Below, in pieces: positions 1-64,000 of a stretch of 64,000 nt of DNA. The notes below the pieces were generated by a model. That model saw only the letters and a program-made list of their open reading frames with translations, searched no databases and was not told the origin of the DNA. Both the position numbers and the translations under genes were made by a program. The stretch comes from Shimia sp. Alg240-R146 (GTDB lineage: Bacteria > Pseudomonadota > Alphaproteobacteria > Rhodobacterales > Rhodobacteraceae), in assembly GCF_947331465.1 (NCBI RefSeq), contig NZ_CAMZOK010000002.1, positions 1,178,001 through 1,242,000 on the forward strand. Reading direction: 5' to 3'. Every line of letters begins with the position of its first letter. The stretch's first letter is position 1.

Positions 1-656
1 AGCGGCAGATTGTTGTCACGCGCCAACGCAATCGCGCTCGCGTCCATCACCTTCAAACGCTTGGCCAGAACTTCGTCATAGCTGACTTCGTCATAGCGCA
101 CTGCGTCATCAAATTCCTGCGGATCTTTGTCATAAATCCCGTCCACACCGTTTTTGCCCATAAAGATCGCCTCACAGGCCATCTCGTTGGCGCGCAGGGT
201 CGCGGCTGTGTCGGTGGTGAAATACGGGTTGCCGGTACCGGCTGCAAAAATACACACACGCTTTTTCTCAAGGTGGCGCACCGCGCGGCGGCGAATATAA
301 GGTTCGGCCACCTCATCCATGCGGATCGCGCTGATCACGCGGGTAAAAACGCCCTGTGTCTCAAGCGCGCTTTGCATCGCCAGCGCGTTCATCACTGTGG
401 CCAACATGCCCATGTAATCTGCGGTGGTGCGTTCCATGCCCTGCGCGGCGCCGGACAGACCGCGAAACACGTTGCCGCCCCCGATCACCATACAGATCTC
501 AACACCAAGCTCATGCACGGTTTTGATTTCCTTGGCGACGCGTTCAATTGTTGGCGGGTGCAGGCCGTATCCCTGATCCCCCATCAGCGCCTCCCCCGAA
601 ATCTTGATCATCACACGGTTGAAAGTGGTGTCATTCGAGGAAGCGGAGTCGCTCAT
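1..656 (-). CDS. pyrH: UMP kinase (uridylate kinase), 3' end cut by window edge
   Basis: Phosphorylates UMP to UDP in the cytoplasm, an essential step of pyrimidine nucleotide synthesis. About 218 of roughly 245 residues are present; the C-terminus lies beyond position 1. Visible landmarks of the bacterial amino-acid-kinase-fold UMP kinase are KISGEAL near residue 18, IGGGNVFRG near residue 58, the [15 protein letters not shown] helix, and [14 protein letters not shown] followed by [12 protein letters not shown]. The ATG at 656 is followed by a short Ser/Asp-rich leader typical of the family. It is transcribed divergently from miaA with 117 bp between the start codons. Certain by motif content; only the missing end is unknown. 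Confidence 0.96.
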
Positions 657-773
657 GTTGCATGTCCTTGCAGCGTCGATTTAGGATTGCGCGCAAAATG
701 TCGGAAAACGCGGGCAGGTTCAATGCGAGAGTTCCCGACAATGGCATTAATCTGCATGACGTCTGGACACTCT

Positions 774-1652
774 ATGACCACCCTGCCCTCAATTGCGCCC
801 GATCAGCCCGTTCTGATCGCTGGCCCCACTGCCAGCGGCAAGAGCGCGCTCGCGCTTGAAATCGCCGAGACACAAGGCGGTGTGGTGATCAATGCCGACG
901 CGATTCAGGTCTATGACAACTGGCAAGTTCTGACCGCACGCCCACCTGCCGAAGACATCGCCCGCGCCCCACATCTGCTTTATGGCCACCTGCCCTATGA
1001 CGCCGACTACTCAGTCGGCCATTGGCTGCGCGAGGTTGCGCCCCTCCTCACTGCCGGACAGCGCCCTATCATCACCGGCGGCACGGGGCTCTATTTCACA
1101 GCACTCACGCAGGGCCTCGCCGAAATTCCGCCCACGCCAGCCGGGTTGCGCGAGACCGCCAACGCCCGTGTTGCCTCTGAGGGCTTCGAAGCTTTGCTGG
1201 CCGAACTCGATCCCGAAACCACCGCGCGGATTGATGTGCAAAATCCGATGCGGGTGCAGCGCGCGTGGGAAGTGCTCACCGCCACCGGTCGCCCGCTTGC
1301 GGCGTGGCAAGACGACACCCCGCCGCCGCTACTGCCTTTGCCCGACACTTTACCAATCGTGTTTGACACCGACAAAGACTGGTTAAACGAGCGCATCGCG
1401 CGGCGCTTTGACGTGATGCTGGCCCAGGGCGCGTTGGAAGAGGCCCGCGCCAACCTTGATATGTATGATCCGCAAATGCTGTCGATGAAGGCCATCGGCG
1501 CGCCGGAATTGATCGCCCATCTGCGGGGTGAAACCACGCTGGATCAAGCCCGTGAAGCGGCCACAATCGCCACCCGCCAATTCGCCAAACGGCAGCGCAC
1601 GTGGTTCCGATCCAAGATGTCGGGCTGGGTCAAATACCAACCTGCCGTCTGA
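774..1652 (+). CDS. miaA: tRNA dimethylallyltransferase MiaA
   Basis: Transfers a dimethylallyl group from DMAPP to N6 of adenosine 37 in tRNAs reading codons that start with U. The protein has 292 residues, the usual family length. It has the P-loop [11 protein letters not shown] near the N-terminus, the DAIQVY segment, the GGTGLYF motif, and the C-terminal [14 protein letters not shown] segment typical of MiaA. The frame is open upstream, but that part overlaps pyrH and is not conserved. ATG codons at 741 and 756 would add 11 or 6 residues. I chose 774 because it places the P-loop at the usual distance from the start. Confidence 0.95.
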
Positions 1653-1749
1653 TTACCTCTAAGATGATCAACCAATACTTGCAATTTTCGGACAATTGTG
1701 GACATTTAGCCGCCAAATGGTTGGGAAAAATGTAAAAATACCGTCATTC

Positions 1750-2733
1750 ATGACAAAATCCGGTGCTGGCGGCATGGCTGCCCCACCGCCCAAAACGCCT
1801 GCCATTTCAAAACCTTCGCCGAAACCTGCACCGCAGCGCGCTTCGGCTATGGCGGGCCAGCCGTCGCGTATGCAACCGTCGCCAGCCGGCTTTCTCGACC
1901 TGCACCCGGCCCCGCACCAACCGCTGCCGCAACCGCTGGTGCACACCATCGCCCAGCACACCGCTGGCGCGCCCTGGATGCTGGAATTGCTGCATGTCCG
2001 AACCCACCACATTCTGATCTGGACCACCCGTGGCCAAGGCCGTGTCCTGCTCAACGGCGTGCGGCGCGGCTTTGGCACCCACAACGCCATCTTTGCTCCG
2101 GCAGGGAAACTCCTGTCCATTGAACTGGGACTGCAGGTTCAAGGTCAGATTGCGCTCATTCCTGCGGATGAGCGGTTCTCCTTCCCTGACCGCGCCCAGC
2201 ATTTGCGGCTTCAGGACGGAACCGAGCAGCTTGAATTCATCGCAATCCTCGACGCCTTACGGCGCGAGCTGCATGAAAACCGCCCCTTCATAGCGGAGGC
2301 GCTCAATGCCCACACCCAGCTTTTGTCGGTCACGCTGCGCCGCGACCTGCTCTCTGCAGACGATCCCCTCCCCGCAAAAGCAGCCCAAAAACTGACCCGC
2401 GCCTATGGTGATCTGCTCTCCAAGTCTTTCACCGAAGGCCACACAATGGCATGGTATGCCAACCAACTTGGTGTCACGCCGACCCACCTCAGCCGCGTCT
2501 GCCGCCAATCTGCCGGTATGACCGCCGCCGACATGCTGTCTCAGCTGATTCAGCATCGCGCCCGTCTTCTTCTGATCACAACAGACCGTCCAATGCGCAT
2601 CATCGCCGAAGATCTCGGCTTTGGCAGTGCCGCTTATTTTACCCGCTTCTGCCAGCAGCATTTCGGTGCCCCGCCCAGCCAGATTCGCAAACAAACCCGT
2701 CCCTCCAAAAACACCTCCAAATCGCACGGTTGA
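1750..2733 (+). CDS. AraC-family transcriptional regulator
   Basis: Predicted DNA-binding regulator of 327 residues. The last 100 or so residues form an AraC/XylS double helix-turn-helix: MAWYANQLGVTPTHLSRVCRQ is the first helix pair and IIAEDLGFGSAAYFTRFCQQHFG the second. The N-terminal half looks like a cupin-type effector domain (HHILIWTTRGQGRVLLNG), preceded by a Pro/Ala-rich segment. The inducer is unknown. Starts at 1696 (GTG) or 1774 are possible, and none has a good ribosome-binding site. It lies 400 bp upstream of a peptide-type ABC transporter on the same strand, but nothing shows that it controls it. Confidence 0.85.
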   Translation: MTKSGAGGMAAPPPKTPAISKPSPKPAPQRASAMAGQPSRMQPSPAGFLDLHPAPHQPLPQPLVHTIAQHTAGAPWMLELLHVRTHHILIWTTRGQGRVLLNGVRRGFGTHNAIFAPAGKLLSIELGLQVQGQIALIPADERFSFPDRAQHLRLQDGTEQLEFIAILDALRRELHENRPFIAEALNAHTQLLSVTLRRDLLSADDPLPAKAAQKLTRAYGDLLSKSFTEGHTMAWYANQLGVTPTHLSRVCRQSAGMTAADMLSQLIQHRARLLLITTDRPMRIIAEDLGFGSAAYFTRFCQQHFGAPPSQIRKQTRPSKNTSKSHG

Positions 2734-3136
2734 CCAACGCGTCACCCGCGCCCAAAGCCAGGATTCGACATCACGATGTCGCTTTTGGGCCACCTAATGA
2801 CGATCACCGCCGTTGACGTGACGGCGGTGGATATGCCCGAATGAAGGCCAAGACCAGAGATCGGGGCACACGTATGCCTCGGCAGATGACCAACAGTTGT
2901 TCAGCACGCAACCGGTTTGCCAATGGAGGGGCAAAGGCCGCGCGCCAGCCAGACAAGCCGGCACACTCCTTCAAACGAGTCCGGCTCACACCCGTCTGAC
3001 CCCTTCTGCGTATGCTGAATGCACCACTCGGGACCGGCACCAAATGTCGGCGACCACTGCACGTCTGCCTAGACAGGCGGCAGAAAACAGGGAACCGGCG
3101 CGCCCGTCCCAGGGCCGCGTCTGACAAGGGGAGCAC
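2734..3136. other. 403-bp intergenic region between the regulator and the ABC transporter
   Basis: No credible gene seen. A 75-codon frame at 2897-3124 has arginine/proline-rich, non-conserved content. The stretch holds one clear hairpin (listed separately) and should carry the promoter of the transporter operon. Peptide ABC operons often start with a solute-binding protein gene, and none is present here. Confidence 0.6.
2805..2829 (+). terminator. Hairpin downstream of the AraC gene
   Basis: Perfect 9-bp inverted repeat (CACCGCCGT / ACGGCGGTG) around a 7-nt loop, 72 bp after the AraC stop. There is no T-tract after it, so it may be a weak or factor-dependent terminator, or an operator-like palindrome. 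Confidence 0.4.
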
Positions 3137-4222
3137 ATGGGACTTTTTATCCTGCGACGATTCGGGATGATGCTGGTGACGGCACTTTGCCTGACCTACA
3201 TCGTCTTCTTCATGACCAATCTTTATCCAAACCTGGAAAAATTGGCCAAAACCCAAGGCAACTTCCGCATGAGCGAGGAAGCCGTCGACAGCTTCCTTGG
3301 TGATCGCGGCTACTTGCAGCCAACACCTATCAAATATTTGCAATGGCTCGGCGTTCTGCCCGGCTTTTCCAAAGAACTCGAGGATGGGCGTCTGCTCGGC
3401 AAATGTGTGCGTCCCGGCGTTGCTCCCGAAGATACGCCAAGATACTGCGGCATCCTGCAAGGTGACTGGGGCTTTTCGACAGTTTCCAAGGCGCCTGTGG
3501 CTGACGTGCTCGGCTCACGGCTCGCCAACACAGGCAAGCTGATGTTCTGGGTTATGGTGGTCATGGTGCCCTCAGCACTCGTAATCGGCGTTCTGGCGGG
3601 CATGAAAGAAGGCTCTCGGACCGACCGCTCGCTCTCAACGGTTTCGATCTTGTCCACAGCAACGCCAGAATATGTGTCGGGCGTGATTTTCATCGCCCTC
3701 CTGGCCTCAACCCGCAACGGACTTGGACCGTGGCTGCACGAGTTGGGCCTGATCGAAGGCAAGGCGCTCTTCAAAGGCACCGCCAAATCGGCCATGGACG
3801 GCATCACGTTTAAAAACTTCACGCTGCCGGTGGTCACCATCGCGCTTTATGGCATGGGCTACATCGCCCGCATGACCCGCGCCTCGATGGCCGAGGTCAT
3901 GACCGCGCAGTACATCCGCACCGCGCGCCTCAAGGGGGTGAGCTTCCGCAACATCGTGATGAAACACGCGTTGCGCAACGCTTTGATCGCGCCATTCACC
4001 GTTATCATGTTGCAGTTCCCGTGGCTGCTGAACGGCGTGGTGATCGTGGAAACGCTGTTTAGCTACACCGGCTTTGGCTGGCAGTTGGTGAACGCGGCGG
4101 GCAACAATGACATCGAGATGCTTCTGGCGGTCTCGGTGGTCTCGGTCTTCGTGGTTCTGGTGACCCAGCTGATATCCGATATCGGCTACGTCTACCTCAA
4201 CCCACGCATCCGAATTTCTTAA
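3137..4222 (+). CDS. Peptide/nickel-type ABC transporter permease (DppB/OppB family)
   Basis: Inner-membrane permease of 361 residues, the first subunit of a binding-protein-dependent ABC importer. The N-terminus (FILRRFGMMLVTALCLTYIVFFM) is the typical first membrane segment of DppB-like proteins. The cytoplasmic coupling loop is seen near residue 260 (QYIRTARLKGVSFRNIVMKHALRNAL). A large periplasmic loop follows the first helix at residues 35-130 and is longer than in classical DppB. A GGGGAG ribosome-binding site precedes the ATG. It is followed after 15 bp by the second permease. The substrate is probably oligopeptides or a related solute, but cannot be fixed from sequence. Confidence 0.9.
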   Translation: MGLFILRRFGMMLVTALCLTYIVFFMTNLYPNLEKLAKTQGNFRMSEEAVDSFLGDRGYLQPTPIKYLQWLGVLPGFSKELEDGRLLGKCVRPGVAPEDTPRYCGILQGDWGFSTVSKAPVADVLGSRLANTGKLMFWVMVVMVPSALVIGVLAGMKEGSRTDRSLSTVSILSTATPEYVSGVIFIALLASTRNGLGPWLHELGLIEGKALFKGTAKSAMDGITFKNFTLPVVTIALYGMGYIARMTRASMAEVMTAQYIRTARLKGVSFRNIVMKHALRNALIAPFTVIMLQFPWLLNGVVIVETLFSYTGFGWQLVNAAGNNDIEMLLAVSVVSVFVVLVTQLISDIGYVYLNPRIRIS

Positions 4223-4237
4223 GGGAGGGTCAGAGAC

Positions 4238-5689
4238 ATGGAACCATTAACCTGGACAGGCTCTTTCGGAAACGTCCTCGATCCGATTTTCCAAATCGTC
4301 GCTGGATTGTTCCTCGTGGCAGTTCTCGCACAGTTTGTCGGCGCTTACGTCTTCGCGCCGATCAACGATCACTACAATCCGGATGGCACCATCACCCGTG
4401 GCAAGGGCGCCAACGCCTCTATTGCGACGGCCCTTCGCTATCTGTTGCTGGCGCTCTGCGCGATCGTAGCAGTCTACATTGTCGCTGGTGTGTTTTCGCC
4501 AGTCGGCACCGTCGGTATCCTCGGCGCCGTGGCCAAACAGTTCTCTCCGGTCTGGATTGCACTGCTGGCCACTTTCCTGCTGTCGATCAGCTATAAGCGG
4601 CGGCTCGGTCTATACGGCAAACTGTTTGACAGCACCGTCGGCATGATCGGCTTCGCGCTGGTCATGTTCTGGGTATTCACAGCAATCTTTGTGGGCATCT
4701 TTGACATGATCGCAGTGCATGACCCGCTCTCGCAGGTCTCGCGCATGAAGAACAAATTGCCCGGCACGCCTTTACCCAGCATCGAAGACGGGCAATACGC
4801 CTTCTACTTGTTGGGCGGGGATAACCTCGCACGGGACGTTTTCTCGCGTATGGTGCATGGCTCTGTCATCGTGATCGTCATCGCGCCGTTTGCGACGCTG
4901 TTTGCCTTTATGGTCGGCATCACATTGGGCCTGCCTGCTGGCTACTTTGGCGGTAAACTCGACACCTTCTTGTCGTTCCTTGCCAACCTCGTGCTGGCCT
5001 TCCCGGTGATCCTGCTCTTCTACCTTCTGGTCACACCAGAGATCGTGGCGACAGGCATTCCGAACTACATGGCGACGGTGCTGTTTGTGTTCCCGATCAT
5101 ATTTGTGGGGATCTTGTTGAACTCGCGGTTCTACACCCGTCCGAAACTGCGGAACCCGCTGTTGTCGGGCGTGCTGTTGGTCATGATCTGGATTTACCTC
5201 TCGGCCATTTCCGCACCGGGCACCAAGATCAACCTCCTGCCGGGCGCTATCGATTTGTTCAACATCAACTCGGGCATCCTTGTGGTGTTTGTCTCGGTGG
5301 TCTTTGTGAACGCGCCAACCGTCTTCAGGATCGTGCGCGGCCTCGTGCTGGACATTCAGACACGTGACTACGTCGCCGCCGCCCAGACACGGGGCGAAGG
5401 TCCGTGGTACATCATGCTGTGGGAAATCCTGCCCAACGCACGTGGCCCGCTGATCGTCGATTTCTGTCTGCGCATCGGCTACACCACGATCCTTTTGGGG
5501 ACCTTGGGTTTCTTCGGCCTCGGCCTACCGCCTGAGAGCCCGGACTGGGGCACAACGATCAACGACGGGCGCAAGCTCCTTGCGATCTACCCGCACCCGG
5601 CCATCGTGCCTGCCATGTCGCTCCTGAGCCTCGTTCTAGGGCTCAACTTGCTGGCGGACGGGCTGCGCGAAGAAAGCCTGCGTGACTGA
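4238..5689 (+). CDS. Enlarged peptide-type ABC transporter permease (DppC/OppC family)
   Basis: Second permease of the importer, 483 residues against roughly 300 for classical DppC. The family core is recognisable: DNLARDVFSRMVHGS near residue 197, the coupling loop DYVAAAQTRGEGPWYIMLWEI near residue 376, and the C-terminal GFFGLGLPPESPDWG plus LADGLREESLRD. The extra length has two sources. About 180 N-terminal residues carry several additional hydrophobic segments, and a hydrophobic insertion lies at about residues 255-350. The gene follows the first permease with a good AAGGGAGG site and precedes the fused ATPase. Confidence 0.88.
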   Translation: MEPLTWTGSFGNVLDPIFQIVAGLFLVAVLAQFVGAYVFAPINDHYNPDGTITRGKGANASIATALRYLLLALCAIVAVYIVAGVFSPVGTVGILGAVAKQFSPVWIALLATFLLSISYKRRLGLYGKLFDSTVGMIGFALVMFWVFTAIFVGIFDMIAVHDPLSQVSRMKNKLPGTPLPSIEDGQYAFYLLGGDNLARDVFSRMVHGSVIVIVIAPFATLFAFMVGITLGLPAGYFGGKLDTFLSFLANLVLAFPVILLFYLLVTPEIVATGIPNYMATVLFVFPIIFVGILLNSRFYTRPKLRNPLLSGVLLVMIWIYLSAISAPGTKINLLPGAIDLFNINSGILVVFVSVVFVNAPTVFRIVRGLVLDIQTRDYVAAAQTRGEGPWYIMLWEILPNARGPLIVDFCLRIGYTTILLGTLGFFGLGLPPESPDWGTTINDGRKLLAIYPHPAIVPAMSLLSLVLGLNLLADGLREESLRD

Positions 5690-5696
5690 TGACACA

Positions 5697-5718
5697 CGGG
5701 GCGGCCCATGCCGCCCCG
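5697..5718 (+). other. Intra-operon GC-rich hairpin
   Basis: Perfect 9-bp stem (CGGGGCGGC / GCCGCCCCG) with a CCAT tetraloop immediately after the second permease stop, in a 152-bp gap before the ATPase gene. No T-tract follows. In this position it may stabilise the upstream mRNA or attenuate transcription into the ATPase gene. Confidence 0.55.
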
Positions 5719-5841
5719 CTCAATCCATTCAAAGGAAGGCACCAAAGGTTAACGACGGAGACGCAAAAACGCACTGACGCGTTACAGCCGCAATACCGAC
5801 GCAATACTGACAGGCCTTCCGCCCCAAAAGGGAGAGAGTTA

Positions 5842-7929
5842 ATGAGCAAGATGGCAGAATACGACGGCCCGATCCTTGAGATCGACCGCCTGTCGATATC
5901 CTTCTTCACCCGCCTACGGGAAATCCCGGCCGTGATGGATTTTTCGGTCCGCGTCATGCCTGGCGAGGCCGTTGGCCTTGTTGGTGAATCTGGTTGCGGC
6001 AAATCCACCGTCGCGTTGGGCGTTATGCAGGATCTTGGTAAGAACGGCGAAATCGTCGGCGGCTCGATTAAGTTCAAGGGCCGTGACCTGTCAGAGATGT
6101 CTGACGAAGAACTGCGCGACGTACGTGGCAATGAAATTGCCATGATTTATCAAGAACCTATGGCGTCCCTCAATCCGGCGATGAAGATCGGCAAACAGTT
6201 GATGGAAGTGCCGATGATTCACGAAGGTGTAAGCAAGGAAGAGGCCTACAGCCGCGCCTTGGAGGTTGTCACCGACGTGCGCCTGCCTGACCCCGAGCGG
6301 ATGCTCAACAGCTTCCCGCACCAGCTTTCGGGCGGTCAGCAACAGCGCATCGTGATCGCCATGGCCCTGATGTCCAAGCCAGCGCTTCTGATCCTGGATG
6401 AGCCCACCACCGCGCTTGACGTGACCGTTGAGGCCGCCGTGGTCGAGCTGGTCAAGGATTTGGGAAAAAAGTATGGAACATCAATGCTTTTCATCTCCCA
6501 TAACCTCGGTCTGGTTCTGGAAACCTGCGACCGTTTGTGCGTGATGTATTCCGGCGAAGCGGTCGAACGCGGCTCGATTGAAGACGTGTTTGACAACATG
6601 CAGCACCCCTACACGCAGGCTCTGTTCCGCTCGATCCCTCTGCCAGGCGCTGATAAAAACGCGCGGCCTCTTGTGGCCATTCCAGGCAACTTCCCTCTGC
6701 CGCACGAACGCCCGCCCGGGTGTAACTTTGGCCCGCGCTGCGACTATTTTGAGGAAGGCCGCTGTGATGCCCAAGACATCCCGATGGTTGGCGTTCAGGG
6801 CTACGACCGTCACACCACACGCTGTCTCAGATCAGAAGAAATCGATTGGAACGCGCCAATAACCGTGGGGGAACAAAAGGAAAAAGCCGAGGTCGGCGAA
6901 GTTGTTCTGAAGATGGAAAACCTCAAGAAATACTACGAAGTTGCACCAAACGCACTTTTCGGCAGCGGAGAAAAGAAGGTTGTTAAAGCCAACGAAACCC
7001 TGAGCTTTGAGGCCCGCGAATCCGAAACCCTCGCCATCGTTGGCGAATCCGGTTGCGGCAAATCCACCTTCGCCAAGGTCCTCATGGGACTGGAAACCGC
7101 CACAGAAGGCACCGTGCTTTTGGATGGCGGCGAAATTCAGGACACCCCTATTCAGGAGCGCGACACCAAAACCGTGGCCGATGTCCAGATGGTCTTCCAA
7201 AACCCGTTTGATACGCTCAACCCCTCCATGACCGTCGGCCGCCAAATCATGCGCGCGCTTGAAATCTTCGGCGTCGGTGAAAACGAGGCCGGACGCCGCC
7301 AGCGCATGCTTGAGTTGCTGGATCTGGTAAAACTGCCCCGCGCATTTGCGGACCGTATGCCAAGGCAGCTGTCCGGTGGTCAGAAACAACGCGTCGGCAT
7401 TGCCCGCGCCTTTGCCGGCGGCGCCCGCATTGTTGTGGCGGACGAGCCTGTTTCCGCGCTCGACGTGTCGGTGCAAGCAGCTGTGACCGACCTCTTGATG
7501 GAGATCCAGCGCGAAGAAAAAACCACGCTCCTATTTATCTCGCATGACTTGAGCATCGTACGCTATCTGTCTGATCGCGTTATGGTTATGTACCTCGGGC
7601 ATGTGGTGGAAATGGGCACAACCGATCAGGTGTTCTCGCCGCCTTATCACCCCTATACCGAGGCGCTATTGTCCGCTGTTCCTATTGCCGACACATCGGT
7701 CGAAAAAGAGCATATTGTTCTCGAAGGCGACATTCCTTCCGCCATGAACCCGCCTCCCGGGTGCCCGTTCCAAACGCGGTGCCGTTGGAAATCCGAAGTG
7801 CCAGGCGGACTGTGCGAGCAAGAAGTTCCGCCTGTCCGGATGCTAGAGGGCGACCATCAGGTCAAATGCCACCTCGCAGATGACATCCTCGCGCGTATGA
7901 CTCCAGTGATCAAAATCGCTGCCGAGTAA
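5842..7929 (+). CDS. Fused double ATPase of the peptide-type ABC transporter (DppD-DppF type)
   Basis: Cytoplasmic ATP-hydrolysing subunit of 695 residues with two complete ABC domains in one chain. Domain 1 has a Walker A GESGCGKST near residue 47, signature LSGGQQQR and Walker B LLILDEPTTALD. Domain 2 repeats these (GESGCGKST near 400, LSGGQKQR, IVVADEPVSALD). Each domain ends with the cysteine-bearing oligopeptide-ATPase tail (PGCNFGPRCDYF and PGCPFQTRCRW), as in DppD/DppF and OppD/OppF. The start at 5842 follows a GGGAGAG site. The frame is open back to 5689, but that region is intergenic in character. One fused ATPase replaces the usual two genes, so the operon supplies permeases and energy coupling but no binding protein. 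Confidence 0.94.
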   Translation: MSKMAEYDGPILEIDRLSISFFTRLREIPAVMDFSVRVMPGEAVGLVGESGCGKSTVALGVMQDLGKNGEIVGGSIKFKGRDLSEMSDEELRDVRGNEIAMIYQEPMASLNPAMKIGKQLMEVPMIHEGVSKEEAYSRALEVVTDVRLPDPERMLNSFPHQLSGGQQQRIVIAMALMSKPALLILDEPTTALDVTVEAAVVELVKDLGKKYGTSMLFISHNLGLVLETCDRLCVMYSGEAVERGSIEDVFDNMQHPYTQALFRSIPLPGADKNARPLVAIPGNFPLPHERPPGCNFGPRCDYFEEGRCDAQDIPMVGVQGYDRHTTRCLRSEEIDWNAPITVGEQKEKAEVGEVVLKMENLKKYYEVAPNALFGSGEKKVVKANETLSFEARESETLAIVGESGCGKSTFAKVLMGLETATEGTVLLDGGEIQDTPIQERDTKTVADVQMVFQNPFDTLNPSMTVGRQIMRALEIFGVGENEAGRRQRMLELLDLVKLPRAFADRMPRQLSGGQKQRVGIARAFAGGARIVVADEPVSALDVSVQAAVTDLLMEIQREEKTTLLFISHDLSIVRYLSDRVMVMYLGHVVEMGTTDQVFSPPYHPYTEALLSAVPIADTSVEKEHIVLEGDIPSAMNPPPGCPFQTRCRWKSEVPGGLCEQEVPPVRMLEGDHQVKCHLADDILARMTPVIKIAAE

Positions 7930-7954
7930 TCCACCGACACCAATCGCTAGAAAA

Positions 7955-7992
7955 AAGGGGCGACGCACATCTGCGTTGCCCCTTCTGTTTTA
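7955..7992 (+). terminator. Rho-independent terminator of the ABC operon
   Basis: A 13-bp stem with one G-U pair (AAGGGGCGACGCA / TGCGTTGCCCCTT), CATC loop, then a T-rich tail, 25 bp after the ATPase stop. Confidence 0.85.
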
Positions 7993-8016
7993 GCTTTATC
8001 GCCCATCAAAGGCCCT

Positions 8017-9486
8017 TTAACCGTCTACACCCATCATAATTTGCGCGTAAAACTGCACAGCGCGCTCCAGATCCGCAATCGAAACACGCTCGTTGATCCC
8101 GTGAATACGCGATAGGTCATCCGGACCAAATGTCATTGGATTGAAGCGATAACTGTCATCGGAAATCTTGGAGAAATGCTTGGTATCCGTACCTGCTACG
8201 GTCAAGCCCGGAACCAAAATCACATCGCCAAACGCGCCCAAGGTGGCCTGCGCAAGCAATTGAAAACCATCACTTTCCGCGCTCGACACAGGGCTGGGAT
8301 GGGTCGGTTCACCGCGCATACTCACATCGATATTGGGATTGTCGACCACCGCCTCCACATGCGCGATAACGCTCTCAACGGTGTCGCGCGGATGGATGCG
8401 AAAATTCACCACAGCGACGGCTTCTGTCGGCAAGACGTTCTCGGTTAGTGACGCTTGCAACATCGTCGGCGCAGTTGTTGTGCGCAGCATCGCATTGGTC
8501 GGCCCTGAGCCCGACAAGATGCCCTCCAAAACAGGGCGGAACAGCCATTGGTTGGCAAAAAGCACCCGTTCCGTCAGACCAAACTCCGGCGCGACGCTGT
8601 CGAAAAATTCAGCCGACGCATCCGTCAGTCCACCGGGCACCGGATTGGCCATCAACCGCTCGACCGCCCCTGCAAGCGCGCCCACCGCGGTGTCCGCGGG
8701 CGGCAGTGACGAATGCCCACCCGTCGCCTTGGCAGTGATGTTCAGCGTCACATAGCCCTTTTCAGCCACGTTGATTGAGGCCACGGGCGCGGGCAGCCCG
8801 GGCAACACATCGTCGAGCACCATTGAGCCTTCGTCCAAGGACCACGCCATCTGCACGCCGCGCGCGCCAAGCAGCGCGACCGCCGCCCCCGCGCCTTTTT
8901 GGCCGCCAATCTCTTCGTCGTGACCAAAGATGAAATAGATTGTGCGCTCAGGCTGGAATCCGTCTGCAATTAGCGTTTCCGCCGCTTCCAACAGGCCAAT
9001 CACACCAATTTTGTCGTCAATCGTGCCCCGACCCCAAACAAATTCTGCGTCCGTTACGCCCGCAAATGGCGCGTGTTCCCAACGATCCCGCTCCGCTTCC
9101 GGCGCAGGCACAACGTCATAATGTCCGGTCATAAGAATAGGTTGCGCGTCGGGGTTTTTGCCATCCCATTTGTAAATCGGCGTCAGGTTGGCCATCTCGC
9201 GGCTCATCGTGGTGTGCACCCCCGGGTAGGTCGCCTCAATCCACTCCAAAAAGCCGCGAAACTGGCCTTCTGCCAAAGGATCTGCCAAATGATGTGCCAC
9301 GGTTTCAAACGTCACGGCTTGGCCCATATTGGCCACGATCCGGTCGATGTTGACATTTACGGTCGGCAAGTCGGCTCTATCCGTCGGCGCATAGTTCGGC
9401 GCCTTATAAAGCATTGTTTTCACGGCCAAAACGGCAACCAAAGCCACCAATGCCAGCCCCAAGTATTTCAAAAGTCGCAAGAACAT
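8017..9486 (-). CDS. Membrane-anchored M20-family metallopeptidase (carboxypeptidase S / PM20D1-like)
   Basis: Predicted di-zinc amidohydrolase or peptidase of 489 residues. A single N-terminal hydrophobic helix (about residues 4-24) suggests a membrane-anchored enzyme facing the periplasm. M20 landmarks are clear: TGHYDVVP near residue 121 (His and Asp ligands), GRGTIDDK near 152, the general base and ligand pair in GHDEEIGG near 189, LDEG near 218, GGHSSLPP, and the late His ligand in GTDTKHFS. The large size, N-terminal anchor and DEEIGG/LDEG arrangement match the carboxypeptidase S/PM20D1 branch, which acts on C-terminal peptides or N-acyl amino acids. The ATG at 9486 has GGGGAG 5 nt upstream. 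Confidence 0.88.
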   Translation of the reverse strand: MFLRLLKYLGLALVALVAVLAVKTMLYKAPNYAPTDRADLPTVNVNIDRIVANMGQAVTFETVAHHLADPLAEGQFRGFLEWIEATYPGVHTTMSREMANLTPIYKWDGKNPDAQPILMTGHYDVVPAPEAERDRWEHAPFAGVTDAEFVWGRGTIDDKIGVIGLLEAAETLIADGFQPERTIYFIFGHDEEIGGQKGAGAAVALLGARGVQMAWSLDEGSMVLDDVLPGLPAPVASINVAEKGYVTLNITAKATGGHSSLPPADTAVGALAGAVERLMANPVPGGLTDASAEFFDSVAPEFGLTERVLFANQWLFRPVLEGILSGSGPTNAMLRTTTAPTMLQASLTENVLPTEAVAVVNFRIHPRDTVESVIAHVEAVVDNPNIDVSMRGEPTHPSPVSSAESDGFQLLAQATLGAFGDVILVPGLTVAGTDTKHFSKISDDSYRFNPMTFGPDDLSRIHGINERVSIADLERAVQFYAQIMMGVDG

Positions 9487-9563
9487 CAAAGTCTCCCCAA
9501 AGCGATCTGAATCACTTTAGGGCTGTAAAACGCGTTTAGGCAAAGACGCCCTAACGTCACCTG

Positions 9564-10700
9564 TCAGTCCGACAGGTGTTCATAACGCGCATCCGTCAGC
9601 GTTCTCAAAAATGCCACCAGCGCATCAATCCGTTTGTCATCCAACGCCGGCCCGTCTGTCAGTTCCTCAACCGAAAGCGAATGCATGATCTCCGGCACCC
9701 GCCATTTCACATTAGTCTCAGGGTTGATCTGTCGCTTCGGATCCTTGGAATTGTACTTGTTATAAAACAGCACAACCGTGCGCAAATCATCGAACACGCC
9801 GTTGTGCATATAGGGCCCCGTGACCGCCACATTTCGCAACGTCGGTGTGCGGAATTTGCCCATCTGATCCAAATCAGTCACATCAGGATGTTGCAACAAC
9901 CCCTTGTCTGTGCTGCCTTTTGCGCCGTTCACCTCTCGTGCCTCGACATTCACAGGCACCCCGATATTGTGGTACTCATAGTTGGTAAACGTCTCTTTCG
10001 GGTGAGTCTGACTGTTGCGCAACTGGTGGCACTCCGCACAATTTGTGAACTGCTCTGAAAAAAACAGAACCCGTCCCAGTTCCTCTTCTTTGGAAAATTC
10101 GGTTTCGCCCCGTAAGTAGCGATCATATTTACTGTCAAACGAAGCAAACACATCTGTGCGTTCAAAGGCGGCAATCGCCTTGGTCAGTGCCTCATACCCT
10201 GTCTCCGCATCCTGCAGCACATCGGGCGCAAACAGCGCCTCCATGCTGATCACATAGTCAGGATTTTCTTTCAGCCTCGCGACAACCGAAGCCTTGTCCG
10301 GCATACCCATTTCTACAGGGTTCAATGGCGGCCCACCCGCCTGCTCTTCCAGGGTATTGGCCCGCCCGTCCCAGAACAGACCGCCCTCGGCATCTCCATC
10401 CGGTTCGCGATCAAACCTTGGCACAAAGGCTGCGTAGCTCGCCGTGGGCGTGTTGCGATCGCCCAGCGAGACACCATCATCCCCCAAAGAAACCGCCCGC
10501 CTCGCGTCGGTTTCCCGTGGATCGACAAAAGCAAACTCCGGATCATGGCATGTGGCGCAGGATTGCGTACGGTTCAGCGACAGGTTCTCGTCGTGAAACA
10601 ACGCTTCGCCCAAGGCCTCAAGCCGATCATAGGGCGCGGCGTGGACCACACCGGACACCAAAATCGCGACAAGGGATGTCAAACCTAGCAGGTGTTTCAT
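9564..10700 (-). CDS. Di-haem cytochrome c peroxidase family protein (CcpA/MauG-like)
   Basis: Exported c-type cytochrome of 378 residues with a cleavable signal peptide (about residues 1-21, ending VVHA). Two haem-attachment motifs are present, CATCH at residues 48-52 and CAECH at 221-225, at the spacing typical of bacterial di-haem peroxidases. WDGRANTLEEQA and a GKFRTPTLRNVAVTGPYMHNG segment in the C-terminal half are also family hallmarks. Classical members reduce periplasmic hydrogen peroxide with electrons from cytochrome c; MauG-like relatives modify proteins. Sequence reading alone does not separate these. A consensus FNR box lies about 60-70 bp upstream, which favours a peroxidase used under low oxygen. 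Confidence 0.92.
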   Translation of the reverse strand: MKHLLGLTSLVAILVSGVVHAAPYDRLEALGEALFHDENLSLNRTQSCATCHDPEFAFVDPRETDARRAVSLGDDGVSLGDRNTPTASYAAFVPRFDREPDGDAEGGLFWDGRANTLEEQAGGPPLNPVEMGMPDKASVVARLKENPDYVISMEALFAPDVLQDAETGYEALTKAIAAFERTDVFASFDSKYDRYLRGETEFSKEEELGRVLFFSEQFTNCAECHQLRNSQTHPKETFTNYEYHNIGVPVNVEAREVNGAKGSTDKGLLQHPDVTDLDQMGKFRTPTLRNVAVTGPYMHNGVFDDLRTVVLFYNKYNSKDPKRQINPETNVKWRVPEIMHSLSVEELTDGPALDDKRIDALVAFLRTLTDARYEHLSD

Positions 10701-10758
10701 TCACGTCTGGCCTTTTGTAGCTAATGCTTTTGCCTAGATCGATCAGTCAGCACATGTA

Positions 10759-10772
10759 TTGATAGAAATCAA
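10759..10772 (-). promoter_or_regulatory. FNR/FnrL-type binding site (TTGAT-N4-ATCAA)
   Basis: Exact match to the FNR consensus, a perfect palindrome in its half-sites, centred about 65 bp upstream of the cytochrome c peroxidase start codon and inside the 114-bp gap between two minus-strand genes. This position suits activation of the peroxidase gene. Confidence 0.75.
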
Positions 10773-10814
10773 TAACCCACAAAAAGAGTCGGCTTAAGGT
10801 CACCCCTATCGGTG

Positions 10815-11399
10815 TTACCCACCGGCGATGACGCGGACGTAATTCTGGGTTTCTTTATAGGGTGGAATCCCGCCGTATTTCGCAACCGCCTCAGGTCCGG
10901 CGTTGTACGCCGCCAACGCCAGCCGCCATGATCCAAAACGCAGATACTGCGCCTTAAGATAACGCGCGCCACCTTCCAGATTCTGTTGCGGGTCCAGCGG
11001 ATCAACCCGCAGCGAGCGTGCTGTGTCCGGCATCAGCTGCGCCAGCCCCAGCGCACCCTTGTGGGATTTGGCAGTCGCGTTCCAGTTGCTTTCCTGCTTC
11101 ACCAGTTTCAGGAACAAATCAACCGGAATGCCGTGCAGCAACGCTGCCTCTCGCGCCATCGCCAAAAACGGACCACTATACGTGCCACGATAGCTGCCGT
11201 CGCCCCATTTGGACGGAGTGTAAATCGGCTTTGGCTGCAAACGCACAGAGCCGCGATATTGTTCACTCGCGCGCCCATCAAGCACCTTGGTTTGATTCTT
11301 GAAAAGGCGGCTCTTGGATTTGGACGACACAGTTTGCGCCGCCAAAGGCGCCGCCATCAAAGTCGCACAACACACCAAAACAACAAATTTGGAAGACAT
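10815..11399 (-). CDS. Lytic transglycosylase, SLT domain (goose-lysozyme-like fold)
   Basis: Predicted periplasmic murein lytic transglycosylase of 194 residues. A signal peptide ([22 protein letters not shown]) is followed by a low-complexity linker and an SLT domain from about residue 75. Family motifs are the catalytic glutamate in VKQESNWN (about E103), [10 protein letters not shown] near 116 and AYNAGPEAV near 169. The start at 11399 is preceded by a GGGGTGGG purine-rich site; an in-frame extension upstream contains no recognisable sequence. Probably remodels peptidoglycan. Confidence 0.9.
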
Positions 11400-11696
11400 A
11401 AATGCCCACCCCGCATTATTCATTTTGCTTGTCATATCATCTTGGCCGCGATGCGCAAAACGCAAAAAATCTGCACGCACACAGATCACGTTGCGCCCCC
11501 TTGCGCCGAAAGGCATGGTGGCAAGGCTCACCCCCCGATACGGCGCCCCAAACCGTTTGAAGACAGTTTTGCCAAGTGAGTTTTTGCCGCCCCACAGCAA
11601 TTTACAATTCATCCCCAACAAACCGCTTTCCATCCCCCTACTCCAATGGTGTAAGGTGTTCCGAAGCAAAAACAGATTCCACGGGAGACAAGGCGC

Positions 11697-12221
11697 ATGG
11701 CCGGCTCAGTTAACAAGGTTATTCTCATTGGCAACCTGGGGCGCGACCCCGAGGTGCGCAGCTTCCAAAACGGTGGCAAGGTCTGCAATCTGCGTATCGC
11801 CACGTCCGAGACCTGGAAAGACCGCAACAGTGGTGAACGCCGCGAGCGCACCGAATGGCACAGCGTCGCCATCTTCCAAGAGGGCCTCGTGCGCATCGCA
11901 GAGCAATATCTGCGCAAAGGCTCCAAAGTCTATGTCGAAGGCAAACTGCAAACCCGTAAATGGCAGGACCAATCCGGCCAGGACCGGTACTCGACCGAGG
12001 TGGTTCTGCAAGGCTTTGACGGTGTTCTGACCATGCTCGACGGTCGGTCCGGCGGTGGTGACGGCGGCGGCGGCTTTGGCGGCGGCGGTCAAGGTGGTGG
12101 ATACGACCAGGGCGGCAGCTATGACCAAGGTGGCGGAAGCTTCGGAGGCGGCAGTGGCGGCGGCCAGCAAGGCGGCGGCGGCGCCCCTTCGCGCGATCTG
12201 GACGACGAAATCCCGTTTTGA
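11697..12221 (+). CDS. ssb: Single-stranded DNA-binding protein
   Basis: Essential ssDNA-binding protein, 174 residues. An OB fold spans about residues 1-110 ([16 protein letters not shown], the family start; then [11 protein letters not shown]). A glycine-rich linker with repeated GGG/GGYDQ units covers about 115-165, and the acidic tail DLDDEIPF binds partner repair and replication proteins. A GGGAG site precedes the ATG. The 297 bp upstream, shared with the divergent transglycosylase gene, hold no second gene that I can support. I found no GTTC-N7-GTTC SOS box there. Confidence 0.97.
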
Positions 12222-12250
12222 TCCCTGCCAGTACGCGTAACAATCCAATC

Positions 12251-12280
12251 AAAGGCCGCGCTTTTCGCGGCCTTTTTCTT
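12251..12280 (+). terminator. Rho-independent terminator of ssb
   Basis: Stem AAAGGCCGCG / CGCGGCCTTT with a CTTTT-type loop, followed by a T-run, 30 bp after the ssb stop. Confidence 0.9.
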
Positions 12281-12400
12281 TGCTTAAACCGAGCCGCCAC
12301 GCCAATTTCTCTCCCAACTCCCTGACACGCAAAATCCCCCTACCCACCAGGTTCGCAACCCGCTAAAACAAAAGTGAACGAACATTCAGCGGGGAAACGC

Positions 12401-13645
12401 ATGACCATTTCGTCACCTTTTGACACAGCTTTGGAAACCCGGCTCATGGCCTATTGCGCCATCGACAGCCAAAGCGACGAACATTCACCGTCCAAGCCAT
12501 CCACGGCGATTCAACTGGATGTACAACGCCACCTGAAAGCTGAGCTGGAAAAGATTGGCGCATCTGACATTGAACTCACCAACTACGGAGCCCTGCTCGC
12601 CACAGTTCCGGCCACGGACGCCAGCGCGCCAACCATCGGCTTTTGTGCGCATGTCGATACCGCGCCACAATTTAACGCCACGGGTGTAAAACCGCGTGTT
12701 CACCATGCGTGGGATGGCAGCGACATCACCTATCCGGACAACACTGATCTGGTCTTGAACACCACCACGTCCGCCTATCTGGCCGAGCGAAAAGGCGATG
12801 ACATCATCACCGCTTCCGGCCTTACCCTTCTGGGCGCGGACGACAAGGCAGGTGTCGCGATCATCATGACCATGGCCGAGCATCTTTTGACCACGCCGGG
12901 GCTGAAACACGGCAAAGTTCGGCTCGCTTTCACGCCGGACGAAGAAATCGGCCGTGGCGTTGATGCCCAATTGCCTGCCGATTTTGGCGTCGATTTTGCC
13001 TACACGCTGGATGGCGCAAAGCGTGGCACGATGGAGTATGAGACCTTCTCCGCCGACGGAGGTGTGGTCACAATCACCGGCGTATCCGCGCACCCCGGTT
13101 ACGCCAAAGACAAAATGGTCAACGCGCTTCACGTGGCCGCCGCCATTGTGACCGCTCTGGATGAGAACGGCACAACACCGGAAACCACCGACGGCTCCGA
13201 AGGTTTCACGCACGTCTACGCACAAGAAGGTGGCAGCTCTGAAACCACTCTGCGGTTTATCCTGCGTGACTTCGAAATGGACGGGTTGGAAGCACGCGGT
13301 GCACGCCTAAAAGCGGCATGCAGCAAAGCCGAGGCCGATTTTCCAGGGGCAAAAATCACCTGCGAGATCAGCAAACAATACCGCAACATGCGCTATTGGC
13401 TGGAAGACGACATGACGCCTGTCGATCTTGCGCGCGACGCAATGCGGGATCTGGGTATGGAGCCTTACTGCGCCGCGATCCGGGGCGGCACTGACGGATC
13501 ACGCCTCACGGAACTGGGCGTGCCCTGCCCCAACCTATTCACCGGCATGATGGAAATTCATGGTCCGCTGGAATGGATCTCGGTGCAGGACATGGCGCTT
13601 TCCACGCGACTGCTGCTGACCCTGATAAACCGGGCCGCAGGCTAA
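12401..13645 (+). CDS. pepT: Peptidase T (aminotripeptidase)
   Basis: Cytoplasmic di-zinc aminotripeptidase of the M20B family, 414 residues against about 410 in the family. Landmarks are CAHVDTAPQ near residue 82 (zinc ligand H84, general-acid-base partner D86), GADDKAG near 145 (bridging Asp), and FTPDEEIG near 177 (catalytic Glu pair). ISKQYRNM, RGGTDGS and PNLFTGMMEIHGP near the C-terminus are characteristic of PepT. The ATG at 12401 follows GGGGAAA. An upstream in-frame GTG at 12374 lacks conserved content. It supplies amino acids from tripeptides. Confidence 0.95.
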   Translation: MTISSPFDTALETRLMAYCAIDSQSDEHSPSKPSTAIQLDVQRHLKAELEKIGASDIELTNYGALLATVPATDASAPTIGFCAHVDTAPQFNATGVKPRVHHAWDGSDITYPDNTDLVLNTTTSAYLAERKGDDIITASGLTLLGADDKAGVAIIMTMAEHLLTTPGLKHGKVRLAFTPDEEIGRGVDAQLPADFGVDFAYTLDGAKRGTMEYETFSADGGVVTITGVSAHPGYAKDKMVNALHVAAAIVTALDENGTTPETTDGSEGFTHVYAQEGGSSETTLRFILRDFEMDGLEARGARLKAACSKAEADFPGAKITCEISKQYRNMRYWLEDDMTPVDLARDAMRDLGMEPYCAAIRGGTDGSRLTELGVPCPNLFTGMMEIHGPLEWISVQDMALSTRLLLTLINRAAG

Positions 13646-13655
13646 TTTAGCCGCT

Positions 13656-13680
13656 CGACCGCGCGGCCTTCGCGCGGTCG
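13656..13680 (+). terminator. Hairpin after pepT
   Basis: A 10-bp perfect stem (CGACCGCGCG / CGCGCGGTCG) with a 5-nt loop, 10 bp after the pepT stop. No T-tract follows, so termination is probable but not certain. Confidence 0.55.
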
Positions 13681-13775
13681 ATCACCTTAGCCACACGCTT
13701 TTGTGACCTCGCGTTAACAAACCAGCCAACGCCTCTCCCCGTAACTGCTTCAATGCAACAACAGGGAGAATTAAA

Positions 13776-15485
13776 ATGAGCTTAGTTGAAATCACCGCCA
13801 GAGGCGAAACGCCTGACCCCACGCCGGCACCTGCAGCAACCGACTCGATTGCAACAATCGCAGCGACCAATGGCAACTTTGATATTTTGGTCGCCGCTCT
13901 TGATGCGGCGGGTTTGGTAGAAACTTTCGCCAATCCCGGTGATTTCACCGTTTTCGCGCCCACGGACGAAGCATTCACAATCCTCGCACAGGACACGTTC
14001 GGCATCGACACCGCTGGTATGAGCGAAACGGATATTGCGGTTGCCCTCGTCGATCTGCTCGGCGTGGACACGCTCACCAATGTTCTGTTTTACCACGTTC
14101 AGGCCGGGTCCAGTTCACTCGAAGATGTTCAGGACTCCGGCAGCGTTGACACCCTGCTGGAAGGTGCGTCGTTTGGTGTGGATGGCGATACGCTGAACGA
14201 TGCGGATCCTGACGTTGAGGACCCCGAGTTCGTCGACGGACTGACCGATATTGCCGCCACAAACGGCGTGATCCACGTAATTGACCGTGTGCTTCTGCCA
14301 ATCGATGTCGCCGAGGTCACACCCCAGCCCACCATTGCCGACATCGCCAGTACCAACCCCGCGTTTGAGGCGTTGACCGGCGCGCTTGTGGCCACGGGGC
14401 TTGTCGGCCTCTTCACAGACCCAGCCAATGATTTCACGGTTTTTGCCCCAACGGACGACGCGTTCCGCGCCTTGGCCGAGGAACTGGGAATCAACACGCA
14501 TGGTGTCGCGGACGCTGATTTGCCTGCGGCACTTGTTGGCGCTCTGGGCATCGATCTTGTGCGCGAAGTCCTGCTGTATCACGTACGCCCCGGGGGTTTG
14601 TCTCTGGAGGAACTTCAGGAAGCCGGTCTCGTGGAAACCGCTCTTCCCGGTGGCAATCTGGTTATCGACGGCAATACCCTTGTCGACCTCGATCCTGATC
14701 GCCCAAATCCGAACTTTGTCGACGGCCTAACAGATATCGAAGCCGTTAACGGCGACATACAGGTCATCGACAGCGTGCTTTTGCCGATCGATGTTGGCAG
14801 CATTGCGCCGCAGTTCCTGTTTGGTGGTTTTGGCCAGGACATTCAGGTCGGCAGCGGGGCACGCGACGTGCTGTTCGGCTTCTTTGGAGACGACATTCAG
14901 TTGGGCGGCGGCGGCAGCGACCGGATCTTTGGCAGCTTGGGCGATGACACAATGTTCGGCGGAGACGGCAACGATGTCATGCGCGGCGGTGTCGGAGATG
15001 ATCAAATGGACGGCGGCGCAGGCAGCGACCGCATGTTTGGCAGCTGGGGCAACGACTTGATGTCGGGCGGCAACGGCGCCGACCGGATGCGCGGAGACAG
15101 TGGCCGCGACACCATCGACGGCGGCAACGGTCATGACGTCATCCTGGGCAACCGGGGTGCAGATATGCTGTCAGGTGGAAACGGCAACGACCACATTCGT
15201 GGCGGTTTTGGTGAAGACACCATCGACGGCGGCGCCGGAAATGACGAACTGATGGGCGGCGGTGGTGCCGATCACTTTGTGTTCACCAATTTGTCTGGCG
15301 ACGACACCATTCTGGACTTCCGCTGGAACGACATGATTGTGCTCGACAGCAGCGAGTTCTCGGACTTCGCAGCGGTTATGGATGCCACGACAATCTCAGG
15401 CGGCGAAATCACCATCACCGGCGAGAACGGCACGATCACCTTCCATGGCACAGGCATCACCGAAGGCGATTTCCTGTTCATGTGA
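13776..15485 (+). CDS. Secreted fasciclin (FAS1) x2 plus RTX calcium-binding repeat protein
   Basis: Predicted extracellular adhesion-type protein of 569 residues without a classical signal peptide. Two FAS1 domains occupy about residues 22-175 and 183-335. Each has the start pattern (TIAATNGNF, DIASTNPAF), the block DFTVFAPTD and the closing NGVIHVIDRVLLPID or NGDIQVIDSVLLPID. About 17 nonapeptide-like RTX repeats (GGxGxDxxx) fill residues 345-500, followed by a C-terminal beta segment. RTX repeats bind Ca2+ and go with C-terminal, uncleaved type I secretion signals. No type I exporter is encoded nearby. The GGGAG site 8 nt upstream fixes the start. The FAS1-RTX combination in one chain is unusual. 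Confidence 0.93.
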   Translation: MSLVEITARGETPDPTPAPAATDSIATIAATNGNFDILVAALDAAGLVETFANPGDFTVFAPTDEAFTILAQDTFGIDTAGMSETDIAVALVDLLGVDTLTNVLFYHVQAGSSSLEDVQDSGSVDTLLEGASFGVDGDTLNDADPDVEDPEFVDGLTDIAATNGVIHVIDRVLLPIDVAEVTPQPTIADIASTNPAFEALTGALVATGLVGLFTDPANDFTVFAPTDDAFRALAEELGINTHGVADADLPAALVGALGIDLVREVLLYHVRPGGLSLEELQEAGLVETALPGGNLVIDGNTLVDLDPDRPNPNFVDGLTDIEAVNGDIQVIDSVLLPIDVGSIAPQFLFGGFGQDIQVGSGARDVLFGFFGDDIQLGGGGSDRIFGSLGDDTMFGGDGNDVMRGGVGDDQMDGGAGSDRMFGSWGNDLMSGGNGADRMRGDSGRDTIDGGNGHDVILGNRGADMLSGGNGNDHIRGGFGEDTIDGGAGNDELMGGGGADHFVFTNLSGDDTILDFRWNDMIVLDSSEFSDFAAVMDATTISGGEITITGENGTITFHGTGITEGDFLFM

Positions 15486-15505
15486 TCTCTGATTGAGACG
15501 GAAAG

Positions 15506-15536
15506 AAAAGGCGCCGGTTTACTCCGGCGCCTTTTT
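15506..15536. terminator. Bidirectional terminator between the FAS1-RTX gene and aroB
   Basis: A 12-bp stem (AAAAGGCGCCGG / CCGGCGCCTTTT) flanked by A- and T-runs between convergent genes; functional on either strand. Confidence 0.9.
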
Positions 15537-15539
15537 CCG

Positions 15540-16652
15540 TTAGCGCCGCGCCAACTCGTCAGCCAAAAGATCGCACACTATATCGCGTGGCACGTCGGCA
15601 GTCACAAAGGCCTGACCAATCCCGCGCGCAAGAATGAACCGCAATTGGCCATCAACAACTTTTTTGTCCTGCCCCATCAAATCCAGCAGCGCTTCGGCGT
15701 CCGGCAAATCGCCGTCAATATCGCCCAGATCCACCTTCATGCCCATCTCGCGCAAGTGCTGTCGCACACGGCTGGGATCTTCCTGACTGCAAAGACCCAA
15801 TCGCGCGCTCAGTTCAAAGGCCAAAGCGCAACCCACAGCTACACCCTCGCCATGCAACAACCTGTCGCCATAACCGGTCGCCGCTTCCAGCGCGTGACAG
15901 AACGTATGCCCAAGATTGAGCAGCGCGCGGTCGCCCTGCTCGGTCTCGTCGCGCATGACAATCTCGGCTTTCATCTCACAGGAACGGCGCACTGCTGCGA
16001 TACGTGCAGACATATCCCCTTTAGCAAGCGCAGGTCCCTGCGCTTCAAGCCAGTCAAAGAATGCGCTGTCGCCCAAAAGACCGTATTTCACGACTTCGCC
16101 GTAGCCCGCCAACAAATCGCGCGATGTCATGGTGCCAAGCACATCCGTGTCGGCCAGCACCAGCTTGGGTTGATGAAACGCGCCAACAAGGTTCTTGCCT
16201 GCGGGGCTGTTGATGCCTGTCTTGCCGCCCACGGAACTGTCGACCTGCGCAAGCAAGCTGGTGGGGATTTGCACAAAGCCCACGCCACGGCGCAACACAG
16301 CGGCGGCAAAGCCCGTCAAATCGCCAATCACACCACCGCCAAAGGCCACCACGAGATCGCGACGCTCAACCTTTTGCGCCAAAAGCCATTCCACGGTTTG
16401 CTCCAAAAAGCGCCAGCTTTTGGTGCTCTCTCCAGCTGGCAAAACCAAAGCTTCCATCGTAATGCCCGCCGCTGCCAGCCCTGCTCTCAGCGTCTCAAGA
16501 TGAAGCGCGGCGACGTTCTCGTCCGTGACCACGCAAACCTGTTTGCGCGCCAGCAAAGGCGCGATTAACGCCCCGCTTTGTGCCAGCAAGCCGGGTCCGA
16601 TGTGAATGTCATAGGCGCGATCGCCAAGGCCCACATGCACAGTTTCCATCAT
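15540..16652 (-). CDS. aroB: 3-dehydroquinate synthase
   Basis: Converts DAHP to 3-dehydroquinate, the second step of the shikimate pathway, using NAD+ and a divalent metal. The protein has 370 residues. Motifs include VVTDENVAALH, the nucleotide-binding GGGVIGDLTGFAAA, PTSLLAQVDSSVGGKTGIN, KNLVGAFHQPK, and the metal-ligand region LNLGHTFCHALEAATGYG with LLHGEGVAVG. Two ATG codons sit in tandem at 16652 and 16649. The aroK stop lies 4-7 bp upstream, so the two genes form one operon. Confidence 0.96.
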   Translation of the reverse strand: MMETVHVGLGDRAYDIHIGPGLLAQSGALIAPLLARKQVCVVTDENVAALHLETLRAGLAAAGITMEALVLPAGESTKSWRFLEQTVEWLLAQKVERRDLVVAFGGGVIGDLTGFAAAVLRRGVGFVQIPTSLLAQVDSSVGGKTGINSPAGKNLVGAFHQPKLVLADTDVLGTMTSRDLLAGYGEVVKYGLLGDSAFFDWLEAQGPALAKGDMSARIAAVRRSCEMKAEIVMRDETEQGDRALLNLGHTFCHALEAATGYGDRLLHGEGVAVGCALAFELSARLGLCSQEDPSRVRQHLREMGMKVDLGDIDGDLPDAEALLDLMGQDKKVVDGQLRFILARGIGQAFVTADVPRDIVCDLLADELARR

Positions 16653-16656
16653 CTTC

Positions 16657-17202
16657 TCAGCTCTCCGTCAGCACATCATCGCGACTGGCCATTACACCAA
16701 TTACACGGTCCGCCATTTGCTCTATGCTCAATCCGGCCTCTGCGGGTACCGGCAATTCCGCAAGGCTATAAAGCGGCACGCGGGCCTCAAAAATCTCTTC
16801 CAGGGTGCGACGTGGATCAGATGTGCGCAACAATGGCCGCGTATCCTTGTGGCGCACCCGCGTCCACAACAGCTCAACATCCGCATCCAGCCAAACCGCG
16901 ACACCTTTTTCGGCAATCATCGCGCGGTTGGCCTCCGAAAGGAACGCCCCGCCGCCGGTTGAGAGGATACACCGTTCCTCCTCCAGCAGCCGCTCGATTA
17001 TCTGGGTTTCCTTGCGCCGGAAAAACGGCTCTCCATCGCGTTCAAAAATCTCCGCAATGCTCATATTTGCGGCTTTCACGATCTCAGCATCAGAATCAAT
17101 GAACGGCACGCCAAGTTTTGCAGCAACAGCGCGGCCCACGGCGGTTTTCCCGGCCCCCATCATGCCAACCATCACCACAGTTTTTTTTAGATCAAAGGTC
17201 AT
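16657..17202 (-). CDS. aroK: Shikimate kinase
   Basis: Phosphorylates shikimate to shikimate 3-phosphate. About 181 residues from the chosen ATG. The P-loop GMMGAGKTAVGR is followed by FIDSDAEI (shikimate and Mg binding), GEPFFRRKE, LSTGGGAFL and the lid region VRHKDTRPLLRTSDP. An in-frame ATG at 17250 would add 16 residues. I prefer 17202 because it is nearest the conserved core and has GGA 6 nt upstream, but this is not certain. It is translationally close to aroB downstream and divergent from the small membrane protein gene at 17321. Confidence 0.94.
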   Translation of the reverse strand: MTFDLKKTVVMVGMMGAGKTAVGRAVAAKLGVPFIDSDAEIVKAANMSIAEIFERDGEPFFRRKETQIIERLLEEERCILSTGGGAFLSEANRAMIAEKGVAVWLDADVELLWTRVRHKDTRPLLRTSDPRRTLEEIFEARVPLYSLAELPVPAEAGLSIEQMADRVIGVMASRDDVLTES

Positions 17203-17320
17203 TTCACGTCCGGGATCGGCCAAGCTTCGCCAAAATTTACGCTTCGGCATTGAATGACGTGATCTCGCGGGAATTGCCAGTTATAAGTTTCCCAAAACGG
17301 GCAGGAAATTGGGGAATTTC

Positions 17321-17470
17321 ATGGGCAAACTAGTAAGAGCGTTGGCGATTCTATTGTTACTGGGCATTATCGGCCTTGTGGCTTACGCCTATATGGGGCC
17401 ATTTTTCGGGGCTGATTTCAGCCCGGTCCAAACCGAAACCCGTGTTCCTGTCGAGTTGAATGGCTCCTGA
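17321..17470 (+). CDS. Small single-pass membrane protein, 49 residues
   Basis: Short gene not recognised by family. The ATG follows a GGGGAA site. The product begins with a basic stretch (MGKLVRA), then one strongly hydrophobic helix (about residues 7-24), then a short polar tail ending VELNGS. Its last 11 bases overlap the start of the 514-residue exported protein gene (ATGGCTCCTGA), so the two are probably translationally coupled in an operon that continues into xerD. Function unknown; an accessory membrane peptide of the downstream exported protein is one possibility. Confidence 0.6.
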   Translation: MGKLVRALAILLLLGIIGLVAYAYMGPFFGADFSPVQTETRVPVELNGS

Positions 17471-19004
17471 TTTGCCCAGAAATGTCTTTCGAACCGCACT
17501 AGGTTGCGCCTGTCTGAGCCTTTTGTTGGGCACCAACAGCCTACGGGCGCAAGACACACCTCTCAGTGCGATTGAATGGCTCAACCAACAACCAACGGTC
17601 ACGTTGGACATGGGGCTGACGCCAAGTGATCCACAAGCCGACTTTGGCGCGCAAACCCCCCAAATTTCTGTGACCTCGCTCGCGGACGAAACCCTCGACG
17701 CAGTAGGTCTACTTCCATCCAACGTCACCGGTCTGCCGCGGTCTTTATGGGCGAATTCGTCGGCGAACCGACTGGGTGACCTGATTGAACAGCAGCGCCC
17801 TGAAATGCTGCCTGCCATGCAGGCGCTGCTATACACTCTGCTTCTGGCCGAGGCTGACGCGCCTCGTGATGTGGGCGCAAACAACGGTGTCTTGCTGGCA
17901 CGCATCGACAAACTGGTGGAAATGGGCGCGCTGGAACAGGCAGGCGCCTTGATCGACCTTGCGGGCGCGCGAACGCCGGCCTTGTTCAAACGCTGGTTTG
18001 ATGTGACGCTCTTGTTGGGCCAAGAAGACGACGCCTGCGACGCGCTGATGAAAGCACCGCATCTGGCCCCCGACTATCCGGCGCGGATCTTCTGCACAGC
18101 GCGGTCCGGAGACTGGCGCGCCGCTGCGCTGACACTGGACACCGCCAAGGCACTTGGTCTGATCTCCGAAGAGATGGACGCACTGCTTCTGCGGTTCCTT
18201 GATCCCGAGCTCTTTGAAGGCGAACCTATGTTGGTCGCCGCTGGTCCCCCAACACCGCTCAAGTTTCGTCTTTACGAAGCGATTGGTGAAGGGCAGACCT
18301 CCGCCAGCCTGCCACGCGCCTATGCCCATGCCGATCTGCGCGACACTGCAGGCTGGAAGGCACAACTCGAGGCTGCCGAACGCCTCACCCGCACCTCCGC
18401 GTTGCAGGAAAACCGCCTGCTTGGCATTTACACCGAACGCAAACCCGCAGCGTCTGGTATGATCTGGGATCGGGTTGCCGCGCTTCAGGCGTTTGACGCC
18501 GCGCTTGCTGCAAATGATGCCAGCGCGGTGGCGGATACCTTGCCCGCAGCACGGTCAGCAATGCGCGAGGTACATCTTGAGGTCGCGTTCGCCCGCCTTT
18601 ACGGCAGCGAATTGCTTACGTTACCGCTGCAAGGCACCACCGGCCGGTTGGCCCGTGACATCGCCCTGCTGTCTTCAGACTATGAACGCGCTGCACAGGC
18701 CGGACCGCGCGACTTCCTCGCCGGGCTGGCGCGCGGCAATCCGCCCCGCACCCCGACCGACCCGCTACATCGCGCCATCTCAGACGCGTTCCACGGCGCT
18801 GGCGTCCCGCAAGAGCTTTCGACGATGCTGGCGCGCGGCCAGTTGGGCGAGGTCATCCTATCGGCCATGACGCGTATGGCCGAAGGGGCCGCCGGCGACA
18901 CCCGTGCCTTGACCGAAGCGCTGGCGACCCTGCGTGCTGTGGGCCTTGAGGACACCGCCCGCCGCGCAGCGCTACAGGTCGCTTTGCTGGACACGCGGGG
19001 CTAG
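17460..19004 (+). CDS. Exported protein of unknown function, 514 residues
   Basis: No family recognised. Residues 1-31 look like a signal peptide (hydrophobic CACLSLLLG core, ending LRAQ). The rest is alanine/leucine-rich and predicted mostly helical, with repeated patterns such as LLLAEADAPRDVG and LMKAPHLAPDYPARIFC that suggest a helical-repeat (TPR/Sel1-like) scaffold. Cysteines are few. It overlaps the 49-residue membrane protein gene upstream and lies 6 bp before xerD, so the three genes should be cotranscribed. Any role in cell division or the envelope is only inferred from the xerD neighbour. Confidence 0.8.
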   Translation: MAPDLPRNVFRTALGCACLSLLLGTNSLRAQDTPLSAIEWLNQQPTVTLDMGLTPSDPQADFGAQTPQISVTSLADETLDAVGLLPSNVTGLPRSLWANSSANRLGDLIEQQRPEMLPAMQALLYTLLLAEADAPRDVGANNGVLLARIDKLVEMGALEQAGALIDLAGARTPALFKRWFDVTLLLGQEDDACDALMKAPHLAPDYPARIFCTARSGDWRAAALTLDTAKALGLISEEMDALLLRFLDPELFEGEPMLVAAGPPTPLKFRLYEAIGEGQTSASLPRAYAHADLRDTAGWKAQLEAAERLTRTSALQENRLLGIYTERKPAASGMIWDRVAALQAFDAALAANDASAVADTLPAARSAMREVHLEVAFARLYGSELLTLPLQGTTGRLARDIALLSSDYERAAQAGPRDFLAGLARGNPPRTPTDPLHRAISDAFHGAGVPQELSTMLARGQLGEVILSAMTRMAEGAAGDTRALTEALATLRAVGLEDTARRAALQVALLDTRG

Positions 19005-19010
19005 GCGGCC

Positions 19011-19979
19011 ATGGACAGCTTGCGCTGGATCACAACCTTTCTGGACGCACAGGCGGCGGAATTGGGCATGGCGCAAAACACACAAGACGCTTACGCGCGC
19101 GACCTGCGTGATTTTGCGGACTGGCTTAACAGACACAGCAGCGATTTTGACACCGCTGGGCAAGATCAACTCGAAGGCTATCTGATTTATTGCGACGCAC
19201 AGGGTTTGGCCCAATCGACCCGTGCCCGTCGGTTGTCGTCGATCAAACAGCTTTACCGCTTTGCCTTTGACGAGGGTTGGCGCAGCGACAACCCCGCCAT
19301 CCGTATCAAAGGTCCGGGGCGCGCCAAGCGCCTGCCAAAAACGCTTGATGTGGCCGAAGTCGACCGCCTTTTGGACGCTGCCCGCGTCACTGGACGCAGC
19401 AAAACTGACAAGCTGCGCAACACCTGCCTGATGGAACTGCTTTATGCCACCGGCATGCGCGTGACAGAGCTGGTCAGCCTGCCGGTTTCCGCCGCGCGGG
19501 GTGATCCGCGCATGTTGCTTGTGATGGGCAAAGGCGGCAAAGAACGCATGGTCCCGCTGTCGCCACCTGCCCGCACCGCTTTGGCCGCCTGGCTTTCGAT
19601 CCGCGATGACGCCGAAGACGAAAAACGCGCCAAAGGTTTGCCCCCATCACGGTTTCTATTCCCCTCGCGCGGCAAAGCCGGTCATCTGACCCGTCACTGG
19701 TTCTATCAATTGATCAAAGACCTTGCCGTCGCAGGCGGTGTCAGCCCGGCCAAAGTTACGCCGCACACGCTGCGCCACGCGTTTGCCACGCATCTTCTGG
19801 CCAATGGTGCAGATTTGCGCTCCATCCAGACGCTTTTGGGCCATGCAGATGTCGCCACAACCGAAATCTATACCCATGTGCTGGACGAACGCCTGCGCAC
19901 TTTGGTGAACGACCATCACCCGTTGGCAAAATCCGGCAAACGCAATTCCGGCGGCAACACATCCTCTGACGGCCAATAG
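19011..19979 (+). CDS. xerD: Site-specific tyrosine recombinase XerD
   Basis: Resolves chromosome dimers at dif together with XerC under FtsK control. The protein has 322 residues. The SAM-like N-terminal domain covers about 1-105 and the catalytic domain 110-310. All active-site residues are visible: R150 in ATGMRVTEL, K174 in GKGGKER, H252 and R255 in HTLRHAFATH, H278 in LLGHADV, and the nucleophile Y287 in TEIYTHV. Chromosomal context and full length argue for the housekeeping enzyme and against a mobile-element integrase. The last 64 bp overlap the convergent phosphoesterase gene. Confidence 0.93.
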   Translation: MDSLRWITTFLDAQAAELGMAQNTQDAYARDLRDFADWLNRHSSDFDTAGQDQLEGYLIYCDAQGLAQSTRARRLSSIKQLYRFAFDEGWRSDNPAIRIKGPGRAKRLPKTLDVAEVDRLLDAARVTGRSKTDKLRNTCLMELLYATGMRVTELVSLPVSAARGDPRMLLVMGKGGKERMVPLSPPARTALAAWLSIRDDAEDEKRAKGLPPSRFLFPSRGKAGHLTRHWFYQLIKDLAVAGGVSPAKVTPHTLRHAFATHLLANGADLRSIQTLLGHADVATTEIYTHVLDERLRTLVNDHHPLAKSGKRNSGGNTSSDGQ

Positions 19980-20734
19980 CCCGTCATCAACGCCCGATCA
20001 TACCCCTGCCGCAAACCTATCTGCTGCATATCTGCGAAAGCCGCGTCCGAGTCGTAGTGCAAACTCACAATATCCACGCCGCGGTCTGACAAAACCGCAA
20101 AACACGTGTCCTGTGTGCCGTCATGCGCCGGCATTCCGATCACACCCGCATTGACCCACCGCACATCTGCTACATCACGAATAAATGCCAAGCCGCTGTG
20201 ACCCGCCACAACCATATCCACCTTGCCGACCAACTCTTGAAGCGCCGCAATTTCCTCGGAAAACGCTGCGTCGGTGGACACAGACCAAATGAAACTGGCA
20301 ATATCCGTGACCCCGCCATGGATCACCGCAACGCGCCGCCCTAAGTGTGTGAACACCACAACATCCGGCAATCCAGCCATCCACGCGCGGTCACCTGCGC
20401 CGATCTCTTTGTCGACATGGGCGTACCACCCAGCGGACAACAGATCGCAGGTTGTGCCGTCTTCAAAGCCACAGCCACAGTCCATCGCCCCTGCCGCCAG
20501 CTGACGTTCGCAGTTTCCCGCAACCACCGTGATGCCAGCGTCCCGCACCAGCGCCACGGTCTGCGCCGGACGCGCGCAATACGCGACCACGTCGCCCGTG
20601 CAGATGACGTTTGTGGCCGCGATCCCCAGTGCGATGGCTTCGTTCAAGGCGGCCGTTGTCGCCTGCATATTCGAATACGGACCACCAAACAGCATCACAT
20701 CGCCGCTAAGTACGCCTAAATCTTTCATCTTCAT
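19916..20734 (-). CDS. Calcineurin-like metallophosphoesterase
   Basis: Predicted di-metal phosphoesterase of 272 residues. Family signatures in order are GGPYSNMQA near residue 17 (in place of the common GDxHG), CTGDVVAYC near 44 (metal-bridging Asp), GNCE near 73 (the GNH/E block), VIHGGVTD near 145 and GHSG near 180 (metal-ligand histidines). The first block lacks the usual D-x-H, since the leading Asp and His are replaced; this is odd and may mean altered metal binding. A GNCE cluster with nearby cysteines (CGCGFEDGTTC) is also noticeable. A start at 20728 is equally possible. The 3' end overlaps xerD on the other strand by 64 bp. Confidence 0.82.
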   Translation of the reverse strand: MKMKDLGVLSGDVMLFGGPYSNMQATTAALNEAIALGIAATNVICTGDVVAYCARPAQTVALVRDAGITVVAGNCERQLAAGAMDCGCGFEDGTTCDLLSAGWYAHVDKEIGAGDRAWMAGLPDVVVFTHLGRRVAVIHGGVTDIASFIWSVSTDAAFSEEIAALQELVGKVDMVVAGHSGLAFIRDVADVRWVNAGVIGMPAHDGTQDTCFAVLSDRGVDIVSLHYDSDAAFADMQQIGLRQGYDRALMTGYWPSEDVLPPELRLPDFANG

Positions 20735-20810
20735 GCCTTGGCCTACCGTGCGCCGCAGCCAATTGAAATTCACAATTCCGCCATGCCGCACTCGGTCTGC
20801 CAAAACGCAA

Positions 20811-20837
20811 AAAGGCCGGACATGTCGTCCGGCCTTT
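20811..20837 (-). terminator. Hairpin terminator downstream of the solute-binding protein gene
   Basis: A 10-bp stem (AAAGGCCGGA / TCCGGCCTTT), followed on the minus strand by a T-run, 21 bp after the stop of the minus-strand gene. Confidence 0.85.
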
Positions 20838-20857
20838 CCTACGCATTCGCGTTCGGC

Positions 20858-21559
20858 TTATTCGTACTTGGCGATGAATTCGGCCTGAGTACCGTCCGCA
20901 AGGATTGAATCGATCGCCGCGTCCATCTTGGCGATGACCTCACCGTTGGTTGCCTTGGAACACGCCATGAAGAATTCGTTGCGAGACACTTCCATCGCGA
21001 TTTCGATGCCGCCACCGTCAATCGCGACCTTCGCCGCGCTTTCCAGCGCCACCATGTAGTCCACACGGCCTGCGTGCAGCTTTTTCAGAGTCATTTCCGC
21101 ATCGGGTGCCAGATCAATGTCAGACGCGCCCATGCGGTCCATCAGGGCCACAGCAAAGTCGCCGGTCTGGGTGCCGATTTTCTGGGTCAGAGCTGCATCC
21201 ACCGAGTCGATATCCGCGTTGGCACCAATTTTCTGGATCAGATAGATCGCTTCGGAATACATCGGGCCGGCCCAGTTGAAACGCTCTTCACGCTCTGGTG
21301 TGCGCGCGGTGGTGAACACACATGTGTCCGCGTCCTTCTCCGCCTTAGTAATGGCGCGCGACCATTTGGTGACTTCCATGTCGGCGGTCACGCCGGAGCG
21401 CGACAATGCCTCTTTGATGATGTCGACGCCGTGGCCGGTCAGCTCACCGTTGTCGAGATAGTTGTAGGGGGCGTAGTCTTCGGTGAACAGTTTCACGTCA
21501 GCGGCCTGAGCTACGGTTGCCGTCGTCAGCGCCAGCGCGCAAATTGCCAAAGTTTTCAT
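20858..21559 (-). CDS. Periplasmic solute-binding protein, family 3 (copy A)
   Basis: Exported protein of 233 residues with signal peptide MKTLAICALALTTATVAQA. The mature part has the bacterial family-3 solute-binding layout: LFTEDYAPYNYLDNGELTGHGVDIIKEA at the start, VTKWSRAITKAEKDADTCVFTTARTPERE, FNWAGPMYSEAIYLIQK, then the hinge-region segment. No permease or ATPase gene is adjacent. It has the same length as the next gene and aligns with it almost without gaps, so the two are tandem duplicates. Possible roles are ligand delivery to a distant transporter or to a signalling receptor. Confidence 0.88.
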   Translation of the reverse strand: MKTLAICALALTTATVAQAADVKLFTEDYAPYNYLDNGELTGHGVDIIKEALSRSGVTADMEVTKWSRAITKAEKDADTCVFTTARTPEREERFNWAGPMYSEAIYLIQKIGANADIDSVDAALTQKIGTQTGDFAVALMDRMGASDIDLAPDAEMTLKKLHAGRVDYMVALESAAKVAIDGGGIEIAMEVSRNEFFMACSKATNGEVIAKMDAAIDSILADGTQAEFIAKYE

Positions 21560-21662
21560 GAGTGTATTTCCTGTGATTTATGACTGCCGGATTAGTCGCG
21601 GCAAAACCTAAAGCCCTCGTAAACTTGAAATACTTTTCGTGTAACCGGTTGGAAAGAAACAA

Positions 21663-21695
21663 AAACGAGGCCAAATCGTTAGCTCAGACCTCGTT
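21663..21695 (-). terminator. Hairpin terminator between the two solute-binding protein genes
   Basis: AACGAGG / CCTCGTT inverted repeat followed on the minus strand by a T-run, located after the copy B stop. It suggests the two copies are separate transcription units. Confidence 0.65.
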
Positions 21696-21718
21696 CATTG
21701 TCTCGTTCAGAGGGTGCC

Positions 21719-22420
21719 TCAGTACTTGGCTACAATCTCTGCTTGCGTGCCGTCCGCCATCAGTTCGTTCATGGCCGCATCGATTTTCGCAACCACATCC
21801 GCTGGCGTGCTGTGCGAACATGCGATGTAGTATTCGTCCTTAGACACTTCCATTGCAATTTCCAGATCCGCGTTGTCAGCGGTCATCGTCCTGGCGCTCT
21901 CCTGACCAAGGATCACATAGTCAAGGCGGCCGGCGTCCAGTTTCATCATGGTCTTTGGCAGATCCGGTGCGGCGTCCACGTTGCTGGCTTGCAGGTCTTT
22001 CAGCAAATCGACAGTGAAGTCCCCAACTTGGGTGCCAATTGTCTTGGCCAGCGCCTGCTCCAGCGTGCTGACATCCGCGTTGTTGCCACTTTTCTGAATC
22101 AGGAACGTGCTTTCGGCATACATCGGACCGGCCCACTGAAACTTAGGTTCACGTTCTTCGGTGCGGGCGGTGGAAAACACACAGGTATTGGCGTCTTTTT
22201 CCGCCAGAGCGATTGCGCGTGTCCACTTGGTGATTTCAACCGTGTGCGACAAGGCTGACCGCTTGGCAACCTCATTGATCAGGTCGATGCCATGACCAAC
22301 CGCTTTGCCGTCCTCAACCCAGGAATAAGGGGCGTAGTCTTCGGTCAAGAAAGACACTGCAGGGGTATCAGCCATCGCGGCGGCGGGAAGTATCAGGGCA
22401 ACAAGGGCTAGGGCTTTCAT
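21719..22420 (-). CDS. Periplasmic solute-binding protein, family 3 (copy B)
   Basis: Tandem paralogue of the downstream gene, also 233 residues, signal peptide MKALALVALILPAAAMA. It shares FLTEDYAPYSWVEDGKAVGHGIDLINE, ITKWTRAIALAEKDANTCVFSTARTEERE and FQWAGPMYAEST with copy A, but differs clearly elsewhere, so the duplication is not recent. The ATG at 22420 has GGAG about 10 nt upstream; a longer frame to 22453 lacks a site. About 160 bp with a terminator separates it from copy A. No transporter partner is present. Confidence 0.88.
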   Translation of the reverse strand: MKALALVALILPAAAMADTPAVSFLTEDYAPYSWVEDGKAVGHGIDLINEVAKRSALSHTVEITKWTRAIALAEKDANTCVFSTARTEEREPKFQWAGPMYAESTFLIQKSGNNADVSTLEQALAKTIGTQVGDFTVDLLKDLQASNVDAAPDLPKTMMKLDAGRLDYVILGQESARTMTADNADLEIAMEVSKDEYYIACSHSTPADVVAKIDAAMNELMADGTQAEIVAKY

Positions 22421-22554
22421 CTTCGGTATCTCCATTTGTGTGATTTCGCCCACTCGATATCCCGCCTGCGCTAACGAAGACTTAAATGCGTCTCCCTCTT
22501 GCGCGACCTACCCCTTGCGCCCATAACCAAACCTGTTGGCCATAAGAGGATACC

Positions 22555-23859
22555 ATGGAGCCCACCGTCACTTTTGACTCTGCTTTTTTCATCACCGCTG
22601 GTGTGATTGCCGCTCTGTTGCTGCTGTCGGCGTTCTTCTCTGGCTCTGAAACCGCGCTCACGGCCGCCTCACGCGGCAAGCTGCGCACGCAGGCCAACAA
22701 GGGTTCCCGCGGGGCGGCGCGCGCCTTGGCAATCACCGAAGACAACGAACGTCTGATCGGCTCGGTCCTGTTGGGCAACAATCTGGTCAATATTCTGGCA
22801 ACCTCATTGGCCACTGCGCTGTTCACCCGCGCCTTTGGCGAAAGCGGCGTTGCGCTGGCCACATTGGTGATGACGCTTCTGGTGCTAATCTTCGCCGAGG
22901 TGTTGCCCAAAACATATGCCATCACCCGTCCCGAAGGCGCGGCGTCTGCTGTCGCCGGCCCCATCGGGATGATCGTCACTGTCTTTGCCCCGATGGTGAC
23001 CGCAGTGCGCTGGCTGGTGCGTGGCGTTCTTCGCATATTCGGCGTGCAGACCGACCCTGACAGCCACATCCTCGCGGTGCGAGAAGAGATCGCCGGCGCG
23101 ATCCAACTTGGCCACTCCGAAGGCGTCGTCGAAAAAGAAGACCGTGACCGGATTCTCGGCGCGCTCGACCTGTCTGACCGCACGGTTGAGGAGATCATGC
23201 TGCACCGCTCCGGCATCCAGATGATCAACGCCGACGACGCCCCACGCGACATCCTGAACCAATGTCTGGAAAGCAATCACACACGCCTGCCGGTGTTCAA
23301 GGATGATCCTGAAAACATCATCGGCGTGGTGCATGCCAAAGACCTGTTTCGCGCGATCACCGACCGCGTGTCAGAATCCGGAGGCGACGCCGAAAGCGCC
23401 TTTACCCTCGACATTTCAGAGGTCGCCAAAGAGCCTTACTTTATTCCGGAAACCACCTCGCTTGATGACCAGATGCGTCAGTTCCTGCGCCGCCGCAGCC
23501 ATTTTGCACTGGTGGTGGACGAATACGGCTCGCTGCAAGGCTTGATCACGCTTGAGGACATCCTCGAAGAAATCGTCGGCGAGATCACCGACGAGTTTGA
23601 CGAAGACACCGACCATCCGATCCGCAAATCCGACGACGGCCAGTTCCTGATCGAAGGCGCCATGACCATCCGCGACCTCAATCGCGCAACAGACTGGAAC
23701 CTGCCGGACGAAGAGGCCAACACCGTTGCGGGTCTGGTGATCCACGAAGCACAGATGATCCCCACCGTCGGTCAGGTGTTTTCCTTCCATGGCTTCCGTT
23801 TTGAGGTCATCGACCGCACCGCCAACCGGATCACAGGACTTAAGATCAGACCGCTGTAA
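22555..23859 (+). CDS. CNNM/CorC-type membrane protein with CBS pair (HlyC/CorC family)
   Basis: Inner-membrane protein of 434 residues. The N-terminal CNNM (DUF21) domain with four hydrophobic segments covers about residues 5-195 (AFFSGSETALTAASRGKL is the family hallmark). Two CBS domains lie at about 205-340 and bind adenosine nucleotides in relatives. The C-terminal CorC/HlyC domain begins near 350 (GEITDEFDED, then VAGLVIHEAQMIPTVGQ). Relatives are implicated in Mg2+ or Co2+ export. The ATG overlaps an AGAGGATACC site. It stands alone, upstream of a DMT transporter gene. Confidence 0.9.
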   Translation: MEPTVTFDSAFFITAGVIAALLLLSAFFSGSETALTAASRGKLRTQANKGSRGAARALAITEDNERLIGSVLLGNNLVNILATSLATALFTRAFGESGVALATLVMTLLVLIFAEVLPKTYAITRPEGAASAVAGPIGMIVTVFAPMVTAVRWLVRGVLRIFGVQTDPDSHILAVREEIAGAIQLGHSEGVVEKEDRDRILGALDLSDRTVEEIMLHRSGIQMINADDAPRDILNQCLESNHTRLPVFKDDPENIIGVVHAKDLFRAITDRVSESGGDAESAFTLDISEVAKEPYFIPETTSLDDQMRQFLRRRSHFALVVDEYGSLQGLITLEDILEEIVGEITDEFDEDTDHPIRKSDDGQFLIEGAMTIRDLNRATDWNLPDEEANTVAGLVIHEAQMIPTVGQVFSFHGFRFEVIDRTANRITGLKIRPL

Positions 23860-23951
23860 AGCTACCGCCTCGGCGCGACACCAACACATATCCGCTTGCT
23901 CCTGCGCGCCGAACACGCCATGCAGATGCGTCCAACATCTGCGAGTCCCCG

Positions 23952-24824
23952 ATGCACAACGTCAAAAGCAGCCTTCTTATCGTCGCCGCGATGTTCGGCT
24001 TTTCGGTTGCGGATATGTTTATCAAACAGCTCACCGTCACGCTGCATCCCGGACAGGTTCTAATGGGCCTTGGTCTTGGATCAGCCACGATCTTTCTCGC
24101 GATAGCTCTGATAACACGAACGCCTATTTTGAAACGCATAAACTGGACGCCGCGTCTTCTGCTGCGCTCCGCTGCCGAGGCCGCTAGCGGCGTCATGTTT
24201 GCCATCGCCCTGTCCCGCATCGATCTCTCCACCGCTGCCGCTATCTTTCAGGCTATGCCGCTGGTACTCACACTCTTTGCAGCGATTTTTCTTGGCGAAA
24301 CCGTCGGCTGGCGCCGATGGAGCGCCGTGGCCGTCGGATTTTTGGGTGTGCTTCTGATCGTCCAACCCGGGATGGGCGGTTTTGATGTCAGCTCTCTGCT
24401 GGTTTTGGGCGCGGTCTTGGGCATCGCTACGCGCGACATCCTGACCCGTGGCATCGATCCCTCAGTGTCATCCCATGTCGTCGCCCTCCAAGGTTTCCTC
24501 GGTTTTTTCATTGCCGGAACAATCCTGCTAGTCTTGTCCAGCGCGCCACTTCTGCCCCCCGCACCGTCAGAACTGGCCCGCTATGCCGGCGCCGCTCTCT
24601 TTGGTGCAACAGCCTACTGGTGCATCGTGACTGCCATGCGCATTGGCGAAGCTTCTGCTGTGGCGCCCTTCCGCTACACCCGTCTGGTCTTCTCAATGGC
24701 GCTGGGCGTTATGATCCTTGGCGAGCGTCCCGACTGGTCGACGCTGGCCGGCTCCGGCCTGATTGTGCTCGCGGGGCTTTATACCTTTCTGCGCGAACGC
24801 GCCCTTGCCCGCGACGCTGCTTAA
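23952..24824 (+). CDS. DMT-superfamily transporter with two EamA domains
   Basis: Ten predicted membrane helices in 290 residues. Two EamA repeats are recognisable (about residues 5-140 and 150-285), each ending with the typical helix pair: LGETVGWRRWSAVAVGFLGVLLI in repeat 1 and LGERPDWSTLAGSGLIVLAGLY in repeat 2. Members export metabolites such as amino acids, but the substrate cannot be deduced. The gene lies 92 bp downstream of the CBS membrane protein and 130 bp upstream of eno. Confidence 0.88.
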   Translation: MHNVKSSLLIVAAMFGFSVADMFIKQLTVTLHPGQVLMGLGLGSATIFLAIALITRTPILKRINWTPRLLLRSAAEAASGVMFAIALSRIDLSTAAAIFQAMPLVLTLFAAIFLGETVGWRRWSAVAVGFLGVLLIVQPGMGGFDVSSLLVLGAVLGIATRDILTRGIDPSVSSHVVALQGFLGFFIAGTILLVLSSAPLLPPAPSELARYAGAALFGATAYWCIVTAMRIGEASAVAPFRYTRLVFSMALGVMILGERPDWSTLAGSGLIVLAGLYTFLRERALARDAA

Positions 24825-24852
24825 TGGGCCATCCTGTCACTGTTAGCCCTAA

Positions 24853-26229
<1,377 letters not shown>

Positions 26230-26250
26230 TCGCGTCCCTTTAGAATTGCA

Positions 26251-26280
26251 AAAGCCCCGCCATTGTGCGGGGCTTTTTTT
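26251..26280 (+). terminator. Rho-independent terminator of eno
   Basis: A stem of AAAGCCCCGC with GCGGGGCTTT around a CATTGT-type loop, followed by a run of seven T, 22 bp after the eno stop. Confidence 0.93.
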
Positions 26281-26325
26281 GCGGAACAAGTTGGCCGAAA
26301 AACCGCGGCCAGCCCCCCTGCAGTC

Positions 26326-27513
26326 CTAAAACACAATCCTCGTACGCAAGCCAAACAACGTGATCACATCTTGGCCCGGGTTCAGCAATGGGTTGCTAAT
26401 CACCTGAACCGACGGCGTGATCTGCAATCCCGGTGAAATGCTGAACCGATAGAATGCCTCCAAGGTGACCTGATCCCCGGAGATGCCCCGTGCCTGCGCC
26501 CAGTTCAAACCCACGCCCGCCGCATCCGTGTTGCGGCCATAATAGGCCACACCCGCAGAGACCGATTTGTCATAAAGAGCTGCCGTGCCTTCGCTGATGC
26601 CTGCACGAAAAAACGGCATCCACTTATTGTCGACAAACCACGCCGCCGAAAACGCCGCACCATAGTCTTCCGCCCGCGACCCATCACTGGCTGCATCTGC
26701 ATGCCAAATCGTCAGGTGGATGTTGTCAAAGTAGATCCGGTCCGGGCTCGACGTGTATCCAACTTCGAGACTTTTAAAGAGGTTGCCGTGATCAAACACA
26801 TCAAGGTCAGGCTCTGTCGGATCGGCATTTGCATCCGCGAGACTCGCGACCACATAGACGTTGTCGCTAAATCTAAACCCACCAGCAATCCCCAAACCCG
26901 GATTTGGCGCATTGATCGTCGGGTTGGTATTAAACGCCAGGTTTTGAAAGCCGGAATAGGGGCTCACTGCCCCATAAAGGTCGAGAAAATCGGTCACGTC
27001 CAACTGCCCGAACTGCAGCGTCCAATTGCCACCCTCTGCCCGATGCGTCCAGAACAGATTGGTCAGCATCGTGCCGCTGCCGTTGAACGCTGTGCCTGTG
27101 ATCGACAAAGCGCCACCATCCAGCCCCAGAAACTGCGGCGCCACGGAACCAAACTTGTGCCGATCCTCAATCTTGAAGGTCAGGCTGCCGCGTTCCGTCG
27201 CTTGCCAGCTTCCATAGAGCCGGGCAATCCCGCCGCTGGCTTTACCAACCCCAAGATCGGCATTCCCCCATTGGCCAAGGGCAAGATAGTCAAAGTTGAA
27301 CTTCAGCCCCTTCTCCGCCAGCTCGTCTTTCCATGCAAACCAACCAGGAGCCACGCGGCGTGGGAAATCGCTTCGAAACTGCGGATCTGTCAGCCCGTCC
27401 CCCGGCGCGAGATCGGCCCCCACCGACGATGGACCGCTCAACCCCTGCGCGGACGCGAAACTGGTCAAACACCAGAGGCTGCCTATCGAAACAAGAGAAA
27501 TCATCTTTTTCAT
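26326..27513 (-). CDS. OprB-family carbohydrate-selective porin
   Basis: Outer-membrane beta-barrel porin of 395 residues with a signal peptide (MKKMISLVSIGSLWCLTSFASA). It has the OprB pattern: WFAWKDELAEKGLKFNFDYLALGQW near the start, alternating amphipathic strands, FQNLAFNTNPTINAPNPGLGIAGGFRF in the middle and a C-terminal strand ending in phenylalanine (RTRIVF), the signal for outer-membrane assembly. The ATG at 27513 has GGAG 8 nt upstream. Last gene of a three-gene minus-strand cassette, 15 bp after the barrel-protein gene. OprB proteins pass sugars, but here the partner is an amidohydrolase, so the substrate may differ. Confidence 0.88.
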   Translation of the reverse strand: MKKMISLVSIGSLWCLTSFASAQGLSGPSSVGADLAPGDGLTDPQFRSDFPRRVAPGWFAWKDELAEKGLKFNFDYLALGQWGNADLGVGKASGGIARLYGSWQATERGSLTFKIEDRHKFGSVAPQFLGLDGGALSITGTAFNGSGTMLTNLFWTHRAEGGNWTLQFGQLDVTDFLDLYGAVSPYSGFQNLAFNTNPTINAPNPGLGIAGGFRFSDNVYVVASLADANADPTEPDLDVFDHGNLFKSLEVGYTSSPDRIYFDNIHLTIWHADAASDGSRAEDYGAAFSAAWFVDNKWMPFFRAGISEGTAALYDKSVSAGVAYYGRNTDAAGVGLNWAQARGISGDQVTLEAFYRFSISPGLQITPSVQVISNPLLNPGQDVITLFGLRTRIVF

Positions 27514-27528
27514 GTGGGACACTCCAGC

Positions 27529-28419
27529 TTAATTCTTGATCGGCGCCAAAACAGCCGCCCGAGTTATGGCATCTTTTGGCGAAGGCGGAGCTTTCTGAAA
27601 TGGATTTTTCATAACAGGGCTTATTGTAAACGAATACGTCCAATCTTCGGCAAAGGCGTCCGCCTTGACCACATTTTTCTCCACAGAAAAATTCAGTTTC
27701 ACAATTCTATTTGCAATGCTGGTGGTCTTTGACACCGCAACTTGCACCGGAACGGTCCACGCCTCATCTGAAGGCGCATTCCAGTCGTAACTCATGGTTG
27801 GTCCTGTCCCAATCAACCATCCATTTCCGAGACCATAGAACAGGAAATACTGCAGTGACGTGATCGATGTAGCGGGTCCGCTACCGCCCACTTTCTCATT
27901 GTGAAACGGAAACACGCCCCATACGCCCCAATCGGTTGTGCGCACGGCAAGGGCGCTTGGACCAAGCAGCCAGTTTTCCGACGACAGGCTGTTGCCCGAG
28001 GGAAAGGAACCAACAGCACCGGCCCCAAATGTCCAATTCCCAGCCCCCCAAGAATACAACAGATCAAACGGCATATCGCCAAATCGACTGATGTTTTCAA
28101 AACGCCCCCTACCGTTGTCATAGCGCGGCTGTCCCCAAACATAGCTGAACGCAGGTCGGAAGATCAGGGTATTGCCATTGGACAACACAAACGGAAGAAC
28201 CGGCTGAAACGTCAACGTCGTACTGCTCTGATCGTCGGCCCCTGACAAATTTCCATCAAAGGTTCGATATTCCAGTTTGAAATTTAGCGTGGCGTTGGCC
28301 GCACCGGGGTTGGCCAACTCTTTCGCCAACTCTTCAATATTAGGCCCGACTTGCGCGCGCGCCAAAGTGCCAACCAAGGCGATCGAACAGGTCAACGCAA
28401 TTTTTAACAAATATCTCAA
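27529..28419 (-). CDS. Predicted outer-membrane beta-barrel protein, family not certain
   Basis: Exported protein of 296 residues starting at a TTG codon with a GGGG site upstream; the first 22 residues are a signal peptide ending LARAQ. The mature part alternates polar and aromatic residues and resembles outer-membrane transporter-like proteins annotated as MetA-pathway/phenol-degradation related: TLTFQPVLPFVLSNGNTLIFRP, SRFGDMPFDLLYSW, FGAGAVGSFPSG. Exact family unproven. It lies 56 bp downstream of the amidohydrolase gene and 15 bp before the porin gene, so all three are probably cotranscribed. Confidence 0.72.
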   Translation of the reverse strand: MRYLLKIALTCSIALVGTLARAQVGPNIEELAKELANPGAANATLNFKLEYRTFDGNLSGADDQSSTTLTFQPVLPFVLSNGNTLIFRPAFSYVWGQPRYDNGRGRFENISRFGDMPFDLLYSWGAGNWTFGAGAVGSFPSGNSLSSENWLLGPSALAVRTTDWGVWGVFPFHNEKVGGSGPATSITSLQYFLFYGLGNGWLIGTGPTMSYDWNAPSDEAWTVPVQVAVSKTTSIANRIVKLNFSVEKNVVKADAFAEDWTYSFTISPVMKNPFQKAPPSPKDAITRAAVLAPIKN

Positions 28420-28475
28420 GATAGCATCCCCAAATTGGACGGGGCGACACGAGGTAAAGCCGCCCCGCCAACCAT

Positions 28476-29861
28476 TTAGTTCAGCGTATTCTTATAGATT
28501 ACGCCGTCCTTCATGATGATACGGATGGTTTCAGGGCTGTCGGGACGTGGATCCGCGCCAAACCACTGATCCCCAGTGCCCACAACTGAGAAATCCTCCA
28601 GTGGATTGCCATCAATTAGCAAAATATCCGCATAGGCCCCCTCCTCGATCACACCCAGTTTCCCTTCAGCGTACGGGTTCATAAAGTCGCCAGACAAAGC
28701 CACCATTTCCCCACCGATTGACGTGATCGTCACCATCGATTGCACAGGCCCAAAAAACTCGTTGTTCAGATGCTTTTCATAAGCAATTTGGATGTTGCAG
28801 GCCTCAACGGACCCGACACAATCGGTCTGAAAGCCACGTTTCACAGGGCATTTCTTCATGTTGGGAATGTAGTTCTCAAACGTTGCCGACGCAGAAATAG
28901 CCTTGGCAAGGCTTGCAGGCTGGTTTTTAACTGCGGGCACATCCAAAAGCCCCGGGTCAAACGCCGTCAAGTTGGTCGAAATATACGCCCCCATCTCGTT
29001 CATTTTCTCGGCCACTTCGCAGTCAAAGGAAAATCCGTGCTCAATCGACATAACGCCAGCATTCAGCGCGTTCATCATCGCTTCTTTGCGGTAAGAATGT
29101 GCCATGACATACGACCCGTACTCAGTTGCAACCTGTACGGCAGCCTCGATTTCTTCGGGCGATCCCGCCAATAGCTGCCAAGGATCAAAAGCAGACACCA
29201 CGCCGCCCGATTGCATAAATTTTAACTGGGTAGCACCCATTCGAAAGTTATTGCGCCCGTACTTATAAATATCGTCCACGCCACTCACTTCCTGAGACAA
29301 GTTTAGGCGGCTAAAGTTAGTTGATGCTCCAGGGGGAGATGTAAACGTGGCAAAGTCGGCGTGCCCACCACGCGTGCCGACAAAAGCTGCGGACGGATAA
29401 AACCTTGGGCCCATAATCTGACCAGAATCAATCCAACGGCGCAAACCGGCGTTTGCTCCGCCCGCATCGCGCACTGTGGTAAACCCCTGCATCAAATACA
29501 TCTCGGCCATCTTGGTGCCATGAATAGCAAAGTCTTCCCAAGTTGTGTTTGCTTCCATCGCGCTCAGACTTGGACCCATCAGCATAAGGTGAGCATGGGT
29601 CTCAACAAAACCCGGCGTCAACGTGCGCCCGCCCCCGTCAATCACTTGCGCGTCCGGTGCGTCAATCGCATCAGTGCTCACCGTTTTGATCAGATTGCCT
29701 TCAATCAATACCGAGGCATTTTCGATCCGGGCTTCATTCACTCCGTCAAACACATGCACGTTTGTAAACAACACCTGCGGCATGGCTTCTTGGGCCTGAG
29801 CGGTTGTGGAAATCATCCCCGCGATTGCCACTACAACGCCAACCAATAGTTCCCTGTTCAT
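28476..29861 (-). CDS. Exported metal-dependent amidohydrolase (imidazolonepropionase-like)
   Basis: Predicted periplasmic or secreted hydrolase of 461 residues. The signal peptide (residues 1-24, ending TAQAQ) is followed by an amidohydrolase-superfamily barrel. VETHAHLM near residue 88 gives the two N-terminal histidine ligands. A likely carboxylated lysine lies in TQLKFMQSGG near 213, further histidines in VMAHSYRKEA and SIEHGFSFD, and the late aspartate in ALSGDFMNP. The final GKLGVIEEGAYADILLIDGNPLED segment is the usual C-terminal signature. Family members cleave cyclic amides, Xaa-Pro or Xaa-Arg dipeptides and lactones; the substrate here is unknown. First gene of the cassette with two outer-membrane proteins, divergent from an AraC regulator. 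Confidence 0.88.
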   Translation of the reverse strand: MNRELLVGVVVAIAGMISTTAQAQEAMPQVLFTNVHVFDGVNEARIENASVLIEGNLIKTVSTDAIDAPDAQVIDGGGRTLTPGFVETHAHLMLMGPSLSAMEANTTWEDFAIHGTKMAEMYLMQGFTTVRDAGGANAGLRRWIDSGQIMGPRFYPSAAFVGTRGGHADFATFTSPPGASTNFSRLNLSQEVSGVDDIYKYGRNNFRMGATQLKFMQSGGVVSAFDPWQLLAGSPEEIEAAVQVATEYGSYVMAHSYRKEAMMNALNAGVMSIEHGFSFDCEVAEKMNEMGAYISTNLTAFDPGLLDVPAVKNQPASLAKAISASATFENYIPNMKKCPVKRGFQTDCVGSVEACNIQIAYEKHLNNEFFGPVQSMVTITSIGGEMVALSGDFMNPYAEGKLGVIEEGAYADILLIDGNPLEDFSVVGTGDQWFGADPRPDSPETIRIIMKDGVIYKNTLN

Positions 29862-30007
29862 CGCAATTCTCCCGCTAAAAAAGTTAGTATAGGTTGATTA
29901 GCTACGAAGTTCCGGCCAATTTTGGATGAAATTTTCTACCTTATCACAAAAAATGGCCAAAACCTCCGTTCGGTCAGGCCCTAATCACGCAGACCAACGA
30001 GGTTTCT

Positions 30008-31000
30008 ATGCCCAGCAAACATGACGGTTTCATCCGTGCAGTCTTGGTTCTGCCGTTCATCGAAACGGCGCGGGCGCGTGGCGTTGATCCCCGTCCCATA
30101 CTCCAAAAATACGGCCTGACCCGCGAAGACCTTCGAGATCCCGAAAGAACCCTGCATGCAGAAGTGATATACGGTCTCACCAACAGGACTGCTGCGCTCT
30201 GTAAAGATCCCCATTTCGGCTTCCACGTTGCCGCAGCCTTTGACCTACGTCAGTGGCAGCCAACCAAAGACGCGCTGGCCCGGGCCCGCACTGTCGGCGA
30301 CTTTTACACGCGCTTCCTTTCGGTCGTCCCGCAACAAGCCAGCTCCGTGCGTCACAGCCTCGAAGTTACCGCACAGCACGCGACATACTCGGTGAACCGC
30401 AACGTGCAGACTCAAAACCTACCGGAACAAGTGGAAGGGTTCGGGATCGGTCTGCACCTTCGCCTTTTGGGCCTCGTTCTGGCTGGCCGCTGGGATGGAT
30501 CCAAAGTCACTCTGTTGACGCCGTTTCCCCACACCGTGCCGCACACACCTATGGGCGCGCAGGTCTCATCTCGAAATATCTCAGGGCTGGCGCTCAGGTT
30601 TCCCAGCAGTTGGCTCATCCTGCCATTCACGCAAAGAGACACGGAAAACATCGCCTCAACCACAGATGCCGGAGCGGATATCTCAATTATCGAAGCCCTA
30701 CGCGGTGTCGCCAGACCGCGCCTCGACGACCGGACTCTCTCGCTGACTGACTACGCAGATGAACTTGGCATTCCTCCACCTCGCCTGAAGGCCGCATTGC
30801 GGCTGCAAGACAGTACACTTTCAAAAGAAATCAAACGGTTACGTATAGATGTCGCCGAAGATATGTTGAAAGACTCAAAGCTGTCGGTCGCCGATATTGG
30901 GGAACGTCTCGGCTATCACGACCAATCCCATTTTACCCGTTTTTTCCGATCGCAAACCGGGCAAACACCGTTGCGGTTTCGCCGATCCAACGCGGATTGA
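30008..31000 (+). CDS. AraC-family regulator with arabinose-binding-like N-terminal domain
   Basis: Regulator of 330 residues. The N-terminal two thirds resemble the Arabinose_bd domain found in OruR/ArgR-type AraC proteins (FIRAVLVLPFIETARARGVDPRPILQ, then DPHFGFHVA). The C-terminal helix-turn-helix pair is at about residues 250-325 (IRHAEDM-type helix, ADIGERLGYHDQSHFTRFFRSQTGQTP). It is transcribed divergently from the amidohydrolase cassette with 146 bp between the starts. The obvious guess is control of that cassette. Confidence 0.88.
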   Translation: MPSKHDGFIRAVLVLPFIETARARGVDPRPILQKYGLTREDLRDPERTLHAEVIYGLTNRTAALCKDPHFGFHVAAAFDLRQWQPTKDALARARTVGDFYTRFLSVVPQQASSVRHSLEVTAQHATYSVNRNVQTQNLPEQVEGFGIGLHLRLLGLVLAGRWDGSKVTLLTPFPHTVPHTPMGAQVSSRNISGLALRFPSSWLILPFTQRDTENIASTTDAGADISIIEALRGVARPRLDDRTLSLTDYADELGIPPPRLKAALRLQDSTLSKEIKRLRIDVAEDMLKDSKLSVADIGERLGYHDQSHFTRFFRSQTGQTPLRFRRSNAD

Positions 31001-31028
31001 ACGCGCCTTCCAGATCTCAAAAACAAAA

Positions 31029-31050
31029 AACCCCACACCAAGGCGGGGTT
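31029..31050 (-). terminator. Terminator of the carbonic-anhydrase-like gene
   Basis: AACCCC / GGGGTT stem with a 10-nt loop, followed on the minus strand by a T-run. It lies 25 bp past the minus-strand stop codon. Confidence 0.75.
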
Positions 31051-31074
31051 CTGAAATCATCTTTGGCGACAATA

Positions 31075-31548
31075 TCAGGGCTGATATGGCAACGAGCTGT
31101 GGTGCAGGACAATCCGAAGCACGCCATCAGCATCTTTCTTGTAAGCAAAACTTTTATTGGCCTTGGTCACATTGCCGTCTTTGTCTGTAAAAATTCCCCA
31201 GCCCTGCCACATGGCCACATCGCCTTCGATAAAACTTGTCGCAGGTTGCAGCGCGACCTCACGCCATCCCAAAAGCGCAAATCCGCCATCCAGCGGGTAC
31301 TCGTCGTCATGGGCTACAAAATAGCTCAGAGCGCCTTTTTTGGTTGGGCGGAACGTCTGCTCGCCGCTGGCCAGCGTGGGTTTAAAGAGAACTGGACCAG
31401 CGTCGTATCCATAAGCGGCATCAATCACCTCTTCCGCCAGAGAACGCGCAGCGTCGATACCGCTTTCGTCATAAGCTTTGGAAATCGCCACAAGCCCTGC
31501 GCCCCAGTTTTCGCGCGCTTGGCTCAACTCTGCCTCGGTGATTGTCAT
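31075..31548 (-). CDS. Candidate iota-class carbonic anhydrase (COG4337-like)
   Basis: Small protein of 157 residues with an expected NTF2/SnoaL-like (CaMKII-association-type) cone fold. The signature stretch is strong: VLFKPT near residue 53, FRPTKKGALSYFV near 67, DGGFALLGW near 88 and RIVLHHSSLP near 145. These blocks match my recollection of COG4337 proteins, characterised in cyanobacteria and an alga as iota-class, metal-independent carbonic anhydrases. Database entries for relatives are sometimes misnamed phosphoribosyl-AMP cyclohydrolase. No signal peptide is seen, so a cytoplasmic enzyme is likely. The ATG at 31548 has a GGAGAGGG site. It stands alone with its own terminator. Confidence 0.68.
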   Translation of the reverse strand: MTITEAELSQARENWGAGLVAISKAYDESGIDAARSLAEEVIDAAYGYDAGPVLFKPTLASGEQTFRPTKKGALSYFVAHDDEYPLDGGFALLGWREVALQPATSFIEGDVAMWQGWGIFTDKDGNVTKANKSFAYKKDADGVLRIVLHHSSLPYQP

Positions 31549-31704
31549 GGCGCTATCCCTCTCCTCAGTGCCAAATTTCAAGCTATGTGAACGATCGCGG
31601 CCTCCGTTTCAAGAGAAAGAGAGCAGATTGTGTCAGCAATAGACTCACAAATTCCGTCGTGACGTCATCCTTGCTGTCCCCAAGACAACCGATAGCGTTG
31701 CGCC

Positions 31705-32571
31705 ATGAATATGGACTGGCATCACACACAGATCACCGGCGGCACGGCCGCGGCTTGGCACAGCAACACCGACGGACCCAAAGTGGTGTTCCACCACGCA
31801 ACCGCTCTTGGGCCGCGTTGCTATCTGCCGTTCATCACAGACGTCGCCCAAAATGTTCATGTGCAGGCTTTGGCCATGCGCCCGCTGTGGCAGAACGCAC
31901 CGCCGCCGAACCGCAAGCGCGGCTGGGATCAGTTCGCCGACGACATGATCGCGTGGATTGAGGCCACACAGGATGCACCGGTGCTTGCTGTCGGGCACTC
32001 TATCGGCGCCGCGACCACCGCCATGGCCGCCGTGAAACGCCCTGACCTATTCAAGGGTCTGGTGCTGATTGAACCCTCAGGCGTGACCAAACGCATACAT
32101 CTCATGCTCAAAATGGTGCCCTACCGCTTGCGCCAGACCACCGGCCCGGCTGCCGAAGTGCTGCGCGGCCCTACGCGCTGGTCAAATCAAGAAGCTGCCT
32201 ATGCCGACTATCGCGCCTCTCGTGCCTATCGGCGTTTTGATGACGCGACCCTGACCCAGCTTGTCGAGGCGCTCACCGTGGCCGACGAAGGCTCAGATGG
32301 TGTGAAACTGGAATATCCTCGCGAATGGGAGGCCCACCTATATGCCACCCCGCCGCACATTCTTCCGACTCTCAAACGTATCGCGGTTCCGACCCAGATC
32401 ATCACCGGAAAGCCGTCGCTGTTTATGGACCCCGCCATTGCCAAAGCGCTACAGACCGCGCGTCCTGACATGGGCTACACCCAGTTGCCCGACTTCGGGC
32501 ACCTGCTGCCGCTTGAGGCCCCTGCCATAGTCGGTCAGGCCACACGTGACGCGCTTAACAAATTGACCTGA
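31705..32571 (+). CDS. Alpha/beta hydrolase
   Basis: Predicted serine hydrolase of 288 residues. The nucleophile elbow is GHSIGAA (Ser at about residue 99). The acidic residue is probably in ITGKPSLFMDP, and the histidine in LPDFGHLLPLE near the C-terminus, which completes the triad. The N-terminal block GPKVVFHHATALGPRCY supplies the oxyanion-hole region. A cap with several arginines lies at about 130-200. Substrate unknown. It is followed by a DUF985 cupin and a desaturase on the same strand, with a 61-bp gap. Confidence 0.87.
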   Translation: MNMDWHHTQITGGTAAAWHSNTDGPKVVFHHATALGPRCYLPFITDVAQNVHVQALAMRPLWQNAPPPNRKRGWDQFADDMIAWIEATQDAPVLAVGHSIGAATTAMAAVKRPDLFKGLVLIEPSGVTKRIHLMLKMVPYRLRQTTGPAAEVLRGPTRWSNQEAAYADYRASRAYRRFDDATLTQLVEALTVADEGSDGVKLEYPREWEAHLYATPPHILPTLKRIAVPTQIITGKPSLFMDPAIAKALQTARPDMGYTQLPDFGHLLPLEAPAIVGQATRDALNKLT

Positions 32572-32632
32572 GAAACCGCTTGCCCATAAGCGTGGCATTT
32601 GCCCCAATGGGGCAAACTCTCAGGACGCCGTT

Positions 32633-33058
32633 ATGACCGCAGATCAGATCATCGCCCAACTCAACCTCGCCCCTCATCCAGAGGGAGGCCATTATCGCCA
32701 GACATGGATCGCCGACGCCCCCGATGGCACCCGCCCCGCTGGCACCGCGATCTATTTCCTGCTCAAAGGCGGTGAGGCTTCGCACTGGCACCGCGTTGAT
32801 GCCGCCGAAATTTGGCATTTCTACGCGGGCGCTCCGCTGATCCTGTCGCTTGCTGACACCGATCAAGGGCCCGCCACGGATCACACGCTTGGCCCGGATC
32901 TAAACAGCGGCCAATTCCCACAACTGATTGTGCCGGAAAACCATTGGCAAGCTGCGCGTTCCACCGGCGAGTGGACCCTGGTCGGATGCACAGTGTCACC
33001 CGCGTTCCAATTTGAAGGCTTCACGCTTGCCGCTCCCGGTTTCGACATCCCGCGATGA
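32633..33058 (+). CDS. DUF985-family cupin protein
   Basis: Single-domain beta-barrel protein of 141 residues. It has the DUF985 pattern: LNLAPHPEGGHYRQTW at the start, GTAIYFLLKGGEASHWHRVDAAEIWHFYAG in the centre (metal-binding His/Glu residues of a cupin motif), and GCTVSPAFQFEGFTLA near the end. Biochemical role unknown. The stop overlaps the start of the desaturase gene by 4 bp (ATGA), which indicates translational coupling. Confidence 0.88.
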   Translation: MTADQIIAQLNLAPHPEGGHYRQTWIADAPDGTRPAGTAIYFLLKGGEASHWHRVDAAEIWHFYAGAPLILSLADTDQGPATDHTLGPDLNSGQFPQLIVPENHWQAARSTGEWTLVGCTVSPAFQFEGFTLAAPGFDIPR

Positions 33059-33954
33059 CCGCACCGTTGGACCACAAGCAAGCGCTGGCACAGCTTGCGC
33101 CGGACCACCGCGCCGCATTGCAATCCCGCTCCGATGCCAAAGGCCTGCGCCATCTTGCGCTCTATCTTGGCGCCTTGCTTTTCTGTGCGCTGTGGGTTGG
33201 CCTGCGCTTTCCCTATTGGCCACTGATGCTGTTGCCGCTTGGCATACTTTGGGCGTTTTTGTTCACGCTCAGCCATGAATGCACGCACGACACACCATTT
33301 GCCACACGCTGGCTTAACCGCTTGATCGGCCATGCCTGCGCCCTGCCCTTGCTGCTTCCGTTCACTTGGTTTCGGTCCTTTCACATGGCTCATCACAAGT
33401 TCACCAATGACCCTGAAAACGACCCTGAACTCGCCGACGGCCCGCGACCCGAGACGTGGCGCGCCTACCTCATTTATCTCTCCGGTTGGGGCTATTGGCG
33501 TGGCATGGCCTCGGGGCTTGTGCAAAACGCCTTTGGCCCACTCGCCGCCACCTACCTGCCACTCCGTCAGCACGCGAAAGTCCGGATGGAGGCCCGCATT
33601 CTGCTCATGCTCTACGCACTCGTTTTTCTCAGCTTGCTGGTCTCACCGCTGGCTTTTTGGGTTTGGATTTTGCCCAGCCTCATCGGCCAGCCTTTCCTGC
33701 GCGCTTATCTGCTTGCCGAACACGGCCACTGCCCACCGGTCGCCAACATGCTGGAAAACTCCCGCACCACTTTCACCAACCGGGTGGTACGATTTCTGGC
33801 GTGGAACATGCCCTATCACGCGGAACATCACGCATTCCCCAACGTGCCCTTCCATCATCTTCCAGACCTTCACCAAGCGCTCAAACCGCACCTTCAAAGT
33901 ACGTCAGACGGATACACCGACTTCCACCGCATGTATCAAACCGACCTTCACTAA
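33055..33954 (+). CDS. Membrane fatty-acid desaturase-type protein
   Basis: Integral-membrane di-iron enzyme of 299 residues. Three histidine boxes are present: HECTHD at about 74-79, HMAHH at about 110-114 and HAEHH near 255. Hydrophobic pairs lie between them (about 33-72, 95-105, 180-230). The compact size and NMPYHAEHHAFPNVPFHHLPDLH segment match the branch that includes bacterial desaturases and carotene ketolase/hydroxylase relatives. Substrate could be an acyl chain or a carotenoid. The 4-bp overlap with the cupin gene suggests a functional pair. It converges on anmK with a 10-bp gap. Confidence 0.88.
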   Translation: MTAPLDHKQALAQLAPDHRAALQSRSDAKGLRHLALYLGALLFCALWVGLRFPYWPLMLLPLGILWAFLFTLSHECTHDTPFATRWLNRLIGHACALPLLLPFTWFRSFHMAHHKFTNDPENDPELADGPRPETWRAYLIYLSGWGYWRGMASGLVQNAFGPLAATYLPLRQHAKVRMEARILLMLYALVFLSLLVSPLAFWVWILPSLIGQPFLRAYLLAEHGHCPPVANMLENSRTTFTNRVVRFLAWNMPYHAEHHAFPNVPFHHLPDLHQALKPHLQSTSDGYTDFHRMYQTDLH

Positions 33955-33964
33955 CTTTTGCGCG

Positions 33965-35074
33965 TTACCCTTCAGGCTCACTCACCGTGCCACCGCCAAC
34001 CAGTGCCATGACACCGGTCGTCGCCGGACAACTTGTTGGCAACCCGCGCGCAACACGCACCGCCAAATAGGCAAAGGCCTGCGCCTCCAGCATATCTCCG
34101 TCCAGCCCGACGTCCTCAACCGGCACCACCGGACAATCCAGAGACACCTGCAACATCTCCATCAAAACGGGATTGTGCCGACCACCACCGGTCACCAACA
34201 CGCGGCTCGGCGGCGTCGGGCAATGCGCCATGCCCTGTGCCACGCTGGCCGCGCACATCGCCGTCATCGTGGCCGCCGCGTCTTCATCTGACAATTCCCG
34301 AACCAAATCCATCATCTCTGGAAAATCGTTACGATCCAATGATTTAGGTGGCATACGTGAGAAATACGCCTCCTGCAAAAACAGCTCCAACGCGCCGGTC
34401 GCAACAGTCCCATCGGCGGCCACCCTGCCGCCCTCATCAAAATTCATCCCTCGCCGCGCCCGCAACAGATCGTTTAGCGGCGCATTGGCTGGCCCCGTAT
34501 CAAACGCCAACAACGCACCGACCTCTTCAGGCCCCGATTTGGACGGATCAACCCACGTTAAATTGCCAACGCCGCCCAAATTCAAAAACGCCACGGGCTC
34601 CGTTGCGCCAAACCACTTGGCGCAGGCAAAATGGAAAAACGGCGCCAAAGGCGCGCCCTCACCGCCCAACTCGACATCCGCTGTGCGGAAATCCCAAACC
34701 ACAGGCACGCCGAGCACCTCTGCAAGCGCTTGCCCGTCACCCACCTGACAAGTGCCACGTCCCTGCGGCTCATGCGCCAGTGTCTGGCCATGAAACCCCA
34801 CCAGCTCCGCGCCTTCAAACGCGCCAAGCGTCTCAACGTGTGCGGCCTCTACAACCTTGGCCGCCGCCTCAGCCTCTGGTCCCGACCAATGGCCCAACGC
34901 GGCCTCAAGAACCTGCTGCTCGTCGCGTGAATAGGCCCGATAATGGCTGGCGCCAAAGTGATGAATCACAACGCCGTCGGTCTCGACAATCGCCGCATCC
35001 ACCCCATCAAGAGATGTGCCCGACATCGCCCCCAGCGCCCGCAGCCATTTTTCGCCGCCATTGGCCTTCATCAT
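33965..35074 (-). CDS. anmK: Anhydro-N-acetylmuramic acid kinase
   Basis: Opens and phosphorylates 1,6-anhydro-MurNAc to MurNAc-6-phosphate in peptidoglycan recycling. 369 residues from the ATG at 35074 (a second ATG follows directly). The N-terminal phosphate-binding loop [15 protein letters not shown] is diagnostic; [59 protein letters not shown] and VTGGGRHN follow in order. The frame is open further upstream into tyrS, but a GAAGGAAAAGG site precedes 35074. It is divergent from tyrS with 63 bp between the starts. Confidence 0.96.
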
Positions 35075-35137
35075 GGCCTTTTCCTTCTGCTCATCCCCGC
35101 CTATACACAGGTTCACTGACAATACGGGATCGACACC

Positions 35138-36391
35138 ATGACCTACCAGCCCAAATCGGAATTTCTGACCGTGATGCTTGAGCGCGGCTTTGTGGCCGAT
35201 TGCACGGACTATGAGGCGCTCGACAATGCGCTGCTGAACGGTGTGGTTCCGGGCTATATCGGCTTTGATGCCACGGCCAAATCGCTGCACGTCGGCTCGC
35301 TGATCCAGATCATGATGCTGCGCTGGTTGCAGAAAACCGGCCACAAACCAATCACCCTGATGGGCGGCGGCACCACCAAAGTGGGCGACCCGTCTTTTCG
35401 CGCCGACGAACGCCCTCTGCTAACTGACGCACAGATCGACGACAACATCGCGGGTATCAAGCAAGTCTTTGCCAAATACCTCGACTACGGTGACGGCCAG
35501 TCCGATGCCCTGATGCTGAACAACGCCGAATGGCTGGACGATCTGAACTACCTGACATTTCTGCGCGATATCGGCCGGCACTTCTCGGTGAATCGCATGC
35601 TCAGCTTTGAAAGCGTGAAATCGCGCATCGACCGCGAGCAATCTCTGTCGTTCCTCGAATTCAACTACATGATCCTGCAGGCCTACGATTTCCTTGAATT
35701 GAACCGCCGCTACGGCTGCATGGTGCAATTTGGCGGCTCCGATCAGTGGGGCAATATCGTCAACGGCATCGACTTGACCCGTCGCGTCGATGACGGTCAG
35801 GTCTTTGGCCTAACCTCGCACCTGCTGACCACTTCTGACGGCAAAAAAATGGGCAAAACGGCGGACGGCGCGATCTGGCTGAACGCGGAAATGCGCTCGA
35901 CCTACGAATTCTGGCAGTTCTGGCGCAACACCACTGACGCCGACGTCGGCCGTTTCCTCAAGCTTTACACCGAAATGCCGGTGGATGAATGCGACCGCCT
36001 CGGCGCGTTGGAAGGCAGCGAAATCAACGCCGCCAAAATCATTCTCGCCAACGCAATTACAACGCTTTGCCACGGTGCCGACGCGGCTGCCGCAGCCGAA
36101 GCCACCGCCCGCGAAGTCTTTGAAAAAGGCGGCATTGGCGATGACCTTCCTACAGTGACCCTGACGGCCGCGGACCTCGGCGATGGCATCTCCATCGTGC
36201 AGCTGATCGTGAAAACCGGTCTTGCCAAATCCGGCAAGGACGCCAAACGCCTGATCAAGGAAAACGGCGCCAAACTGGACGACGCGCCGCTGACCGATGC
36301 TGGCCTGATGATTGACGCCGCCGCCCTGGCATCGCCGATCAAACTCAGCGCCGGCAAAAAACGCCACGCGCTGGTGCAGCTCGACCAATAA
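35138..36391 (+). CDS. tyrS: Tyrosyl-tRNA synthetase
   Basis: Charges tRNA-Tyr; class I synthetase, 417 residues. The HIGH-equivalent motif is HVGS at about 48-51 and the KMSKS-equivalent is KMGKT near 238. [27 protein letters not shown] and the C-terminal S4-like RNA-binding domain ([22 protein letters not shown] near 350) are all present. A strong terminator follows. Confidence 0.97.
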
Positions 36392-36415
36392 GCGCCAACA
36401 ACACCCCAACATCAC

Positions 36416-36446
36416 AAGGCTCGCCCAACTGGCGGGCCTTTTTTGC
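36416..36446 (+). terminator. Rho-independent terminator of tyrS
   Basis: Stem AAGGCTCGCC / GGCGGGCCTT (one G-U pair), 5-nt loop, then a T-run, 25 bp after the tyrS stop. Confidence 0.88.
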
Positions 36447-36464
36447 ATTTTCCTCTTGCCCAAC

Positions 36465-36515
36465 ATATCCTGGGGGAGTCGCAGTGCGCTGCGACGGAGG
36501 CTGGCCCCCGTATCC
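36465..36515. repeat. REP-like intergenic palindrome
   Basis: An inner perfect 7-bp hairpin (GTCGCAG-TGCG-CTGCGAC at 36478-36495) is enclosed by GGGGG / CCCCC arms. The flank TATCCTGGGGGAG resembles, by memory, dispersed GC-rich palindromes found between genes in roseobacters. Only one copy is seen in this window, so the repeat status is an inference. Confidence 0.4.
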
Positions 36516-36544
36516 CCTAGACACACACCTCCGCTTCAGGTTAT

Positions 36545-36562
36545 TTGAACACGCGTTCATTT
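36545..36562 (+). promoter_or_regulatory. Operator-like palindrome upstream of the HSD10-like gene
   Basis: TGAAC-ACGC-GTTCA inverted repeat (36546-36559) ending 24 bp before the ATG. Over 18 bp it matches 44324-44341, upstream of the acyl-CoA dehydrogenase gene, at 15 positions, and in the same orientation. Confidence 0.6.
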
Positions 36563-36583
36563 ACCCACCGGAGGAGCCCGCCC

Positions 36584-37339
36584 ATGAAACTCGACCAAAC
36601 CTGCGCCGTGATCACAGGCGGCGCGTCCGGCCTCGGCGAAGCCACCGCTCGCCATTTTGCCGCCAACGGCGCCAAAGTCGCGTTGTTTGACCTCAACGAG
36701 GAGCGCGGCACAGCGGTCGCAGCCGAACTCGGCGGCACCTTCCACAAAACCGACGTCACGGATGAGGCCAGCGTTGCCACCGCTATCGCTGCAGCCCACG
36801 ACGCCATGGGCTGCATCACCGCCGCCGTGAACTGCGCTGGCATCGCGCCTGCGGCCACCACCATCGGCAAAAATGGCCCGCACCCGCTGCACACGTTCCA
36901 GAAAACCATCGACATCAACCTTATTGGATCTTTCAACGTCGCGCGCCTTGCAGCCGAGGTGATCGCACAAAACGATCCCGAATCTGACGGCGCGCGCGGT
37001 GTGATCATCAACACCGCCTCGATTGCCGCCATGGACGGCCAACGTGGTCAGGCGGCCTATGCCGCGTCCAAAGGCGGTATTGTCGGTTTGTCTCTGCCCA
37101 TGGCGCGCGATCTGGCCCGCTCAGGCATCCGCGTAATGGCCATCGCGCCGGGTATTTTCCTGACACCGATGCTGCAAGGCTTGCCGCAAGAGGTGCAGGA
37201 TCAGTTGGCCGCAGACGTGACCAACCCCAAGCGTCTTGGCGATCCGTCTGAATACGCCAGTCTGGCAGGCTTCATAGTTGAAAACGGCTATCTCAACGGC
37301 GAAGTCATCCGCATCGACGGCGCCCTGCGCATGCAGTAA
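36584..37339 (+). CDS. Short-chain dehydrogenase, HSD10-like (3-hydroxyacyl-CoA / 2-methyl-3-hydroxybutyryl-CoA dehydrogenase type)
   Basis: NAD-dependent dehydrogenase of 251 residues. The Rossmann motif TGGASGLGEA lies near residue 11, NCAGIAPA near 85, a catalytic Ser in INTASIAAMDG and the YAASKGG (Tyr-x3-Lys) near 166. APGIFLTPMLQGLPQEVQ and NGEVIRIDGALRMQ at the C-terminus fit the HSD10/type II 3-hydroxyacyl-CoA dehydrogenase branch, which acts in isoleucine breakdown and beta-oxidation. A GGAGGAG site 7 nt upstream fixes the start at 36584. The shared operator ties it to the valine-catabolism operon 8 kb away. Confidence 0.87.
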   Translation: MKLDQTCAVITGGASGLGEATARHFAANGAKVALFDLNEERGTAVAAELGGTFHKTDVTDEASVATAIAAAHDAMGCITAAVNCAGIAPAATTIGKNGPHPLHTFQKTIDINLIGSFNVARLAAEVIAQNDPESDGARGVIINTASIAAMDGQRGQAAYAASKGGIVGLSLPMARDLARSGIRVMAIAPGIFLTPMLQGLPQEVQDQLAADVTNPKRLGDPSEYASLAGFIVENGYLNGEVIRIDGALRMQ

Positions 37340-37426
37340 CGCAAAATCTCCAAGGTGCGCGGCCTTCGCGCACCTTCGCACTGCGACGGCATTCCATGCT
37401 ACGCTCCCTGCCAAAGGAGACCCCGC

Positions 37427-38032
37427 ATGCCCCGTCAGAATCGTGTCCAACCCACCGGCGAGATCATCGCAACACCCACCCGTGGCGGGTTTCTTGGCAA
37501 TCGCGGCGTCTTGCATGACGACACAGCACATGCACACGGCCAATTGACCCATCGGCGGTGGCGTCACAAAGCGTGGGTCTGCTGCGTGCTCGACTTCAAG
37601 AACCGCCGCCGCAAGCTGATGACTCCCAACCGCTACACCGAACTCTTCTTTTTTGACGAAGCCGTTGCCCTTGCCGCAGGTCACCGACCCTGCGCCGAAT
37701 GCAGACGCGCGGACTACACAGCGTTTTTAGCGGCCGCAGGTCACAGCGGAAAAGTCGCGGACTTTGACAAAGGCCTGCACAGCGCCCGCGCCATTCCCCG
37801 CCTTTTTGGTCAACGTCGACACACCGCAGAGGCCAACACACTGCCCGACGGCAGCTTTATCCTCACAGGTTCAAAGCCCGCGCTTCTCTGGCAAGATGCC
37901 CTGCACCCGTTCACGCCCACTGGATATGCCAGCCCAATTGCCAAGCCTTCCGGCGGCGTCACAGTCCTGACGCCAGAGCCGACCCTCGCTGCAATAAACG
38001 CAGGCTACATACCCTCGGTCCGCTTGCCCTGA
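37427..38032 (+). CDS. Protein of unknown function with Ada-like cysteine pattern
   Basis: Protein of 201 residues; the ATG has an AAAGGAGA site. Not a family I can name. Notable is TELFFFDEAVALAAGHRPCAECRRADY (about 71-97, quoted in part), which resembles the second half of the Ada zinc-binding domain (FF...EA.AAGFRPCKRCRPD). Cysteine pairs C52-C53 and C89/C92 could bind a metal. The rest is basic with several histidines (TAHAHGQLTHRRWRHK near 33-48). Monocistronic; converges on coaD. Confidence 0.8.
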   Translation: MPRQNRVQPTGEIIATPTRGGFLGNRGVLHDDTAHAHGQLTHRRWRHKAWVCCVLDFKNRRRKLMTPNRYTELFFFDEAVALAAGHRPCAECRRADYTAFLAAAGHSGKVADFDKGLHSARAIPRLFGQRRHTAEANTLPDGSFILTGSKPALLWQDALHPFTPTGYASPIAKPSGGVTVLTPEPTLAAINAGYIPSVRLP

Positions 38033-38071
38033 AGCAACACCGACCAACAACAGATGTCGTACCACACAAAA

Positions 38072-38097
38072 AAGCGGCCCGCGGGCCGCCCTTTTTC
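38072..38097. terminator. Bidirectional terminator between the unknown gene and coaD
   Basis: Perfect GC palindrome GCGGCCC-GC-GGGCCGC flanked by A-run on one side and T-run on the other, between convergent genes. Confidence 0.85.
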
Positions 38098-38119
38098 TCT
38101 GGTCGTTTCGTGTGACGTG

Positions 38120-38617
38120 TCAAACCTTGCCCAACCGCTCCAGCAACGCCGAATTCACCGCAGGTGTCACGAACTTGGACACGTCGCCGTTCAATCGGGC
38201 GATCTCCTTCACCAGCTTGGACGCAATCGCCTGATGCTTCAGGTCTGCCATCAAAAACACAGTTTCAATCGAACTGTCCAACGCACGGTTCATGCCAACC
38301 ATCTGATATTCATATTCAAAATCGGTCACAGCCCGCAAACCACGTACGATGATCTGCGCGCCGACTTCCTTGGCACAATCAATCAGCAGATTCTCAAACG
38401 GATGCGCCACGATCTCGGTGCCGGTCTCCTTTGACAGCTTGGCGCATTCACCCTCGATCATGGCCACACGCTCCTCAAGCGTGAAAAGTGGTCCCTTATC
38501 GCGGTTGATCGCAACACCGATCACCAGCCGGTCGACCAAAACGGCCGCCCTGCGAATAATATCTACATGCCCAAGTGTGATTGGGTCAAAAGTGCCCGGA
38601 TAAAGTGCCGTGCGCAT
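38120..38617 (-). CDS. coaD: Phosphopantetheine adenylyltransferase
   Basis: Fourth step of coenzyme A synthesis: 4'-phosphopantetheine plus ATP to dephospho-CoA. 165 residues. The nucleotidyltransferase motif is GTFDPITLGHVDII (contains the T/HxGH block), followed by VIGVAINRDKGPLFTLEERVAMI, IIVRGLRAVTDFEYEYQMVGMNRAL and HQAIASKLVKEIARLNGDVSKFVTP. Complete and typical. Confidence 0.96.
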   Translation of the reverse strand: MRTALYPGTFDPITLGHVDIIRRAAVLVDRLVIGVAINRDKGPLFTLEERVAMIEGECAKLSKETGTEIVAHPFENLLIDCAKEVGAQIIVRGLRAVTDFEYEYQMVGMNRALDSSIETVFLMADLKHQAIASKLVKEIARLNGDVSKFVTPAVNSALLERLGKV

Positions 38618-38732
38618 GCGTGCCTCCCATTGGTCCTGCCGGCACGCAACATTATTGCGCGCCCATTTGCAAGCGCCTCAATGCCGCATAGGTATTTCTG
38701 CGGGATTTCGGACGCAACGGCACATCGCGGGG

Positions 38733-39167
38733 TCAATGCCCCATAATCATGCCTTCCAATGCATTCTTTTCCATCGCCAGTTCGCTGAGCCGCGCCTTAA
38801 CGGTGTCGCCCAACGAAATCAGTCCGACCAGCTTGCCATCCGCCATCACCGGCATGTGACGAAACCGCCCCTCGGTCATCTTCTCAAGAACACCCACTGC
38901 GTCATCGTCAGGCCCACAGGTCACAACATCTGCCGTCATGTAGTCGTCAATAGAATGCGACAGACACCCTGCCCCGCGTTTGCCCAATTCGCGTACGATA
39001 TCCCGCTCAGACAAAATTCCGTTCGGGGTTTCACCGTCTTGCGAAACGATCACGGTGCCGATGCGCTTCTCCGCCAACAATTTTGCGGCCTCCGACACCA
39101 GCGTCCCGGGTTTGACCGTAAAGACGCCTTCGGACCCTTTGGACTTCAAAATCTGGTGTACGAGCAT
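38733..39167 (-). CDS. Small protein with a CBS domain pair
   Basis: Cytoplasmic protein of 144 residues made of two CBS motifs (about 5-65 and 75-135): GTLVSEAAKLLAEKRIGTVIVS and DDAVGVLEKMTEGRFRHMPVMADGKLVGLISLGD. CBS pairs bind adenosine nucleotides such as ATP, AMP or SAM and regulate partner proteins. Partner and ligand unknown. It follows coaD's start by about 115 bp on the same strand, probably separately transcribed. Confidence 0.9.
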   Translation of the reverse strand: MLVHQILKSKGSEGVFTVKPGTLVSEAAKLLAEKRIGTVIVSQDGETPNGILSERDIVRELGKRGAGCLSHSIDDYMTADVVTCGPDDDAVGVLEKMTEGRFRHMPVMADGKLVGLISLGDTVKARLSELAMEKNALEGMIMGH

Positions 39168-39232
39168 GGACTTAACCTCCGGTTCTAGAAAAATTCCCTT
39201 AGGTCAACCGTCGCCCCAAAGCGCACGATTTG

Positions 39233-40141
39233 TCAAGTTTGCGCTTCAAGCCGCGCAACTTCCTTGCGCACTCCTTCACACAACGCCTCTGAAAATCGGT
39301 TCATCCGCTCCAAACGTCGATCGTCCGCGTGCCGGATCAGGTAAAAACTGCGTGTCAGCGACACCTGATCCTGCAAGATTTTGACCATGCCCTTGGTCGA
39401 AGGAAGAGCGAAATCATGCACAATCCCAACGCCCGCGCCGCGCCGCACCCAATTGAACTGAACGCTGGCCGAGTTGGACGCCAGACGCACGCGCTCCACA
39501 CCGGTTTCGTTCAAATAGTCCAATTCCTTGTCAAAAATCATGTCGGGGATATAGCCAATCACCATGTGATGACGCAGATCCTCCGGCGTCTTGATCTCAG
39601 GGTGTTGGCGCAGATACCAGCGCGCTGCAGCCAGATGCAGTTTGTAATCCGCTATCTTCTGCACCGTCAGGCGACCGGCTGTGGGCGCGCTCACCGCCAC
39701 CACCAGATCCGCTTCCCGCCGCGACAGGCTAACCACGCGCGGCAGCGCCACGATCTGGATGTCCAGATCCGGATTGTCTTCGGCAATCTTGGCGCAAACC
39801 TGCGGCAACAGATAATTCGCTGCGCCGTCCGGCGCGCCAATGCGAATTTGCCCCGAAATGCCAGTGGTTTGCCCAACCATGTCTTCAGCCGCCTCTTCCA
39901 GCGATTGCTCCACGCGCAGGGCATGCGCCATCAACCGTTGCCCCGCATCCGTCAGCGCGTACCCAATCGGCGATTTTACAAAAAGCGGCGTCTCATATGC
40001 CGTTTCCAATCGCGCGACACGCCGTCCGACCGTTGCCGGATCGACATTCAACCGCCGTCCTGCCGCCGAAAGGCTTTCCTCCCGCGCCACCGCGAGAAAC
40101 ACCCGCAAGTCATCCCATTGTGCTGCTGATTGCGCCGCCAT
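39233..40141 (-). CDS. LysR-family transcriptional regulator divergent from mmsA
   Basis: 302 residues. The N-terminal winged helix is at about 8-66 (DDLRVFLAVAREESLSAAGRRLNVDPATVGRRVARLE) and the periplasmic-binding-like effector domain at about 90-295 (GQIRIGAPDGAANYLLP). The start at 40141 has GGAGGG 8 nt upstream. Its divergent position relative to methylmalonate-semialdehyde dehydrogenase (102 bp between starts) is the classic LysR arrangement, so control of mmsA is likely. Two copies of an ATTTTTGCAA sequence lie in the shared gap. Confidence 0.92.
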   Translation of the reverse strand: MAAQSAAQWDDLRVFLAVAREESLSAAGRRLNVDPATVGRRVARLETAYETPLFVKSPIGYALTDAGQRLMAHALRVEQSLEEAAEDMVGQTTGISGQIRIGAPDGAANYLLPQVCAKIAEDNPDLDIQIVALPRVVSLSRREADLVVAVSAPTAGRLTVQKIADYKLHLAAARWYLRQHPEIKTPEDLRHHMVIGYIPDMIFDKELDYLNETGVERVRLASNSASVQFNWVRRGAGVGIVHDFALPSTKGMVKILQDQVSLTRSFYLIRHADDRRLERMNRFSEALCEGVRKEVARLEAQT

Positions 40142-40155
40142 GTGACTACCCTCCG

Positions 40156-40210
40156 CATTTTTGCAAAGCTGTTTTGAATAGTTGCCGCTTTTCAAGGGAT
40201 TTTTGCAAGC
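40156..40210. promoter_or_regulatory. Paired ATTTTTGCAA repeats in the lysR-mmsA gap
   Basis: ATTTTTGCAAAGC at about 40157-40169 and ATTTTTGCAAGC at about 40199-40210, direct copies on the plus strand about 42 bp apart (about four helix turns). A suitable arrangement for LysR binding, but unproven. Confidence 0.45.
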
Positions 40211-40243
40211 CTATTCTGTGCGCAAACTGAAATGGAGGATGCC

Positions 40244-41743
<1,500 letters not shown>

Positions 41744-41772
41744 TCCAAATTCACCTTTGTGATTGTCTACTA

Positions 41773-41801
41773 AAAGGGGCGGCCCATCCGCCCCTTTTTT
41801 A
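41773..41801 (+). terminator. Rho-independent terminator of mmsA
   Basis: Stem AAAGGGGCGG / CCGCCCCTTT with a CCCAT loop and T-run, 30 bp after the stop. Confidence 0.9.
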
Positions 41802-41823
41802 CGTTCACTAGTCAGGTTTCCCC

Positions 41824-42243
41824 ATGCCCGTGTCCTTTCGCATCCAGAAATCCAATGGCCTCGTTTATGTGCAATATTCCGGTCATATCGAGATGCAGGA
41901 CACGCGGGACATCTTTGCCCGCTATCTTCAGCATCCGGATTACGCCCCCGGACAGAAACATCTGGTCGATTTCTCTCAGATTACCGGCTGGGATGCCGAC
42001 TATTTGGAACTGATGGCGATGCAGGCGGAAAAAGCCGCGGCCTTTTTGGGTCATGCCTCGCAGACCTTGATTGTGTACTACGCCCCAAACGAGCTTGGCC
42101 GTTCCATTGCGCAACTCGCGGTCAATTCATGGGAACCTTTTCCGTCCGTCGTGCCGATGGTTCAGGACACACGTGAGGCCGCCTTGTCAATTCTCGGCCT
42201 GGACAACACCGAGATCTCGCGATTCCTCGACCAAACTGCGTAA
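41824..42243 (+). CDS. Small soluble protein of unknown function
   Basis: 139 residues, no signal peptide, no recognised motif. The sequence alternates beta-like and helical blocks (FRIQKSNGLVYVQYSGHIEMQD; DYLELMAMQAEKAAAFLG; QTLIVYYAPNELGRSIAQLAV), a pattern reminiscent of STAS/SpoIIAA-like domains, but this is only a suggestion. Located between mmsA and a diguanylate cyclase with a CtrA box in the gap. Confidence 0.78.
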   Translation: MPVSFRIQKSNGLVYVQYSGHIEMQDTRDIFARYLQHPDYAPGQKHLVDFSQITGWDADYLELMAMQAEKAAAFLGHASQTLIVYYAPNELGRSIAQLAVNSWEPFPSVVPMVQDTREAALSILGLDNTEISRFLDQTA

Positions 42244-42303
42244 CCAGGTCCTTGCTGGCCTGCGCAAAAAACCGCTCAACACAGTTTAACTGATCGCACG
42301 CCC

Positions 42304-42319
42304 TTAAAGTCGCGTTAAC
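42304..42319 (+). promoter_or_regulatory. CtrA binding site (TTAA-N7-TTAAC)
   Basis: Full match to the alphaproteobacterial CtrA consensus with the exact 7-nt spacer (AGTCGCG), 50 bp upstream of the diguanylate cyclase start. A further TTAA half-site lies at 42286-42289. Confidence 0.7.
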
Positions 42320-42369
42320 CATTCCGGTGCAAAACATCGATCAATCAAAAACATCCGAGGCAATGGTCC

Positions 42370-44223
42370 ATGCTGCAGCTCATGCGCAGTGTTCATTTCA
42401 CGTTTATCTTCTGTATTTCGGCCGCGTTCATCGCAGCCGCGCCTGTGGCAGCGCCTGCACAACAACCGGAATTTGACCTCCGCCACATCGACTTTCGCGA
42501 CGATGGCACTGCGACCCTGTCGGGGGACTGGTTCTTTTCCCACGGCGCTCTCATGTCGCCCGCACAAGCCCACGCGTCCTATATGGACAACTCGATGTCT
42601 AAAGTCGCCGTTCCAAACAGTTGGGCTGCACACCTTCCCACAAATGCAGAAAACCCGCATCACGCCGGCTATGGCAGCTACGTGGCCCGTGTCCGGCTCC
42701 CAGAAGGCGTCGGAGCCAAGCTCATGCTTGATGTTTTGCGCATTTCGGACGCCTATGAAATCTACTGGATCCCGTTAAACGCTCCTGAAAGGGCGTGGCG
42801 CGTTGCGGCCGAGGGCACCATGACGGGGCCTTTGATGGCCAGCCATGGTCACAAAGGCCACTCGTTGGCGATGGCCGAAGACGGGCTTATGCTGATCAAC
42901 GTGCGCGGAGGCCTCACCAGCGACAATGGAATCATCCAGCAACTTCGCTTGTTTCACGGCACGCAATTTCAGGCGCTTGTTCAGACCGAGCGGCTGATCA
43001 TCGGCGCATTGATCGGCATCGTTTTGATCGTCGGCTCTGTCAACCTGTCTCTGTTTGTCTTCCACCGCAAAGACATCGCGACCCTGGTCTTAACCCTCGC
43101 CGCAGTCACCCTCCTCGTCAGGATGATCCTTCTGAGCGACATGATCGAGACGCTCTTCGGACTTGAATGGCGCACCTTCCGATTACGCCTTGAATATGCC
43201 AATTCTCTTTTCCTGTTTTGGACCGCCATGATGCTCAATCAGGCGCTGCTTTGGCAACAAATCCGCAACTGGCGCATTATAGTCGGCCACGGCGTGATAA
43301 GTGTGCTTGGCATCCTTTTGTGCGTCTTCGCCCCATTGCCACTTGTCACCCAAATGTGGATCGGCGCCGAAGTCTTTGCCGTTGCAACATCGGCAGCCAT
43401 TTTGATCAGCTGCGGCACCGCCGCGATACACAGAACTCCGAATGCCATGTTCTTTTTCGCATGCTGGAGCGCGGTGGCCGCAACTGCTGCATTTGATGCT
43501 ATGACAACCAGCTACTTCATACACGTCCTTCAAACGCTCCACATCGCGTTTGTACTTGGCATTACTGCTGGCACCGTTCAGGTCGGGCGCCGCGTGATCA
43601 TGGCCATCAACCGCGCCGAATTCCTCGAGGAAGAGCGTGCGCTCCTGCAGAAATTGCACCAAGACGCCGTCGACACAGCCCGCCGTGATCACCTGACGGG
43701 ACTGTTGAACCGGCAAGCTTTTGACGACGAACTGGCGCATGCATGGCTGCAACATGAAAAAGACGACAGTCACCTGTCATTGATCCTGTTTGACATTGAC
43801 CGCTTCAAGGCCATCAACGACACCCACGGACATCCGGTTGGTGACAAAGTGTTGCGCTCGGTCGCGGACCTTCTCAGCAACACCCGTATGCGCAAATCCG
43901 ACCGCGTCTGCCGTTACGGCGGCGAAGAATTTGCCATCATCCTGCCCGACACTTCCGGCGAGGACGCGTTCAAAGTCGCCGAGCGCATCCGAAAGTCAAT
44001 CGCGGGTCATGTCACTGGCTGTGCTGACGACCTGACCCTGATTGTGACCTGCTCGTTTGGCGTTGCGACCGCCAACGCCAACCAGCCTGACGATCCGTCC
44101 CAATTGCTGGAACAGGCCGACGCCGCGCTTTATCGCGCCAAAGCCAATGGCCGCAATCGCACGGAACGCCACGAAATGCCAAACGCCGTGGCCGTCACCA
44201 CAGACGCTGCACAATCTGCCTGA
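42370..44223 (+). CDS. Membrane diguanylate cyclase (7TMR-DISM plus GGDEF)
   Basis: Makes cyclic di-GMP from two GTP. 617 residues: signal peptide to about 31 (ending APAQQ), a periplasmic 7TMR-DISM-type beta sandwich at about 35-200 (GDWFFSHGALMSP, PNSW...GYGSYVARVRLPEG), a seven-helix membrane region at about 205-415, a short coiled coil, and a GGDEF domain at about 440-605. The catalytic loop is GGEEF (517-521) and an intact inhibitory site RKSD (508-511) precedes it at the standard 5-residue spacing, so feedback inhibition is expected. The DISM head suggests a periplasmic ligand, likely carbohydrate-like. A CtrA box upstream suggests control with motility or the cell cycle. Confidence 0.93.
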   Translation: MLQLMRSVHFTFIFCISAAFIAAAPVAAPAQQPEFDLRHIDFRDDGTATLSGDWFFSHGALMSPAQAHASYMDNSMSKVAVPNSWAAHLPTNAENPHHAGYGSYVARVRLPEGVGAKLMLDVLRISDAYEIYWIPLNAPERAWRVAAEGTMTGPLMASHGHKGHSLAMAEDGLMLINVRGGLTSDNGIIQQLRLFHGTQFQALVQTERLIIGALIGIVLIVGSVNLSLFVFHRKDIATLVLTLAAVTLLVRMILLSDMIETLFGLEWRTFRLRLEYANSLFLFWTAMMLNQALLWQQIRNWRIIVGHGVISVLGILLCVFAPLPLVTQMWIGAEVFAVATSAAILISCGTAAIHRTPNAMFFFACWSAVAATAAFDAMTTSYFIHVLQTLHIAFVLGITAGTVQVGRRVIMAINRAEFLEEERALLQKLHQDAVDTARRDHLTGLLNRQAFDDELAHAWLQHEKDDSHLSLILFDIDRFKAINDTHGHPVGDKVLRSVADLLSNTRMRKSDRVCRYGGEEFAIILPDTSGEDAFKVAERIRKSIAGHVTGCADDLTLIVTCSFGVATANANQPDDPSQLLEQADAALYRAKANGRNRTERHEMPNAVAVTTDAAQSA

Positions 44224-44323
44224 CCCGCATCGTGTTCCAGCGATGGTCCCTGCATTTATGCAACGCCATTTTGCGTATTTTGCCACAGCATCCGCCTTTG
44301 CAACAGTTGCGCAAGAATGCTAA

Positions 44324-44341
44324 TTTAACACACGTTCAATT
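44324..44341 (+). promoter_or_regulatory. Operator-like sequence upstream of the acyl-CoA dehydrogenase gene
   Basis: Matches the 18-bp operator candidate at 36545-36562 at 15 positions (shared core AACAC-N-CGTTCA). Located about 58 bp before the ATG. Confidence 0.58.
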
Positions 44342-44399
44342 CACGCGGCGCCCCACCGGTGCGCACCGCAACCGCATGGCAACCTAGGGAGAGTGGCTG

Positions 44400-45539
44400 A
44401 TGGATTTTGCACTGAGCGAAGAGCAAACCCTGATTTTCGATATGGCAAAAGGGTTTGGCGAAGACCACATCGCCCCCCACGCCCAGAAATGGGAAGCCGA
44501 AGGCTCCATCCCCAAAGAGCTCTGGCCACAGATCGCCGAACTCGGCCTTGGCGGCATTTACGTCTCCGAGGAATACGGCGGCTCCGGTCTGTCGCGCCTT
44601 GACGCCACGCTGGTGTTTGAGGCCCTCGCGATGTCCTGCCCCTCGGTTGGTTCTTTCCTGTCGATCCACAACATGTGCGGCGGCATGATCGACAAATTCG
44701 GCTCCGAGGACACCAAACAAAAATGGCTGCCGGATCTCTGCAGCATGTCCAAGGTGTTCTCCTACTGCCTGACCGAACCCGGTTCCGGCTCCGACGCCTC
44801 CGCGCTCAAAACCCGTGCCGAACGCACCAATGAAGGCTATGTGCTTAATGGCACCAAAGCGTTCATTTCCGGCGGCTCCTATTCGGATGCCTATGTCTGC
44901 ATGGTTCGCACCGGCGAGGACGGCCCCAAAGGCATCTCGACCGTTGTTGTCGAAGACGGCGCAGACGGGCTGTCGTTTGGCGCGTTGGAAAAGAAAATGG
45001 GTTGGCTCAGCCAACCGACGTCACAGGTGCAGTTTGACGATTGCAACGTGCCCGCTGACAACCTGATCGGCGACGAAGGCAAAGGTTTCAGCTATGCCAT
45101 GGCCGGACTTGACGGTGGCCGCCTGAACATCTCCGCCGGTGCCCTTGGTGGTGCGCAAAAAGCGCTGGATTTGACCGTACAATACATGTCCGAGCGCAAA
45201 GCTTTCGGCAAATCGATCAACCAATTTCAGGCCCTGCAGTTCCGCCTCGCGGAGTATGAAACCAAACTGCAAGCCGCCCGCACCTTCCTGCGCCAAGCCG
45301 CGTGGAAACTCGACAACGGCGCGCATGATGCGTCCAAATTCTGCGCCATGGCCAAGCTGATGGTCACCGATGTGTCCTTTGATGTCGCCAACGGCTGCCT
45401 GCAATTGCACGGTGGCTACGGCTATCTGGCGGACTACGGCATCGAGAAAATCGTGCGCGACTTGCGTGTGCACCAAATCCTCGAAGGCACCAATGAAATC
45501 ATGCGCCTGATCATCTCCCGCCAGATGATTGCAGCCTAA
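44400..45539 (+). CDS. Acyl-CoA dehydrogenase, probably isobutyryl-CoA dehydrogenase
   Basis: FAD-dependent dehydrogenase of 379 residues. Landmarks: N-terminal DFALSEEQTLIFDMAKGF, the substrate/FAD region YCLTEPGSGSDASALKTRA, GTKAFISGGSYSDAYV, FGKSINQFQALQFRLAEYETKL, GGYGYLADYGIEKIVRDLRVHQILEGTNEIMRLIISR. The catalytic Glu is in LEGTNEI. The next genes encode 3-hydroxyisobutyryl-CoA hydrolase-like and 3-hydroxyisobutyrate dehydrogenase, so the substrate is most likely isobutyryl-CoA (valine catabolism). GGGAGAG precedes the ATG. Confidence 0.9.
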   Translation: MDFALSEEQTLIFDMAKGFGEDHIAPHAQKWEAEGSIPKELWPQIAELGLGGIYVSEEYGGSGLSRLDATLVFEALAMSCPSVGSFLSIHNMCGGMIDKFGSEDTKQKWLPDLCSMSKVFSYCLTEPGSGSDASALKTRAERTNEGYVLNGTKAFISGGSYSDAYVCMVRTGEDGPKGISTVVVEDGADGLSFGALEKKMGWLSQPTSQVQFDDCNVPADNLIGDEGKGFSYAMAGLDGGRLNISAGALGGAQKALDLTVQYMSERKAFGKSINQFQALQFRLAEYETKLQAARTFLRQAAWKLDNGAHDASKFCAMAKLMVTDVSFDVANGCLQLHGGYGYLADYGIEKIVRDLRVHQILEGTNEIMRLIISRQMIAA

Positions 45540-45546
45540 AAGGGCA

Positions 45547-45599
45547 CGCTCCGTCCCTCCCATCGAGGATGGGCCGGAGCGGTCTGGACTTCGCCAGAC
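45547..45599 (+). other. Two hairpins in the acyl-CoA dehydrogenase to hydrolase gap
   Basis: An imperfect longer stem from CGCTCCG (45547) to CGGAGCG (45581) and a 6-bp stem GTCTGG / CCAGAC (45582-45599) fill most of the 87-bp gap. No T-tract. Likely mRNA stability or processing structure rather than a terminator, since the downstream genes continue the pathway. Confidence 0.45.
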
Positions 45600-45626
45600 G
45601 GACAGCAAACACCGGAGCGCAATGAC

Positions 45627-46667
45627 GTGACAGACATCGACATCCGCAAGGTCGGCCAAACCGGCCGCATCACATTTACCCGTCCCAAGGCGCTCAATGC
45701 CATGTCCTATGACATGTGCATCGCCATCGAGAACGCGCTGGACACATGGCGCGACGACGACAGCGTCAAGATGGTCGTGATCGACGCCGAAGGGGACAAA
45801 GCTTTTTGCGCCGGTGGCGACATTGCCGAACTTTACGATACCGGCACCAAGGGCGACTTTGCGTTTGGCCAGACATTCTGGGCCGACGAATACCGTATGA
45901 ACGCCAAAATGTTTGAGTTCCCCAAGCCGGTGGCCAGCTTCATGCAAGGCTTTACCATGGGTGGCGGCGTAGGTGTGGGCTGCCACGCCTCGCACCGCAT
46001 CGTGGGCGAAAGCAGCCAGATCGCCATGCCCGAATGCGGCATCGGCCTTGTGCCGGATGTGGGCGGCTCCTTGATTCTTGCCCGCGCACCGGGCCGCTTG
46101 GGCGAATACCTCGGCCTGACCGCTGCGCGGCTGAATGCGGCTGACGCCATCTATGCCGGATTTGCCGACTACCACATCCCCGAGGATCAATGGCCCGCCC
46201 TGATCGCCCAACTCGAAGAGACCGGCAATTGGGACCTGATTGATGCGGCGGCAACGCAGCCCGAAGACGCCCCCCTCGCCGCCTTACAAGCCGAGATCGA
46301 CGCAAACTTTGGCGGTGAAACCCTCAACGATGTTGTCAACGCACTGACCTTTGCGAAGACCGACTTTGCCGCAGGCGCTATGAAAAAGTTGTCGCGCAAT
46401 TCGCCAATCGCCATGGGCGCGGCGCTGGAAATCATCCACCGCGTCCGCACCCGCGACGACATCCGCTTTGCGCTGGATCAGGAATACCGCTTCACCTTCC
46501 GCGCCATGCAGCATGGTGATTTTCTGGAAGGCATCCGCGCACAAATCATCGACAAAGACCGCAATCCACAGTGGAAATACACGCTTGAGGCCTTGCCAGC
46601 AGGCGTGGTCACCAAGATGGTGCTGCCACTTGGGGCGGACAAACTGACGTTTGAAAAGGGAGAGTAG
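45627..46667 (+). CDS. Enoyl-CoA hydratase/isomerase family protein, 3-hydroxyisobutyryl-CoA hydrolase type
   Basis: 346 residues, crotonase fold. The N-terminus GRITFTRPKALNAMSYDM and oxyanion-hole block FCAGGDIAELY are followed by MGGGVGVGCHASHRI, MPECGIGLVPDVGGS and a C-terminal extension (EYRFTFRAMQHGDFLEGIRAQIIDKDRNPQW). The EDG/PDVG pattern and this length fit 3-hydroxyisobutyryl-CoA hydrolase rather than a plain hydratase. Starts with GTG, with GGAG 10 nt upstream. Ends 4 bp before mmsB, so it belongs to a valine-catabolism operon. Confidence 0.88.
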   Translation: MTDIDIRKVGQTGRITFTRPKALNAMSYDMCIAIENALDTWRDDDSVKMVVIDAEGDKAFCAGGDIAELYDTGTKGDFAFGQTFWADEYRMNAKMFEFPKPVASFMQGFTMGGGVGVGCHASHRIVGESSQIAMPECGIGLVPDVGGSLILARAPGRLGEYLGLTAARLNAADAIYAGFADYHIPEDQWPALIAQLEETGNWDLIDAAATQPEDAPLAALQAEIDANFGGETLNDVVNALTFAKTDFAAGAMKKLSRNSPIAMGAALEIIHRVRTRDDIRFALDQEYRFTFRAMQHGDFLEGIRAQIIDKDRNPQWKYTLEALPAGVVTKMVLPLGADKLTFEKGE

Positions 46668-46671
46668 AGCC

Positions 46672-47544
46672 ATGAAAATCGGATTTATCGGACTGGGCAA
46701 CATGGGCGGCCCGATGGCTGCCAATCTGGCCAAAGCAGGCCACGACGTCACGGGCTTTGACATGGCAGACGTATCCATCGAAGGCGTCGCCATGGCCGAC
46801 AGCGGCGCGGGCGCTGCAACCGGCGCAGACGTGGTCATCACCATGCTGCCCAACGGCCAGATTCTGCGCGCTGTGGCGGATGAAATCATCCCAGCAATGA
46901 CAGCAGGCGCCGCTTTTGTAGATTGCTCCACCGTGGACGTAGACAGCGCCCGCACTGTGGCGGACCAAGCCACCCAAGCCAGCCTTTTGCCGGTGGACGC
47001 GCCGGTCTCCGGCGGCATCGGCGGCGCCGCTGGCGGCACGCTGACATTCATGGCGGGCGGATCAGCCGATGCCTTTGCCAAGGCCGACCCGCTGTTTGAC
47101 ATCATGGGCCAAAAGGCGGTGCATTGCGGTGACGCAGGCGCAGGTCAAGCCGCCAAGATCTGCAACAATATGATCCTCGGCGTCACTATGATTGCCACCT
47201 GCGAGGCCTTCTCGCTCGCGGATAAACTGGGCCTGGACCGCCAGAAAATGTTTGACGTTGTGTCGACCTCCTCAGGCTACAGCTGGACCATGAACGCTTA
47301 CTGCCCCGCGCCTGGCGTTGGCCCACAGTCGCCGGCCGACAACGACTATCAACCCGGCTTTGCCTCCGAACTGATGCTCAAGGACCTGCGCCTGTCGCAG
47401 CAAGCTGCAGACAGCGCCGACGCCGACACTCCAATGGGCCAAGTCGCAACCGCGCTTTATGAGCAGTTTGTCGAAAACGAAAACGGCCTTGGCACCGACT
47501 TCTCCGCCATGCTGCCGCGCTTTGAAAAACGCGGTCGTGGATAG
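46672..47544 (+). CDS. mmsB: 3-hydroxyisobutyrate dehydrogenase
   Basis: NAD-dependent oxidation of 3-hydroxyisobutyrate to methylmalonate semialdehyde, which MmsA then converts. 290 residues. Rossmann start KIGFIGLGNMGGPMAANL, substrate-binding DAPVSGGIGGAAGGTLTFM, catalytic Lys in GAGQAAKICNNMI and LMLKDLRLSQQA near the C-terminus. The ATG at 46672 has GGGAG upstream; an in-frame TTG at 46651 lies within the preceding gene and is not conserved. Confidence 0.95.
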   Translation: MKIGFIGLGNMGGPMAANLAKAGHDVTGFDMADVSIEGVAMADSGAGAATGADVVITMLPNGQILRAVADEIIPAMTAGAAFVDCSTVDVDSARTVADQATQASLLPVDAPVSGGIGGAAGGTLTFMAGGSADAFAKADPLFDIMGQKAVHCGDAGAGQAAKICNNMILGVTMIATCEAFSLADKLGLDRQKMFDVVSTSSGYSWTMNAYCPAPGVGPQSPADNDYQPGFASELMLKDLRLSQQAADSADADTPMGQVATALYEQFVENENGLGTDFSAMLPRFEKRGRG

Positions 47545-47548
47545 AACG

Positions 47549-47875
47549 ATGAGCGATGCGCCAAAGTCATGGAAGATTGTCGACGGCAAACTTCCCGACG
47601 ATTTGCGCCAAGATTTGCACGACCGAACCGACGCGCACGAAAAGTGGCGCGCCGGTCTTCCCAGTACGCTTGAGCCTCCATGGAAAGTTTTTGACTATCC
47701 AGTCGGCAGTATGGGTTGGCGCATGGGCGGCGGCGACGATTACATGACTCTGTTCGTGCCTTGGTTCAAAGCTCTTCCTGATCACACAACGCGGGACTAC
47801 ATCAACGCCAACCCGCCGCCCGACGACGGGTGGAGACATTGGATAGACAATTTGATTGAACCGCACACTTCTTGA
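47549..47875 (+). CDS. Small protein of unknown function, 108 residues
   Basis: Acidic/aromatic soluble protein with no recognised family. The start at 47549 has GGATAG upstream and lies 4 bp after the mmsB stop, so it is probably the last gene of the valine operon. Tryptophans and prolines are numerous (PPWKVFDYPVGSMGWRMGGG; PPPDDGWRHWIDN). No cysteine or obvious catalytic motif. Confidence 0.7.
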   Translation: MSDAPKSWKIVDGKLPDDLRQDLHDRTDAHEKWRAGLPSTLEPPWKVFDYPVGSMGWRMGGGDDYMTLFVPWFKALPDHTTRDYINANPPPDDGWRHWIDNLIEPHTS

Positions 47876-47938
47876 CCCAAATCAAATCACATTCTGAATC
47901 TAATATGTATATTTCCTTCATTCCATTGGAGGGAAACC

Positions 47939-48133
47939 ATGTTCACCAAAAACGTCGGCACCGTCGACAAAATCCTGCGCATCACCATTGGCGTGGTGCT
48001 GATCCTTGGCGCCCTTTTGGGCTATGGCAATTGGATGTGGATCGGGGTCGTTCCGCTGGCCACCGCCCTGCTCGGCACCTGCCCGCTTTACACGGTTCTC
48101 GGCATTGGGACTTGCCCGCTGGACCGCAAGTAG
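47939..48133 (+). CDS. DUF2892-family small membrane protein
   Basis: 64 residues with GGAGGG upstream. The DUF2892 pattern is clear: MFTKNVGTVDKILRITIGVVL, then two hydrophobic helices and the ending GTCPLYTVLGIGTCPLDRK with two CPL motifs. Inner-membrane protein related to the membrane domain of YgaP-like rhodaneses. Its stop is directly adjacent to the stop of the convergent regulator gene. Confidence 0.9.
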   Translation: MFTKNVGTVDKILRITIGVVLILGALLGYGNWMWIGVVPLATALLGTCPLYTVLGIGTCPLDRK

Positions 48134-48898
48134 TCAGGCCATCATTTCAAGCGCAATGCGGGTCTCTTCATCTGCCGGGAACATCATCTCGATGCGCAAC
48201 TCCGACAGCGCGATGTCCTCGGCTGATCCAAACTGGCTGATCGTTGAAAACAGGGTCAGCCGCATCCCGCCCAGCACATAGGTTGCGGGAATGACCGCTG
48301 GCCGGATGCCGTCAACTGTGGCACCTGCGCCGCCCAAAATCCCCTCAAATCCGGAAATTGCGGCCTCCAACACGTTGTCATGTCCGAAATGCGCTGCCTC
48401 AACCCGAAGCCGCGCCAACATATGGCGCGCCACCTCGTCGTAATTCTCCAAAGCCTGCCGCATCACTGGATTATCGATCATCATATCCAGCAAACTGTCA
48501 CCCACCTTGGCCCCCAACCCCGCCAACAATGTCGTGCAACTCCGGTTGGCGGACACCAGCCGCCAATGCCGGTCAATCGCCATCGCTGGATACGGATCAT
48601 GCCGCGCCAATGTCCAGTCCACAGCCGCCCGCATCGGCGCCATGTCTTCCTCCGACAAATCCCGCTCAGCATAGGCCGGGCTCAGGCCCGCCGCGGTCAG
48701 CATCCTGTTTCGCTGTGCCATCGGCACGTCCAACTCGTCACACAACCGCAGCACCATGCCCCGGCTGGGCCGCGACCGGCCGGTTTCAAGAAACGAGATG
48801 TGGCGCGAACTGACACCCGCCGACAGCCCTAGATCAAGCTGGCTGATCCGCCGCGCACTGCGCCATTCTTTCAACGCAGCTCCAAAGTCCAATCCCAT
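48134..48898 (-). CDS. XRE-type regulator with MmyB-like ligand domain
   Basis: 254 residues. The helix-turn-helix is at about 8-65 (SQLDLGLSAGVSSRHISFLETGRSRPSR), followed by the MmyB-type domain (about 90-250: YPAMAIDRHWRLVSANRSC). Such proteins often bind a small hydrophobic ligand and regulate neighbouring genes. The ATG at 48898 has GGAGGA 7 nt upstream. Divergent from a small membrane protein gene at 49021. Confidence 0.9.
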   Translation of the reverse strand: MGLDFGAALKEWRSARRISQLDLGLSAGVSSRHISFLETGRSRPSRGMVLRLCDELDVPMAQRNRMLTAAGLSPAYAERDLSEEDMAPMRAAVDWTLARHDPYPAMAIDRHWRLVSANRSCTTLLAGLGAKVGDSLLDMMIDNPVMRQALENYDEVARHMLARLRVEAAHFGHDNVLEAAISGFEGILGGAGATVDGIRPAVIPATYVLGGMRLTLFSTISQFGSAEDIALSELRIEMMFPADEETRIALEMMA

Positions 48899-49020
48899 CA
48901 CAAGTCCTCCTGCATCCATTCTACCCGCGTCTGAGCAGCCGTGCACTTACCTTCAAGGTAATTGTTTTGCCTACCCGCATTGGCGCAATTTCGGCGCATC
49001 ACACCAAAAGGAGCTTTGTA

Positions 49021-49452
49021 ATGAATCATGACCGCGCCACCGCTTGCCTCAAGTTTGCCAGCCTTTTCTCCGCCTTCATCGGCCTTTTGATGGTTGCCGC
49101 GCTGCTTGGTGCGCAGCCTGTCATGGCCCTGTTTCTCGACCTTACCCACCTGCCGCTGGACGGCAGACAAACCTTCTCCAGCGACAGCGAACTGGTGCTG
49201 GGCGCCATCAGCGGTGGCTTATTGTTTGGCTTCGGAGTGATGGCCCATCAGGTCACAACTGGAGTTTATGCAACCAACCCCGATATCGGCGGGCGCATTC
49301 TAATGCGCGGTATTGTCAGCTGGTTCATTGTTGACAGTTTCGGGTCAATCCTCGCCGGCGCGTGGTTCAATGTGGTGCTCAACCTTGGCTTTCTCGCGCT
49401 CTTCATTGTGCCACTGTTAGCGGCCCGACCCTCTTTCCGCGCAGCCTCATAA
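49021..49452 (+). CDS. Four-helix membrane protein of unknown function
   Basis: 143 residues with AAAGGAG upstream. Four hydrophobic segments (about 9-32, 55-80, 95-115, 118-138). LILGAISGGLLFGFGVMAHQV-like second helix and the last pair are alanine/leucine-rich. No family recognised. Divergent from the MmyB-type regulator, which may control it. Confidence 0.75.
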   Translation: MNHDRATACLKFASLFSAFIGLLMVAALLGAQPVMALFLDLTHLPLDGRQTFSSDSELVLGAISGGLLFGFGVMAHQVTTGVYATNPDIGGRILMRGIVSWFIVDSFGSILAGAWFNVVLNLGFLALFIVPLLAARPSFRAAS

Positions 49453-49482
49453 CCCATTAACAACAAACACTTAGACAACAAC

Positions 49483-49512
49483 CGCACGGCCAACCGGGCC
49501 GTGCGCCTCTTT
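49483..49512 (+). terminator. Terminator after the membrane protein gene
   Basis: Perfect 9-bp stem CGCACGGCC / GGCCGTGCG with a 5-nt loop followed by CCTCTTTCTG, 30 bp after the stop. Confidence 0.75.
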
Positions 49513-49557
49513 CTGCCTGCCGCTCCGAGGTCTGCAACATCTCGCCTCAAATATTGG

Positions 49558-49573
49558 TTAATCTTTCCTTAAC
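49558..49573 (+). promoter_or_regulatory. CtrA binding site (TTAA-N7-TTAAC)
   Basis: Full match with exact 7-nt spacer (TCTTTCC), 91 bp upstream of the Hint-domain protein start. Confidence 0.68.
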
Positions 49574-49664
49574 CCTGCCCCGAAGCCGCCACGTTTGAGC
49601 GGCACCTGTTGTTATCAACAAGGAAACAAAAGTTTCCACGAGCAGACAGACTAGGGGCAGGCAC

Positions 49665-51224
49665 ATGCCAAATGCAGTAGAACTCAATATCGACGCCAGC
49701 GCGACCGCGACCGAGATGGCCGAAGAGATCTTTGGCGATCCGGGACGCATTGTTACATCCGACTACACAGGCGATGCTGCGTCCTCCGGTGTTTACACCG
49801 GCGCTGACACCACAAGTGCCGGCGTCGCCCCTGCCGATAGCGGTGTGATCCTGTCCACAGGCCACGTCGACGACTTCACCAACAGCAGCGGCACAACAAA
49901 CACCAACACCAGCGGCTCCACCTCGACCAACACATCAGGCGAAAACAACAACGCGCTGTTTAACGCAGCTGCCGGCACCAACACCTACGACGCCTCCTAT
50001 CTGACCATCGACTTCAACGGCACCGCAGGCGAATTGTTGACCATCGACTTTGTGCTCTCCTCCGAGGAATATCCTGAATACCTTAGCTACAACGACACCA
50101 TCGGTGTTTGGGTAAACGGGGTCGAGGCGCAAATCTCTGTGGGTGACGGCTCCGCCACCATCGGCAACATCAACGACGCCAACGCAAACATCTACAACGA
50201 CAACTCCAACGACGACTACAACACCGAAATGGACGGCTTCACCGTCACCCTGACCTTTGTTGCCCCCCTGCAAGACGGCATCAACGAGTTGATCATCGGT
50301 ATCGCCGACGCCTCAGACAGCAGCTACGATTCCAACCTGCTGATCGCCGGTGGCTCGGTGCAAACCACCATTGTGGCTCAAGATGACAGCGTCTCGGTCA
50401 AATTCGGCGGCAGCGAAACCTTTGACGTTTTGGGCAACGACGCCTCGTCCGCCGGCCCTACTCTGACCATCACCCACATCAATGGTGTTCCCGTCGTGCC
50501 AGGAGACAGCGTGACCCTCGCCACCGGGCAAATCGTCACGCTAAACGCGGATGGCACCCTGACTGTTGATGCCGACACCGACAATGAAACGGTGTATTTC
50601 AACTACACAATCGAGGACGAGGACGGCAACACCGACACGGCCTTGGTCGAAATTGTGCAGCACCCGCCGTGTTTCACGCGCGGCACGCTCATACGCACTT
50701 CAGATGGTGACATACCCGTCGAACAGCTGCGCAAAGGTATGCTGCTGCAAACGTTGGACAATGGCCTGCAACCCATTGAATGGATTGGAAGTTCACGCAT
50801 GGCACCACAGCTTGACACGCTGCCGATCCGCATCAAAGCCGGTGTTCTGGACAATGACCGCGACCTCATCGTGTCCCCTCAGCACCGCGTTTTGGTGACC
50901 GGCGCCCGCGCCGAGCTGCTGTTTGGCAGTGACGAAGTTTTGGTCAAGGCCAAGCATCTCGTGAACGACCGCGATGTGCTGCGTTGCCCAACAGAGGACA
51001 CGATAACCTATTTCCACATCCTGCTGCCTCGGCACGAACTGGTGTTCTCAGAAGGTCAATGGAGCGAAAGCTTCATGCCCGGCCCGATGACGCGCCACAG
51101 CTTTGATCCGCTGGCCAACCGCGGCTTGCGCATGGTGATGTCCAAACGCGCGATTGGCACCGATGACATCGCCGCGCGTCCCAGCCTGCGCAGCTACGAG
51201 GCAGCGACACTTCTGGCCGCCTAA
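49665..51224 (+). CDS. Secreted protein with choice-of-anchor-L-like and Hint domains
   Basis: 519 residues without a classical signal peptide. Three regions: an N-terminal choice-of-anchor-L-type domain (about 20-230; repeated Asn/Thr/Asp, DFVLSSEEYPEYLSYNDTIGVWVNG), a cadherin/Ig-like linker (about 240-325; QDDSVSVKFGGSETFDVLGND), and a Hint_2 domain from C336 (CFTRGTLIRT, IVSPQHRVLVTG near 402) to about 470. Roseobacters often carry such Hint proteins, exported by type I systems. The nucleophile cysteine is present but no C-terminal His-Asn, so Hedgehog-like self-cleavage is more plausible than intein splicing. A CtrA box precedes it. Confidence 0.88.
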   Translation: MPNAVELNIDASATATEMAEEIFGDPGRIVTSDYTGDAASSGVYTGADTTSAGVAPADSGVILSTGHVDDFTNSSGTTNTNTSGSTSTNTSGENNNALFNAAAGTNTYDASYLTIDFNGTAGELLTIDFVLSSEEYPEYLSYNDTIGVWVNGVEAQISVGDGSATIGNINDANANIYNDNSNDDYNTEMDGFTVTLTFVAPLQDGINELIIGIADASDSSYDSNLLIAGGSVQTTIVAQDDSVSVKFGGSETFDVLGNDASSAGPTLTITHINGVPVVPGDSVTLATGQIVTLNADGTLTVDADTDNETVYFNYTIEDEDGNTDTALVEIVQHPPCFTRGTLIRTSDGDIPVEQLRKGMLLQTLDNGLQPIEWIGSSRMAPQLDTLPIRIKAGVLDNDRDLIVSPQHRVLVTGARAELLFGSDEVLVKAKHLVNDRDVLRCPTEDTITYFHILLPRHELVFSEGQWSESFMPGPMTRHSFDPLANRGLRMVMSKRAIGTDDIAARPSLRSYEAATLLAA

Positions 51225-51230
51225 AGTATT

Positions 51231-51258
51231 GGTGGCGCGGGTTTATTCCGCCGCCACC
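51231..51258 (+). terminator. Hairpin after the Hint gene, overlapping the uvrA 3' end
   Basis: GGTGGCG / CGCCACC stem with extra pairs and one bulge. It overlaps the last codons of the convergent uvrA gene. Confidence 0.5.
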
Positions 51259-54101
51259 TTTCGCGCATTCAGCATCTCTTTGAGGTAATGTCCGGTATGG
51301 CTGCGCTCGACCTTGGCCACCTCTTCCGGTGTTCCAAGCGCGACCACTTCACCACCGCCATCCCCGCCTTCGGGGCCAATATCGATGATGTGATCCGCCG
51401 TTTTGACCACGTCCAGATTGTGCTCAATCACCACAACTGTGTTACCCTGATCAACCAGTTCATGCAGCACCTCAAGCAGCTTGCGCACATCCTCAAAATG
51501 CAATCCGGTGGTGGGCTCATCCAGGATATACAGCGTCCGCCCCGTAGAGCGTTTTGCCAGTTCTTTGGACAGCTTCACCCGCTGCGCCTCGCCGCCCGAA
51601 AGCGTCGTCGCTTGCTGGCCAACTTTGATATAGCCAAGCCCAACCCGCATCAGCGCATCCATCTTGTCACGGATGCTTGGCACGGCCTTGAAAAACTCCT
51701 GCCCTTCTTCAACGGTCATATCAAGAACGTCGGCTATGCTTTTGCCTTTAAAGCGAATTTCCAATGTTTCGCGATTGTATCGCGCGCCCTGACATGTCTC
51801 ACATTCCACATAGACGTCCGGCAGAAAGTGCATCTCGATCTTGATCACACCGTCGCCCTGACACGCCTCACACCGCCCGCCTTTGACGTTGAACGAGAAC
51901 CGCCCGGGCTTGTAGCCACGCGCTTTGGATTCCGGCAGACCGGCGAACCAATCGCGGATCGGCGTGAACGCCCCCGTATAAGTCGCAGGGTTGGACCGCG
52001 GCGTGCGCCCAATGGGGCGCTGATCAATGTCGATCACCTTATCAAGATGCTCCAGCCCCTTGATGGTTTCACACGGCGCAGGCGTCTGCCGCGCGCCATT
52101 AAGGCGCATCGAAGCCGTCTTGAACAGCGTCTCAATCGTCAACGTCGACTTGCCGCCCCCTGACACACCCGTCACACAAACAAACTTCCCCAACGGAAAC
52201 TTGGCGGAGACATTCTTAAGGTTGTTGCCCGTGGCCTTGACCACCTCAACAAACTTACCATTGCCCTCACGTCGCTCGGCCGGCACCGAAATCTCGCGCG
52301 CGCCGCTCAGGTATTGCCCCGTCAGCGAAGCGGGATCGGCCATGATCTCTGCTGGCAACCCTTCGGACACCACCTGACCGCCGTGCACACCGGCACCGGG
52401 GCCGATATCAAAGACATAATCCGCCTCACGCACGGCTTCTTCGTCGTGCTCAACCACAATCACCGTATTGCCTTGATCGCGCAGGTTTTTCAGCGTTGTC
52501 AGCAACCGCCCATTGTCGCGCTGGTGTAGGCCAATCGACGGCTCATCCAACACATAAAGCACACCGGTCAACCCCGAGCCAATTTGGCTCGCCAACCGGA
52601 TCCGCTGGCTTTCGCCGCCCGACAACGTTCCGCTATTGCGGCTCAGCGTCAGGTATTCCAACCCCACGTTGTTCAAAAACCCAAGGCGTTCACGGATCTC
52701 TTTCACAATCGCCCGCGCAATTTCCTGTTTCTGTGGCGTCAGGTGGTTCGGCACATCCTCAATCCAGGCCAGCGCCTCGCGGATGGATTTCTGCACCACC
52801 TGCCCGACATGCACACCCGCAATCTTCACCGCCAACGCTTCGGGCCGCAGACGATAGCCTTCGCAGGTCCCGCAAGGCCGGTTGTTCTGATAGCGTTCGA
52901 ATTCTTCGCGGATCCAGTTGCTGTCTGTCTCACGATAGCGCCGCTCCATATTGGGGATCACCCCCTCGAACACCCGCGTCACCTGATACACCCGCCCACC
53001 TTCGTCATAGCGGAACTCGATTTCTTCCTCGCCTGATCCGTACAGGAACACCTGCTGCACCTTTTTGGGCAGCTTCTTCCATGGCGTGTTGCGATCAAAC
53101 TCAAAGTGTTTGGCAATGGCTTCAATGGTTTGCAGGAAATACGGCGACTTGCCTTTGCGCCAGGGTGCCAAGGCCCCGTCATAAACCTTCAACGTGACAT
53201 CCGGCACCACCAGCCGTTCATCAAAAAACAGCTCAACACCCAGACCGTCACAATCCGGACAGGCCCCAAAAGGCGCGTTGAACGAAAACATCCGCGGCTC
53301 AATCTCTGGGATCGTAAAGCCGCTGACGGGACAGGCAAAATTCTCGGAAAACGTGATCCGCTCGGGCTCACCATCCTTCGGCGCAGTCTCCAGCACGGAA
53401 ATACCATCCGCCAGATCCAGCGCTGTGCGCAGACTGTCCGCCAATCGCGTCTCAACACCCTCGCGGACCACAATCCGGTCCACAACCACATCGATGTCAT
53501 GGCGAAACTTCTTATCGAGCGTTGGCGGCTCGTCGAGTTCATAGAACGCGCCGTCCACTTTCACCCGCTGAAACCCCTGCTTGCGCAGTTCCAGAAACTC
53601 TTTGCGGTATTCGCCTTTGCGATCGCGAACAATTGGCGCCAACAAGAACGCGCGCGTGCCTTCTTCCATCTCCATGATCCGGTCGACCATGTCTTGCACC
53701 TGTTGCGCCTCAATCGGCAATCCGGTCGCGGGGCTAAACGGTGTCCCGGCCCGCGCGAACAGCAAACGCATATAGTCGTAAATTTCGGTCACAGTGCCCA
53801 CAGTCGAGCGCGGGTTCTTGGATGTGGTCTTCTGTTCAATCGAAATCGCAGGAGACAGCCCACTGATGTGATCCACATCAGGTTTTTCCATCATATCAAG
53901 GAATTGGCGTGCATAGGCCGACAGGCTTTCGACATAGCGCCGCTGCCCTTCGGCATAGATCGTGTCAAACGCCAGACTCGACTTGCCGGACCCCGACAGA
54001 CCAGTGATCACCACAAGCTGATCACGCGGAATATCCACGTCAATCGACTTCAGGTTATGCTCGCGCGCGCCGCGCACCTCGATATTCTTCAACTCGGCCA
54101 T
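51243..54101 (-). CDS. uvrA: Excinuclease ABC subunit A
   Basis: DNA-damage recognition ATPase of nucleotide excision repair. 952 residues. N-terminal Walker [13 protein letters not shown], first zinc module CPDCDGLG, signature [14 protein letters not shown], second Walker [12 protein letters not shown], zinc finger CEACQGDG...CETCQG, second signature [15 protein letters not shown] and Walker [11 protein letters not shown]. Complete. A GAAC-N7-GAAC box upstream indicates LexA control. Confidence 0.98.
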
Positions 54102-54167
54102 TCAAACCCCCAACGGATACAGCACAAGACATAGGGCAGCCGACGAAAACTGCCAACCATATATCGC

Positions 54168-54182
54168 GAACATAGAGAGAAC
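54168..54182 (-). promoter_or_regulatory. SOS (LexA) box upstream of uvrA
   Basis: GAAC-ATAGAGA-GAAC on the plus strand, that is GTTC-N7-GTTC on the uvrA strand, 67 bp before the start codon. This direct-repeat form is the alphaproteobacterial LexA site. Confidence 0.78.
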
Positions 54183-54330
54183 ATTTTAGTTCGCCAAGCC
54201 CTTGAAAATCTATCTCCACAACAAAGTTCGGGATTTGCGCACGGTCTTATGCAATTAGCCCCAATCACAACGCCAAAGCCTCGCACGCTTCACGCAATTG
54301 TGTCCGGTCAACTTGCTCCTTGCGAACTCA

Positions 54331-54672
54331 TTAGTGCTTATGCGGCGCGGGCGACTTTAAGCGGATTTGCATCGTCGCATCACGCGAGCCCACATGCAGA
54401 TCAAACTGCTCCATCTCTCCGGTCGCGACATCTGTCACCAGCACCGTCAAATGCCGGTCTGCGTCCACTTCAATTTCCCAGGGTGCCGCGATGATGCCAA
54501 GCGCCACCGGCAGTCCGTCCTCATCGCGCAAATCCCAATGTAATGCGCCACTTTCAGGCGGTGCTTCAAACCGCAACATCACGCGAAACGGGTCTTGCGC
54601 CCACAGCGGCGCCGCCGCCATCAGCACCGACGCGATACCGATACAAAAACGACGTGTTACAGCCTGCCTCAA
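54331..54672 (-). CDS. Small exported protein of unknown function, coupled to lpd
   Basis: 113 residues starting at a TTG codon that overlaps the lpd stop (TTGA, 4 bp), so translational coupling is likely. Signal peptide to about residue 26 (ending APLWAQ); the mature part is beta-rich ([48 protein letters not shown]) and ends in His/Pro residues. No family recognised. Confidence 0.7.
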
Positions 54673-56063
54673 ATGTGGATCACCCGATCATAGGCATCCA
54701 ACACGCTTTCGTGCATCATTTCGCTCAGCGTTGGATGCGGGAACACCGTCTCCATCAGCTCGGCCTCAGTGGTCTCAAGCTGCCGCCCCACCACATAGCC
54801 CTGGATCAGTTCGGTCACCTCAGCCCCCACCATATGCGCGCCCAACAATTCGCCGGTCTTGGCATCAAACACGGTTTTCACCATGCCTTCTGGCTCGCCC
54901 AAGGCAATCGCTTTGCCGTTGCCAATAAAGGGAAAACGCCCCACTTTGACGTCGTATCCGGCTTCTTTGGCCTTGGCTTCAGACATCCCGACACTGGCCA
55001 CTTGCGGATGACAATAGGTGCAACCCGCAATGCTTTCGGGCTTCACCGGATGAGGCTTGCCGCCCGCGATCAGCTCCGCCACCATCACGCCTTCGTGGCT
55101 GGCCTTATGCGCCAGCCACGGCGCGCCAGCGATATCGCCAATCGCATAAAGCCCGTCGACGCCCGTCCGGCAGTATGCGTCCGTGACAACATGCGTTCGG
55201 TCAATCTTCACTCCCAGCGCTTCAAGGCCGAGGTTTTCAGTATTGCCGACAATGCCAACGGCCGAAATCACCGTGTCAAAAACTTGTGTCTCAACCTTGC
55301 CGCCGACTTCGATATGCGCTGTGACCTTGCCTTTGGCACGGTCCAGCATCTTGACCATGGCTTTCTCCATGATCTTCATGCCCTGTTTGACAAATTGCTT
55401 TTTGGCAAAAGCACTTATCTCGGCATCTTCAACCGGCAAAACCCGGTCCATAACCTCCACAACTGTGGTATCCGCACCCAAAGTGTTAAAGAAACTCGCG
55501 AACTCGATGCCAATGGCACCAGATCCGATCACCAGCAATTTCTTGGGCATTCTGGGTGGCTGCAGCGCATGGCGGTAGGTCCAGACCAAATCGCCATCGG
55601 CCTCCAGCCCCGGCAGTTCCCGCGCCCGTGCGCCCGTGGCCACAATGATGTTCTTAGCCGTTAGCTCCTCAGTGCCTTCGGCAGTTTTCACCGACACCTT
55701 GCCCTTGGCCGGAAGGCTGGCCTCGCCCATCACAACCGTGACCTTGTTCTTTTTCATCAGAAAACCGACACCGCCGCTCAACTGTTTCGCCACGCCCCGC
55801 GAGCGCCCGACCACTTTGTCGAGATCATAATCAATCTTGCCTGCGCTCAGACCAAACTCACCGGCCCGCTCCATAAGGTGATACACCTCTGCAGACCGCA
55901 GCAACGCTTTGGTTGGAATACAGCCCCAGTTCAGACAAATACCGCCAAGGTTTTCGCGCTCGACGATCGCCACCTTCTGGCCCAGTTGTGCCGCCCGAAT
56001 GGCAGCGACATAGCCCCCTGGACCGGACCCGATTACGATCACATCATACGTGCTGGCAGCCAT
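54669..56063 (-). CDS. lpdA: Dihydrolipoyl dehydrogenase
   Basis: Flavoprotein E3 component of 2-oxoacid dehydrogenase complexes or the glycine cleavage system, reoxidising dihydrolipoamide with NAD+. 464 residues. FAD motif [12 protein letters not shown], redox-active disulfide [13 protein letters not shown] (C43 and C48), NAD motif [26 protein letters not shown], and the C-terminal [11 protein letters not shown] with the catalytic His-Glu. No E1 or E2 gene lies next to it, so the complex it serves is not shown. Confidence 0.96.
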
Positions 56064-56204
56064 CTGCGTCTCCTCCGCCTGTTCAATCCGACCCTAGATC
56101 AACTATTGCCCCACATCAACGCGGCCCTGCGCCGGTTTTCTGACTGGCTTTTTGGGCATCACACACGCATCCTTATGCCGTCAGCCCACAGAAGGACGCC
56201 CGTT

Positions 56205-56630
56205 GTGAAAACCATCAAAGATCTGCTGCTAGCACTCCTGAATGCCACGCTCATTCTTGTTGCGCTTTGTCTATTTTTGCTGTGGCAAGTCTCGCGCAGC
56301 GGAGAGCGCATTGCGCAAAGCTTTGCCAGCAATCTCAGCCTTCTAAAACCTATGGAGCAGCGGGTCGACGAGATGCGCCAAGAAGTGGCCGGCTTGCGGA
56401 GTGATCTCGCATCCCTCGCAAATGGAACCGCCGAGGTGTCCGACACCGCCAAAATGCGACTGGAGACCGCAACCGCGCGTCTTGACCAAGCGCTAAATGG
56501 CATCGAGACCGATATCGCGAAACTCGCGGCCACTCCCGAAACCCTGACGGACTACGCCATTGATCAAACTGCGACCCGCGTCTCTACCGAGCTGCAGACC
56601 TTGCTACAGTGTCGCGACCCTCAAGGCTGA
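56205..56630 (+). CDS. Membrane-anchored coiled-coil protein
   Basis: 141 residues from a GTG with GAAGGA 8 nt upstream; an ATG at 56175 is possible. One N-terminal transmembrane helix (about 8-28, LLLALLNATLILVALCLFLLW) is followed by a long helical, coiled-coil-like region (MEQRVDEMRQEVAGLRSDLASL; MRLETATARLDQALNGIETDI). Function unknown. It converges on the DUF924 gene. Confidence 0.72.
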   Translation: MKTIKDLLLALLNATLILVALCLFLLWQVSRSGERIAQSFASNLSLLKPMEQRVDEMRQEVAGLRSDLASLANGTAEVSDTAKMRLETATARLDQALNGIETDIAKLAATPETLTDYAIDQTATRVSTELQTLLQCRDPQG

Positions 56631-56632
56631 GA

Positions 56633-57211
56633 TCAGCTCGCCGCCTGCAATTCCCGCACGGTATAGCCATAGCCGCCCTGCGCCACATAGGCCGCCTCTA
56701 CTTCGGTGGAGTGCCGTTCCAGAGCGTCATTGCGATACGGGAACCGCCCGAACCGACGGATCACCTCGCGATGGGCCTTGGCATGGAACAGGTTGCTGTC
56801 CCCGCCTTCCGGCATGCGCTCACAGAACAGACGGATACAGTGTTCCTGATCGCATAGGTTTTCCGAATGCATCAAAGGCAGATAGAAAAACTGCCGCGCA
56901 GGTTCATCGATCTTCAGATCCCACTTTTTGCCAATCGCTGATTTTGCCGCCGCAATGGCCTGTCTGTCTGTGGAAAACGCTTCCCCAGACCCGCGGAACA
57001 TATTGCGCGGAAACTGATCCGTCAGGATCAGATACGCCAAGGTGCCGGACGGATACGTCATCCACTGGCCCATGCCGCCAGCCTTGGCTGCTTCCCATGT
57101 AGTTAGAAACCTGTCGCGGATGGTCTGATCCAACTCTTCAGACACCGCATACCACCCTTTTGGCCCAACTTCATCAAGCCAAAACTCAAGCACGTCTTCG
57201 GGCGTTTTCAT
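56633..57211 (-). CDS. DUF924-family protein
   Basis: 192 residues. The DUF924 pattern is clear: EDVLEFWLDEVGPKGWYA at the start, LAYLILTDQFPRNMFRGSGEAFSTD, FFYLPLMHSENLCDQEHC and RFGRFPYRNDALER. Helical TPR-like fold known from structures; biochemical function unknown. The ATG at 57211 follows AAGGAGAAGGG. Confidence 0.9.
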   Translation of the reverse strand: MKTPEDVLEFWLDEVGPKGWYAVSEELDQTIRDRFLTTWEAAKAGGMGQWMTYPSGTLAYLILTDQFPRNMFRGSGEAFSTDRQAIAAAKSAIGKKWDLKIDEPARQFFYLPLMHSENLCDQEHCIRLFCERMPEGGDSNLFHAKAHREVIRRFGRFPYRNDALERHSTEVEAAYVAQGGYGYTVRELQAAS

Positions 57212-57381
57212 GCCCTTCTCCTTTGTTTTGCACTCCCCCCATGGAGGCACCGTTACAAAAACGTTAAACTCAGGCTACGGGGAAAAAACAGTCACAAATT
57301 GCAACAAGGCGTCATGCATCGCGACCAAAGTGTCGGTTTTGAACTTGGATGCCCAAGATTTGGGCCACGTCCACCGCCCCC

Positions 57382-58095
57382 TCAGCCCTTGCCAAGTGCC
57401 TGCACAATCAGCTGTTCACCGACGATATTCTGGCGGATCAGCTTGCTGTCAAAGTGGATCATCACATCGCCATTTCCGGCCGGCCGCGTCTTGCTATACC
57501 CAAAGGCGGCGCGGTCCTGCGCAGCAGCGATTGAGATCACGTCCCACGACGCTTTGTCAAACAACGGCTCAAAAGCCCGTGCAGCGTCAGGTCGGTCGCC
57601 GCTGCGCTGGCGGATGTCTGTAATGTCGATCTTTTTGGGCAGGCCAAGCTGCCGTGACATCTTGCGCAGACCCTCGTCCAAGCGCTCATAGCGGATCACG
57701 TGATCGACAATTGGCATCCCGCGCCAAAACGGCGATCCGATGGTGTCAAAGATCGAGCCGCGCTCATCAAACAAAAACGCGCCCGACGTGATCCACTCCC
57801 GAAACCGACCTTCCTGCTCATGCATCGGCAGCTCCGCCACCGCGCGGTTGCGGTGATAAAACATCGACACCGCCCGATCCCATGGGTTGCGGCACACCGA
57901 ATAGAACCGGTAATCCACCACTTTTTTCCCGTATTTCTTCATCACCTGCGCCACGTTAAAATGTGACGGGCCGCTGACGATTTCACTTTCGTCCCCGACG
58001 GCGCGCAGCAACTTCAGCATCTTGATTTCGGTGCTGGTGCCGCCAACTTTCATTGGCCGGATAAAGACAAATTTGAATTTGTGGGAAATGATCAT
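57382..58095 (-). CDS. Sulfotransferase-family protein (Sulfotransfer_2-like)
   Basis: 237 residues. The 5'-phosphosulfate-binding block is FIRPMKVGGTSTE near residue 11 (in place of the usual HIPKTAGTS), and the 3'-phosphate block is SVCRNPWDRAVSMFYHRN near 70. These support transfer of a sulfuryl group from PAPS, probably to a carbohydrate. The frame is open upstream to 58233 and overlaps the MFS gene's end; 58095 is chosen because it places the phosphosulfate loop near the N-terminus, and a start at 58146 is possible. The phosphosulfate loop lacks the usual initial His and has Arg-Pro-Met instead of His/Pro-Lys, which is odd. Confidence 0.78.
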   Translation of the reverse strand: MIISHKFKFVFIRPMKVGGTSTEIKMLKLLRAVGDESEIVSGPSHFNVAQVMKKYGKKVVDYRFYSVCRNPWDRAVSMFYHRNRAVAELPMHEQEGRFREWITSGAFLFDERGSIFDTIGSPFWRGMPIVDHVIRYERLDEGLRKMSRQLGLPKKIDITDIRQRSGDRPDAARAFEPLFDKASWDVISIAAAQDRAAFGYSKTRPAGNGDVMIHFDSKLIRQNIVGEQLIVQALGKG

Positions 58096-58159
58096 CTCAG
58101 GTCCAGTGCTGCGCCACACCCATGATGAAAGTGCGGCGCCCAACATGCAACCCGCAGCC

Positions 58160-59431
58160 TTATTCCTGCGCGGCCTCCGCCTCGTGCTCTTCTTCCAGCG
58201 CGGTTTCGATGGCCACTTCCTGTGCAACTTCAACCGCCACTGGCGAGGAGGTTGGCATCACAGCAGTATAGCTGCCTGTATCCTCAACCGCGGGCGCGGA
58301 CCGGCGGGTTGTGCGGAAGCCCGCGTAAATTCCCAACACCGCCAACAGCAACGCAAGATAGATAAAGAACCCGCTTGGCCCGATCACATCCATCGCCCAA
58401 CCGGTAATGATCGGTCCCGCAATGGCGCCAAGACCGTTAATGAACACCAGCCCTCCCGAGGCCGCGGCCATATCCTCATACTCAAGAAAGTCGTTGGCGT
58501 GCGCGATCAACAGGGAATACAGCGGGTTTGAGAATCCCCCGATAAACAGCGCCGAAATCAGCAGCATCGGATAATTGTCCCCAGCCGTGAACCCAACCAC
58601 AGCCGCCACGCAGCCTATGGCCGCCACGAACATGATCAAAACCCGCCGATCCATACGGTCGCTGATCCAGCCCAACGGATACTGGCACAGCGTCGCACCC
58701 ACATAAAAGCTCGCGATAAACAGGGACAGCTCGCCGACGCTCAACCCTGCACGCGTGGCAAAAACCGCAGACATGCCAAACTGCGCCGAGAAAACACCGC
58801 CCAACATAAACATGCCCACCACACCAAGCGGTGAATTGCCAAACAATTCGCGCATGGTCATCGGCTTGGTGGTGTCAAAGGCGGGCGTCGGCGAAATCGA
58901 CAACAAAATCGGCGCAAAGCTGATCGAAACCAGCACCGAGGGGATGACAAACAACACAAACCCCGACGGATCAGGCAGCGTCACAAGCCCCTGTGCCGTC
59001 ACGATCCCGATCATCTGCACCATCATATAAAGCGACAGCGCCTTGCCGCGCGTGTCGTTGGAAGCCGCATTGTTGAGCCAGCTTTCGGCGGTCACATAAA
59101 CGCCGGAAAAGCAAAACCCGATCAACACGCGGCCCAGAACCCAGGCGATCGGGTTTTGAAAGGTCGGATACATGATCAACACGGCGGAAATGAACGACGC
59201 CAGCGCCGCAAAGACCCGCACATGGCCAACCCGCCGGATCATTTCAGGCGTCATCCGCGATCCGCCAAGGAAGCCGACAAAATACGCCGACATGACCATA
59301 GACATCTCAAGAGTTGAAAAGCCCGCCGCTTCTCCGCGGATACCCAGCAACGTGCCGTGCATGCCGTTGCCGATCATCAACAACATCATGCCTAGCAAAA
59401 GCGCCCAGGAACCTTTGAGAAATTCAACCAT
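58160..59431 (-). CDS. MFS transporter (YcaD-like)
   Basis: 423 residues, twelve predicted membrane helices, with a Glu/Ala-rich C-terminal tail. The start SWALLLGMMLLMIGNGMHGTLLGIRGEAAGF and YFVGFLGGSRMTPEMIRRVGHVRVF (the motif A region) fit the YcaD-type major-facilitator branch. Substrate unknown. Its 3' end lies next to the sulfotransferase gene on the same strand. Confidence 0.88.
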   Translation of the reverse strand: MVEFLKGSWALLLGMMLLMIGNGMHGTLLGIRGEAAGFSTLEMSMVMSAYFVGFLGGSRMTPEMIRRVGHVRVFAALASFISAVLIMYPTFQNPIAWVLGRVLIGFCFSGVYVTAESWLNNAASNDTRGKALSLYMMVQMIGIVTAQGLVTLPDPSGFVLFVIPSVLVSISFAPILLSISPTPAFDTTKPMTMRELFGNSPLGVVGMFMLGGVFSAQFGMSAVFATRAGLSVGELSLFIASFYVGATLCQYPLGWISDRMDRRVLIMFVAAIGCVAAVVGFTAGDNYPMLLISALFIGGFSNPLYSLLIAHANDFLEYEDMAAASGGLVFINGLGAIAGPIITGWAMDVIGPSGFFIYLALLLAVLGIYAGFRTTRRSAPAVEDTGSYTAVMPTSSPVAVEVAQEVAIETALEEEHEAEAAQE

Positions 59432-59547
59432 GACGCAACCCTCTCACGTTTCGCGACATATGCAAAATCTGCCCCCTGCCTTTCGCTCTTAAACGCGACA
59501 GACGTGTGTCGTTTTACGGCACAATGAACAGATAGTGGTCAACGTGA

Positions 59548-60594
59548 TCAGGGGATCAGCAGCGAGGCGTCACCATAGCTGAAAAACCGGTACTTCTCGG
59601 TCACCGCATGGGCATAAACGTCGCGTATGCGCTCTTGTCCAACCAATGCACTCACCAACATCATCAATGTCGATTTGGGCAGGTGGAAATTGGTCATCAA
59701 CGCATCAGCCACGTGAAACTCAAAACCCGGATAGATGAAAATATCCGTGGCCCCTTCCCAAGGCGCAATCGCACCCGCCCGCGCCGCACTTTCAATCAAC
59801 CGCAACGCTGTGGTGCCCACAGGAATAACGCGCCCGCCAGATGCCTTGGTGGCCGCAATCTCTGCCGCGGCCTCAGGGGTCACCTGCCCCCATTCCGCGT
59901 GCATCTTGTGGTCTTTGACGTTGTCGACCTTGACAGGCAGAAACGTTCCCGCCCCCACATGCAGCGTCACATGCGTAAACGTCACACCCTTGGCACGCAG
60001 TCGCTCCAGCAGCGGCGCGTCAAAATGCAACGATGCAGTCGGCGCAGCAACCGCACCGGCGTGTTTCGCCCAAACCGTCTGATAGTCCGTTTTGTCCCGC
60101 GCATCCGCAGCGCGTTTGGCGGCGATATAAGGCGGCAACGGCATATTGCCTGCCAACTCGAGCGCTGCGTCAAAATCCGCGCCCTGCAGATCAAACACAA
60201 TCACGCCCTGTCCGTCGGCTTTGCTGTCCAGCCGTCCGGTCAGTCCGGCCCCGAAAATAATCGCTTCGCCTTCGCGAATTTTCTTCAACGGTTTGATCAG
60301 CGCCGCCCATGCCCCGCCTGCGCGCGGCTCAAGCAACGTCACTTCCATTTTTGCCTGTGTCTCGCCTTCAGGCCCTTGGCGCACGCGATACCCCATCAGC
60401 CGCGCAGGGATGACCTTGGTGTCGTTTAACACCAGCCGATCACCGGGGCGCAGCCAATCCACAAGGTCGGTGACCACCCCATCTGTGATGCCGGTGGCCT
60501 CGCTGACCAACAGGCGCGCGGAGGAGCGCGGCTCAGCGGGGCGCGTCGCAATCAGCGCATCAGGCAGGTCAAAATCAAAATCGGAAAGGTGCAT
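59548..60594 (-). CDS. queA: S-adenosylmethionine:tRNA ribosyltransferase-isomerase
   Basis: Penultimate step of queuosine synthesis: transfers and isomerises the ribosyl of SAM to preQ1-tRNA, giving epoxyqueuosine. 348 residues. [70 protein letters not shown] and [17 protein letters not shown] are family signatures. It starts 5 bp after the stop of the large AsmA-like gene, so both are probably one operon. Confidence 0.96.
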
Positions 60595-60599
60595 GGTCG

Positions 60600-63500
60600 T
60601 TAGTTGCTCAAATCTGGGGGCGCACGCCGGAAAATCTCTCGGAAAAAGCCCGGCGTCAGCGCCGACAGCGGATTGACCGAAATTTCAGGATCTTTGACCG
60701 GCCCTTTAAGTCGATAGGTGAAGCCGATCAACCCCTCTCCGCGTTTTGAGATCGGTCGCCCGATCACGTTGACCGCATAAATTGGCGACAACACGCCTTG
60801 AATGTCCAGCATGCCTTGTTGCGTCAGGTATCGCCCGTCCGCCGAAAGTCCCATCGATGCGCCCACGGCGCTGGCCTCGCCGATCACAATCTCACCCGGC
60901 GCCATCTTAAAGACGGAATGCACATCGTTAAACAAAAGCCCCGGCCCATCGAGTTGCTCAAGCAAGCCAACGACACTGACCGCATTCAAAAGCTCTGCAA
61001 AGGCCGGCAAGCTCTGGATCTTGATATCTTCCATGTCGACCACCCCGTCATAGACGCCGGTGGCCTTTCGCGGTTCCAATCGCAGTATCAAATTGCCGCC
61101 GTTTGCCTGCCGCACCAGCCCCATCGCTTGGACAACGCCACCAGCATTGGACGACTTCACTTCGATAGCTGTGCCGTTGGCGTGGGGTCCCAACTTACCG
61201 GTCAACGGTGCCGTTCCACCAAGCAACCCTACAAATGTACCGTTGATGCCACCGCTCGAATTCAGCGAAAACTGCGTTTGGTTCACCACGATGTTGTTAG
61301 AAATGACAACCTCATCCAGACGCCCGGTGATTGGCCCACCGCCGGTTCCGGCACCACCGCCCCCGCCCAAATTTGGCATCGCACCCAGATCGAACCGCCC
61401 ACCAAGTATCTCCACTGCGGGCATCGCTGCGCCGCGCCCGCTCAGGCGTGCAGCCCCCGATAACCAACTTCCCACCCTAAATTTAGGAATATCAATCACA
61501 TCAAGCCCACCATCGCTCTTGAGAGCAATCGAGCCTTGAGCGGTCAATCCACTGGTCTCAACGCTAATCTGGTCAACTTTCGGGCTCTTGCCCAAGGTCA
61601 TTTCAACCGCCAAAGCACCAGCTTGGCCCTTCGGCTTGCGCCAACCCAACGACGCGGCGCTGATTGCCAGATCTTTCATGTCAGATGTCAGGCTTAACGT
61701 CGGCGCTGTGCCCTTGCGAAATCTCACTTCAAAGTCTGCCTCCGAAGCGCCTTTCACCGTGCCCGGAGGCAATCCAATATTGAATTCATCAACAACGCTT
61801 TGGCTCAGCTCGACTTGTCCGGCCACAGTGCTTTCTCCCGAGCCACCCTGCCCGGGTTTGCCCAGTTTTGCGTGCCAGCGCGCCACAGCTGGCACCGCTC
61901 CAATGCTCCCGGGGCCAAAGATCTCAACCTCCTGATCGTTGGCGTTGACTTCCAATGTCCCGCGCAGCGTTTTGCCAGGCACAAGCTTGGTGCTTTCCAC
62001 CATCTTAAGCCGTCCCGTCACATCAAATTTGACCTCTTCAACGGGCAATTTATCCTTCATTATGAAGGCCAAATCACCCGTGGCCTCGACCCGACCCTTG
62101 GCCACATCGACCGGCAAATTCGCGTTGTCAAAGACGTTCAAAGGCGCGCGGTTGAGCAACGACGCCGCCGCCGTAATCGAGGCAACCGCCCGCACATCGG
62201 CCCGTGCTGGCGACTGTTTGAGACGGGTATTCAGAACCACAAAGCTGGATCCCGAGACATCCACCGTGCCCCCCAGATCCGGCACGACATAGCCGCCTTC
62301 CACACCCACCCGGAACTGGTGATCCATCAGCACCGCAAACCCGCGCCCGCCCTGCACCGGCGGCATGGTTTTGACCGGCTTCACCACCGCATCACGGAAT
62401 TGAAAATCCGCATAGACATCAGGCGGTTCCGCAACGCGGGACCGCAAGGCCAGGTTGATATCACTTAGCCGCGCGGCGTGAATATTCTCATCAATCCAAA
62501 TCCGCAGTTTGGGTTTGAACCGCTCCGGCCAGATCGACAGAATCCGCGCGGGCTCTACCTCGTTCATGTGCCCATCCAGCGCATAGGCCCAACCGTCTTC
62601 TGCGGCCTCCAACGCGCCCTGCAAACTCATCTGCAAATCGCCTTGATTGATCACCAGCTGCCCAAGCTCAAGGTCAAACGGATCCAGCCTCAGCCGGAAA
62701 TCCACATAAGACCGATCCAGTGCGACCGGCTCGTCGTTCAGCTGATTGGGGTTCGCCTCAAACGTGTTAAGTGTCAACTGCGCCAAAAGCGTGTTGGGAA
62801 ACCCGGTTTGAAAATCCCGCAACAACGCCTGCCCCGACACACTGGCTCTGATCCAATCCGCGTTCACAGACAATTCGTCAAACCCGATGCGCTGACTTTC
62901 GGGATCATAGGTCAAATAGCTGCGCAGGCTTTCAAACGGGATCGGGCGCACCGCATCACTGGGCTGCAACGACCCCGCCGATGCGCTCAGCGTTGCGTCC
63001 ACGGGTCCCAGCACCCCATCGGCGCCAATCTCGCCCCGGATCGCGCCTGAAATGGGCGCGCGCAGAACTTCCAGCCAACTCAACGCAGCAAACTGGCTTG
63101 CCAATTCTTCCGACGGCGCGTCCTCGAATTTGAGCCCAATCTGCACTGTGCCACTGTCCAGCGACGTGGACACAGAGGCTTCCAGAATGGTGGCATACCC
63201 ACGCGCGCCCAAAAGCGCAGCCTGCGCCGCAATCGAGACGTCACTGCCTGCGCGTCGCAAGCTGATACTGCCCCCGTCAATGCTCCAGCCACGCCCACTC
63301 AGCCCATCCTCATACCGCAGCGCCACATCCTCTATCTCGAACGCTTGCAAATGCCTGAGACCCGGGCGGGCAAGAAACGCCTCGATTTCTTCGGCCAGAC
63401 TGGCAAACTGCGCCTGACCGCCAAGGCCATCCGCGTCGCCCTGCCCGAGAGAGACATCCACCGTTCCGTCTTTTCTTCTGAGAACCGACAGGCTCACACC

Positions 63501-63980
63501 GACAATCTCTACATGGCGCGGTGCAATCTGGCCTTCCGTCAAAGGCGCCAGCGCCAGCCGCAAATCGACCTGATCAAACCGGATGCCGGACCCGCCCGCA
63601 TCGGGCGAGAGCTCCAGACCGCTGACCCGCACCCGCGGATCCCAATTGTCTTCGATCACCAGCGACACGTCACCAAGCTGCACGTCCACATTGGCCAACT
63701 GACCGTCCAACAGACGCTCGACCCGATCGCGCGCCCATTCGGGGAACACCACAGGGCTGCCGGAAAAGGCAACAAACAGAATCGCCGCAACCGCCGCCGG
63801 CAGCAACACCGCCACCAGCGCCACAAGGCCAAAGCCCCTTGCTCTGCGCGCACCACGGCTCGCAGGTTTGCTCTCTGCCGCATTATCTTCGGGCTGTTCG
63901 GTCAGGGTTGTTGCCTCAGGTTGGTCTGTTATCGGTTGCCCGCCGTATGCGATTATATACTCTAACGACGCCCGACCCAA
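60600..63980 (-). CDS. Large AsmA/YhdP-like protein (DUF3971 type)
   Basis: Up to 1126 residues. One N-terminal transmembrane helix (about 49-71, [21 protein letters not shown]) and a long beta-rich periplasmic part with AsmA-like C-terminal motifs ([71 protein letters not shown]). Relatives (YhdP, TamB, AsmA) span the periplasm and are linked to phospholipid transport to the outer membrane. The frame begins with TTG at 63980 and an in-frame stop lies just upstream; there is no ATG before the transmembrane segment, so the exact start is uncertain. Confidence 0.88.
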
Positions 63981-63991
63981 GAAGTGAGACT

Positions 63992-64000
63992 ATGACAGAG
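63992..64000 (+). CDS. Possible start of the next gene, cut by window edge
   Basis: ATG ACA GAG with AGAAGTGAG upstream, divergent from the AsmA-like gene. Only three codons are visible, so no identity can be given. Confidence 0.3.

What the first reader, a model, noticed from the sequence alone, without database searches (positions are those of the whole stretch)
31075..31548. Candidate iota-class carbonic anhydrase in a marine-type alphaproteobacterium
Seen: a 157-residue protein with VLFKPT, FRPTKKGALSYFV, DGGFALLGW and RIVLHHSSLP blocks. Known: COG4337 proteins with an HHSSLP end and a SnoaL-like cone fold include iota-class carbonic anhydrases that need no metal, but bacterial members are often misnamed phosphoribosyl-AMP cyclohydrolase. 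Inferred: this stand-alone gene, with its own ribosome-binding site and terminator and no signal peptide, encodes a cytoplasmic CO2/bicarbonate enzyme.
Basis: partly seen in the sequence, partly recalled or inferred. Interest (0 to 1): 0.62.

Follow-up and report, generated by a model that had tools for sequence, protein, structure and literature searches.

The report
Metal-free carbonic anhydrase replacing the zinc one
This marine bacterium carries a small enzyme of a recently discovered kind that probably turns CO2 into bicarbonate without any metal, and it appears to have taken over the job of the usual zinc enzyme, which the genome lacks.

Summary
Confirmed, with one correction: the gene is on the MINUS strand (window 31548 to 31075, 157 aa). 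It is a COG4337-type (metal-independent iota) carbonic anhydrase. It shares 52% identity with crystallised all2909 of Anabaena (7c5v). The predicted fold superposes at 0.9 A over all 157 residues, and all four activity-critical residues are present (T58, Y76, H149, S151). Family membership is therefore ordinary: thousands of homologues are known.

What is new here is the genomic evidence for its role. The own genome (Shimia-like, 100% complete) has no beta-CA and no alpha-CA. In a Rhodobacteraceae sample, 18 of 23 genomes with a leaderless COG4337 gene lack beta-CA, against 16 of 267 without COG4337. In other alphaproteobacterial families the figures are 16/16 against 117/361. Genomes holding only the signal-peptide form keep beta-CA (8 of 9). 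One derived subclade sits in apparent zinc-starvation clusters (COG0523 GTPase, HisI and ThrRS paralogues, Zur-like palindrome).

Best reading: a cytoplasmic, metal-free housekeeping CA that replaces the zinc beta-CA. No activity has been measured. Two gamma-CA-like hexapeptide proteins remain in the genome, so 'sole CA' is not shown.

The parts
31075..31548 (-). Leaderless COG4337 (metal-independent iota-class) carbonic anhydrase gene, 157 aa; ATG 31548, stop TGA 31077-31075
31375..31377 (-). codon for Thr58, equivalent of all2909 Thr106 (essential)
   Evidence: alignment; ungapped structural alignment 1..157 to 49..205; mutagenesis in PMC8132391
31321..31323 (-). codon for Tyr76, equivalent of all2909 Tyr124 (essential, proposed proton shuttle)
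31093..31104 (-). codons for His149-His150-Ser151-Ser152; His149 and Ser151 correspond to all2909 His197 and Ser199
31549..31566 (-). RBS-like purine-rich stretch upstream of the ATG (GAGGAGAGGGATAGCGCC)
   Evidence: sequence; conserved in Shimia relatives L002 and L003
31027..31052 (-). terminator-like hairpin plus T tail just past the stop

Best explanation
The gene encodes a cytoplasmic, metal-independent iota-class (COG4337) carbonic anhydrase. CO2 hydration would take place in a cone-shaped alpha+beta barrel: Thr58 and Tyr76 (with Ser151 and His149) deprotonate a water molecule that attacks CO2, with no metal. In this organism and in most others with a leaderless copy it serves as the main bicarbonate-supplying CA, having replaced the zinc-dependent beta-CA. 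Shown here: fold, active-site residues, lack of leader, absence of beta- and alpha-CA in the genome, and the inverse distribution with beta-CA. Inferred: catalysis, metal independence, cytoplasmic location and the physiological role.
For: NCBIfam 'metal-independent carbonic anhydrase' E 1.9e-56, below the equivalog cut-off. Solved iota-CAs 7c5x and 7c5v are the only strong PDB matches. AlphaFold2 model pLDDT 94.5; 7c5v at Z 27.7, rmsd 0.9 A over 157 residues, well above 3h51 at 15.4. T106, Y124, F138, H197 and S199 of all2909 are invariant in all 73 rows tested; mutating four of them (T, Y, H, S) abolishes all2909 activity (PMC8132391). Own genome: no beta-CA, no alpha-CA. Leaderless COG4337 and beta-CA tend to exclude each other: family sample p = 3e-15, other alphaproteobacterial families p = 3e-8. 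Leader-only genomes keep beta-CA in 8 of 9 cases, p = 4e-5 against leaderless. Within genera g297 and g327 one species has COG4337 and no beta-CA, another the reverse.
Against: No enzyme assay. The genome has two hexapeptide gamma-CA-like proteins, one with the histidines of the gamma-class site, so another CA may exist. Five Rhodobacteraceae with a clade-A leaderless copy keep beta-CA (one of them only as a weak match). The Fisher tests do not correct fully for shared ancestry. Hirakawa et al. saw no bicarbonate dehydration by the family, so the enzyme may differ from a classical CA.
Confidence: 0.8

Rival explanations
1. It is a zinc-sparing back-up CA that matters only in low zinc; the gamma-CA-like hexapeptide protein is the everyday enzyme.
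For: In one subclade the gene sits in clusters with COG0523 GTPases and HisI/ThrRS paralogues behind Zur-like palindromes, the composition described for Zur regulons (PMC2770081). A gamma-like protein is in all 66 Rhodobacteraceae tested.
Against: No such neighbours and no Zur-like site near the window gene. The gamma-like protein is equally present in genomes that keep beta-CA, so it does not explain the exclusion; two streamlined genomes with leaderless COG4337 lack beta-CA and had no gamma-like match.
Confidence: 0.12
2. The fold and pocket are retained but the protein does another reaction (an NTF2/SnoaL-like isomerase, hydrolase or sensor).
For: The NTF2-like fold hosts many activities and the remaining PDB neighbours are such proteins.
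Against: 52% identity over the full length to an assayed CA with every tested active-site residue kept; inverse distribution with beta-CA.
Confidence: 0.06
3. Phosphoribosyl-AMP cyclohydrolase (HisI), as many databases name it.
For: The name carried by 9 or more plasmid records.
Against: No PF01502 match and no related fold; a true HisI (PF01502, E 1e-27) is a different gene in the same clusters of relatives, the probable source of the name.
Confidence: 0.01

Closest known systems
all2909, metal-independent iota-CA of Anabaena sp. PCC 7120 (PDB 7c5v/7c5w; Hirakawa et al. 2021, PMC8132391)
   Same: 52% identity over the whole domain, 0.9 A superposition, same T/Y/F/K/H/S pocket
   Different: all2909 belongs to a leader-bearing clade; the window protein lies in a separately supported leaderless clade and lacks about 49 N-terminal residues of the NCBIfam profile
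Bn86287, triple-domain COG4337 CA of Bigelowiella natans (7c5x/7c5y)
   Same: same fold and catalytic residues in each domain, rmsd 1.2 A
   Different: three tandem domains, plastid-targeted, Tyr in place of Lys132
COG4875 iota-CA (Thalassiosira pseudonana, Burkholderia territorii; related structure 3h51)
   Same: cone-shaped barrel, HHSS end
   Different: about 25% identity to 3h51; reported as Mn- or Zn-dependent; no PF08332 match in this genome
beta-class carbonic anhydrase (PF00484)
   Same: proposed physiological role: cytoplasmic CO2 hydration
   Different: unrelated fold, zinc enzyme; absent from this genome
Zur-regulated zinc-sparing paralogues (Haas et al. 2009, PMC2770081)
   Same: same logic of a zinc-free substitute; relatives of this gene sit in such clusters
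   Different: known CA examples there are gamma- or beta-class, COG4337 is not named; the window gene itself has no such context

Membership tests
COG4337 metal-independent iota-CA | homology over the approx. 160-residue COG4337 domain | tested here: met
   NF047901 E 1.9e-56; 7c5v 163 bits over residues 2-156
COG4337 metal-independent iota-CA | cone-shaped alpha+beta barrel fold | tested here: met
   rmsd 0.9 A over 157 residues to 7c5v
COG4337 metal-independent iota-CA | catalytic Thr, Tyr, His, Ser (all2909 106, 124, 197, 199) | tested here: met
   T58, Y76, H149, S151
COG4337 metal-independent iota-CA | CO2 hydration activity that survives chelators | not testable with these tools
   no assay possible
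COG4337 metal-independent iota-CA | N-terminal signal peptide reported for prokaryotic members (PMC8132391); a reported trait, not one that defines the domain family | tested here: not met
   no leader; the window protein is in a leaderless clade
NCBIfam equivalog NF047901 | curated cut-off of 350 bits | tested here: not met
   190.7 bits; none of 385 alphaproteobacterial genomes passes it
Phosphoribosyl-AMP cyclohydrolase (HisI) | PF01502 domain | tested here: not met
   no PF01502 match
beta-CA | PF00484 domain | tested here: not met
   for the protein; for the genome
COG4875 (Mn/Zn-type) iota-CA | closest to COG4875 proteins rather than COG4337 | tested here: not met
   3h51 far weaker than 7c5v/7c5x

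The most novel reading that the evidence does not exclude
The leaderless COG4337 clade is the functional replacement of the zinc beta-CA as the essential cytoplasmic carbonic anhydrase of many heterotrophic bacteria, including streamlined 1.4-Mb genomes in which no beta- or gamma-type CA was found. A derived branch has been recruited into Zur-controlled zinc-sparing operons, so that a required housekeeping reaction became metal-free in low-zinc waters.
Probability: 0.5. Interest if true: 0.75.

Novelty: new member of a known kind. Interest (0 to 1): 0.55.

Why it matters
All other carbonic anhydrase classes are metalloenzymes, and whether the metal-free COG4337 type matters in living cells is open. 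A bacterium of a culturable marine genus with no alpha- or beta-CA and a single leaderless COG4337 gene makes that directly testable by one deletion. The complementary distribution with beta-CA, split by the presence of a leader, was not found in the papers searched. The link to zinc-starvation clusters gives the proposed low-metal advantage of this enzyme a genetic footing, and suggests why the databases misname it.

Tried and rejected
Pfam has no model that catches the protein. No viral-contig homologue was found. alpha-CA: none in 44 genomes. COG4875-like PF08332: only G037. The LCIB search of the own genome rang in no control genome and says nothing. I tested whether the leaderless genomes that keep beta-CA are exactly those with the zinc cluster: only 2 of 5 (G226, G056) are, while G053 and G139 have COG0523 neighbours but no beta-CA, so that neat split is rejected. 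A Zur-like site upstream of the window gene was sought and not found. No operon partner: the nearest genes are convergent (AraC) and divergent (alpha/beta hydrolase), and synteny is kept only among the nearest relatives. The first count of leader types missed G535 (L105), which turned out to be leader-bearing without beta-CA and was recounted.

Full report
Window 31075-31548, read on the minus strand, encodes a 157-residue protein with every motif quoted. ATG start, RBS-like stretch and a terminator-like hairpin are in place. The gene is kept at 82-94% identity in Shimia species with syntenic neighbours, so this is a Shimia-like marine Rhodobacteraceae genome.

Identity. NCBIfam 'metal-independent carbonic anhydrase' matches at E 1.9e-56, though below its strict equivalog cut-off, and starting at profile position 50, i.e. 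without the leader. The only strong matches among solved structures are the metal-free iota-CAs 7c5x and 7c5v. The AlphaFold2 model (pLDDT 94.5) superposes on 7c5v at 0.9 A over all 157 residues (Z 27.7), against Z 15.4 for the COG4875-like 3h51 and 15 or less for other NTF2-like folds. The structural alignment spans model 1-157 and chain 49-205 with 157 residues aligned, so T106, Y124, F138, K180, H197 and S199 of all2909 fall on T58, Y76, F90, K132, H149 and S151. The same mapping comes from sequence, where T, Y, F, H and S are invariant in 73 rows. In all2909 the T, Y, H and S mutants were inactive, and the K mutant was not affected (PMC8132391).

Which subgroup. Relatives fall into a leaderless clade A holding the window protein, a signal-peptide group B with all2909, a second short leaderless clade C, and smaller groups. 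Hirakawa et al. describe prokaryotic members as carrying signal peptides; clade A does not. Clade A also occurs in Acidimicrobiia, Acidobacteria and Gammaproteobacteria at 64-72% identity, as high as or higher than to many alphaproteobacterial copies, which suggests horizontal spread.

Role. Beta-CA (PF00484) is absent from the own genome and its congener G210, yet present in 261 of 295 Rhodobacteraceae. Among genomes with a leaderless COG4337 gene, 18 of 23 lack beta-CA, against 16 of 267 without COG4337 (p = 3e-15; in genomes at least 90% complete p = 8e-13). In other families of the class 16 of 16 leaderless genomes lack beta-CA, against 117 of 361 (p = 3e-8). The signal-peptide form does not behave so: 8 of 9 leader-only genomes keep beta-CA. 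In genera g297 and g327 species carry one or the other. This is what a cytoplasmic substitute should look like and a periplasmic enzyme should not. The tests treat genomes as independent; one genome per genus in the family sample and the split across many families reduce, but do not remove, that problem. Alpha-CA is absent from all 44 genomes checked. A gamma-CA-like hexapeptide protein is present in all 66 Rhodobacteraceae tested whether or not they have beta-CA, so it does not explain the pattern but may still be active. From general knowledge, E. coli needs its beta-CA in air although it has such homologues.

Zinc link in relatives. In nine Rhodobacteraceae loci the gene lies within a few kb of a ThrRS paralogue, mostly with a divergent HisI and a COG0523 (CobW-type) GTPase (domains confirmed for one locus). 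The hisI-cobW intergenic regions carry a palindrome of the form TGTTATANNATAACA. A matrix made from seven of them finds further sites in loci not used to build it: L022, L035, G056, and upstream of the COG0523 genes next to the gene in G053. HisI, ThrRS and gamma-CA paralogues with COG0523 are the known make-up of Zur regulons (PMC2770081). The palindrome's identity as a Zur box is inferred from its form and context. In the tree this branch is nested within clade A. The window gene has neither neighbours nor site of this kind, so its expression is probably not zinc-controlled. The clusters also offer a source for the database name 'phosphoribosyl-AMP cyclohydrolase'.

Verdict. As a family assignment the finding is ordinary and correct. 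Its interest lies in the evidence that a metal-free enzyme replaces the zinc beta-CA in the cytoplasm. Searches of open-access papers found COG4337 discussed for structure and activity and for rare co-occurrence with COG4875, but not this replacement or the zinc-cluster link; subscription papers were not covered.

Noticed in passing
window 26326-31000: A 4.7-kb block (OprB-like porin, second outer-membrane-like protein, amidohydrolase, AraC regulator) lies between enolase and the CA gene; in Shimia sp. SK013 (L002) enolase is about 1 kb from the CA gene, so the block is absent there, and S. haliotis (L003) keeps only part of it.
   Followed up: partly
L003 1037-4448 versus window 33965-37339: The AnmK-TyrRS-SDR block is inverted in S. 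haliotis relative to the window, and the fatty acid desaturase gene was not found there.
   Followed up: no
L164 6855-6869 and L041 about 155 bp before the gene: Zur-like palindromes directly upstream of a signal-peptide COG4337 gene (G438) and of the Marinomonas leaderless group-D gene, suggesting zinc control of other COG4337 branches too.
   Followed up: partly
L099-L101, L106-L109: Leaderless COG4337 genes in 1.4-Mb streamlined alphaproteobacterial genomes (families f9, f30) without beta-CA; in two f30 genomes no gamma-like hit either.
   Followed up: partly
L067-L070, L111-L114: A short leaderless clade C (LFKPTLADVIRLD...HHSSLTW) far from all characterised members, always in sampled genomes without beta-CA; some genomes carry A, B and C copies together (G384).
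   Followed up: partly
L094: G037, a beta-CA-less genome without COG4337, has a leaderless COG4875-like gene (HHSSMMPE), a possible parallel replacement.
   Followed up: no
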